Source of the DNA: Anaerolineae bacterium
GTDB lineage: Bacteria; Chloroflexota; Anaerolineae; B4-G1; SLSP01
Direction of reading: 5' to 3'
NCBI GenBank assembly: GCA_016926915.1
Contig: JAFGNR010000228.1
Coordinates: forward strand, 1 to 40,347
DNA: 40,347 bases
Below are positions 1 to 40,347 of the stretch, piece by piece. Position 1 is the stretch's first letter, and every line of letters begins with the position of its first letter. The notes beneath the pieces are model-generated. The model saw only the letters and a program-made list of their open reading frames with translations, ran no database searches and was not told where the DNA came from. The translations under genes and the position numbers were made by a program.

Positions 1-12
1 CGCGAGCGGTCG

Positions 13-600
13 GTGCTGGACATCGGCGCGGCGTTCTGGTTGGGCTTCGGTAAGTCGTCTGGCGGACCGGTGGAGTTGCAGGTGCTGAGCGAAGAGGTCG
101 CGCTCGCGGATCGTTGGATCGGCTACGCGGAGCCAGGCACGTTGGTGCGGACCAATCCGGCCGGCAAGCCGACGTTGTTCGGCGACATCGCGGGGACGTT
201 GGAAGGACGGATTGCGGCCATTCTGCTGCTGCTGAAGCAGGGGCGGCGCGAGGAGCTCATGTTGGAGGTGCAGAACGCGGTCAAGGCTGCGACGCGGAGT
301 TATGCGCGGGGTGGCCAGTACGCGGGGCATGTCTGGCGCGCGATCTGGCAGGGCGCGGCGCAGCGGTTGGGGCCGATCGGACGGCAAACCAGGCCGGTGC
401 GTTGGGTGCTCGATCCGGTGGCGGAGCATTGCCGGCAATGTCAGGAGTTTGGAGCCGATCCTCCAGGGCGAACGTATCCATCGTGGGATGCGCTGCTGTC
501 GTTCACGGGTGGCATTCTGCCGGGCTTCGGGACCGACTGCAACGGTAACTGTCGGTGTCACGTCGAGGTCGAGAACGGCGATGTGTGGGGGTGGCTATGA
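13..600 (+). CDS. Phage Mu F-like head morphogenesis / minor head protein (C-terminal part; may begin upstream of the window)
   Basis: Motif CRQCQEFG...YPSWDALLSFTGGILPGFGTDCNGNCRCHV resembles the Cys-rich MuF-type C-terminus; first gene of a head operon. Confidence 0.7.
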   Translation: MLDIGAAFWLGFGKSSGGPVELQVLSEEVALADRWIGYAEPGTLVRTNPAGKPTLFGDIAGTLEGRIAAILLLLKQGRREELMLEVQNAVKAATRSYARGGQYAGHVWRAIWQGAAQRLGPIGRQTRPVRWVLDPVAEHCRQCQEFGADPPGRTYPSWDALLSFTGGILPGFGTDCNGNCRCHVEVENGDVWGWL

Positions 601-803
601 GTGATATGAGTGAGCGGAAGACGTTTCTGCTGCAGGTGCCTCGCGATGCCAGTGCATTCCTGAATCGTGTTCTCGCACTGCCGGCCGGGATTCACACGAT
701 CACGTTGGTGAAATCTGACAGCGGTGCGGCGGGGTTGGTCGGCTGGACTGTGGTCGAGGGGCGGCTGGAGATGGCGCGGCCTCGGGAACAGGAAAGCGGT
801 TGA
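597..803 (+). CDS. Small phage protein of unknown function (68 aa)
   Basis: ATGA overlap with the preceding stop; start MSDMSERKTFLL at 597. Confidence 0.5.
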   Translation: MSDMSERKTFLLQVPRDASAFLNRVLALPAGIHTITLVKSDSGAAGLVGWTVVEGRLEMARPREQESG

Positions 804-829
804 CTGTGGTCATTTCTGACGTCTATACA
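800..829 (+). promoter_or_regulatory. Possible sigma70-like promoter TTGACT-N18-TATACA
   Basis: Hexamers read directly at 800-805 and 824-829; upstream of a structured 200-nt intergenic region. Confidence 0.35.
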
Positions 830-861
830 GGCAGAACGTTTGTGCTAAACTGATGGTGTAG

Positions 862-958
862 CTCCTGCCGCGGGCCTGGCGTAGGCTTTCACGAGTTTGC
901 GCCAGGCAACCGGGCGGGAGAGGCCCAGGAACGATATATTTTTGTCCGCTTGCGGACA
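862..958 (+). ncRNA. Candidate structured RNA element (nested stems plus a short hairpin)
   Basis: CTCCTGCC(862-869)/GGCGGGAG(913-920, one G-U) encloses GCCTGGCG(874-881)/CGCCAGGC(900-907); then TGTCCGC(943-949)/GCGGACA(952-958). Confidence 0.35.
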
Positions 959-969
959 TTCTTTTGGGA

Positions 970-1019
970 GACACGGGCCGGTGCTGCGAGGTTGCAGTGC
1001 CGGGCCCGTGTCGTGTTTT
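970..1019 (+). terminator. Intrinsic terminator-like hairpin
   Basis: GACACGGGCCGGTGCTGC-GAGGTT-GCAGTGCCGGGCCCGTGTC (one bulge, two G-U) followed by GTGTTTT. Confidence 0.65.
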
Positions 1020-1047
1020 AGAAGTTTTTCAAACATAGGGAGTTATC

Positions 1048-1440
1048 ATGCCAGGTCGCAAGCGGTTGGCGGTGGGTGATGGTGAGTATGCTGATGCGGT
1101 CGCTATCGCAGGGGCAGAGTTATCTACGGTGAATGGGGAAATCGCCAACGGGGCGAAAGTGAGCGGGGCAATCGATTGCGGTGTTGGGCAGGTCCCGGGC
1201 AGGATCGACATCCCGGCGCTAAATGGCGACTACACGCTCACGTTCGACGTTTCTACGGACGGCTTGACGTGGAAGAGCCTGGTTGATGAAAACGGCGAGA
1301 TCTCATTCTCCGACTTGGACGAAGATCAGTCGCTGGTGCTCAAGCCTTCCACCTGGGCCACAGTGCGCTATTTCCGCATCAAGGTTCCGACCGACCAGAC
1401 CGCGAGCCGCACTTTCGTGATCACGACCAGGGCCGTGTGA
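1048..1440 (+). CDS. Phage structural protein, unknown (130 aa)
   Basis: RBS GGGAG upstream; located within the head operon. Confidence 0.6.
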   Translation: MPGRKRLAVGDGEYADAVAIAGAELSTVNGEIANGAKVSGAIDCGVGQVPGRIDIPALNGDYTLTFDVSTDGLTWKSLVDENGEISFSDLDEDQSLVLKPSTWATVRYFRIKVPTDQTASRTFVITTRAV

Positions 1441-1441
1441 C

Positions 1442-2089
1442 ATGGGGCTATCTCCAGCGCTCATTTTTGACGAGCCTGCGGCCGCGACTCCCTGGTGGCT
1501 CGCTGATGGTGAGACGCCTTTGATTGCGTATCAACCTAAAGGAGCGGCAAGCAAGGCGGCGTCTCTGATTAACTTGGCGAATCCTGGCACCTATAACGGT
1601 GTTGAGATTGGCTCATTGGTGTGGGATGCCGCAAGCGGATGGACCGGAACCGCGGCGGATTCTGATTCAGTGGTCGATACCGGACTGGTTTGGACCGCTA
1701 ACTATATGATGTTTATCCAGTTTTCGAACTGGACAAGCACCGGGAATCTGGTTGGAGTACAAGGGGGTACAAGCCAGTATGTTTTTCTGGCCTCTTACTC
1801 TGGGCCAACGTTTTACTACTGCAATGGCGGCACAAGTTTTAAGACGGGGACAGTAGCATCGGCGGGTAACTACGCAATGGGCGGCGGAAATGCGTACTAT
1901 AACGGTGTTCCTGATGCGTCTGGATTAGGTGGAACGATGCCCCTGCTCTCTCTCTCTATTTTGGGGAAAAAGATGGCTGGTGTATACGATGACTGTGCTA
2001 CTGCAAGCGTGCAGGCGTTTGCAGTATATTCAGGAGTTTTGTCTGGCGCAACGATTGCGTCAATCGCGACCCGGATGGCAGCGTTATGA
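1442..2089 (+). CDS. LamG/concanavalin-like beta-sandwich phage protein
   Basis: Sequence character (ASGWTGTAADSDSVVDTGLVWTANYMMFIQF...) resembles LamG-type jelly rolls. Confidence 0.45.
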   Translation: MGLSPALIFDEPAAATPWWLADGETPLIAYQPKGAASKAASLINLANPGTYNGVEIGSLVWDAASGWTGTAADSDSVVDTGLVWTANYMMFIQFSNWTSTGNLVGVQGGTSQYVFLASYSGPTFYYCNGGTSFKTGTVASAGNYAMGGGNAYYNGVPDASGLGGTMPLLSLSILGKKMAGVYDDCATASVQAFAVYSGVLSGATIASIATRMAAL

Positions 2090-2880
2090 GACGACTTGTT
2101 GTCGTGCTTGTCATACTCTTGATTCTTTCGGCCTGCCGGGCGAGAGAGGTTGAGAGTCTCTATTTGCCCCTTGTAACTTCGGTGCGAATCGAGAAGGCGG
2201 GTATTGGCAGCGATGTGGCGTTACAGCAATGTGGCGATACAGCATATTTCCATGCTGTTTGGTGGTACAACTGGTCGCCACACGCGTTAACCTCAGCACA
2301 TGAGGAGTGTGGGGAGTTTATCCCCATGCTGTTTAGTGTGGGTGATAAATACCATGTACCAGATGACGCTGACAAGCTGTTGGTTTTGAACGAATGTGAC
2401 TGGTGGCAACAGTGCAACATGACGCCGCAAGCAGCAGCGGAGTTCATGCACTGGATCGTTGAGCGCTATCCGCAGTATGACTTGATCGGACCGGCAGCCA
2501 CTGATCGTGAGAGCGGTTGGGAATGGATACAAGAGTTCGGGCGGATATATCGGCGGATGTGCGGAGAGTGGCCTCCCGTTGAGGCTGTGGCGGTGCATTG
2601 CTATTTAGGGACGGCTGAGGCATGCATCCAGCATACGGAGCGTTACATTGATCTGGCTAGGGACTGGGGTGCGGACGGCGTCTGGGTTACGGAATGGCAG
2701 ATGCCGAGCATTGCAGAAGCGCAGGAGGTCCGTAGCTGGCTGGACAATGAACCAGAGGTATTGCGTTGGGCATACTTTGCTGCTAGAAGTTCCTGGGGTG
2801 ACACGTCCAAGCATCTGATTTCACCGCAGGGTTATGAGACCACGTTCGGGACCTGGTTCTCCGAGAGCGGGTTGCCATGA
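2086..2880 (+). CDS. Lipoprotein with glycosyl hydrolase catalytic core (GH128/Asl1-like)
   Basis: Signal plus lipobox MRRLVVVLVILLILSAC; VLNECDWWQQ..., AVAVHCYLG..., VWVTEWQMP spacing typical of Glyco_hydro_cc barrels. Confidence 0.65.
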   Translation: MRRLVVVLVILLILSACRAREVESLYLPLVTSVRIEKAGIGSDVALQQCGDTAYFHAVWWYNWSPHALTSAHEECGEFIPMLFSVGDKYHVPDDADKLLVLNECDWWQQCNMTPQAAAEFMHWIVERYPQYDLIGPAATDRESGWEWIQEFGRIYRRMCGEWPPVEAVAVHCYLGTAEACIQHTERYIDLARDWGADGVWVTEWQMPSIAEAQEVRSWLDNEPEVLRWAYFAARSSWGDTSKHLISPQGYETTFGTWFSESGLP

Positions 2881-4280
2881 AAGAGGGGTCCGGGATGCCA
2901 GACTTTATAGACCACAGAGACGACGCGTTCCACGTGACTTTGTTTGGTGATGCTGCAGTTGCGAGGCGAGCACTGTTCGGTGAGCCGGTGCTGATCATGC
3001 CATTAGGCACGTTTCATCGTGGAGGTGAAACGCGGACAGTGGATGAGGCTGTGGTGGCTGAGTTTGTTGACAACTTTGTACATCGTCGTGAGCGTGGCAT
3101 TCGTCGAGACAGGCTGGCTGTTGATATCAACCACGAGGGCGGCGCAGTTGGATGGTACACGGATGTGCTGCAGATGCCTGAGGGCCTGGGGGCCCGGTTC
3201 TCCTGGACGCGGCGAGGGCGCGAAGCTTTGGAAGCTGGTGAGTATGCATATTTCTCGCCGACAGTCTATTGGGCGGTGTGTGACCGGGTCACCGGAGAGA
3301 TCGTCCAGAATCAGTTGGCCGGCGGCGCGTTGACCAATTATCCCTTCTTTGGAGAGGATACGGCGCTTTATGCACAGACCAGACAGGTTTGGTACGCGGC
3401 AACGAGTGAAGACGAGTATCCAGTGAGTGCGTACTTGCTGGTTGAAAATTACAACGATCCAAGAACTTGGAATTTGCGGGTGTTGTCGTGGGAGGGGGGC
3501 GCATTGCGACCAGACCACGATTTGTTGGAAGTGGCTCGCGGGGCGCTGGCACGCTACGCGGGGCAGTTTTCGGAGTCGCAGCTGGCATATGCGCAGCAGC
3601 GGCTAGAGCAACTCTTTTCCCAAGTCAAAGAGGGAGGTCATATGAATAGGAACGGGGAAGGACAAGAAGGCGGCGATCTGCTGCGCGGGGTACGCGAGTT
3701 TTTCTCGCAGTTGGGACGAGCTGCAGGCAGTGAGACGCCGGCGACCGGGCCGGGTGTTGATCCGGAAGCCTTCAGCAATCTGCAGGCCGCCGTTACCATG
3801 ATGCAGGAGCAGATGGGAGTGCAGGCCAACGAGATCCAGATGCTGACGGGCGAACGGGACACCTACCGGTCGCAGGTCGAGACGCTGCAAGCGCAGCTGG
3901 GCGATGTGCAAAACGCCCGGTCTGCGGAGCGTTTCGCGGTGATGGCCGAGGGGTTTGCGCATCTTCCAGTGCAGTTGAGCAATTTGGCATCTCAGCTGCA
4001 GTGGTTGTATGAGCAGGACACTTCGGATGGCGGCCAGCACGTGCAGTTCTTCATGGACTTGCTGCGGAGTGCTGATACGCAGTTCGCCGAGGCTTTCGCG
4101 CAGCGGGGCCATCCTCGCGGACAAGCCGCCAGTGTGATGGCGCAGGTTGAGTCTCTGGTTGCGAAGTACCAGCAGGAGCATCCGAACAGCACTCACGATG
4201 ACGCTTTGAGCGTGGTCTTCCGCGCGAATCCGGCGCTCTACCAGCAGTACACGCAGGACATTGTGGGGGGTGAGCGATGA
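2877..4280 (+). CDS. Mu I-like phage protease/scaffold protein
   Basis: N-terminal I-like region (LAVDINHEGGAVGWYTDVLQMPEGLGARFSWTRRGREALEAGEYAYFSPTVYW) followed by a coiled-coil scaffold-like C-terminus. Confidence 0.75.
   Translation: MKEGSGMPDFIDHRDDAFHVTLFGDAAVARRALFGEPVLIMPLGTFHRGGETRTVDEAVVAEFVDNFVHRRERGIRRDRLAVDINHEGGAVGWYTDVLQMPEGLGARFSWTRRGREALEAGEYAYFSPTVYWAVCDRVTGEIVQNQLAGGALTNYPFFGEDTALYAQTRQVWYAATSEDEYPVSAYLLVENYNDPRTWNLRVLSWEGGALRPDHDLLEVARGALARYAGQFSESQLAYAQQRLEQLFSQVKEGGHMNRNGEGQEGGDLLRGVREFFSQLGRAAGSETPATGPGVDPEAFSNLQAAVTMMQEQMGVQANEIQMLTGERDTYRSQVETLQAQLGDVQNARSAERFAVMAEGFAHLPVQLSNLASQLQWLYEQDTSDGGQHVQFFMDLLRSADTQFAEAFAQRGHPRGQAASVMAQVESLVAKYQQEHPNSTHDDALSVVFRANPALYQQYTQDIVGGER
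3642..4280 (+). CDS. Nested in-frame scaffold protein (internal start of the protease gene)
   Basis: In-frame ATG preceded by AGGGAGGTCAT; product MNRNGEGQEGGDLLRGVREFF... 212 aa. Confidence 0.6.
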   Translation: MNRNGEGQEGGDLLRGVREFFSQLGRAAGSETPATGPGVDPEAFSNLQAAVTMMQEQMGVQANEIQMLTGERDTYRSQVETLQAQLGDVQNARSAERFAVMAEGFAHLPVQLSNLASQLQWLYEQDTSDGGQHVQFFMDLLRSADTQFAEAFAQRGHPRGQAASVMAQVESLVAKYQQEHPNSTHDDALSVVFRANPALYQQYTQDIVGGER

Positions 4281-4675
4281 CTGCGGTACCACACGGTGCG
4301 GAAATTCGGTTGGGGGTTGAGTCCGGAGAGGACCTGACCGGCGAACAGTTCAAGTTCGTGAAGAAGAATTCATCTGGCAAGCTGGTCAAGATCGCGGCGG
4401 CGACGGACAAGCCGTTCGGCGTCCTCCAGGATAACGACGTGGTATCCGGGCGCATCGGCGAGGTGGTTATTCTGGGGCCGACGTATCTGTCGGCAAACGG
4501 CCAGATCTCGGAAGACGATCTGGTCGGTCCATCGGCTGACGGCCAGGCTGACCCCAAGGTGCCCGGCACGGATACGACGGAATACGTCGCAGGACGCGCG
4601 CTGGAGGCGGCCACGGCTGCCAGCCAGCAAATCATCGCGGTTGTCAACTGCATTACGCCCCATCGGGCAGCTTAG
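4277..4675 (+). CDS. Capsid decoration-type protein (DUF2190-like)
   Basis: Position between protease and MCP; sequence GEQFKFVKKNSSGKLVKIAAATDKPFGVLQDN typical of head decoration proteins. Confidence 0.55.
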   Translation: MTAVPHGAEIRLGVESGEDLTGEQFKFVKKNSSGKLVKIAAATDKPFGVLQDNDVVSGRIGEVVILGPTYLSANGQISEDDLVGPSADGQADPKVPGTDTTEYVAGRALEAATAASQQIIAVVNCITPHRAA

Positions 4676-4687
4676 AGGAGGTGAACC

Positions 4688-5680
4688 ATGCCTACTGATC
4701 AGCCTGGTTCTGGTGACGTTCATGTTGACGCTTTGCTGACCAATATGTCGGTCAAGTACAAGAACCTGATTTACATCGCGCGTTCGCTGGCACCCATGGT
4801 GCTGGTGAAAAAGCGTTCGGACATCGTTCCTAAATACGACAAGTCGAACTGGGCACGCGATGAGGCCAAGGAGACCAGCGAGCGCGAGCCGCCGCCTGTC
4901 ATCGGCTACAGCGTCGACACGACGGACAACTACTACTGTCGTGAATACTCTGTGGGTCATTTCGTGGGTGATGCTCGCAAGGCCAACACAGACGCGCCAT
5001 TTGACGCTGACCGTGATGGGATGGAGTTCGTGGTCGATAAGCTCGAAATGAGAAACGAGCGCATGTTTGTGAGTAAGTTCTGGAAAACCGGCGTGTGGGG
5101 TTCTGACGAAATCGGGGGTACCAACTTTACCAAGTGGAGCGTCTATGGCTCCTCCAATCCCGTCATAGATTTACGCGCCGCGATGCGCACTGTGCGACGC
5201 GGTTTGCTAGGCCGAAACGCCAACGTATTGACGCTAGGTGATCTTACCTTCGATATCATCGCTGACCATCCACAACTACTGGAGCGCATTAAATACTCCG
5301 GCAGTAATGACAAACCGGCAATGGTCACCAAGGCTATGATTGCTGCGCTCCTGGGTTTGGAGCGTGTCGAGGTGGGTGTTTCCGTCTACACGGCCAGTGC
5401 ACGGGGTACGGCTGAGGGCGATGTAGTTTATACGCCCAACTGGGATGATGACGCCTTACTCATGTATGTGCCACCGCGACCAGGTCTCGGCGTTCCTGCT
5501 GCGGCCTACACCTTTGTGTGGCAGACGGCTTTTGGCGGCCCGCGTTTCATTAAGCGACGGCGTGACCCCCTCAGCGATAAGGGCGAGTTGATTGAGGGTT
5601 TCGAATACTTCGACCAGCATGTAATCGCTGCTTCTGCCGGGGTCTTCTTCTCTGACGCGGTCGACGCGATTGAAGCTTAG
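4688..5680 (+). CDS. Major capsid protein
   Basis: 330 aa, immediately after protease and decoration genes, strong RBS GAGGAGG; MCP-like sequence. Confidence 0.75.
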   Translation: MPTDQPGSGDVHVDALLTNMSVKYKNLIYIARSLAPMVLVKKRSDIVPKYDKSNWARDEAKETSEREPPPVIGYSVDTTDNYYCREYSVGHFVGDARKANTDAPFDADRDGMEFVVDKLEMRNERMFVSKFWKTGVWGSDEIGGTNFTKWSVYGSSNPVIDLRAAMRTVRRGLLGRNANVLTLGDLTFDIIADHPQLLERIKYSGSNDKPAMVTKAMIAALLGLERVEVGVSVYTASARGTAEGDVVYTPNWDDDALLMYVPPRPGLGVPAAAYTFVWQTAFGGPRFIKRRRDPLSDKGELIEGFEYFDQHVIAASAGVFFSDAVDAIEA

Positions 5681-5688
5681 GAGGTACC

Positions 5689-6012
5689 ATGCCTAATCAG
5701 TACGTAGTGGCATCGCGATCCTTTCAATACGCGCCGGATATGCGCGTCTCGCGGGGACAGGTCTTCAATCTCAAAGGCCTGATAAACGATCCGCTCTTGC
5801 TCAAGTACGGGCATGTGCGGCAGTACGAAGGCACGGCGGAAAGCGTGAAAAAGTTGCCGACGTGCTTGGTGTGTGGCGCGGTTTTCGAGTATGAGTACCT
5901 GCGGGACCGGCATGCTGAGGTTCACGAGATGTCGGCTGCGGAGCGCAAAGAGGCTCAGCGTCAGCGGGCCCATCGAAGCTATGAGCGACGTGTGCTCCAG
6001 GTAGGAGACTGA
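5689..6012 (+). CDS. Phage protein with a C2H2 zinc-finger motif
   Basis: CLVCGAVFEYEYLRDRHAEVH = C-x2-C-x12-H-x3-H; RBS AGGAGG. Confidence 0.7.
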   Translation: MPNQYVVASRSFQYAPDMRVSRGQVFNLKGLINDPLLLKYGHVRQYEGTAESVKKLPTCLVCGAVFEYEYLRDRHAEVHEMSAAERKEAQRQRAHRSYERRVLQVGD

Positions 6013-6016
6013 CCGA

Positions 6017-6580
6017 ATGGCGTTGACGAATCTGCAGCGCGTGCGTTTGGCCATCGCGGACCGGTTGCGGTTGGTGCTTAACGAGCACTTGGGCACCGGC
6101 GATGGGACCACGCTTCATTTCCAGATGGGTCTGTTTCCGGTTTTGGATGAGACGGACGCGCTGCAGGTCGATGGCGTCGCGCAGGTGCGTGACACGGATT
6201 ACACCATCGAGAACGACGTGGGGCTGGTGACGTTTGCGGCGGCTCCGGCCGATGGCGCGGCGGTGCGGGCGACGTATCGCTGGGCTTCGTTCTCTGATGA
6301 CGAGTTGAACGATCTGCTCAGCGAATACGGCACGGTGAACGCTGCGGCGGCAGCAGCCTTGCGTTGGCTGCTGGCGGATACGGAGCGGTTCATCAAATAC
6401 ACGTTTGGGCAAGAGTCGGTCGACCGGACGGCGGCTCGCAAACAGATCGCGGGGCTGTTGGCCCTTTTGGAGCGGCGGGCTTCGAAGGCGGTGGGCCTGG
6501 TCAAGGCGACGAACGATGACCGGGAAGCGCTCATGTACCCGTTCATCGAGCAGCCGGAGGATTTGGACGATGACGTATAA
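6017..6580 (+). CDS. Head-tail connector-like protein
   Basis: Position after MCP; contains a GDGTT...FAAAPADGAAVRATY beta-domain. Confidence 0.55.
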   Translation: MALTNLQRVRLAIADRLRLVLNEHLGTGDGTTLHFQMGLFPVLDETDALQVDGVAQVRDTDYTIENDVGLVTFAAAPADGAAVRATYRWASFSDDELNDLLSEYGTVNAAAAAALRWLLADTERFIKYTFGQESVDRTAARKQIAGLLALLERRASKAVGLVKATNDDREALMYPFIEQPEDLDDDV

Positions 6581-6899
6581 CGGCCGGCTGGATCAGCGAG
6601 TGTTGCGGTGTGGCACCGATTCCGTTGTCGGGGAGCGATTCGCCTTGATCGAGGTCTGGCGGGGTGAGTCGCTGGTGACGCGGTTTCGCGGTCGCCATGC
6701 CGGAGTGAGCCGGTCAGCGTCGTTTCGAGAGTCGGTGCAGGGTCTGGCGGGGGAGGTGCACGAGGTGTTCGTGGCACCGCGGGGCGCCGACGTACGCACA
6801 GAAGACGAGCTGTGGTTAGGCGAGCGTCGCTATCGAGTGGTGCTTGTCGATCCGCAGCCAGGCGGTGCCCTGCAGGTTCTGGTTCAGAATCTCCAGTGA
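6570..6899 (+). CDS. Head-tail adaptor / head closure-like protein
   Basis: ATG at 6570 inside the upstream gene end; small beta-rich protein at the expected position. Confidence 0.5.
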   Translation: MTYNGRLDQRVLRCGTDSVVGERFALIEVWRGESLVTRFRGRHAGVSRSASFRESVQGLAGEVHEVFVAPRGADVRTEDELWLGERRYRVVLVDPQPGGALQVLVQNLQ

Positions 6900-6932
6900 T
6901 GGAGTTACATACTTAAGTAAGAGGGAGGTTTC

Positions 6933-7385
6933 ATGAAGGGTTTCAAGGTTCTATTGGTGTTGATGGTCATCGCCGTGTTGATCGGCGGCATGTTGCTGGC
7001 TCAGCGGCCGGAGCCGACCGAGGCCAGCACAGTGGTGGGGTATACGTCGACCACGTTGGCTGGTGGGACAACGGCCTACACAACCACGGCTTACTCGACG
7101 GCCTATCTCTCTGGGGCTTACGGTCTGGCGCAGGTGCACGGGCTGTCGGCGACGTCGTTGACGACGACCACGGTCACCTATACCCCACAGTTCTCCAATC
7201 AACCGACCACGAGTTGCAGTTCGATCAGTAATTGGTTCGATGCGTCGACTGCTATCACGGCCACCAGCACGGCCAACACCGGAGCCGAGTACTCGGTTGT
7301 AGGGCGATGTTTTCGCGTGAAGATGACGGTGTCCTCGGGTACGTACACACCAACGGTCTACGTGCGCTTCCTCAATCGTGACTAG
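6933..7385 (+). CDS. Secreted/membrane-anchored protein with N-terminal signal sequence
   Basis: MKGFKVLLVLMVIAVLIGGMLLAQ hydrophobic N-terminus; Thr/Ser-rich body; RBS GGGAGG. Confidence 0.6.
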   Translation: MKGFKVLLVLMVIAVLIGGMLLAQRPEPTEASTVVGYTSTTLAGGTTAYTTTAYSTAYLSGAYGLAQVHGLSATSLTTTTVTYTPQFSNQPTTSCSSISNWFDASTAITATSTANTGAEYSVVGRCFRVKMTVSSGTYTPTVYVRFLNRD

Positions 7386-7394
7386 GAAGGCGTT

Positions 7395-7877
7395 GTGGCG
7401 GAGCACGCTGACCTGTCATCCTTTGCCCTGGCTACGCTGCGGGCGGCAGCGGGGGTCACGGCGTTGGTGGTCGACGGTGCGAGCGGCGTCGTCGAATCCG
7501 GAGATCTCGATGCGCAAACCCTCGAAGCGGCGCAGTTAACGCGTCGCGGCTTGGCTGTGGCCAAGCGAGGCAAGGCGCTGGCGGTGCTCGTCCAGGACCT
7601 GGGTGAGCAGCCGCAGGGAGAGACACGGCAGGCCGCGTGTTCTGTATTCGTCTACGATCGGGGTGCGGGGTACGCCAACATCCGCACGGTACGAGAGGCG
7701 GTGATCACAGCATTGTTACATGAGCCGGTGCGGTTGGTGCGCGGCGCCGGTATTGTCGCGTTGTCCTATTCTGGCAGATCGGGACATCTGCGCTTCGATG
7801 ACTTTGATCTGGATTACGAGCAAATCGATTTCGGGGGGCCGCTGGTCTTTGCGGCCAACCAGGACACTTACAGTTAA
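7395..7877 (+). CDS. Tail completion/neck-like protein (GTG start)
   Basis: Position between connectors and tail tube. Confidence 0.5.
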   Translation: MAEHADLSSFALATLRAAAGVTALVVDGASGVVESGDLDAQTLEAAQLTRRGLAVAKRGKALAVLVQDLGEQPQGETRQAACSVFVYDRGAGYANIRTVREAVITALLHEPVRLVRGAGIVALSYSGRSGHLRFDDFDLDYEQIDFGGPLVFAANQDTYS

Positions 7878-7889
7878 AGGAGAGTTCCT

Positions 7890-8714
7890 ATGACTCAGAT
7901 TGCATCTGGAGCGGGGTTTCGACGTGTGCAAATCCTGCTGTTGGAAAGCGACAAGACGTTGTCTCCACCGAGTTCTGGAGGAGCCACGGCTACGGAAGGC
8001 TATCACCTGAGCGGCGCGAAGGCGCTGACGCTCAACATCCCGGAGCCGGAGAAGATCAACCATTCCGGCGACGACCGGGTTTTCGCTGCGGACGTGTTGC
8101 CGCCGCGCGAGGCGGTCACGGCCGAGATCCGCACGGGCAAGACGAATCTCACGTTGGATGCTGTCCTGTCTGGCGTGTCGGTGGCCACCATCGGCGAGAT
8201 GAAGTTGATGGGGCGCGGCACCGACCAGCAGGGCGAGGAGCCGCAGGTCTGCATTCTGGCTTATCGCCAGGCGCTGGATACCGATCCTGATTCGGCCACC
8301 TTTGGGGCCCGGCGTTGGGTGTTCGCGCTGATTCCTTCGGCGCGCATCGTGCCAAAAGGTGGGACGATGGAAGAGGGCGGCGCGGATGAGAACGCTTACG
8401 CGGTTTCTCCGACCGTGGTCACGGCCTATCCCTGGGGGCATGCTTTCACTACGGCTGACGAGGGGTGCACCGAGGCGCAGATCATGTGGGGCATCTCGGA
8501 CAATATCCCCTCTATCGCGGTTTGGGAGGGTGATGGTACCACAACCGAGTTCACCATGCCTTCGAACGCGGCCAGCACTGACAAAATGTCGGTGTTCGAC
8601 CCCTCCACTGGCGCAGAGCCTTCCGGGCTTACCAAGGCCGTGGGCGCGTTGACCTTCTCCTCGGCCCCGGCCGATGGCGCGGTCATCATCTGCTTCTATG
8701 AGAAGGCGGCTTAA
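7890..8714 (+). CDS. Major tail (tube) protein with C-terminal beta-domain
   Basis: 274 aa, upstream of chaperone and tape measure; C-terminal GDGTTTEFTMP...FSSAPADGAVIICFY. Confidence 0.6.
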   Translation: MTQIASGAGFRRVQILLLESDKTLSPPSSGGATATEGYHLSGAKALTLNIPEPEKINHSGDDRVFAADVLPPREAVTAEIRTGKTNLTLDAVLSGVSVATIGEMKLMGRGTDQQGEEPQVCILAYRQALDTDPDSATFGARRWVFALIPSARIVPKGGTMEEGGADENAYAVSPTVVTAYPWGHAFTTADEGCTEAQIMWGISDNIPSIAVWEGDGTTTEFTMPSNAASTDKMSVFDPSTGAEPSGLTKAVGALTFSSAPADGAVIICFYEKAA

Positions 8715-9148
8715 TGGGGACGCGCGTCGTCGAGTACCAGGACAGCAAGTTAAAGGTGCGGCTTGTAGTGCAAGAGGCCAATGCCTTGATTGGCATGCGG
8801 CGGGCGCTGCTGCGGGGGGGAGCGGAAGGCTACCTGAAAATCCAGGAGGCCCAGATTGAGGGCGAGCGACCTAAGAGTGTCAAACTCGCGGCATTGCGAC
8901 TGGTGGCGCGTATGCAGTATCCTGATCTGCTGGCAGCGACAGTCGAGGCCGAGGGGGTGGACCCAGAGATGGAGATCGAGTCGTTCCTCGATCTTCCTGA
9001 TCGGCTGGTCATTGCCTGGGAGAATGCGGTCTACGAGTTGAATCCGCACTGGCTAGGGCTCGAGCCTGGCGAGGCCCAAGGGAACGAGGATGAGGCGGCT
9101 CAAAAAAAAGGCGGCAGGAAAGGCGGCGCGACGTCCGGAGTTGGTTGA
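8714..9148 (+). CDS. Tail assembly chaperone (gpG-like)
   Basis: Position before the tape measure; A8 slippery site near the 3' end. Confidence 0.65.
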   Translation: MGTRVVEYQDSKLKVRLVVQEANALIGMRRALLRGGAEGYLKIQEAQIEGERPKSVKLAALRLVARMQYPDLLAATVEAEGVDPEMEIESFLDLPDRLVIAWENAVYELNPHWLGLEPGEAQGNEDEAAQKKGGRKGGATSGVG

Positions 9149-9387
9149 TCGAACACAATCGGATGCTGAAGGAGTACCGCGAGGCTGATTCGCTGGAGGA
9201 TGACGACAAGTGGTTTCTCTGCCGGCCTGAGGAGTCGTTCGGTCTGTGGAAGTTGTGCGAGTCCTTTGAGTGGCGCTTTTTGCCGTTTCCGGGGTCGCTG
9301 GTGGAGCAACCAGAATGGTTTCTCAAGGACATGGCGACATTGAACTGGCTCAACCGCATAGTGCGTCGGGATTTGGGCATGAAGTAG
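9109..9387 (+). CDS. Frameshift extension of the tail assembly chaperone (gpT-like, -1 frame)
   Basis: -1 frame is open from the A8 run (9102-9109) to the stop at 9387: RRQERRRDVRSWLIEHNRMLKEYREADSL... Confidence 0.65.
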   Translation, partial: RRQERRRDVRSWLIEHNRMLKEYREADSLEDDDKWFLCRPEESFGLWKLCESFEWRFLPFPGSLVEQPEWFLKDMATLNWLNRIVRRDLGMK

Positions 9388-9425
9388 GCAGGCGCGGGGC
9401 GTGAGTCTCGCGCCTGTTGTGTGTG

Positions 9426-9439
9426 ATTTCCCGGGAAAT
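9426..9439. promoter_or_regulatory. 14-bp perfect palindrome ATTTCCCGGGAAAT (candidate parS/operator, site A)
   Basis: Exact copy also at 32277-32290; lies in the 9388-9454 gap just upstream of a GGGAGG RBS. Confidence 0.5.
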
Positions 9440-9454
9440 GTCGCGGGAGGTGGG

Positions 9455-10009
9455 ATGAAGATCAAGATTGGATTGGTGAGGCAAGAGCGCTGGCGGGCTT
9501 GGTGGCGGGAGTTGGAGAACATCGGGCTGCTCAGTAATCGCGAGGCGGAGATTGTTGCTGACACGGCGCGGAGGGGCATCGCGGCAAACTTTGAGAGGGA
9601 GGCGGCGCCCAGCGGCCTCCCTTGGGTTCCACTGCGACCTATGACGCAGGCGGAGCGCGCCCGGGGCATCGATGAACGCGGGATTCCCTTCCGCGTGGGG
9701 CGTCAGCATCCAATCTTGAAACGTACCGGAGATCTCAAGGAGTCGTTCACCAATCCTCGGCATCCCCGGAATGTGACTGTCTTTGTTCGCGCGATAGGCA
9801 CGACGTTGTTGGTGCTGTCGGCGAAGGATGATCCACGGACACCAGATCGCATTCGTCGGCTGCATGCCGGCGGGATGACGGATGCGTTCCGCTACGTTCC
9901 ACCTAGACCGTTCATTGGTCTATCGGAACAAGCCACGGCGCAGGTGGAGTCGCAGGCGCGGCAGGTCGTGTATCAGCGAGCTGCGCGGCTTAATCGTAGA
10001 ACAGCATGA
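9455..10009 (+). CDS. Phage virion morphogenesis / tail completion protein
   Basis: MKIKIGLVRQERW... ending with the hallmark PPRPFIGLS; RBS GGGAGG; start moved from GTG 9401 to ATG 9455. Confidence 0.65.
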   Translation: MKIKIGLVRQERWRAWWRELENIGLLSNREAEIVADTARRGIAANFEREAAPSGLPWVPLRPMTQAERARGIDERGIPFRVGRQHPILKRTGDLKESFTNPRHPRNVTVFVRAIGTTLLVLSAKDDPRTPDRIRRLHAGGMTDAFRYVPPRPFIGLSEQATAQVESQARQVVYQRAARLNRRTA

Positions 10010-10127
10010 TGATGGCGCAGGCGACCATCACGATGGTCAACCCGGCCAGGAACGCGATGGTGGTGATGCGTTCGGCGACTTTGAGGCGTTTGAGGAAGCG
10101 GTCGAGTTTGCTGTCATCTTCCGACAT
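9990..10127 (-). CDS. Small single-TM protein (45 aa), antisense to the tail operon
   Basis: CAGGAGGTACACCATG; product MSEDDSKLDRFLKRLKVAERITTIAFLAGLTIVMVACAIIMLFYD; too short for the supplied ORF track. Confidence 0.55.
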   Translation of the reverse strand: MSEDDSKLDRFLKRLKVAERITTIAFLAGLTIVMVACAIIMLFYD

Positions 10128-10170
10128 GGTGTACCTCCTGGCGGTTTAGAGAATACGGGGAAATCGTAGC

Positions 10171-13100
10171 ATGACTGATTTCAAATTGCAAATTTCCATC
10201 GATGGGCGGCAAGCCCAGGTCGAGGCCGGCCGGCTGCGGCAGGTATTGGAGCAAGAGCTGTCGCAGATCGAGGTGTCGGCTACTGGTCTGGATCAGGTCA
10301 GCAAGAAAATGGCGACGCTGCAGAGGACGGCGCGCGGCGTGGGCAAGGCATTGACTGATGGCATGGAGTCGCAATGGGCTAGGATTGACGCCAAGTTGGC
10401 CCAGATTCAGTCGCGCATGACGGGTCTGGTGCGGGCGGGGCGTTCTTCGGTAGATGTATCGGGGGTGGACAGGGCGGTATCGGCTTCGAGTAAGAAGGTG
10501 GTCGATCTCACCAGGAGCGTTGCGGACTTAAATATCGAACTGACGTCTGTTCAGGAGAGGATGTCGGAGCTGGGTAAGATTCCCGTTACTCCACTAGGCG
10601 GCGGGAAGGTGCGATCTTTGTCAGATCTGTTCCGGGGTTTTCAATCTCCTGGAACCAAGGCGTCTATAACACGGAAACTGAAAGCCGTTGAGGAGGAGCT
10701 GCAGAAGGCAACGGTGCGCATTGGCGACGAGGAGGTGAACCTTGTTGAGGCAATCAGCCAACGGCAGCAAGAGGTCATAGCAGAAGCCGAGCAAGCGATA
10801 TCTAGATTAGTACCACAGCTCGACGCCATTAACCAGGCAGTGGAGGAGAAGTTAGCGTTAAAACCTCCCGGTTCGGCCTCCGGCGTTGGTTGGTCGGATG
10901 TGCGCCAGCAGTGGGAGGCGGAATTTGACGCATTACTGCGCGAGCGGGAGGAGATCGCACAGGAGCTGGGCGAGGCACGGTCTCTAAAACTAACCGGCGG
11001 CGCGGATGAGCTGCGGCAAGAGCTTGAACGCCGGCGGCGCGAGTTGGAAGAGCCATTACGTGAAGACATGACGTTCTGGAGCGAGTGGTCTTCGAAGAAC
11101 GTCTCAGCGGTAGCGCAGGCATTACGGGCTTCCGGACAAAGTCAGGCCGCGGCGGGCCTGGAACAACTGGAGAGCCTTCTGGAGCAACAACGGCGACTCA
11201 AGCGACAATTGATAAAAGATGAGGGGGCGCTGGAGGCCGGCAGCCAGATGGAGTTACCCGGAGATGCCAAGGGTACGCTCGTGGACATGGTGGCGGCTGA
11301 GCGAGCACTGGGTGAAGCCACGAAACCAACCACCGAGGCGCTGTCAGCGCAGGCCACGGTGCTCTTACGCGTAGTTCGTCGACTAGACGAAGCCCGGCTG
11401 GCGGCTGAGGGCCTGAGCAAGGCCGAGCGGGAAGCCGTCAACAAACTTGAGGCGGCGGCCGGCGAGGAGATCCGCAGCCAGGCGAAGTCTAACGTTCCAT
11501 TGGAGGATACCGGCGCACTGTCAAGGAGCGTCTTGCAGCGCTTGGCTCAGGAAGTCCAGGCGACGACCACGGCCATGCAGGAGGCGCTCGACAAGCCAAT
11601 TACAGCCGGGGCAGAGATGCAGGCGCAGGGCTTGCTGCGGGTCTGGGAGTGGATCGCCGACAAGCTGGTCGGGCATTCGGTCATACCGGAAATGGTACAA
11701 GACATTAATCTCTGGCTGGCAAAGATCAACTACACACCAGAGCAAGATCCCTTTGCCGAGATAGCGCTGGATGCAGAGGACGCGGCTACGCGAGTTGTTG
11801 CGGCTTTTAAGGGGCTGGCTCAGGGAATGGGAAGTGCGCAGGTTGCGGAGCGCATTCGTGATTTACAAGAGGAGATCTCGCATCTCAACGCACAAGCTAT
11901 GAGCATGTTCGTCAAGGTGGGGGGGAAGGCCGACGCTCGTTACATGGCTTTGTACAATGAGGCGGTGGCTGAGGCTCGTCGCATGCGCGAAAACAACGAG
12001 GATGACGAGGCGATGTTCGCCATGGGCTATCTCCCTAGAGGATTCGGCGTGGGGAGCGGAGGGGAGTCTCGTTTCCACAAACCGGGCAAGAGTAAAACAC
12101 GTGAGGGCGTTTACCTCAGCGAAACAGATGACCGTTGGTACAAGGCGGTCTCTACAGAGATCGCCGAGAAGTCGCGTTTGTTTGCCGAGGAGCAGCAACA
12201 GCTTGACCGCTTGAGTGAAGAGATCGTCTCTAAACGTACCCAGATGGCGGTGTTAATCAACGGTCGTATGGAGGAGTTGGCTGGCCAGTTGGAAAACGCC
12301 ACCGACGAGACGACAGCGCAACGCCTCTACGACGAGATGCAGCTTCTTGAAAACGAATACAAGGAAATACCCACACGTCTCCGGGAGTTCGAAGAGCAGG
12401 TAGCCGGAGATGTCCAGAAAGCGCGTGAGCAAGCGACCGCTGCTGCGCGAGCTTATGAGCGCTCTCCAGAAGGCAAGGCAGCTGTATACGACCACAAGGC
12501 TGCTTCTCAGGAACGTATCGAGGCAGCCAAGGCTGAACGGGCAATGGTCACCCAGGAAGCCAGGGCGGCAGCACAGGCGCGGATCGAGGAAGAAAAACGC
12601 CTTACAGCGGAATCAGTAGCAGCCTCAAAGCGACGTTTAGCTCAAGACGAGGCTGAACAACGTCGCTTGACCAGCGACACTGAAGCCGGTAATCGGGCCA
12701 AGCAGGCCCAGAAAGTCGAGGCCGCCAAGCGGGTCACGTTGAAAGCAAGGGCGCAGCGGCAAGCGGAGATTGAGGAAGAGAAGCGGGCTACGCTCGATGC
12801 AGTTGCGGCGGCCAAGGAGCGAGAGCAGGTTGCTAAGCAGGAGACGGAGACGGTAAAGCAGCGGGCCATCTTGCTGCGGGCTGAGGCAGCAGAGGTGAAA
12901 CGTGTGGCTCAGCTGACCGGCACGGCGCAGCAGCTGGCGGCAGAGTTGGGTCTCAACTGGGATGATGTCCAGGACGAGATGGAGCAATCGGGCGACACCA
13001 TTGATACTGTGGTGGGTCGCCTGCGCCGGGCTTATGAGGAGCAGCGGCGCATCAGGCGCGAGGCCAACGATTCGGAGGGTAGTTACCGGGGCGTCTATGG

Positions 13101-16100
13101 TTGGGTGCGTAAATTCGCTAACGAGTTGAACGAGGCGCGCCAGAAAACTCAAGGTCTGACGCAGTTCGCCAACGATCTGGACCAGATCGGGCGCGCCGGG
13201 CAGTTCCAGGTGACGGCCATGCTCGGCTCGCTCACGTTGGCGGCGCGTGATTACGTAGACTACGCTCAGGAAGTCGCCAACGCCAGCCGGGCCTTGCTGC
13301 TAGATCCGGAGCTGACCCGCGAGTTGGAGAACCAGGTCGCGCTATCGTCAGCCGATTTTGCACTTCTGGACCCCAGCGAGACGGCGCAAGGCGTGACCGT
13401 CTGGGCGCAGGCCACCGGGCAGTTGATCGAGGATACCGACGATCTGCAAGCTATGCTGAAGCAAACGCTGCCAGTGCAGCAACTGGCGGCGTTATCCAGC
13501 GAGAATATCGGGCAAGTTACCGAGGGTGTGGCTGCGGCGCAGGGGCAGTTTAATCTGCGTATGGAGGACACGAATCGGATTGTGGCGGTCTTCGCGCAGG
13601 TGGCGGACAACACGATCGCGTCGGTCAGCAGTGTTTCTGATGCGTTTACCTACGTGGGACCTCAGGCCCAGAACATGGGTGAGGAGATCGAGGATGCGGC
13701 TGCGGTGCTCACGTCGCTGGCCAACGCCGGCATCGAAGGTTCGATGGCGGGTACATCATACCGCATGATGTTGGTGCAGATGTCGCGCCAGACGAAGGTG
13801 GCCCAGTCTGCTCTGCAAGAGCTCTTCGGGACGGTGGAGAATCCGTTCTTTGACGATGACGGCCGGTTTATCGGGATGGCCGAGGCTATCGATAAGCTGG
13901 CGGCGGCTACCGAGAACATGACGGAAGAAGAGCGGTCGCTGGCGCTTTCGCAGATTTTCGACTCGCGGGCGTTGACATCGGTGAATGCGTTGCTCGATGA
14001 GCAGGTTGAGGGGCGGAAGCGGGGTATCAATGTGCTCCGGGCCCAAGCGAAGCTAGCGCGGGGCATTGTGGACGAGGAGACGCAAGCCTACGGCGAGATG
14101 AAGCAGGACCTTCAGGGGGTCACGGTGGCGCAGCTGGGCGCGGTGGATCTGTGGGAGGAGAAGCTTGCTAACTGGGAGGAGAGTGACGTGCATCGCGTGC
14201 GGCAAGCCGAGATGCGCTGGAAGGCATTCTGGTTGGCGTTGGGAGCGAATACGCTGGATGCGGTCATGCCGGCGCTGGATGCCGGTTCGCGGATTCTGGA
14301 GAAGTTCACCCGGTGGATGCAAGACGATCCGGTAGCGGGGCGGCTGACAGGTACGGCTGTGGTGGCGTTGTTAACAGCTGGCGGTATTGCAACTGTGGTG
14401 CGGGCGGTGGGGCTGACGGTGCGCGGGATTGCGGCGTTACAGGCTTTATCGAAAGCCTGGCAGGCGACGATGGCGGCGCAGCAGACGGCGGGGACGACGT
14501 TTAATGCGACGGTGACGGCGGCCGGTGAGCAGTTTGCGGCGTTGGTGACGCAGGCGGCGCAGACGGCAGCGGCGACGGAGCAGGCCGGCGCGGAAGTGGA
14601 GACGGCTACCGAGGTGGCGGGGGGCGAGGTGGAAACGGCGACCGAAGTCGCCGGGGGGAAAGCGGAGACGGCTATCGAGATTGCGGGGGCGCAGGTGGAA
14701 ACGGCCACGGAGGTGGCGGGTAGCGGCGTCGGCGCGGCGGCGGCCGGTGGGGCTACCGCCGCGGGCGGTGCGGCTGCGGCGGCCAGTGGGGGGACGTTGG
14801 GCCCGTTGGCGTTGGCGCTGAGCGGTTTCCTGGCCGGGGGCCTGGGGCATGAGGCGCTATCGCGGACCCGGTTTGGCAAGGCGCTGGGGATGCAGGAGGG
14901 GACGGCCGGCAAGGCGTTGTCTATCCTGGCCTACGGGGCCGGGATGATCTTCAACCGCGAGGACGAGTGGGCAGAGGCGGTGGCGCGGTTCACGGGAGTG
15001 ATCGACGATGGCGCAGACGAGGTCGACGATTCACTGGGTTCTCTGGCGGACTCGTGGCGTGGTTACAATACGCTCGCCGCGATGGGGCTATCGGGCGGCG
15101 GGGCGTCTTATGGTATCTACCCTACTCCGGATTCCGGCGCCTGGTTGACGGACAAACAATCGTCGGCGGTGGAGGCTTATGAGGACTATCTCAAACAGCA
15201 TGCGCAGGCGGTTAAGGATTACAACAAGCAAATCGCGCAGCTGGGTGAGGATTTGGAATCTGAGCTGTCTGAGTTGCGGACTAACTACGAGGCGCAGCGC
15301 AGTGAGTTGACCGGCGACTATCACCAGGCGATGGCCAAGGCTGAGGAGGCGTATCACCGGGAGCGGCAACAGGCGCTAGAGGATCACCAGAAGGAAATGC
15401 GACGCATGGAAGAGGACCACTACATGACGTTGTGGGACTTGTCCATTGATCGGGATGCAGCGGGTCTCTACAAAGAGAAGCAGCGCTATGCAACGGAAAC
15501 CCGCCGGGCGGCGGAGGATTTCAACGACGACCAAGCACGGCGAGCTGAGGAGTTCCAACGGGAACAGGCGGCTCGGCAGGAAGAGTACACGCAGCGACTA
15601 GCAGAATTGCAGGAGGAGTACGCGCGTGAGCGGGCGGAGACGTTGCAGGCATACGCCCAGCGGAAGGCTGATCTGGCAGAGCAGCATCGCGAGGAATTGG
15701 TCGAGATGCGGCAGGCGGCTTACGAGAAGATACGCGATATCCAGGGGTATAACGCGCTGGAGCGGGCTACCATGAACCGGCATCAGCAGGCGCTGCTGCG
15801 GGATATGGGTCTTTGGCTCCAGAACAACCATCGCTTGTGGCAAAACTACGTGAAGAATCTCCCTACTCCACAGTATTCGCGGACGATTCGAGGACGCGCG
15901 CGGGCGGCCGGCGGGTACGCGGGTTTTGGCGTTTATACACTCGGCGAGGCGGGGCGGGAGTTCGTGCTCAATGCTAACACCACACAGCGACTGGAACAGC
16001 AGGTTGGTGGACCACTCACGCAGGGGAACGTGGGACGCGGAGGCGGGATTACGATCCAGGCATCGTTCACGGGGATGGGCTCGCCGGACCGGGCATGGTT

Positions 16101-16158
16101 CGAGACGCGGTTGCAGGACTTCGGGCGTGAGTTGGCCAAGATGATCGAGGTTTCGTGA
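10171..16158 (+). CDS. Tape measure protein (1995 aa)
   Basis: Largest ORF, coiled-coil rich, directly after tail genes; C-terminal YAGFGVYTLGEAGREFVLN typical of tape measure proteins. Confidence 0.9.
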   Translation: MTDFKLQISIDGRQAQVEAGRLRQVLEQELSQIEVSATGLDQVSKKMATLQRTARGVGKALTDGMESQWARIDAKLAQIQSRMTGLVRAGRSSVDVSGVDRAVSASSKKVVDLTRSVADLNIELTSVQERMSELGKIPVTPLGGGKVRSLSDLFRGFQSPGTKASITRKLKAVEEELQKATVRIGDEEVNLVEAISQRQQEVIAEAEQAISRLVPQLDAINQAVEEKLALKPPGSASGVGWSDVRQQWEAEFDALLREREEIAQELGEARSLKLTGGADELRQELERRRRELEEPLREDMTFWSEWSSKNVSAVAQALRASGQSQAAAGLEQLESLLEQQRRLKRQLIKDEGALEAGSQMELPGDAKGTLVDMVAAERALGEATKPTTEALSAQATVLLRVVRRLDEARLAAEGLSKAEREAVNKLEAAAGEEIRSQAKSNVPLEDTGALSRSVLQRLAQEVQATTTAMQEALDKPITAGAEMQAQGLLRVWEWIADKLVGHSVIPEMVQDINLWLAKINYTPEQDPFAEIALDAEDAATRVVAAFKGLAQGMGSAQVAERIRDLQEEISHLNAQAMSMFVKVGGKADARYMALYNEAVAEARRMRENNEDDEAMFAMGYLPRGFGVGSGGESRFHKPGKSKTREGVYLSETDDRWYKAVSTEIAEKSRLFAEEQQQLDRLSEEIVSKRTQMAVLINGRMEELAGQLENATDETTAQRLYDEMQLLENEYKEIPTRLREFEEQVAGDVQKAREQATAAARAYERSPEGKAAVYDHKAASQERIEAAKAERAMVTQEARAAAQARIEEEKRLTAESVAASKRRLAQDEAEQRRLTSDTEAGNRAKQAQKVEAAKRVTLKARAQRQAEIEEEKRATLDAVAAAKEREQVAKQETETVKQRAILLRAEAAEVKRVAQLTGTAQQLAAELGLNWDDVQDEMEQSGDTIDTVVGRLRRAYEEQRRIRREANDSEGSYRGVYGWVRKFANELNEARQKTQGLTQFANDLDQIGRAGQFQVTAMLGSLTLAARDYVDYAQEVANASRALLLDPELTRELENQVALSSADFALLDPSETAQGVTVWAQATGQLIEDTDDLQAMLKQTLPVQQLAALSSENIGQVTEGVAAAQGQFNLRMEDTNRIVAVFAQVADNTIASVSSVSDAFTYVGPQAQNMGEEIEDAAAVLTSLANAGIEGSMAGTSYRMMLVQMSRQTKVAQSALQELFGTVENPFFDDDGRFIGMAEAIDKLAAATENMTEEERSLALSQIFDSRALTSVNALLDEQVEGRKRGINVLRAQAKLARGIVDEETQAYGEMKQDLQGVTVAQLGAVDLWEEKLANWEESDVHRVRQAEMRWKAFWLALGANTLDAVMPALDAGSRILEKFTRWMQDDPVAGRLTGTAVVALLTAGGIATVVRAVGLTVRGIAALQALSKAWQATMAAQQTAGTTFNATVTAAGEQFAALVTQAAQTAAATEQAGAEVETATEVAGGEVETATEVAGGKAETAIEIAGAQVETATEVAGSGVGAAAAGGATAAGGAAAAASGGTLGPLALALSGFLAGGLGHEALSRTRFGKALGMQEGTAGKALSILAYGAGMIFNREDEWAEAVARFTGVIDDGADEVDDSLGSLADSWRGYNTLAAMGLSGGGASYGIYPTPDSGAWLTDKQSSAVEAYEDYLKQHAQAVKDYNKQIAQLGEDLESELSELRTNYEAQRSELTGDYHQAMAKAEEAYHRERQQALEDHQKEMRRMEEDHYMTLWDLSIDRDAAGLYKEKQRYATETRRAAEDFNDDQARRAEEFQREQAARQEEYTQRLAELQEEYARERAETLQAYAQRKADLAEQHREELVEMRQAAYEKIRDIQGYNALERATMNRHQQALLRDMGLWLQNNHRLWQNYVKNLPTPQYSRTIRGRARAAGGYAGFGVYTLGEAGREFVLNANTTQRLEQQVGGPLTQGNVGRGGGITIQASFTGMGSPDRAWFETRLQDFGRELAKMIEVS
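14590..14728 (+). repeat. Degenerate ~33-bp tandem repeat inside the tape measure gene (EVETATEVAGG units)
   Basis: AEVETATEVAGG-EVETATEVAGG-KAETAIEIAGA-QVETATEVAGS. Confidence 0.75.
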
Positions 16159-16535
16159 TGGGCAACTATCGCATTGGGAGTGCATATCCCCTGGACAGTA
16201 GCGATCTGTGCGTGACGCGGTTCGGCGTTGATCCGCGCAGCACGTACAGCCCAGGAGCTGAAAGTAAGCATACGCTAGACGGTACGCTGGCGTATGTGGG
16301 CTATCCACGTTCGACGTGGCAATTTGCGTCGTTGACCATCGCGCAGTGGTCAGCGCTGAAGACACTCGCCAGCGGCTATTCGGGTACGGTCTACGTCGAA
16401 ACGCGCGACGATGATGATACTTGGAACTCCTGGCTGGCGATCTTGCGCTTGCCAGATCCGGCGTCGTTGAACCGGTGGGGCGGGAAGTATCTCGACGTCT
16501 CACTGGAGCTGATCTTGATTGAGGAACAGACGTGA
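16158..16535 (+). CDS. Distal tail-region protein (125 aa)
   Basis: TGATG coupling with the tape measure stop; position. Confidence 0.5.
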   Translation: MGNYRIGSAYPLDSSDLCVTRFGVDPRSTYSPGAESKHTLDGTLAYVGYPRSTWQFASLTIAQWSALKTLASGYSGTVYVETRDDDDTWNSWLAILRLPDPASLNRWGGKYLDVSLELILIEEQT

Positions 16536-19402
16536 ATCTGGACCGGCAGCGGCTCCGTATGCTGACGCCAGGCTCCAGCCTGACGTCAGCTAGTTGGTCA
16601 GGCACTGTGGTCAGTTATGATATTGACGATTTCGAGCTGACGGTGACTACGGTCAGTGGTTCCTTCCCCACGGATATTGCCAACCTGGTACTGGTACACG
16701 AGGATGGGGATATGGTCCGGGTGCGGTCGCGTTCTGGTTCGGTGCTCTATCTGAGTGAAAATCCGCTCAGTTTTGCCGCCGGTGAAACAGTCACGTTGTA
16801 CAATCTGCGGCTTCCGTGGCCCCGATATCAGCGCATCGTGGACGGCGTCGTCTACAAGGATTTCGAAATCCCATTTCCCGGCACCTGGCAAGCGGAGTTG
16901 CCTCCCACTGCGATTCTACAGGCGCGGGTAGGTAGTAACGACTATGCGGAAGCGGTCTATTGCACGACCGGACAGACGATTACCCTAGATGCGTCCGGTT
17001 CCTATGCCAATTTGGATACCGGTACTCCATTGTCTTATAACTGGACTCCCGGCGCCGGGGGCACGATAACCGGAAGCGGGTCAACTGTAACCTGTGCCTA
17101 CACGACCACGGGGTTCCGATACCTGAAGCTGGTCGTGACCGATGCTCACGGATCCGGCGCGGTGCGGTATCTGCCTATTTGGGTGGTGACGCCAGGGTAC
17201 AGCGTGGCCCAGGAAGGAACTGTGACGCGAGTTACTGCTAGTTGGGACACGCGGCAGGGCTGGACGGTAGATCTAGACGTGCAAGGCGTGCTGTGGCTGC
17301 TCCAGTGGAGCCCAGTGGCGTTGGTAGATGCTGATACTTATGAGGTGCTGTTTTTCGGCTTCTACGGGGCACAGAATCGCATCCAGACGTTCCAGGAGAC
17401 CACCACAAGCGTGAGGATGCAAAGCGCCCTGGCTTTTTCGCGACAGCTGCACGCGTACCCGTTCCTGGTCACCGGTCTCACCGGCGCGGAGACGCCCGAC
17501 AACTGGGCGGAGGTGTACGATCTGACATTGGCCCGGGCGGCGTGGTTCCTACTGTACTGGCACTCGGTGTTGCCCGAAGTGGTGAACTGCGATTTGAGCG
17601 ACGCGCCGGAACGCCAGATCGCCGGTCAAGAGTTCAGTCTGGGCAGCCTGCCGCAACAATTGGAGGCCGTGTTGCAATCGGCGTTCTGGCAAGCGCGGGG
17701 ATGGCGCGCCGGTGGTTTTGTAGTCACCACCGATCCGTTGTTTCTGGATAGCGGGGATTGGGCGGCATTGAGCGGTGTGGACTTGAGCGATGCAGCCGAC
17801 CTGCGGGAGCAAATCGGCTGCGAGTTCGCGCAGCCAACTGTGAACCAGGTGCGGTGCGGCGGTGTGTACCGCACCGTGGGGGGTACGTTTGAACCGGCCT
17901 TGGTGCAGGCGCCGCGGGCGCCTGCCGCGTGGGGTAGCCCCGCCGAGGTGAACGGCCTGGCTCCCGCAACGGAGTTCGAGTTACAGGCCTGGGCAGGCAG
18001 GTATGTCGGTGTGGAGAATACTGCTGACAAATACACTGCCGAGCCGGGCATTGAGGTCAATCCGGCGGCGTTTTGGGTGGCAGATCTTCCGGGTGGCGTT
18101 CGGTGCGCAGTTGAGCGTGTTACATTGGAGTTCGCCACCGGCACGCTGGCCTGGCGGCAGCGCATCGAGGGGCGCACCTATGGCCGCACGGCCGGTGCGG
18201 TGACCGTGCCGCAACCCCCAGACATAGTCTATCCTGATCCAGAACTGCCACCGGTGGACCCACCAGACTGGCCAGTGTTGCCAGAACCGGAACCGGTCTC
18301 TTGGCCGGTTCATCTATGGGTAGCTACAGAGGAGGGGGGCGTCTACGAGACCCAGGACTTTACGCCGCCAGAGGAAACAGCGCAACCCACCTGGACGGCA
18401 ATCAACACTGGGTTGGATGCACTACGCTGTGTGTCGTTGCGCACCAGCGTAACCGGAACCGCAAGTGGCTACGGTTACTTGCTGGTGCAAGGCATCGGTG
18501 GAGATGACGCCGTAAGGCGCGTCTACAAGCGCGGCTTCTGGGGCGACTCGTGGTCCTCGATTCTCACGCATACCGAGGCCGAGACGCTTACCGGATCGAC
18601 GTTGATCGAGCTCTATGATCTCGACGTCGATCCGACGACAGGTTATGTGTACGTGCTCACCGGTTCTGCCACGGGTAACATCACCTGGTATGTGCTACAG
18701 TATGACGGTTCATCGTGGTCTGTCTACGGCAGCGGCGTGGTCTCAGATCGCGTGCCTTACCGTTTCTTTGTGAGAGGCACGACGATTATGGCTGCTAGTG
18801 GCGGCAAGATCGGCTCTGGAGCCTGGGGCGGGCGCGTGGCACTTTCTAAGAACTGCGGTGTTACATGGAAGCTCCACTCTGTGAACATCTACTATACCAT
18901 CGCGGAGATTGCCCGTGTGAGTAACGCGCAACCGGATGTTGCGTACTATGATCGTTTTGACGACATCCGTAAAGTCTATGATGGCGGAGGCAGCGGCCTG
19001 GCAGCTGTGACTGTTGCTCCAGACGATGATCTGGGCGACAATTACGGCTGTCATTGGATCTCGAATACCTATCCCCACTGGCAGCGCGTGATTCGGGATG
19101 ACGAGTTGTTGGAAACACTCGACGACTGGTCGAGTGTGGACGTTGTAGAGACGTTCACGAGGGAGTATCAGCAATTAATCGTGTTACACGAGGCTGAACC
19201 AGCCCGCGAGGACTGGATGATATTGGGCAACGATGCCCCGAGCGCCGGAAGTCCCCACACCGTTTTTGCCTTGGATCAAACTAATGATCCGGGTACGGTG
19301 ATCGGCAAGTCGGGCACTGCGCCAGGTACTAGCCCTTATGCCAATTCGATCCCGTACACGGCTGGGGGGATCATTTTCGAGGGTATCAGGATTATCGTAT
19401 GA
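16532..19402 (+). CDS. Tail tip/hub-like protein with PKD-like and beta-propeller-like regions
   Basis: ITLDASGSYANLDTGTPLSYNWTPGAGG...YLKLVVTDAHG (PKD-like); C-terminal repeated beta segments (WTAINTGLDALRCVSL..., YDLDVDPTTGYVYVLTGS). Confidence 0.55.
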   Translation: MNLDRQRLRMLTPGSSLTSASWSGTVVSYDIDDFELTVTTVSGSFPTDIANLVLVHEDGDMVRVRSRSGSVLYLSENPLSFAAGETVTLYNLRLPWPRYQRIVDGVVYKDFEIPFPGTWQAELPPTAILQARVGSNDYAEAVYCTTGQTITLDASGSYANLDTGTPLSYNWTPGAGGTITGSGSTVTCAYTTTGFRYLKLVVTDAHGSGAVRYLPIWVVTPGYSVAQEGTVTRVTASWDTRQGWTVDLDVQGVLWLLQWSPVALVDADTYEVLFFGFYGAQNRIQTFQETTTSVRMQSALAFSRQLHAYPFLVTGLTGAETPDNWAEVYDLTLARAAWFLLYWHSVLPEVVNCDLSDAPERQIAGQEFSLGSLPQQLEAVLQSAFWQARGWRAGGFVVTTDPLFLDSGDWAALSGVDLSDAADLREQIGCEFAQPTVNQVRCGGVYRTVGGTFEPALVQAPRAPAAWGSPAEVNGLAPATEFELQAWAGRYVGVENTADKYTAEPGIEVNPAAFWVADLPGGVRCAVERVTLEFATGTLAWRQRIEGRTYGRTAGAVTVPQPPDIVYPDPELPPVDPPDWPVLPEPEPVSWPVHLWVATEEGGVYETQDFTPPEETAQPTWTAINTGLDALRCVSLRTSVTGTASGYGYLLVQGIGGDDAVRRVYKRGFWGDSWSSILTHTEAETLTGSTLIELYDLDVDPTTGYVYVLTGSATGNITWYVLQYDGSSWSVYGSGVVSDRVPYRFFVRGTTIMAASGGKIGSGAWGGRVALSKNCGVTWKLHSVNIYYTIAEIARVSNAQPDVAYYDRFDDIRKVYDGGGSGLAAVTVAPDDDLGDNYGCHWISNTYPHWQRVIRDDELLETLDDWSSVDVVETFTREYQQLIVLHEAEPAREDWMILGNDAPSAGSPHTVFALDQTNDPGTVIGKSGTAPGTSPYANSIPYTAGGIIFEGIRIIV

Positions 19403-21099
19403 GAGACCTGGAACGCGCGTTTCGCAGTATCCGCAAGAAGGGCAGCTTCCTGAGGGGGCTGCTCGGTGACTTCGAGGGAAACATCGAGGTTAACGGACGG
19501 CCAGGCTATTACTATGTCCGGGTGGAGAAGCCCGGCGGATACGAAGTCGGTATCTTCCCCGGGCGTGTGCGGCCGCTGTACAACTTGCCGGTGCGGATCG
19601 AAACGCACCCCATCACCCGTGTGCAGTACATCGCCGGTCTGGATGACGAAACCGTAGCCTACGGCGGCGGCGATCCGGGCGCCATTACCACCGTTGAGCG
19701 GCATCAGCAGTCCCATGGTTGGGGCGGCGACGACCAGTTGATGTGGTTACACACGTTGCAGATTTTCCCGGTGCGGTGCCAGCCGCACGAGACTGATCCG
19801 GATAGCGTAGTCATACAGGGAGGGGTGTATCTCTCGGAGGCACAGCTATCGTGGATGCGTGAACCGGCAACCGTCGATCTGTCCGTGTATCGTATCACCG
19901 GCGTGCGGTTCGTGCTCCTGGAACTGGAATCTGACAACAACGTCGTGGTCACTCCCGCCACGGCGGAGATCGTGGAGGAGATCAGTTTACCCACCGGTGG
20001 GCGCTTTTTGGTGGCGGCGGTATGCCTCCGTAACAATGACGCTATCGCCATGCACGACATTGTAGACCTCAGGTTTCTTAATTCAGGCGTCGTGAATGGC
20101 GGCATTGAAATCGGCGAGGATATGATCATCGTCGGCGATCTCGATAGCGGACGCTGGGTCAAGGTGGGGTATCTGGGAGACGCACTTCTAGGAATGGACG
20201 GGCGGTTCACCGGGACCTTGAATGCCGACGACACAGATTTCGCTGGTGTGATGGTACAGAGAACCGCCAGCGACGAGTCGCGAGCTATGATTCTCTGGGG
20301 AGACAATGACGAATCCGAGACTGGCCTCACCGACTATCTGTGGTTTGTTTTTTTCTGGCATGGGGATGATGATGTGTCTCCCCAGGAAGATCCCGAGGCG
20401 CGGTATTTGGCCAGGGTAAGTCCGAATGGCACCTGGACGTTCTACGGGCAAAACTCAGGTGGTGTGCCCCACCTGATTAAGAATGAAGGCGGCGACGCCG
20501 GAGCCATGGCTGAGAACGATGCGCTTGAGCACGGTGCCTGGTGGCTAGACACCGATGGCGATCTGCATTTCTACAACTACGAGACGGGCAAGGATGTCAT
20601 CTTGGGCAGCGTGGATGGTGTCATTACCATCCGTGACGGCGATCTGGTTATGGAAGCCGGGGCCGAGGTGGATGGCGTGGATGTCAGCGCGCACGCGGCG
20701 GATGACAGCGCGCATCATGAACGCTACACTGATGCTGAGGCGCAGGCGGTAGCAGATGCGCAGATCGCCGCGCACACGACGTTAGCCAATCCGCATGGCA
20801 CCGAGATGGACGATCTGGACGACGTGGACGCCGGCGCGCCCAGCGATGGAGATGTCCTGACCTGGGACGATGCTGCCGGGTGCTGGGCTCCGGAAGCGCC
20901 CGGCAGCGGGGGTAGCATCACAGTACAAGAGGCGGATGGTTCGCCGGCAGTCTCGTCGGTGACGACGATCAAGGTAGGCAATGGTGATCTCGCCGACGAA
21001 GGCAGCGGCGTGGTACGCATTAAGACAGCGTCAGATGCTGGCGGCAGCGGAAGCGAGAACGTCGGCAGCACGCTGTATCTGTTTCACAACTATTTCTAG
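19399..21099 (+). CDS. Tail fibre protein
   Basis: ADDSAHHERYTDAEAQAVADAQIAAHTTLANPHGTEMDDLDDVDAGAPSDGDVLTWDDAAGCWAPEAP, a typical fibre linker. Confidence 0.7.
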   Translation: MRDLERAFRSIRKKGSFLRGLLGDFEGNIEVNGRPGYYYVRVEKPGGYEVGIFPGRVRPLYNLPVRIETHPITRVQYIAGLDDETVAYGGGDPGAITTVERHQQSHGWGGDDQLMWLHTLQIFPVRCQPHETDPDSVVIQGGVYLSEAQLSWMREPATVDLSVYRITGVRFVLLELESDNNVVVTPATAEIVEEISLPTGGRFLVAAVCLRNNDAIAMHDIVDLRFLNSGVVNGGIEIGEDMIIVGDLDSGRWVKVGYLGDALLGMDGRFTGTLNADDTDFAGVMVQRTASDESRAMILWGDNDESETGLTDYLWFVFFWHGDDDVSPQEDPEARYLARVSPNGTWTFYGQNSGGVPHLIKNEGGDAGAMAENDALEHGAWWLDTDGDLHFYNYETGKDVILGSVDGVITIRDGDLVMEAGAEVDGVDVSAHAADDSAHHERYTDAEAQAVADAQIAAHTTLANPHGTEMDDLDDVDAGAPSDGDVLTWDDAAGCWAPEAPGSGGSITVQEADGSPAVSSVTTIKVGNGDLADEGSGVVRIKTASDAGGSGSENVGSTLYLFHNYF

Positions 21100-21107
21100 G
21101 AGGTACT

Positions 21108-21503
21108 ATGGGAACCAGTCCGCAATTCGTCACGACGCCCAATGTGGGCGCGCAGACCATCGAGAATAGCGACGGCACGACGGTGCTGGATGTGTTGACT
21201 GCCGGTTCCAGTGGGACGCGGATTGGACAGTTGTTCGCGGTGCATAACGATTCTACAGCGGCAGTGCTGGTGCTGTTGTGGCTGCACGACGGCTCTGAGA
21301 GCCATCTAGTGGGCCAGATCTCGATGCCGGCGGCGACGTCTTCGGATGTGCATGTGACCGGCGACTTCCTACAGTCATCTACATGGGCCGGTGTGGACGG
21401 CGGGCTGATCATCCCCAGTGGTTGGAAGTTACAGGCCGGTTTGAATACTACGCTCACGAGTGGCAAGAAATGCTCTGTGATTGCTGCCGGAGGTGACTTC
21501 TAG
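21108..21503 (+). CDS. Phage tail-associated protein, unknown (131 aa)
   Basis: RBS AGGAGG, position in the fibre region. Confidence 0.5.
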   Translation: MGTSPQFVTTPNVGAQTIENSDGTTVLDVLTAGSSGTRIGQLFAVHNDSTAAVLVLLWLHDGSESHLVGQISMPAATSSDVHVTGDFLQSSTWAGVDGGLIIPSGWKLQAGLNTTLTSGKKCSVIAAGGDF

Positions 21504-22012
21504 TGTCGTTTGGTTTGTTTGGGTTTCCACGACGCGACTTTGAGATCGTGCGTTTGCCGACGCCCCCCACGGAGGGGACGGCGTTGACTGACGGGTCTTC
21601 GTCGGGGACTGCGTATAGTCTCTGGAAGACGGAGATCGAGCTGTTGCAGACCGGGGTGCTGGCCGGGGTGCATGTGGCGTTCTTTCGCGCCAATACCTTC
21701 ACGCTATACCTGCTGGATGCGTCTGACGTGGAGATGGCTCGTTCGGGGCCGCTCACCACGACCTCGACCAGCGTTCATAGCCGGTATTTTCAGTTTGTGG
21801 GGCGGCCTATGCTTCTAACTGGCGAGCGGTACCGGCTGGAGATGCAGATAGCGACGACCACAGAGCGGATGCGTTACACGACCACCAAGTTTGTGGGGGA
21901 CGTGTACAAAGAGACGCAATCGTGGTTAGGTGGCGGTTCGAATAATGCGCATATGGTGCTGCAGTTGGCGTTCGCGCGTGACAATCGCCGCGTGTGGTAT
22001 CAATACTACTAA
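21503..22012 (+). CDS. Phage tail-associated beta-rich protein (169 aa)
   Basis: Position and sequence character. Confidence 0.45.
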   Translation: MSFGLFGFPRRDFEIVRLPTPPTEGTALTDGSSSGTAYSLWKTEIELLQTGVLAGVHVAFFRANTFTLYLLDASDVEMARSGPLTTTSTSVHSRYFQFVGRPMLLTGERYRLEMQIATTTERMRYTTTKFVGDVYKETQSWLGGGSNNAHMVLQLAFARDNRRVWYQYY

Positions 22013-22031
22013 TACTAATCGGAGGATGACG

Positions 22032-23810
22032 ATGTTACAAAATGGGAGCTTTGAAGCGGGCTGGGTTGATATGCCGGCTGGGAATACCTTGAACCAGGCC
22101 CCTAAATATTGGAGATTGAGTTGGGTGAACCCCGGAGAATCCTTGTATGATGCACCTAACGATCTGGCCCAGGCTTACCCCGAGTGCGTGCACAAGCCGG
22201 CGCACCTGCTACCGCCAGAGGAGCGGCCAAACGGGGCGACACCGTTGATTCTGGACGGCACGCATACGTACAAGATTTTCTCTAGTGTGGCGTATGGCGC
22301 GCAGTTGTCGCAGGAGGTCGGGAATCTGGCGCCGGGGGATGACTACCGGCTAAAGGTGCCGGTCAACTGCCACCGGCAGCGGCCGGGTGACGATCCCTAC
22401 GCCGCGGAGATTGGTGTTTGGATTAACGGCCAGGGACGGTGGCTCAATCTGGACGAGTTGCCTGATCGTCAGTGGGTTTATCCTGTCGTGGTTGGCAAGA
22501 TCGATGAGGCGGGTCAGGTCGAGGTGGTCATAAGGGCGAAGAGCAAGTCGGGCGGGTTCGACTTCTTCATCGATTTCCTGCAGGACGAGTTATTGCCGGC
22601 GCCCGATCCGGTGGACTATGTGGTGACGGTCCATCTGCTGCCCCAAGACGCGACGGGGGAGGAGATGCTCCAGGTGGCGCAGGAGGCATTCGCCAAGCGC
22701 AACACGTTGCTGTATAGCGCGGACGACGCGGCGCGGCTGGTGGCCCCGGGTCTGCCGGGATCGGCGGTGCACGTCTGGTGGCCGGAGCGTTGGACCAGCG
22801 GCGACATTGTGGCGTGGTTGCAAGGGAAGGGCGTTGACAAGGTGGTCTGGCGACCGGAGGCTCCTCCAGAGCCGCCACCGACTCTATCAGCGAAGGAGTT
22901 TGTCGGTTTGCACGTGCAGCGTGCGTGCGGCTCCGGCGGCGATCTGGAGCGAGCCTTGCTGGACTATCATCGAGAGCGGCCACCGCAGGCGGTGAAGGTG
23001 CTGAACGACACGGGCTATGCGGAGCTACTAGCGGCTGAGGGCTTCGAAGGCAACACGGTCTACCGGCACGTGTTGTCTGTCGCGTGGCAGCAGAATCTCT
23101 TGAGCATGCCCAAGCGGCAGGCGGTGGAGTGGTTCTATGCACAGCAAGCTGCCAATCTAGAGCGCTTCCCGTTTGATTTCGTCGGAGGGCTGAACGAGAT
23201 CAGCGGCGCCGGTGAACTGGAAGCGTTTGTGGCGTTTGAAGTAGAGTGGATTCGTTACCTGGCAGACCGGGGGATAAAGGCCACGGTCGGGGCCTGGTCG
23301 GTGGGAAATCCAGATCTGGCGCTAATTCCTCACGTGGCGGTGCTGGCGGCGGCGGCTGAGGCATACGGCGCTGTGATGGACTATCACTGGTATGTGCCCC
23401 AATCGCCGTGGTGCCCGTTTGACCAGGTAGCGCCAGGGACTACTAAAACGTGGTATGAGATCTTCTGGCCCGACTACCACGGGCGCTGGGCCCGTATGGA
23501 TGAGATTCTGGTGCAGGAGTATGGTATTCGTGTTGATTGGTGCTTTGGCGAGTATGGCGCCGTCGCCATTGACCAGATGTCGCGGCATATGGACCCTGGG
23601 GCGGGCTGGCGGCATCAGGACTGTCTGAATGCGGATGTGGAGCGGCTGATCGCGCTGATGCAGCGGGATGTAGCGCAGTTGCAGACGACGCGAGCGTTCC
23701 AGGAGGGGCGTGTAAAGTGGGCAAACTTCTTCACGATCAATGTGGACGACGACTGGCCATTCTTCCAGTTACATCCGGTGGATTTACAGCGACTTAGGCA
23801 AACGCTATAG
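22032..23810 (+). CDS. Glycoside hydrolase-like protein with N-terminal carbohydrate-binding-like domain
   Basis: GGAGG RBS before ATG 22032; MLQNGSFEAGW... CBM-like N-terminus; C-terminal TIM-barrel-like FVGGLNEISGAGE...VMDYHWYVP...WCFGEYGA. Confidence 0.6.
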   Translation: MLQNGSFEAGWVDMPAGNTLNQAPKYWRLSWVNPGESLYDAPNDLAQAYPECVHKPAHLLPPEERPNGATPLILDGTHTYKIFSSVAYGAQLSQEVGNLAPGDDYRLKVPVNCHRQRPGDDPYAAEIGVWINGQGRWLNLDELPDRQWVYPVVVGKIDEAGQVEVVIRAKSKSGGFDFFIDFLQDELLPAPDPVDYVVTVHLLPQDATGEEMLQVAQEAFAKRNTLLYSADDAARLVAPGLPGSAVHVWWPERWTSGDIVAWLQGKGVDKVVWRPEAPPEPPPTLSAKEFVGLHVQRACGSGGDLERALLDYHRERPPQAVKVLNDTGYAELLAAEGFEGNTVYRHVLSVAWQQNLLSMPKRQAVEWFYAQQAANLERFPFDFVGGLNEISGAGELEAFVAFEVEWIRYLADRGIKATVGAWSVGNPDLALIPHVAVLAAAAEAYGAVMDYHWYVPQSPWCPFDQVAPGTTKTWYEIFWPDYHGRWARMDEILVQEYGIRVDWCFGEYGAVAIDQMSRHMDPGAGWRHQDCLNADVERLIALMQRDVAQLQTTRAFQEGRVKWANFFTINVDDDWPFFQLHPVDLQRLRQTL

Positions 23811-23827
23811 CTAGGTTTGAATGTGAG

Positions 23828-23861
23828 CAGCCCCTTCTCATCTCACGAAGGGGCTGTTTTT
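23828..23861 (+). terminator. Intrinsic terminator of the late operon
   Basis: CAGCCCCTTC-TCATCTCAC-GAAGGGGCTG-TTTTT. Confidence 0.85.
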
Positions 23862-23875
23862 ATTTCCCGGGGAAT
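23862..23875. promoter_or_regulatory. Near-palindrome ATTTCCCGGGGAAT (site C; one mismatch from sites A/B)
   Basis: Intergenic, immediately after the late-operon terminator. Confidence 0.35.
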
Positions 23876-23890
23876 ATGTCGAGAGTGTCT

Positions 23891-24232
23891 TTAAGTCTGC
23901 TTCATCTCAGGATGTTTTAGATCATATACGGTGATCTTTCCGGCTCGCTTTGCCTTTTGGTATATACGACACTCGTCGGCGAGTGGACAGCGGACATCAC
24001 CTGCGTAGACAGCCTGGCACTTGGCACTTGTATACTCCGAAACAAGGTCTAGCGAAGCGTTTTCTCCGAACTTTTCCTGCGCCTCGTCTATATAGTGCCC
24101 GAGCAGCGACAGGCAAAATAGCTCACGCCTCGATCGTCTAGGTCGTGACGCCCCCGCTGTTCTGATCTCGAGATCGCGATCGTTATTATTAGGCTTCTTT
24201 TCTTCATTCTTTTCAAAAAGTGACAATTGCAT
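23891..24232 (-). CDS. Small PRTRC-linked protein with N-terminal QLSLF beta-clamp motif and Cys-rich C-terminal half
   Basis: RBS AAGGAG upstream of ATG 24232; MQLSLFEKNEEKK...KCQAVYAGDVRCPLADECRIY. Confidence 0.65.
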   Translation of the reverse strand: MQLSLFEKNEEKKPNNNDRDLEIRTAGASRPRRSRRELFCLSLLGHYIDEAQEKFGENASLDLVSEYTSAKCQAVYAGDVRCPLADECRIYQKAKRAGKITVYDLKHPEMKQT

Positions 24233-24245
24233 GTAGGTGAACTCC

Positions 24246-25013
24246 TTAGGCGTGATCCACAATCGGCAGGCTGCGGGCTGATCCGGAATCTAGATCAAGG
24301 TAGGTGGCATAGATATCAAGGTCTTGGGTGACCACCAGACGATACAGATACTGAGCTGCCCAAGCAGCCATAGCCTGGTTGATCATTAGACTTTGGGCAT
24401 CTTGCTGCACCAGATCGGCGCAAGATAAGCCGTTCTCATCTGGGTCTATTATGTCCAGAAGCTCCGGGTGGAGTACGGAGGGCATTGGCAAGTGCGAGCA
24501 AAAACCCAATGGCGAGATAACGGGACACGACGTATTACTATTCCCCAGCAGTACTTGCCCGGACTGCAAGTTATTACCGCAGTCCAACCACCACGCACCC
24601 AGATTGCCGGCAGCGCTGAGAATTGATTGGCGGGCGGGTGCATTGTCCACAGCTCCCACGATGATGGTAGCATTGTCAGGACTCGTATACATGTGCAACT
24701 GCGCACACGGTTGTGCCAGATACTTGATAGACAAGCCGAATGCCAGTGAGTAACGCACCGCAAGTGTGGTGGCTTTGGGCTGACCCACCTCCGCTGGTGC
24801 GAAGTTTTGCCGTCCAATGTTTTTTTCCTCAACCGTGTCTGGGTCTACGAAGGTGAGCTGTATTTTGCGGATAGCGCGCGCGTGGTAGACCAAGCGCGCC
24901 AAATGCAGAGCCAAAAACGAGCCTGTTCCGCCACAACCAACGAGTACAATGCGGTAGATCCCGGGATCCCCCAAGAGTACTGGGTAACGTTTCCCTATTT
25001 GTATCTCCATCAT
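24246..25013 (-). CDS. PRTRC system ThiF/E1-like adenylating enzyme
   Basis: VGCGGTGSFLALHLARL, NIGRQNFAPAEVGQPKA, VDNAPARQSI: canonical E1/ThiF motifs. Confidence 0.85.
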   Translation of the reverse strand: MMEIQIGKRYPVLLGDPGIYRIVLVGCGGTGSFLALHLARLVYHARAIRKIQLTFVDPDTVEEKNIGRQNFAPAEVGQPKATTLAVRYSLAFGLSIKYLAQPCAQLHMYTSPDNATIIVGAVDNAPARQSILSAAGNLGAWWLDCGNNLQSGQVLLGNSNTSCPVISPLGFCSHLPMPSVLHPELLDIIDPDENGLSCADLVQQDAQSLMINQAMAAWAAQYLYRLVVTQDLDIYATYLDLDSGSARSLPIVDHA

Positions 25014-25597
25014 CGCCTCCGATTCAAAAACGGCCCAGTGTCGGTGAATAACACTGCCGCAGGGATGCGCCAGAAGTCACCATAAACTCCCACACGTATT
25101 GCGATCTCCGGGATCGAGTTCAGGCACCCGACAACGCCATAGAACCGACACCCTTGCTCATCACGAGTGTCGGTTTGTGAAAAGAAGGCCCGCATTGTAC
25201 CGTGGCTGTGCACCTCGGCGATGACGCTCGCCGGTTCCAGATCGCTGGTGTAGCAACTGGTCGACGGTCCGTTTACCTGGGAGGGTCGGTAAACGTGCAT
25301 CTTGTCACCGTATGGTGCAATCTGGTAAACAGCTTCATGATTGGGGTTCGCCATAGCATCACTGTAAAGCGTGCTGAGTAGCCAGCCAGGGAGGCGCCCA
25401 TAGTGCAACTCCACCCTAGGAGCCAGATTTGCTAACCCGGCAATGCGTGTCCAGGCAACCGGCACCAAAGCCTTCATGTAACGCGTCTCCGCGTACTTGA
25501 AGATCCCGTTGCCAGCCATGATGTAAGCATACTTTCCTGGCGGTAGCGAGATATCACCGCCGTTATAACACATATATTCAACCGGCGAAGGAATCAT
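25010..25597 (-). CDS. PRTRC system protein A-like JAB/JAMM metalloprotease
   Basis: JAMM motif EVHSHGTMRAFFSQTD (HxH-x7-S-x2-D). Confidence 0.8.
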   Translation of the reverse strand: MIPSPVEYMCYNGGDISLPPGKYAYIMAGNGIFKYAETRYMKALVPVAWTRIAGLANLAPRVELHYGRLPGWLLSTLYSDAMANPNHEAVYQIAPYGDKMHVYRPSQVNGPSTSCYTSDLEPASVIAEVHSHGTMRAFFSQTDTRDEQGCRFYGVVGCLNSIPEIAIRVGVYGDFWRIPAAVLFTDTGPFLNRRR

Positions 25598-25598
25598 C

Positions 25599-26315
25599 TC
25601 ATCTAATCCTCTCTATGAAATCTTCAATACACGGACGCATGGGCACCAGCGTGTCTGCTGGATATGCTGCCGAGTCCAGGGAAATCTCTGACCAGTAGTC
25701 AATAATTTCCCTGGACTCGCCCCGCACCTTGCCCTCGCTTAGATCACGATTGAAGTCCGAGTCGAAAAACATCTCTACGGCTTCCATGATGGTTTCCGGC
25801 GCGCACACCGGAAACGCCAGTGTGCCGCTGCATATCTTGCCGTTATTGCCAACGTTGGGCACCGGTGCCCGATACAACACCTCTTTGGCTTGGGGGTACT
25901 TCTCTACGGCGACGACGTAGTACTCAACTCCCGCACCCGCGAAAATCAGTGGTGGCAGAGGTACCGAGACCTTAAGCCGCCGGTTAGGCATTAACACTGA
26001 CAGCTCGCGGCGCTGTGGTGGTAGATAAACGGCCATGACTACGCCACCCTCGTTGTGGCCATAGTATATTGTTCCCGGCGGCAGCAGCCCCGATCTCCAT
26101 GGGACATTGGCTAGAGCGGCAGCCAGCGCACTCGGATGCACCTCGTAGGTGTGTGTGGGGACGCCCATCGTACTATAACGTGTGAGGATCACAGATTCAG
26201 TGAAGATATCTAGTGTTATGGCCCTATATTGTCGGATTGGGGACTCAAGCCCTTCAGTACCGGCAATCTGCGGTAACATCACACCTTGATGAGCAAGGCA
26301 AAGCGCGTTTTTCAT
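25599..26315 (-). CDS. PRTRC system protein B-like (Prok-E2 family D-like)
   Basis: VPLPPLIFAGAG...LYRAPVPNVGNNGKICSGTLAFP with the expected Cys; position next to JAB and ThiF. Confidence 0.7.
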   Translation of the reverse strand: MKNALCLAHQGVMLPQIAGTEGLESPIRQYRAITLDIFTESVILTRYSTMGVPTHTYEVHPSALAAALANVPWRSGLLPPGTIYYGHNEGGVVMAVYLPPQRRELSVLMPNRRLKVSVPLPPLIFAGAGVEYYVVAVEKYPQAKEVLYRAPVPNVGNNGKICSGTLAFPVCAPETIMEAVEMFFDSDFNRDLSEGKVRGESREIIDYWSEISLDSAAYPADTLVPMRPCIEDFIERIR

Positions 26316-27133
26316 TGGGCATTCCTTTCCATGTTCTCTATAAAGACGAGGATTTCATCTATGGACCCCTCCTTTAAGTACCAGTCCTGGAGTTTTTCCA
26401 GTTTTTCGACGCGGGGCTTAGCGGCCTGCCACGCGTCCCGCAGGAAAAGCAGATCCGGTACTTGCCAATAAAAGTCTTGAACTTCAAATAAGCCCCTCTC
26501 CCAGAGAGGAGGTGTCGTGAGAAACGGATTGGGGTCGATCTCGGTCAGCGACAGGAAAACCGTCGCCAGACCGTTGAGGGGTTCCGGTAAGTCATCCAGG
26601 GTTTCAAGAGCACGCAATGGATCCTCTGCCCATACCATATCTGGGCAGCGGTGACCGTGATACTCCCACCATTCTACCGCGATATTGGCTACAGCGGGGT
26701 CAAGTTCGCGATGCTGTGTCGCCAATACGAGTAATGGCATAGCGTAGTCTGGGATCTCGATCAGTTCCTCTAGAGAAATCCCCCATCCCACAAAAGGAAT
26801 AGGGGCCGTGAATATCTCTACTAGCGTCATTTGTTGTCCCGCCCAATACATTTCCTCTAAATAACTCATATCTAGAGGAAACAGATCGGATGCAACACAA
26901 CCGATGATCTCAGTGATCGCGTCGATTGGATCCTTGGTAAGATGCAGATCGGTATTTGGGAACAGTGTCTGTGATATCACGCCGAAGGATCCAATGAGAT
27001 GAAACCATGAAAGCAGCTCCTGGATGCTGCGATATGTTGGTATTTGGCGGGCCGCTAAGCCACGCGCAACATCCATGGTGGTTAGAACCCGGGTATTGCG
27101 TTCTGCGTGGGTGTTGGATGTAGTTGCTGGCAT
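26312..27133 (-). CDS. PRTRC-cassette protein of unknown function (possibly occupying the protein F position)
   Basis: ATGA-type overlap with protein B; start trimmed from 27337 to ATG 27133 (alternative 27076) to reduce overlap with the upstream gene. Confidence 0.45.
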   Translation of the reverse strand: MPATTSNTHAERNTRVLTTMDVARGLAARQIPTYRSIQELLSWFHLIGSFGVISQTLFPNTDLHLTKDPIDAITEIIGCVASDLFPLDMSYLEEMYWAGQQMTLVEIFTAPIPFVGWGISLEELIEIPDYAMPLLVLATQHRELDPAVANIAVEWWEYHGHRCPDMVWAEDPLRALETLDDLPEPLNGLATVFLSLTEIDPNPFLTTPPLWERGLFEVQDFYWQVPDLLFLRDAWQAAKPRVEKLEKLQDWYLKEGSIDEILVFIENMERNAQ

Positions 27134-27522
27134 TTCTCCACCAGTCTTTCTGTGTTTATCACTAACAAGTCTAAGTGCTGAAGCGCTTCTGCTATTTCCT
27201 GTTGGCGATTGACAATTTCTTCTGCAGAGGCGTTTTCCAGTTCCAGCAGGAGCGAAATCCCCGGTACCTCTAGAGGAGGGATATTTTGCAAGCAGACGAT
27301 TAGTGCTGCGCAGAGTGTTGGGCGTATCGACTGACAATAGCCTTTACGTCCTGCTCGCTTTACGAACGACACCTGGGTGATGCCATCATCACCAACGGTT
27401 TCTTCAATACGTGCCTCGGCGACCTCTGGGAAGTACGCTGCCAACTGGCGGCGTACTTCCTCTGGCGTGAACTGGTCTTCACTGTCTAAAAACTCGTAGT
27501 CCCCGTACTTATACCTCTTCAT
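27082..27522 (-). CDS. PRTRC system protein C-like (prokaryotic ubiquitin-like fold) with C-terminal extension
   Basis: FTPEEVRRQLAAYFPEVAEARIEETVGDDGITQVSFVKRAGRKG matches the protein C/Prok_Ub pattern. Confidence 0.7.
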   Translation of the reverse strand: MKRYKYGDYEFLDSEDQFTPEEVRRQLAAYFPEVAEARIEETVGDDGITQVSFVKRAGRKGYCQSIRPTLCAALIVCLQNIPPLEVPGISLLLELENASAEEIVNRQQEIAEALQHLDLLVINTERLVEKCQQLHPTPTQNAIPGF

Positions 27523-28981
27523 TTTTCCTGCCTCCTTTTAACCCCAGATAGCTGTGCAGTAGGTCTGAGATAATACTCTGAACGTGTTCCAAATCACTAA
27601 AAAAACGCATGTCGGAGGGACCTTGTCCATCGCGTCCGATGGATGCGATGACATGCCAGTCTGGGTCTTGGCCACCGTTGGGCTCTTTGATGCGGACCAC
27701 CAACACGATATCTGGATCCGGAGTTGTCGAGACGACCGTTGTGATCGGCGCCGGGATGACAAGTGGCGAGTTTGTGGCTGCCGGCTCCGGGATGACGGGT
27801 GGCGAGTTTGTGACTGCCGGCTCCGGGATGGCAGGTGGCGAGTTTGTGACTGCCGGCTCCGGGATGGCAGGCATAATGGTTGTGGTCACGGTATGCGGCG
27901 ATTCAGGTTCCGAGTTCTCAATGCTGTCTAGAGATACGCCGGCACGCCGCCAGCATTCGGGGCAGGCATACCAAGGGGTCACGTACCGCGTCTGGTCGCG
28001 GCGCCAGATGCCAGGTACCACGCTAGGCCGTCTCTTGCAGTAGTTACACCTGTCCCAAGTGCTAGGTTCGGACTGCCCCCAGTCTTGCGGGTTAAACCCC
28101 ACTGCTAGGCGCTCGGGTCCGTCACGTTCAATTAGCCACTGCGCTTTTTTGGCGTTCTGGCAGGCAGGCTTTACGCAACGAGACTGCTTGAGCACAATCA
28201 CGTTGTGCTTACAGCCAAGGCACGCGGGCAGATCGTTCTCCGGGACCCAGTCAAGTGGGAAAGGTACGTCTTTTAGTGCGCGAGTGTACACATTCACATA
28301 CTGCTTGACGGCATCGGCGAGGTCGCGTGTCGAGCGCACCTCGCCGACATCATAAACTAGATCAAGCATGCTCTCTAATGAGGCGATGCCCACTAGAGAC
28401 GCAAGCGTGCGCCCATGCTTGGCCGTGATCGTACCATTTGCAACTAGATCCTGAATCTTCTGGGGAAGCGTGAGGAGCCGCAAAAGATTGGAGATAGTTC
28501 CCTGGGTGACGCCCCACTCGCGGGCAATTTCCTTTTGTCCTAAATCCAGATTTTTCAGTGCAATTTCGATCATGTGTGCTTTCTCGATGTCATTGACCTC
28601 TTGGCGGTCTTCATTTTCCCGCCAGGCGATCGCTGCCATCTGGAAAGCCGTGAGTTCCTGGATGTCAACCGGCATGCAAGCATATTCCGGCTGACTCTGC
28701 GCCAGATTGTGAAAAGCTCGTAGCCTGCGATGACCGAAGGCGAGCTGGACGTGTATGTTAGGTCGCTGCAAGGCATCAGCTACGCCGATGATTGTGGCGT
28801 TGAACGGCTGAGAGCCGTTTACCAGACGTCCAATGGGCACCTGAAGCAGACCCAGCGTTTCCTCGCGGGCGGGACGCAGCTCCACAATGCTCTGCATGAG
28901 GTCGTCTACCTGGTAGTCGGCAGCCGCACGGCCCTGATACGGATTGTCTTTTATCTTTTCTAGCGGAACTTTGTAGATCAT
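27509..28981 (-). CDS. ParB/Spo0J-family protein with zinc-ribbon-like C-terminal region
   Basis: NPYQGR box I, AFGHRRLRAF box II, HTH QKEIAREWGVTQGTISNLLRLL; CX2C pairs CLGC...CNYC...CPEC. Confidence 0.9.
   Translation of the reverse strand: MIYKVPLEKIKDNPYQGRAAADYQVDDLMQSIVELRPAREETLGLLQVPIGRLVNGSQPFNATIIGVADALQRPNIHVQLAFGHRRLRAFHNLAQSQPEYACMPVDIQELTAFQMAAIAWRENEDRQEVNDIEKAHMIEIALKNLDLGQKEIAREWGVTQGTISNLLRLLTLPQKIQDLVANGTITAKHGRTLASLVGIASLESMLDLVYDVGEVRSTRDLADAVKQYVNVYTRALKDVPFPLDWVPENDLPACLGCKHNVIVLKQSRCVKPACQNAKKAQWLIERDGPERLAVGFNPQDWGQSEPSTWDRCNYCKRRPSVVPGIWRRDQTRYVTPWYACPECWRRAGVSLDSIENSEPESPHTVTTTIMPAIPEPAVTNSPPAIPEPAVTNSPPVIPEPAATNSPLVIPAPITTVVSTTPDPDIVLVVRIKEPNGGQDPDWHVIASIGRDGQGPSDMRFFSDLEHVQSIISDLLHSYLGLKGGRKNEEV
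27763..27870 (-). repeat. Three 36-bp tandem repeats encoding (PAIPEPAVTNSP)n linker in parB
   Basis: GTGGCGAG starts at 27763, 27799, 27835 with exact 36-bp spacing. Confidence 0.9.
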
Positions 28982-29004
28982 GGCTCTCCTTTGTTATCCC
29001 TCTC

Positions 29005-29039
29005 GCCTGCAGGCCGGTGCCCGATGCCGGCCTGCAGGC
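29005..29039. promoter_or_regulatory. Perfect 13-bp inverted repeat built of two GCCTGCAGGC palindromes upstream of parB
   Basis: GCCTGCAGGCCGG (29005-29017) / CCGGCCTGCAGGC (29027-29039), intergenic. Confidence 0.7.
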
Positions 29040-29082
29040 CACACGAGGAGGTTTTTCGCGTCACGTTCCTCGTAGGAGCGTG

Positions 29083-29670
29083 CTAATGCTGCCGTGTTTT
29101 CTGGCCACCCGGAAGCGCGATCCTACCATCAGTGAAATGTGGCACCTGGTATTGCCAAATGTGGTCGGGTAGAGCTTCTTCATGGAGTGTAAATCTGCGC
29201 TCGCCAATCTCGTGTTGGTCTACATCAATGCGGCGCGGGATCCTCGGGCCATTCCCCGGTGAGGTTCGTACCGCGTTGTAAATCAACGCTGGTAGATCTG
29301 AAAGAGCACACGAGAAACCTGAGTTGAGTTTTCCAGCCATCGAGATATGGAGATGCGCCACACGACGCACTATCATCAGATCTAGGTTTACCAGGCGGCG
29401 CATCACCCAGGTGACGCAGCCGCTCTGGCCGATAAAGCGGTCAACCACGTAGGGGCCTTTTTCAAACCGTGCCTTAACGGCCTGTCGGTTGGACTCAGCT
29501 AGGAGATCGGGGACGTTGGTGAGTAGAGACATGAGCAGTGGAGCGGCAAGCGGGTTACCCTGGACACGGAATATCTTCAGATGATCCCGGGTGACCCGTA
29601 GGCCAACGCGACCATAATAGTTTCCCGATGGCACTGCATATGACCAGGTGAAATGTTTCAAGATGTCCAT
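29083..29670 (-). CDS. Early phage protein, unknown (195 aa)
   Basis: RBS GGAGAG; in operon. Confidence 0.55.
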   Translation of the reverse strand: MDILKHFTWSYAVPSGNYYGRVGLRVTRDHLKIFRVQGNPLAAPLLMSLLTNVPDLLAESNRQAVKARFEKGPYVVDRFIGQSGCVTWVMRRLVNLDLMIVRRVAHLHISMAGKLNSGFSCALSDLPALIYNAVRTSPGNGPRIPRRIDVDQHEIGERRFTLHEEALPDHIWQYQVPHFTDGRIALPGGQKTRQH

Positions 29671-29743
29671 GTCTTCTCTCCATTCTTGTTTGACGGTATT
29701 TCCGGATGTATGAGATGCGGCAGGCGCCTAAAGATGGCTTCCA

Positions 29744-30124
29744 TCATCGGCTCACTTTCCTGATGCTGGCCGAAGGTTTCCCTTCTTTGCGGAAAACGAG
29801 AATTTCTGGATGATTAAGCGCATACCCTGTTAGAGCCTTGTCGTTCCACGATACGCGTGGTTTGGTGTAAATGATTGTGAACATCTGACCGCGCAGACTC
29901 TGCGTGGTGGCGACTACAGATTGCTTCAATTCCTGCTCCAACTCCTGACGCTTTTCATCCAGAGCAGCTATCGCGTCCTCATACTCGGATTCCGCTGCGG
30001 ACAAGGCGTCGGCTACGGGTCTGAGAATCTCGTTGCGCCGGGCGCGGTACTCTAGGTTGAGCAAATCGATTTGGCTTACGAGTTCTTCATATACGGCCAT
30101 AAGTATCTGAGGGTCAATCATCAT
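29744..30124 (-). CDS. Coiled-coil early phage protein (Gam-like/host-nuclease-inhibitor-like pattern)
   Basis: Long helix followed by KPRVSWNDKALTGYALNHPEILVFRKEGKPSASIR. Confidence 0.5.
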   Translation of the reverse strand: MMIDPQILMAVYEELVSQIDLLNLEYRARRNEILRPVADALSAAESEYEDAIAALDEKRQELEQELKQSVVATTQSLRGQMFTIIYTKPRVSWNDKALTGYALNHPEILVFRKEGKPSASIRKVSR

Positions 30125-30130
30125 ACCTCC

Positions 30131-31105
30131 CTATAGTCTGAGACTCATCATTAGGGCCGAGAGAGCTGCGTTCCAGTCTCCGTCAGATTTTGCCGTCTCG
30201 ACCACTGCCATCACATCGAATGTGTGGGCAATCTTGCCCTGCGCCTTGAGTTCGTGGTATCTCTTCCAGAAATCTGTAGAAGAGATCGCAGCAGAGGAAC
30301 GCGGGGCGTCCTCGCGGGGAAAGTAGTCGTCTAGAGGTGACGGCGTCAGGGTATTAAAAATGCGACGCGCTTCGCGCTCGGCCAGCGATTCGGCAATCCA
30401 CGCGTTACCGTCATCCTGGTATGGCTTCAGCCATCGTAGCAACGCGTGAATCTGCCCAGCGGTCATAGACGTTAGCGATCTGTGACCGGTCAGATATTCC
30501 TGGACCGCGTGCCGGCGCTCGGCGGCATCGGCTTCACCGGCGAAGGCTTGATCCAGAACCATGGCGATCCGAGACAGGCTTTGTGGGTTGATGCTTTTCG
30601 ACCCTTTATAATCTTCGGCATATTTCATGATTTTCTGCCGCACTGTACTGGGATCATACGGTCGGGTCACGGGCGCTTGCTGAGCCTGGGTAGGTGGCGG
30701 CGGCGCTTGCTGAGTCTGAGTGGTTGACGGCGGCGCGGGCGGAGTCTTTCCAAGACGCTGCAGCAGTTTCTCTGGTAGCGGTTCTACCGGCTCATCCTCT
30801 CCGAACGTGATGAGGCGGAGATATTTCACTTCACCGTCATCACCGCGACCGCTAGAACGGCTGTACCAAATGTCGTTTCCAAATTTGGGATGCGAGCGAC
30901 GCTTCCACTCACACCCCAACGCCACCACGATCGTGGGGCCGTACGCATCACTTGCCACCACCTGGGCGCCGATCTTTCCCCAATCAAATGTGGCGTACTC
31001 ATCGATGTTCCGTCTCAGACTCGGACCCGCCTCTCGGTCGCCTTGAAGTACATGCAGTATTCCCTCAAGCGCCATTACGGCGCGTTCCAGCAGTTGATCG
31101 TTCAT
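30131..31105 (-). CDS. Early phage protein with Pro/Gln-rich linker; possible DNA-binding/replication-recombination role
   Basis: Operon position; two putative domains separated by PPAPPSTTQTQQAPPPPTQAQQAP. Confidence 0.45.
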   Translation of the reverse strand: MNDQLLERAVMALEGILHVLQGDREAGPSLRRNIDEYATFDWGKIGAQVVASDAYGPTIVVALGCEWKRRSHPKFGNDIWYSRSSGRGDDGEVKYLRLITFGEDEPVEPLPEKLLQRLGKTPPAPPSTTQTQQAPPPPTQAQQAPVTRPYDPSTVRQKIMKYAEDYKGSKSINPQSLSRIAMVLDQAFAGEADAAERRHAVQEYLTGHRSLTSMTAGQIHALLRWLKPYQDDGNAWIAESLAEREARRIFNTLTPSPLDDYFPREDAPRSSAAISSTDFWKRYHELKAQGKIAHTFDVMAVVETAKSDGDWNAALSALMMSLRL

Positions 31106-31347
31106 ATTCTTCTCCTGATTACTCGACGCCGATTGTGCCGGCGCACCGGTCTACGACGCTTCTGGACCTTGATAATCTCCATAAGAGCGTTGATCGTCGC
31201 CCTTAGTTCTGCGATTTGCTGTGTGCTATGTGTGCTAGTCATACTGCTCTTGAGATCTGGTGTGTTTTTTTGGGGGGAGTGGATGTCGGCGCAGAGTAAC
31301 GCCAGATTCTTCTCAAGGAGCCAGTCGACGACGTCGTTTTCGTCCAT
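31102..31347 (-). CDS. Small protein with helical middle region and Arg-rich tail (RRRPVRRHNRRRVIRRRI)
   Basis: TGATG coupling with the upstream gene at 31347. Confidence 0.5.
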   Translation of the reverse strand: MDENDVVDWLLEKNLALLCADIHSPQKNTPDLKSSMTSTHSTQQIAELRATINALMEIIKVQKRRRPVRRHNRRRVIRRRI

Positions 31348-31787
31348 CAGGGCACCAGCGCCAGGTTGGCGTTCTCTATGTCCTGATATTCCCATCCGTC
31401 CAAGGCCCATGGAGGTAAGATCCTCTGTGTGTACCAAAGGTTCTTCGCCTCTTCTCGCATTTCCTTGATCTTGCGTGGGCTTCTCACGGGGATCGGTTGG
31501 CCAATCCAGGAACGCACAAGATTTTTCCAGACGCGCACTGTCCAGCCGCGATCAACCAGCCATTTTTTGATATTTTCGATGTTCAGATCCTCCTTTACTT
31601 GATCTACAACACAGCGCTGTTCGTAGGTGGAGAGAAACTCTTCGGTGTACATCCGCATCCGCCATTTATTCGTCCACGGGTTCAACACAAAGTCAATCCG
31701 GGCAATTGAATATCCGTTTCTCTCCAGGGGCTTTCCCTGGGGTTTCGGATACTCCGGATTGACCACCTGAGCTGGTTGTAAAGGCAT
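31347..31787 (-). CDS. Early phage protein, unknown (146 aa)
   Basis: Operon position. Confidence 0.5.
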   Translation of the reverse strand: MPLQPAQVVNPEYPKPQGKPLERNGYSIARIDFVLNPWTNKWRMRMYTEEFLSTYEQRCVVDQVKEDLNIENIKKWLVDRGWTVRVWKNLVRSWIGQPIPVRSPRKIKEMREEAKNLWYTQRILPPWALDGWEYQDIENANLALVP

Positions 31788-31790
31788 CGT

Positions 31791-32054
31791 TCACTCCTTC
31801 AAAGTCTTGACTACGCGGCACATGACATTTTTGCCGCACATCCATAGGTAATAGTCGTAAACTTCATCTGTGACCGAGTCCAGGTTTTCTAGTGTCACTT
31901 GGTCCAGGGAGACGTCCTCGACCAAGCGGTAAAACGTGGGACCATCAGCGCCGTCGACCCGCACCACTGGATAGGGTGAGCGACGGCGGGTCTGCTGTGT
32001 TCTTATCAGGAAATGCTTCGATATCAAAGTTTTGACGTCCTCAGCGGTCCACAT
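31791..32054 (-). CDS. Early phage protein, unknown (87 aa)
   Basis: RBS GGAGG and TAATG coupling at 32054. Confidence 0.55.
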   Translation of the reverse strand: MWTAEDVKTLISKHFLIRTQQTRRRSPYPVVRVDGADGPTFYRLVEDVSLDQVTLENLDSVTDEVYDYYLWMCGKNVMCRVVKTLKE

Positions 32055-32263
32055 TAGAAAACCTCCCCGGTTTGGATCTCTGGCGCAACGACAGTTTGGA
32101 AGCAGAAAGTTTCTCTGATGGGCCAATCACCGGTATGGTCTTCGATGATTGAGATTTGGGGCGGACCCAACGGCGACCAACCCTCGGCGAGAGCATCGTT
32201 GACCTGGTCCACAAGTTCGCCAACCGAAGAAGCCGTTAGAATTTTATAACGCAGTCTGTTCAT
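32054..32263 (-). CDS. DUF1737-like small protein
   Basis: MNRLRYKILTASSVGELVDQVNDALAEGWSPLG; RBS AAGGAG. Confidence 0.65.
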   Translation of the reverse strand: MNRLRYKILTASSVGELVDQVNDALAEGWSPLGPPQISIIEDHTGDWPIRETFCFQTVVAPEIQTGEVF

Positions 32264-32276
32264 GGAATCTCCTTTC

Positions 32277-32290
32277 ATTTCCCGGGAAAT
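32277..32290. promoter_or_regulatory. 14-bp perfect palindrome ATTTCCCGGGAAAT (site B)
   Basis: Exact copy of site A; just upstream of the first early gene's RBS. Confidence 0.5.
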
Positions 32291-32295
32291 TGATA

Positions 32296-32329
32296 CTAAA
32301 AATCCCCCGCCGGTATTGACGGGGGATTT
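32296..32329 (-). terminator. Intrinsic terminator/attenuator in the leader of the leftward early operon
   Basis: On - strand AAATCCCCCG-TCAATACCGG-CGGGGGATTT followed by TTAG (TTTTTA run). Confidence 0.65.
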
Positions 32330-32344
32330 GCTTTCTGTTATGAT
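32316..32344 (+). promoter_or_regulatory. Sigma70-type promoter TTGACG-N17-TATGAT for a small RNA
   Basis: Hexamers at 32316-32321 and 32339-32344 with 17-nt spacer. Confidence 0.65.
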
Positions 32345-32350
32345 GAAGGC

Positions 32351-32423
32351 ATCCCTGGGCCGCCTGTTCCGGCTTGGGGTAGGCCTCACTCTACGTTTGC
32401 GGCGTGAGTGGGGCCGTTTTTTT
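32351..32423 (+). ncRNA. Candidate ~73-nt antisense small RNA with two hairpins
   Basis: Hairpin 1 CCCTGGGCCG-CCTGTTC-CGGCTTGGGG; hairpin 2 GGCCTCACTC...GAGTGGGGCC followed by GTTTTTTT. Confidence 0.55.
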
Positions 32424-32457
32424 CTGTTAGTCATTGACGCTTGTAAAGTACAATCTA

Positions 32458-32486
32458 ATCTTATCACAGTTATTTACACTTGTCAA
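32458..32486 (-). promoter_or_regulatory. Sigma70-type promoter TTGACA-N17-TAAGAT for the leftward early operon
   Basis: On - strand TTGACA (32486-32481), 17-nt spacer, TAAGAT (32463-32458). Confidence 0.75.
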
Positions 32487-32575
32487 TAGCTAAATTGGGC
32501 ACTCGTAACTTGTCATATTGTTAGTTGGCGATATGTAGATTGCGGCGTATCTACAACTACACAGGAGAGTGCATC

Positions 32576-33583
32576 ATGAAACCCCTACATCTACGTCTGT
32601 CGCAAGCTATCACGGGCTTCTTGCTGGAAAAGGAAGCCGCTGGCAAGAGCCCTCACACACTGAGAAACTACCGGGGCACTTTTGCTAAGGTAGAGGCGTT
32701 TCTGGTGGCACGTGGGTATGGTGACCCGCTGCTGCAGGAAATCAGCCGCGAGATCTGGGTGGAGTTTCTGGCTTGGCTGCAAGAGCAGCCCTTGGGAGGC
32801 GCAGCTGCGCGTTCTGGGCGACTCAGCGCCAAAACGGTGTGTAACGTGCACACCGATTTGAGCGCTCTGTATACTTGGGCCACCCGGCTCGGATATACTG
32901 AGGAGCATCATCTCAAGAGCATCGAGCGTCCGGAATATGATCGTCCAGCCATCGAAACCTTCACGCGTGAGGAGGTGACCGCTTTACTACGGGCCTGCGA
33001 CTACGTTCAGCAGGCGGTGGGGAGTGGCGATGGGCGGCATACAGTACGCCGGCGGCGTCCCACGGCAATCCGCGATCGGGCTATCATCAAATTGTTACTA
33101 AGCTCTGGGATTCGAGCCTCGGAGCTTTGTTCTGCGCGACTCACTGACCTCGATCTCAAACGGCGACAATTGCGCGTCGCCGGGAAAGGAAAGGGACGTG
33201 ATTCCAAGGTACGCCTAGTCTTCTTTGGAACGCGTACCCAGCGTGCCCTATGGCGTTATCTAACAGAATTTTCAGAGGAACGCCCTGAGACCGCACGGGT
33301 GTTTGTAGTCGATTTTGAGAATCCCCGACCCATGAACCGCGGCGTATTGCGGAAGATGTTGTTGCGAACTGGACAACGCGCTGGCCTCAGCGGTGTGCAT
33401 CCCCATCGCTTTCGACACACGTTTGCAGTAAACTATTTGAGGAACGGAGGGGATGTACTCACGTTGCAGGCAATTCTGGGACATACCGATTTGCGCATGG
33501 TTAAACACTATGCGCATGTCGCCGCACAAGACTGTGAAGCAGTTCACCAGCGTGCCGATCCGGTGGATACTTGGGGGCTGTAG
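32576..33583 (+). CDS. Tyrosine recombinase / phage integrase
   Basis: HPHRFRHTFAVNYLRNGGDVLTLQAILGHTDLRMVKHYAHV; upstream R in SSGIRASEL; RBS AGGAGAG before ATG 32576. Confidence 0.92.
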   Translation: MKPLHLRLSQAITGFLLEKEAAGKSPHTLRNYRGTFAKVEAFLVARGYGDPLLQEISREIWVEFLAWLQEQPLGGAAARSGRLSAKTVCNVHTDLSALYTWATRLGYTEEHHLKSIERPEYDRPAIETFTREEVTALLRACDYVQQAVGSGDGRHTVRRRRPTAIRDRAIIKLLLSSGIRASELCSARLTDLDLKRRQLRVAGKGKGRDSKVRLVFFGTRTQRALWRYLTEFSEERPETARVFVVDFENPRPMNRGVLRKMLLRTGQRAGLSGVHPHRFRHTFAVNYLRNGGDVLTLQAILGHTDLRMVKHYAHVAAQDCEAVHQRADPVDTWGL

Positions 33584-33607
33584 TCTGCACGGATGCTATC
33601 TGAAGGG

Positions 33608-33648
33608 GGCCGCACGGATGCTAAAAAAGGCGCTACCGTGCGGCCTTT
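33608..33648 (+). terminator. Integrase terminator
   Basis: GGCCGCACGG ... CCGTGCGGCC TTT perfect 10-bp arms. Confidence 0.7.
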
Positions 33649-33659
33649 AGATTGTGGAG

Positions 33660-33713
33660 TGGTACGCACGGTTCACATCCGTGAGGTCCAGAGTTCGAGT
33701 CTCTGCTCGCCCA
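33660..33713 (+). pseudogene. 3' portion of tRNA-Val(CAC): phage attachment site (attR)
   Basis: Anticodon arm CACGG-TTCACAT-CCGTG (33667-33683), T arm CAGAG-TTCGAGT-CTCTG (33689-33705), acceptor 3' strand CTCGCCC-A; no matching 5' GGGCGAG upstream. Confidence 0.8.
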
Positions 33714-33717
33714 CTAG

Positions 33718-33738
33718 GCCCCATCACTGGGGCTTTTT
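33718..33738 (+). terminator. Terminator after tRNA remnant
   Basis: GCCCCA-TCAC-TGGGGC-TTTTT. Confidence 0.75.
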
Positions 33739-33789
33739 GTTTGCCAACTTGTCAACCACAAACCGGGCTATGTTCACGGAGTAGGGAAC

Positions 33790-34467
33790 ATGGCACGAAG
33801 ACGGCACAAACTATCACGCGACCTCGATCAACTGAGCAAGAAGTTGCAAGCGTGGACCAGACGAGAGGCGGCTTATCGCGATAGCTATCGCCGGGCTCTT
33901 GTCGTGGGTAGAACGCAGCAGTGGATGAGGCTTTCACCGACAGAGTTCGAACTCTACATCGGCGCGCTGTTTCAGAAGTTTGGTTGCGATGTGCTCCATA
34001 CCGGAAAAACCGCCGATGGCGGTGTTGATCTCATTGTAGAGAAGAACGGGCGCCGGGGACTGGTGCAGTGTAAGCGTTATACCAATCCAGTTGGCGCCTC
34101 AGCCATCCGAGACTTTCGGGGGGCAATGGTGCGTGAAAGGGTTGACCTGGGCTTTTTCGTAACCACCAGTCGCTTCACTGCCAATGCACGTCGTGAAGCT
34201 GAAGATTTCTCCCCTACGATCGTTTTGTACGATGCTGCCAAGTTGGCGCAGTTGTCAGATGAGCTGGAAGGAGACGCAATCGGGAATGCCACCTACCCAA
34301 AACCCATCAAGCGCAAACAGACGCCGGGGTACGCATTGGCGGACATCTTCAGCGGTTTCATGGGGAAGGCGTTGGCGATTGGGATTCTGCTTCTAGGCGC
34401 CATCACGTGCTGTTTGGGACTACCTTTCATTTTGGCTCTTGTCGGAAATCTGGGGAACGCCCGCTAG
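33790..34467 (+). CDS. Mrr-like restriction endonuclease (PD-(D/E)xK) with C-terminal TM segment
   Basis: GCDVLHTGKTADGGVDLIVEKNGRRGLVQCKRY; C-terminal ALAIGILLLGAITCCLGLPFILALVG. Confidence 0.8.
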   Translation: MARRRHKLSRDLDQLSKKLQAWTRREAAYRDSYRRALVVGRTQQWMRLSPTEFELYIGALFQKFGCDVLHTGKTADGGVDLIVEKNGRRGLVQCKRYTNPVGASAIRDFRGAMVRERVDLGFFVTTSRFTANARREAEDFSPTIVLYDAAKLAQLSDELEGDAIGNATYPKPIKRKQTPGYALADIFSGFMGKALAIGILLLGAITCCLGLPFILALVGNLGNAR

Positions 34468-34488
34468 TCCACACGGGTTGAGAGGGTA

Positions 34489-34514
34489 AAGGCACAGGCA
34501 ACAGCCTGTGCCTT
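34489..34514. terminator. Bidirectional terminator-like hairpin between convergent genes
   Basis: AAGGCACAGGC-AACA-GCCTGTGCCTT. Confidence 0.7.
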
Positions 34515-34542
34515 GATGACTTCGGGAAGGAACTGGCTAGGC

Positions 34543-35520
34543 TCAGTTGGCTTCCAGCCACGCCATGGTGGTGTTCAGCATCGTCTTGGCGAACTTGTAC
34601 ACGAAATCGGTGTCGTAGTCGCGATAGAAGCATTCCGTGACCATCACCAGGGCGAGGTGCAGTGTGTAGAGCTGCGATCTCTGTTCCTCTTCGAAGGTGA
34701 AGGTGGTTTTGCCATAACCGCGCATGCTGTGGGTGACGCCCTCGCCAAAGAACGGCCTGAATTGCGCTTCCATCAATGGGTCGGCCCACAGGGCTCTTTC
34801 GAAATCGAGGAGACCTGTGATCTTGCCGTCTTTGACAAAGAAGTTGGGATCCCATGCATCCCAATGCACGAGACGAGGCGTGGTCGCCGCCTCTAGCGCG
34901 GGCGCATGCTTCAGGATGGCGGCGCGGAATTCTTCATCGCTGAAGCCATAGTCAACGTCTTTCCTGCGACCATCTTCCAGCACAGAATCCATGATCTTCA
35001 TGAACGCCGCTCTCCAGGTTTCGCTGCGCAGATCGCTATTGCCCGGATAGCCGAAATAGTCGCCGGTAAACCCGTTGATCTCCCGAATGATTTCGCCAAT
35101 CCGGAATTCGATTTCCGCCTGCATCTCCGGGGGCAGGGAGGCTTTGACGTGGTCGAGATTGTCCCCGGCCAGTTTCTCCATAAAGAAATAGCCGGCGTCG
35201 CACAGATCCCGGGTCGGGTCGTAGAAGTAGATTTCGGGAACCGGAATGGCCGGGTTTGTGCGGGCCAGGCGCATGGCGGTAACTTCGGTTTCCATGAGGT
35301 TCTTTTCGTAGGTCATCACCTCGGCGTCTTGCGGCGGCGCGATCTTGAGGATGACCTCCCGGCCACCGGCCAGCCGGACGGTATAGGCAGCGTTGAACCA
35401 CCCCTCTTTGAGCTCACGGATAGCCTCTTCACCAGCGGCAAGCCCTATGCCATTGAAAGCGCGGGCTGCCAGCTGCTCAATCTGCTCTCGTGTCTTTCTG
35501 TTTTTGGTTTTGCTTTCCAT
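34543..35520 (-). CDS. Aminoglycoside phosphotransferase-family kinase
   Basis: LVHWDAWDPNFFVKDGKITGLLDFERALWADPLMEA (Brenner/DFE-type motifs); RBS GGAG. Confidence 0.8.
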   Translation of the reverse strand: MESKTKNRKTREQIEQLAARAFNGIGLAAGEEAIRELKEGWFNAAYTVRLAGGREVILKIAPPQDAEVMTYEKNLMETEVTAMRLARTNPAIPVPEIYFYDPTRDLCDAGYFFMEKLAGDNLDHVKASLPPEMQAEIEFRIGEIIREINGFTGDYFGYPGNSDLRSETWRAAFMKIMDSVLEDGRRKDVDYGFSDEEFRAAILKHAPALEAATTPRLVHWDAWDPNFFVKDGKITGLLDFERALWADPLMEAQFRPFFGEGVTHSMRGYGKTTFTFEEEQRSQLYTLHLALVMVTECFYRDYDTDFVYKFAKTMLNTTMAWLEAN

Positions 35521-35601
35521 GTTCCACTCCACGAAGGGAAAGGTGGGACGCCCCTGATTAGGCGTGAATGGGCGTCCCACCTGCACGATCAAGGCGCATG
35601 C

Positions 35602-37839
35602 TTAGCCCACAACCTCGAACTCCGCGTGGAGCGTGGCCAGCGCGTCGGCGCCCACCCAGACATCGAAGGCTGCCGCCTCTTGAATCCACCCGTTGGCCTG
35701 GGTGCTCCAATACTTCAGTTCGTCCGGGCCAAGGTGGAAGACGACGGTCTTGGTCTCGCCGGGTTGGAGCGTGACGCGCTCGAAGCCCTTCAGCTCGCGC
35801 ATGGGGCGCGAATCGCTTCCCCACCGCTGGTGGATGTACAGCTGGACCACCTCATCTCCGGCGACTTGCCCGGTGTTGGTCACGCTGGCGGTCACGGTCA
35901 CCGTATCGCCCACCTGCACCTGCTGCGCCGAGAGGTTCAGATCGGCGATCGCGAAGGTGGTGTAGCTCAGGCCAAAGCCAAAGGGATATAGTGGGGTCGT
36001 TGGGCTATCCCAGTAGCGCGAGCGATACATGGGGCTGGTCTCGGGCGCGTGGGTCAGCGTCCGCGCGTAGTAGAGCGGCGCGTGGCTGCCGCTGCGCGGG
36101 AAGCACACCGGCAGTTTGCCGCCCGGATTTACATCGCCAAAGAGGATGTCTGCCACGGCATGCCCGCCTTCCGTTCCCGGCTCCCACGCCTCGAGGATGG
36201 CGGGCACGTGCGCCGCCGCCCAATTGATGCTCAGCGGGCGCCCGTTCAGCAGTACCAGCGCCACGGGCTTGCCCAGGGCGCTCACGGCCTTTAGCAGCGC
36301 TTCTTGCTGCCCCGGCAGATCCAGCGAACCGCGTGACGCAAATTCTCCGGCCATGTTGGCGTTTTCGCCGAGCACCATGATCACCAAGTCGGCGCCTCGC
36401 GCCGTTTCCACCGCGGTCCGGAAAGCTTCCTCGGCGGCTTCTGGCGTCTGGACCGGCTTCTTCGTCCCGGCGTGCATCTCATCGAAGGGGGAAGGAATAT
36501 CCCGGCGGATCTCCGGTCCCGGCGCGTAGGCGATCTTTGCTCCCGGCAGTTTGGCGCGGATGCCCTGCAGGACGGTCACCGCGGCCGGCTCGTGGCCGAA
36601 GACCATCCACGACCCCTCGGTGGCTTCCATCGAATCGGCCAGCGGGCCGATCACGGCCACGTTCTCCAAATCCTTCGAGAGCGGCAGGATCCCGCCTTCG
36701 TTGCGCAGCAGCACCATCGAGCGCTGAGCCGCGCGCCGCGCAGCTTCCCGGTGTTCCGGCAGGGCGACCACCTTTTCCAGCCGCGTTTCATCCGTGTAGG
36801 GATGCTCGAATAACCCCATGCGCACCTTGAGGGTCAGGATGGGGCGCACCATCTCGTCGAGCTGGTCCATCGAGAGCGTTCCGTCTTGCACTAAATCGAC
36901 CAGGTTCTCCAGGTAGGCGCCTGAGGCCATGTCCATGTTCAGACCGGCCTCCAGGGCGCGCCGGGCGGCGTCGCGCTTGTCGCGGGCGTAGCCCTGGATG
37001 ACCAGATTCCCGACTGCAAGCGCATCGCTGACCACGAACCCTTCGAAGCCCCATTCCTCTCGCAACACATCCCGCAGCAGCCAGCGGTTGCCGGTGGCCG
37101 GGACGTTGTTCAGATCCATGTAGGCGCTCATGAAGGTGCTCACGCCGGCTTCCACGGCGGCCTGGAAGGGGGGGAAGTAGACGTTGCGCAGGTGGGCTTC
37201 GGGCAGGTAGACCGGGTCGTAATCGCGCCCGCCGTCTGCCGCCCCGTACCCGGCGAAGTGCTTGGCGCAGGCCGCCACCCGCTCCGGGTCCGCCAGGTCC
37301 GTTCCCTGGAACCCGCGCACCTGTGCGGCTGCCATTGCCGCCCCCAGATAGGGGTCTTCGCCGGCGCCTTCTACAACGCGTCCCCAGCGGGCATCCCGCG
37401 CAATATCCACCATCGGGCCAAAGGTCCAGTGTATCCCGGCGGCGCGAGCTTCTTTGGCGGCCACAGCCTGGGCCTCTTCCGCCACCGCCGGATCCCACGA
37501 GGCCGCCATCGCCAGCGGCGCCGGGAAGATCGTCCGGTAGCCGTGGATCACATCCAGCGCGAAGAGCAGTGGAATCCCCAAGGGGCTTTCTTCCACGGCG
37601 ATCTTCTGCAGTTCGTTGAACCGCCGGGTGTCATTCAGCCACAGCACCGATCCCGCCCCGCCTTTGCGGATGAGTTCTTCGGCCTTGGGTCCCGGCATAA
37701 AGTCCGCCCCGCTGATCTGCGCCAGCTGCCCCACCTTTTCTGCGAGGCTCATGCGCGCCAAGAGCGCCGCGACGCGCCCGGCGACGCCGGTTTCCGGTGG
37801 AACGGCTGCGCCTATCCCTGTCTTGTCCATCGTGTTCAT
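35602..37839 (-). CDS. GH3 family beta-glucosidase
   Basis: GH3 motifs: GFEGFVVSDALAVGNLV, ACAKHFAGYGAADGGRDYD, fibronectin III-like C-terminus. Confidence 0.92.
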   Translation of the reverse strand: MNTMDKTGIGAAVPPETGVAGRVAALLARMSLAEKVGQLAQISGADFMPGPKAEELIRKGGAGSVLWLNDTRRFNELQKIAVEESPLGIPLLFALDVIHGYRTIFPAPLAMAASWDPAVAEEAQAVAAKEARAAGIHWTFGPMVDIARDARWGRVVEGAGEDPYLGAAMAAAQVRGFQGTDLADPERVAACAKHFAGYGAADGGRDYDPVYLPEAHLRNVYFPPFQAAVEAGVSTFMSAYMDLNNVPATGNRWLLRDVLREEWGFEGFVVSDALAVGNLVIQGYARDKRDAARRALEAGLNMDMASGAYLENLVDLVQDGTLSMDQLDEMVRPILTLKVRMGLFEHPYTDETRLEKVVALPEHREAARRAAQRSMVLLRNEGGILPLSKDLENVAVIGPLADSMEATEGSWMVFGHEPAAVTVLQGIRAKLPGAKIAYAPGPEIRRDIPSPFDEMHAGTKKPVQTPEAAEEAFRTAVETARGADLVIMVLGENANMAGEFASRGSLDLPGQQEALLKAVSALGKPVALVLLNGRPLSINWAAAHVPAILEAWEPGTEGGHAVADILFGDVNPGGKLPVCFPRSGSHAPLYYARTLTHAPETSPMYRSRYWDSPTTPLYPFGFGLSYTTFAIADLNLSAQQVQVGDTVTVTASVTNTGQVAGDEVVQLYIHQRWGSDSRPMRELKGFERVTLQPGETKTVVFHLGPDELKYWSTQANGWIQEAAAFDVWVGADALATLHAEFEVVG

Positions 37840-38008
37840 GAGAGCTCCTTTCTCGAATTGAGTATGACCCCTGATTCACTACAAAGCCACAGAGGAAATA
37901 TAAAGAAAACGCTTTGGGAAGCTTGCCCCATCTCTGTGTATCTCCCTATCACTTCTTCACGTTCCCCGCGTACAGTCTCTGCGCGCCCTGCGGCGCACGC
38001 CTCCTTGT

Positions 38009-38022
38009 TGCAATCGATTGCA
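38009..38022. promoter_or_regulatory. LacI-type operator TGCAATCGATTGCA (upstream of GH3 gene)
   Basis: Identical palindrome upstream of the lacI-family gene. Confidence 0.75.
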
Positions 38023-38054
38023 TTCCAACCTACAAAAAAACGGCAGGCCCGGGT

Positions 38055-39068
38055 TCAGGTTGATTTTCGAATCACCAGCGTCACCGGAAATGTGACATTG
38101 GTGACCACGCCGGTTTGAATATACTGGATCAGATTTTGGGCCAGCAGTCTGCCGGCCAGAGAAAGGTCCTGTCGTATTGTGGTGAGGGGCAGATTGTTGT
38201 AGATGGCGATGGGTAAATCGTCATAGCCGACGGCGGCCACGTCCTCCGGCACACGCTTGCCGTGCTGTTGGAGGACGGTGAGCGCGCCGACTGCCATCAG
38301 ATCGCTATTGACGAAGACCGCATCCAGATCTGGCGCTTGCGCCAACAGACGCTCCATGGCGTCAACTCCCGAAGCGTAAGAATAATCGCCGTAGGCCAGC
38401 AGCCGGGGGGCCACGCTGCGTCCGGCAGCCTGTAAAGCCTGCTCATAGCCCTTGAAACGGTGCTGCACCGTCAAACAGGCGTCTGGCCCTCCCAGGAAGG
38501 CAATGCGTTGCCGCCCTCGCTGGATCAAGTGTTGGGTCGCCAGTCTGCCTCCCGCGATGTTGTCCCCGGTTACCGAACAGTAGGTGAGGTCCGGCGCCGG
38601 GACGCCCCAGGCGATGAAGGGCGCGCCTATCTCGACCAGGGCTTCGAGGTGCGATTGCGTGTGGGGTGTGGTCAGCAGGATGAAGCCGTCTACGCGCCCG
38701 CTATCCAGATAGGCGTGCGCCCATGCTGCGTCGTTGGGATTGGCGTGCACCACGAGAAGATCGTAGCCCAGGGCATGCAGCCCCCGCCCGATGCCGCTCA
38801 ACATCTCCAGCCCGAACAGGTCTTCCTCGGAGGAAAACTGCGGGGAATAGACCGGGGCGACAAAGGCCACGGTATGGCTCTGGCCCAGGCGGAGATTGCG
38901 GGCCGGAACGTTGATGCGGAAATGGTGTTCCCGGGCGATGGCCTGAATGCGCGCTTTGGTCTCCTGGCTGATGAGCGCGCTGTCATTCAAGGCGCGCGAG
39001 ACCGTCGATGTGGAGACGTTGGCCAACCGGGCGATATCCTCAAGGGTCTGAACGATCTTCTTGTTCAT
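38055..39068 (-). CDS. LacI-family transcriptional regulator
   Basis: TLEDIARLANVSTSTVSRALNDSALISQETKARIQAIA HTH. Confidence 0.95.
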   Translation of the reverse strand: MNKKIVQTLEDIARLANVSTSTVSRALNDSALISQETKARIQAIAREHHFRINVPARNLRLGQSHTVAFVAPVYSPQFSSEEDLFGLEMLSGIGRGLHALGYDLLVVHANPNDAAWAHAYLDSGRVDGFILLTTPHTQSHLEALVEIGAPFIAWGVPAPDLTYCSVTGDNIAGGRLATQHLIQRGRQRIAFLGGPDACLTVQHRFKGYEQALQAAGRSVAPRLLAYGDYSYASGVDAMERLLAQAPDLDAVFVNSDLMAVGALTVLQQHGKRVPEDVAAVGYDDLPIAIYNNLPLTTIRQDLSLAGRLLAQNLIQYIQTGVVTNVTFPVTLVIRKST

Positions 39069-39085
39069 TCGGCTTCCTGCAGCAT

Positions 39086-39099
39086 TGCAATCGATTGCA
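39086..39099. promoter_or_regulatory. LacI-type operator TGCAATCGATTGCA (upstream of lacI-family gene)
   Basis: Identical palindrome, 17 bp upstream of the start codon. Confidence 0.75.
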
Positions 39100-39340
39100 T
39101 TGTAACATGGAAGCGAGCTCTGTCAAGAGACCCGTGCAGGAGAACCGCCAAGACGCCAAGTGCGTCAAGGATATGCACTCTTGTTGTTTTGACGGGATCG
39201 CCAGATCCCCGTCTTTGACGTCGTGCAGACTTTCCGGGCTGTGAAACGCATGCGTGGCGGTTTTCCCCAAACCGTCACGCACGCCAGCCCAGGTTGCTTT
39301 TCATCTGGCTGTTGAGCGGTCCGCACCGCCGGCGCCTGCT

Positions 39341-39528
39341 TCACATCCGGGCAGGCCGTCCCAGACGGTAGAGGCCCCGCCCCATTAGCCCGGACCAGGT
39401 CGCGCCGCCAAAGGCGCCCAGGAGCGAAAAATCGCGCCGGCGCCGGGAATCCAGAAGCAATATCCGAACACCGCGAGGCTAAGTCCCACGTAGGCGGTCG
39501 CCTTGCTGAAATCCTGGCTTCGTACCAT
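39341..39528 (-). pseudogene. 5'-truncated, frameshifted DUF4386-like membrane protein remnant
   Basis: MVRSQDFSKATAYVGLSLAVFGYCFWIPGAGAI then, in a shifted frame, FSLLGAFGGATWSGLMGRGLYRLGRPARM-stop. Confidence 0.6.
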
Positions 39529-39613
39529 GAATGACTCTCAGCCGGCAGCCATCAGCTGCCAGCGGTTAGCCCTGCGCATGGCGGCGCTGTCGATCCCTGA
39601 GATCAGGCTTTTG

Positions 39614-40309
39614 TTAGCGAGGTTCCTTGACTCCCTTGATAAGCAGCCATAGGGGGAAGGCCAATTCAACCATCGAGAGGAAGCCGATTGTGGTGAATAG
39701 TGCTGCGTATTGGGGGAAGAGCAGGTTCCCAAAGCTCTGGATCAGGTAGCAGAACGCCGCCACGATCAACAGGAGGCCCGGGATTTTGGAGATATAGCCC
39801 GATTTGTAGACCAGGTAGCCCAGGAAGGCGAGGTGCAGGCCGAAGAATAAGCCCCAAATCAGCGCGACCGAGTCATGAAGGTTCAAGAACAGGAGCGCGA
39901 GCGCGTGCAGCTGGCCGGTTTCGAATACGGTCAGGTAATCGGCGCCGCTCAGAAGCTGTAGCGGGATGAAACGGTTGAGCAGATTGACGCTCTGCACGAC
40001 GGTCATCGCCAGCCTGGAAAACGCCGCCGCCAGGGAAAGGGTTTTGTCGACCGGCTTGAGCAGGGCGTAGAGTGCGGCGATCAGCGCAATTTCGATTAAG
40101 AAGACCAGGGCGTCGCTCGCCATGCTGAGGCGAAACAGCGTGTCTGACGCCGCGATGTTGGCGGCGGTTGCGGCGGCATCTCCCGGCACGATCAGGGTGG
40201 AGGGAACGTAGATCATGCTAAAGGGGGCCAAGACCGTCATCGCCAGGGTGAGAAGCGCGACAATTTTGGCCGTTGTGTTGAGAGAACGCGGGTTTGCTCC
40301 GGTCGTCAT
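39614..40309 (-). CDS. DUF4386-family integral membrane protein
   Basis: Multi-TM; RLSMASDALVFLIEIALIAALYALLKPVDKTLSLAAAFSRLAM; RBS GGAG. Confidence 0.8.
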   Translation of the reverse strand: MTTGANPRSLNTTAKIVALLTLAMTVLAPFSMIYVPSTLIVPGDAAATAANIAASDTLFRLSMASDALVFLIEIALIAALYALLKPVDKTLSLAAAFSRLAMTVVQSVNLLNRFIPLQLLSGADYLTVFETGQLHALALLFLNLHDSVALIWGLFFGLHLAFLGYLVYKSGYISKIPGLLLIVAAFCYLIQSFGNLLFPQYAALFTTIGFLSMVELAFPLWLLIKGVKEPR

Positions 40310-40347
40310 TCTTTTTCTCCTTGATTTGATCACGCGAAGGTTCAGGC

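Follow-up and report, generated by a model that had tools for sequence, protein, structure and literature searches.

A predicted ubiquitin-like conjugation cassette of the 6d/PRTRC type, linked to ParB, in the early operon of an Anaerolineae prophage

Organization of the cassette and its prophage

The window analyzed here, an entire contig of 40,347 nucleotides, contained a cassette of seven genes, all transcribed leftward (minus strand, positions 28981 to 23891). Neighboring genes overlapped by 4 to 17 nt or lay end to end, and the genes and coordinates agreed with the tightly coupled leftward run described in a first-pass annotation of this DNA. The order as transcribed was ParB, C (ubiquitin-like protein [Ubl]), X, B (E2), A (JAMM), ThiF (E1), and Y. 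Farther upstream, the early genes of this strand (29083 to 32467) included a DdrB-like gene (30131 to 31105), and DdrB homologues adjoined ParB in five relative loci. A candidate early promoter (TTGACA-17-TAAGAT with TG; 32458 to 32486, minus strand) was found, but the call is weak, because six promoter-type sites were seen in the region versus 6.7 expected from shuffled sequences. Direct reading of the sequence also revealed a terminator-like hairpin (AGCCCCTTC/GAAGGGGCT, then a T-rich run; 23829 to 23866, plus strand) where the cassette and the late operon converge.

The late module (1 to 23810, plus strand) contained genes for a head protease (2877), a major capsid protein (4688), and a tape measure protein (10171), as well as tail and fiber genes. 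It is cut off at the contig start within the head genes, so the terminase and portal genes lie outside the window. A tyrosine integrase gene (32525 to 33583, plus strand; PF00589, 8.4e-35) marked the right prophage end; homologues of LacI and APH, encoded by the host genes beyond it, occurred near each other in two genomes of the same family. Two IMG/VR contigs carried the cassette and matched the head-tail gene order of the prophage. The cassette-bearing element is thus a real temperate tailed prophage, with a head-tail module and an integrase gene adjoining host genes, and the earlier reading of the cassette as part of such an element's early operon was supported.

Predicted conjugation and deconjugation enzymes

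The gene for the E1-like activating enzyme (24246 to 25013) matched PRTRC_ThiF (TIGR03736) at 1.1e-47, with 162.5 bits exceeding the curated cutoff of 144.75. Its nucleotide loop, GCGGTG, is encoded at 24921 to 24938, and residues D57, D59, N65, R68, Q69, K80, and D123 were invariant in the alignment; Cys172 and Cys198, picked from conserved residues, are the candidates for the thioester cysteine. The E1 served as the query for the collection scans in place of the degenerate E2 alignment, which was too diverse for them. Protein B (25599 to 26315) was annotated as an E2-like conjugating enzyme (Prok-E2_D, 3.2e-23; TIGR03737, 2e-20, 73.2 bits versus a cutoff of 131.45). Its putative catalytic Cys162 (codon 25830 to 25832) was retained in all 57 of 57 homologues, and the downstream position where many homologues have His is occupied by Asp (FNRDL), as it is in other members. 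Protein A (25010 to 25597) was annotated as a JAMM/JAB metalloprotease (Prok-JAB, 2.5e-6; TIGR03735, 2.4e-14, 53.4 bits versus a cutoff of 101.8). The JAMM residues E88, H130-S-H132, S140, and D143 were all present and were retained in at least 47 of 48 homologues. The predicted catalytic residues of the E1, E2, and JAB proteins are therefore all intact. Sequence searches of the PDB with A, B, and C returned nothing relevant.

Protein X (26312 to 27085; 257 amino acids) was modeled by AlphaFold as all-helical (pLDDT, 91.8) and fills the slot held by PRTRC_F in plasmid cassettes. It had no match in Pfam, NCBIfam, or PHROG, and fold searches of the PDB and BFVD returned none; comparison with the F profile did not support X as a diverged PRTRC_F (hhalign probability, 0.4%). 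Homologues of X were present in 45 of the 47 IMG/VR phage contigs bearing the four-gene set described below. The operon's final gene encodes protein Y (23891 to 24262), a small, Cys-containing protein of 123 amino acids whose ORF overlaps ThiF by 17 nt; it matched no Pfam or NCBIfam family and had no homologue in the relative loci fetched.

Ubiquitin-like protein and its Lys-Gly junction

The protein C gene (27522 to 27082, minus strand) matched TIGR03738 (4.2e-8, 33.2 bits versus a cutoff of 45.95) and Prok_Ub (4e-5, slightly below the cutoff), and the AlphaFold model contained a beta-grasp domain (bb-a-bb). The top match in a fold search with this model was a PB1 domain, which has a ubiquitin-like fold, at a nonsignificant E value of 0.41. 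The profile matches bore out the proposed Ubl/E2/JAB/E1 set of PRTRC (6d) type with ParB, including the two genes for which the first-pass annotation had staked its case on profile searches (25599 to 26315, Prok-E2_D/TIGR03737; 27082 to 27522, TIGR03738/Prok_Ub), and the model bore out the Ubl fold.

The Ubl domain (residues 1 to 61; 27340 to 27522) ends in Lys60-Gly61, its only invariant residues besides Met1, and continues straight into a helical extension of 85 residues (residues 62 to 146 plus the stop codon, ending PGF; 27082 to 27339). The region near Gly61 was modeled at low confidence between two well-predicted domains, which fits an exposed interdomain junction. Lys-Gly occupied the junction between Ubl and extension in 63 of 64 distinct fused proteins, the fused form being the commonest state of C among relatives. 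In about 29 relatives, the encoded protein C stops at the junction Gly or one residue beyond, and the extension is typically a separate gene, usually read in a different frame and often overlapping by 4 nt, which indicates that the split C genes are not broken genes. Sequencing frameshifts were ruled out as their source, because many genomes share a stop at the same Gly and starts of their own precede the extension genes. Changes between the fused and split forms numbered about 14 on the E1 tree, with states assigned loosely. The sequence after the Gly was quite different in five phage relatives. In Bacillus phage KLEB27-3, gp199 consists of four head-to-tail Ubl units of 57 residues that all terminate in VKAGVKG, followed by a tail of 7 residues; genes for an E2, a JAB (gp195), and an E1 (gp194) lie nearby. 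Vibrio phage D69 encodes three Ubls in tandem. The Lys-Gly junction, the exchangeable C-terminal cargo, and the tandem-Ubl phage relatives, together with the dispersed palindromes described below, go beyond the first-pass annotation.

From these sequences we infer that the JAMM protein probably matures the fused C precursor ahead of E1/E2 conjugation. The predominance of the fused form would also fit an extension that remains attached, with the Ubl acting as a noncovalent scaffold without conjugation, but the invariant Lys-Gly, the relatives with a free Gly, the swapped cargos, the tandem Ubls, and the retained JAMM residues make this very improbable. A ThiF-fold E1 paired with a small beta-grasp protein is also what a sulfur carrier of the ThiS/MoaD kind, serving cofactor or tRNA sulfur chemistry, would involve. 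That explanation was rejected as the least credible considered, because an E2 and a JAB are present; in addition, no rhodanese, sulfurtransferase, thiamine, or molybdopterin gene was found in the operon.

Distribution and linkage to ParB

E1, E2, JAB, and Ubl genes occurred together on at least 47 IMG/VR contigs, and the order ParB-C-X-B-A-ThiF was conserved across many loci; identical gene order at dozens of independent loci excludes chance. No A gene was recognized in eight phage relatives. ParB lay directly upstream of the set in 22 of the 47 phage contigs, so its adjacency is real, but it amounts to linkage only: ParB is an operon-linked, separate gene, not fused to the set as had been worded earlier. 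In this prophage (27509 to 28981, minus strand), it encodes a ParB-family DNA-binding protein with a GHRRLRA box and a ParB helix-turn-helix (TIGR00180, 4.1e-21, above the cutoff; HTH_ParB, 1.9e-17) that scored far under the cutoff for PRTRC_parB (TIGR03734; 33.7 versus 278.6 bits).

No canonical parS was found in the window with up to three mismatches allowed. A perfect palindrome, ATTTCCCGGGAAAT, lies in the early leader (32277 to 32290), with a second exact copy at 9426 to 9439 and a copy with one mismatch immediately beyond the cassette end (23862 to 23875). Among the 22 loci linked to ParB, 6 had repeated perfect 14-nt palindromes (mean in shuffled sequences, 0) and 16 had none; most of these 16 were covered only by pieces of about 20 kb. 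These dispersed palindromes could be ParB sites. Together with the frequency of PRTRC-type E1 genes on plasmids (389 plasmid records), they would suit a module for plasmid-type partition or maintenance that travels with the phage, with ParB doing the work and the Ubl enzymes either adjusting ParB or riding along. This is improbable: the prophage has an integrase, no ParA gene was seen among the genes scanned, the catalytic residues are conserved more tightly than expected of a passenger, and the E1 tree contains a clade made up mainly of phages (17 of 23 rows).

In the remaining 25 of the 47 phage contigs, the set had no ParB directly upstream, as might be expected if ParB were a mere neighbor or regulator and the cassette a superinfection exclusion or anti-host weapon, tagging rival-phage or host defense proteins in lysogens or early infection. 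The chemistry matches that of known antiphage Ubl systems, CBASS Cap2/Cap3 and Bil, which share E1, E2, and JAB chemistry with the cassette. Bil also includes a Ubl, and the proteins it tags are structural proteins of phages; in CBASS, Cap2 primes the system's own enzyme. Sequence likeness to these systems is confined to the E1 core (weak PADLOC matches to E1-E2 and BilD), and operon content differs; at the family level in PADLOC, A and B matched no defense family and C matched one unrelated model weakly. The linkage to ParB and the DdrB-like gene points instead to DNA-related functions, and the weapon role is considered unlikely, if less so than a partition module.

Proposed role of the cassette

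The favored explanation, held with moderate confidence, is a self-contained cassette of the 6d/PRTRC type for Ubl conjugation and removal in the early operon of a temperate phage, with a JAMM-matured precursor and, more speculatively, the ParB-DNA complex as its site of action. Protein C would be synthesized as a Ubl-Lys60-Gly61-extension precursor, as its sequence indicates, and protein A would cleave after Gly61 to yield a free Ubl C terminus and the helical extension. The E1 would then adenylate Gly61 and load the Ubl on Cys172 or Cys198, and the E2 would take it on Cys162 and hand it over to a target amine; tag removal would also fall to A. Protein X and the released extension may be adaptor or target-recognition parts, and ParB might bind the dispersed palindromes on the phage genome. 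The most likely site of action may then be the nucleoprotein complex, with ParB as one component, on phage DNA that is being replicated or maintained, and the cassette could modify ParB or host proteins, as suggested in the first-pass annotation. This explanation draws on the complete enzyme set with intact catalytic residues, the conserved gene order, the Lys-Gly junction, the Gly-ending relatives, the swapped cargos, the tandem Ubls, and the repeated palindromes. Counted against it were the Asp in place of the E2 His, the relatives without a recognized A, the loci without palindromes, and the fact that no E3-like protein or target was recognized for the cassette.

A broader proposal is put forward tentatively, as a doubtful extension: this phage family would carry a complete Ubl tagging machine whose tag, as with eukaryotic ubiquitin, is cut from Ubl-cargo fusions and from polyubiquitin-like tandem precursors, and whose targets during infection would be the phage genome bound by ParB or proteins of the host. 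Since 2006, mobile 6d/PRTRC operons have been predicted to be ubiquitin-like systems of bacteria (PMC1779556); in the literature searched, no paper was found that tests one or reports biochemistry for any member. The phage setting opens cassette function to plaque assays, mutants, and proteomics within a single infection. A direct in vitro prediction, JAMM cleavage after the Gly, follows from the Lys-Gly junction, the swapped cargos, and the genes for tandem Ubls, all of which also bear on the age of the polyubiquitin and Ubl-fusion strategy.

Comparison with known systems

The cassette is assigned from its sequence to the 6d/PRTRC operon type, of which it is a variant. The 6d operon comprises a Ubl with a conserved glycine, a largely helical protein, an E2 with a conserved Cys and a His downstream of it, a JAB, a JAB-N domain bearing a conserved Arg and a conserved Trp, and an E1 (PMC1779556). 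Common to both are the Ubl with its conserved glycine, the Cys-bearing E2, the JAB, the adjacent E1, and a largely helical partner, a likeness that rests on the helicity of the X model. The cassette differs in the 85-residue Ubl extension, the Asp for the E2 His, and its phage early operon with ParB; Gly61 would become C-terminal only after precursor cleavage, whereas the glycine is C-terminal as encoded in the roughly 29 split relatives. Variant status follows from X in place of PRTRC_F, the absence of E and D, and the scores of A, B, C, and ParB under the PRTRC cutoffs. Profiles for PRTRC D, E, and F (NCBIfam) had no match in the operon genes scanned (23891 to 31105), and ThiF alone passed its PRTRC cutoff; the first-pass reading as a PRTRC cassette was thus right in part, the set being a variant and not a canonical one. 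Plasmid cassettes (TIGR03734 to TIGR03742), such as that of Cupriavidus sp. EM10 plasmid p352-3, have the identical order of ParB, C, helical-slot gene, B, A, and ThiF; the prophage set differs in lacking E and D, in having X rather than F, in its fused Ubl precursor, and in being phage-borne.

Bacillus phage KLEB27-3 and Vibrio phages D69, D148, and D181 share Ubl, E2, JAB, and E1 genes in one region, with Lys-Gly ending each Ubl unit, but have three or four Ubls per polypeptide, distant sequences, and no recognized ParB or X. Eukaryotic ubiquitin is also made as fusions or head-to-tail repeats, as in these few related phages. Arrays of one to three Ubls, as well as Ubl fusions, were already known from 6e operons (PMC1779556), which usually have a fused JAB-E1 and an RWD domain that is E2-like but lacks the Cys, whereas E1, E2, and JAB are separate here and the Cys is kept. 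The cassette of Burkholderia phage BgVeeders33 (OK665841; C, F, B, A, and ThiF) is likewise phage-borne but passes all five PRTRC cutoffs, has a canonical F, and had no ParB detected beside C. Its cassette proteins, ThiF excepted, are annotated as hypothetical.

Cassette genes and conserved residues

The genes encoding ParB (28981 to 27509), the ubiquitin-like (Ubl) protein C (27522 to 27082), X (27085 to 26312), the E2-like B (26315 to 25599), the JAMM protease A (25597 to 25010), the E1-like ThiF (25013 to 24246), and the small protein Y (24262 to 23891) were all leftward, with neighbors abutting or overlapping by 4 to 17 nt. In profile searches, ThiF exceeded the curated cut-off of its PRTRC family. 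The PRTRC family matches of A, B, and C were significant, each under its cut-off; these proteins also matched Prok-JAB, Prok-E2_D, and Prok_Ub (slightly under its cut-off), respectively. The E2 cysteine (Cys162) was invariant among 57 of 57 fetched homologues, and the JAMM residues were retained in at least 47 of 48. In an alignment of 14 E1 sequences, no variation was seen in the nucleotide loop or at Arg68, Lys80, Asp123, Cys172, or Cys198. A His downstream of the Cys has been described in E2s of operon type 6d (Iyer et al., PMC1779556); the window E2 has Asp (FNRDL) at this position, as do several other members.

Protein X was predicted to be all-helical (pLDDT, 91.8), and no fold relatives were detected in PDB or BFVD. 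It occupies the slot of PRTRC_F in plasmid cassettes, and a search for homology between the two detected none. Three related phage contigs (L240, L241, and L242) each contained two tandem X-like genes, the usual number being one per cassette.

Prophage context and distribution

The cassette lies in a leftward early operon (32467 to 23891). A rightward late module (1 to 23810) contains genes for a head protease, a major capsid protein (phrog_1005, 1.9e-67), a tape measure protein, and tail or fiber proteins, and a tyrosine integrase gene (32525 to 33583) marks the right prophage boundary, with host genes beyond. The window, one entire contig (40,347 nt) from a draft genome of 4.3 Mb, begins within the head genes, and no terminase or portal gene was found in it. 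Homologues of the flanking LacI and APH genes were near each other in two genomes of the same family. Two IMG/VR contigs of ~56.7 kb (G751 and G755) were colinear with the late module, with best-segment identities of 63% and 55% for the capsid, 62% and 53% for the head protease, and 61% and 63% for the protein encoded at 13 to 600, respectively. Because both also carry the cassette, it is part of a phage lineage rather than a stray host island.

IMG/VR was scanned with E1, and 78 contigs, including a few near duplicates, contained at least one cassette component. Ubl, E2, JAB, and E1 occurred together on at least 47 of these, 45 of which also encoded X and 22 of which had ParB immediately upstream of the Ubl; these counts are lower bounds, since the scans began from one or two E1 motifs. 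Terminase_6N was detected (E ≤ 0.001) in 15 of 45 contigs tested (11 above the curated cut-off), so at least those 15 are phages, and the status of the remainder follows the IMG/VR classification. Among the best 80 loci from GTDB genomes, 57 contained the four-gene set, 9 with ParB immediately upstream. An E1 tree (FastTree), to be read with care, placed the window inside a supported group of 23 rows, of which 17 were from phages.

A protein search of 50,697 phage records revealed the set in Bacillus phage KLEB27-3, in Vibrio phage D69, and in Burkholderia phage BgVeeders33, whose set passed every one of the five PRTRC cut-offs. Phages D148 and D181 have nearly identical versions of the D69 Ubl gene and of its E1. 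The genes of these sets were mostly annotated as hypothetical. Judged by title and abstract, none of 26 papers mentioning PRTRC concerned phages.

Putative processing of the Ubl protein

Across 14 aligned C proteins, only the start Met, Lys60, and Gly61 were invariant. The window protein continues for 85 residues beyond Gly61, modeled as a low-confidence stretch followed by helices and a Pro-Gly-Phe end. In about 29 homologues the chain stops at the junction Gly or one residue past it; where the extension was found at such split loci, it was typically encoded by the gene immediately following, which had a start of its own, usually lay in a different reading frame, and often overlapped by 4 nt. 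Lys-Gly was present at the junction in 63 of 64 distinct fused proteins, a Gly-Phe terminus was present in 91 of 110 extension-bearing ORFs, and several phages had wholly different sequence beyond Lys-Gly. Fused and split states switched about 14 times on the E1 tree, with states loosely assigned because some loci with an unrecognized Ubl were scored as split; the direction of the result is independent of the exact number.

Tandem forms were also found. KLEB27-3 gp199 (2931 to 3638 of its fetched locus, L261; annotated as hypothetical) consists of four 57-residue Ubl units and a seven-residue tail in a polyubiquitin-like arrangement, with a 171-nt period (81% match) and VKAGVKG closing each unit. 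D69 encodes a single chain with three Ubls, and two Anaerolineae loci encode two per chain. Taken together, the Lys-Gly junction and the split, fused, and tandem forms look, at the sequence level, like precursor processing at Gly. Eukaryotic polyubiquitin and ubiquitin-ribosomal-protein fusions are precursors processed at Gly, and the cassette Ubls resemble them in this apparent processing. The cassette JAMM protease is the obvious candidate for the cutter: A would cleave C after Gly61, and E1 and E2 would then transfer the Ubl. More speculatively, the targets could be ParB or proteins on phage DNA, with X and the C extension serving as adaptors. Tandem Ubls and Ubl fusions were already described in 6e operons, where JAB release of Ubl domains was suggested (Iyer et al., PMC1779556). 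The Lys-Gly split, fused, and tandem pattern in 6d-type phage cassettes is taken as new, as judged from literature outside subscription.

ParB and candidate binding sites

ParB contains a helix-turn-helix and a GHRRLRA box and did not reach the PRTRC-specific profile score. Within parB, tandem 36-nt repeats (27746 to 27871) encode repeats of a Pro-rich linker, IPEPAVTNSPP. A perfect 14-nt palindrome, ATTTCCCGGGAAAT, occurred twice in the prophage (9426 and 32277), with a one-mismatch copy at 23862, immediately beyond the cassette end. It recalls parS in form (TTT-six bases-AAA); canonical parS was searched for and was absent from the window. Repeated perfect 14-nt palindromes were present at 6 of 22 ParB-linked loci (shuffled mean, 0), which are not six independent cases since three share one palindrome, and at 3 of the 28 loci that lacked ParB immediately upstream. 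This difference between the two groups is suggestive rather than proof.

Other genes in the window included a DdrB-like gene (Deinococcus single-stranded-DNA binding; 30131 to 31105) in the early operon, with homologues immediately upstream of ParB at five related loci, and a glycosyl hydrolase gene (Glyco_hydro_cc; 2086 to 2880) amid the head genes, perhaps for lysis or entry. An Mrr-type restriction endonuclease gene (33790 to 34467), possibly prophage or host cargo, lies between the integrase and host genes. A second perfect palindrome, TGCAATCGATTGCA, flanks a host lacI-family gene on either side (38009 to 38022 and 39086 to 39099), as expected for lacI operators.
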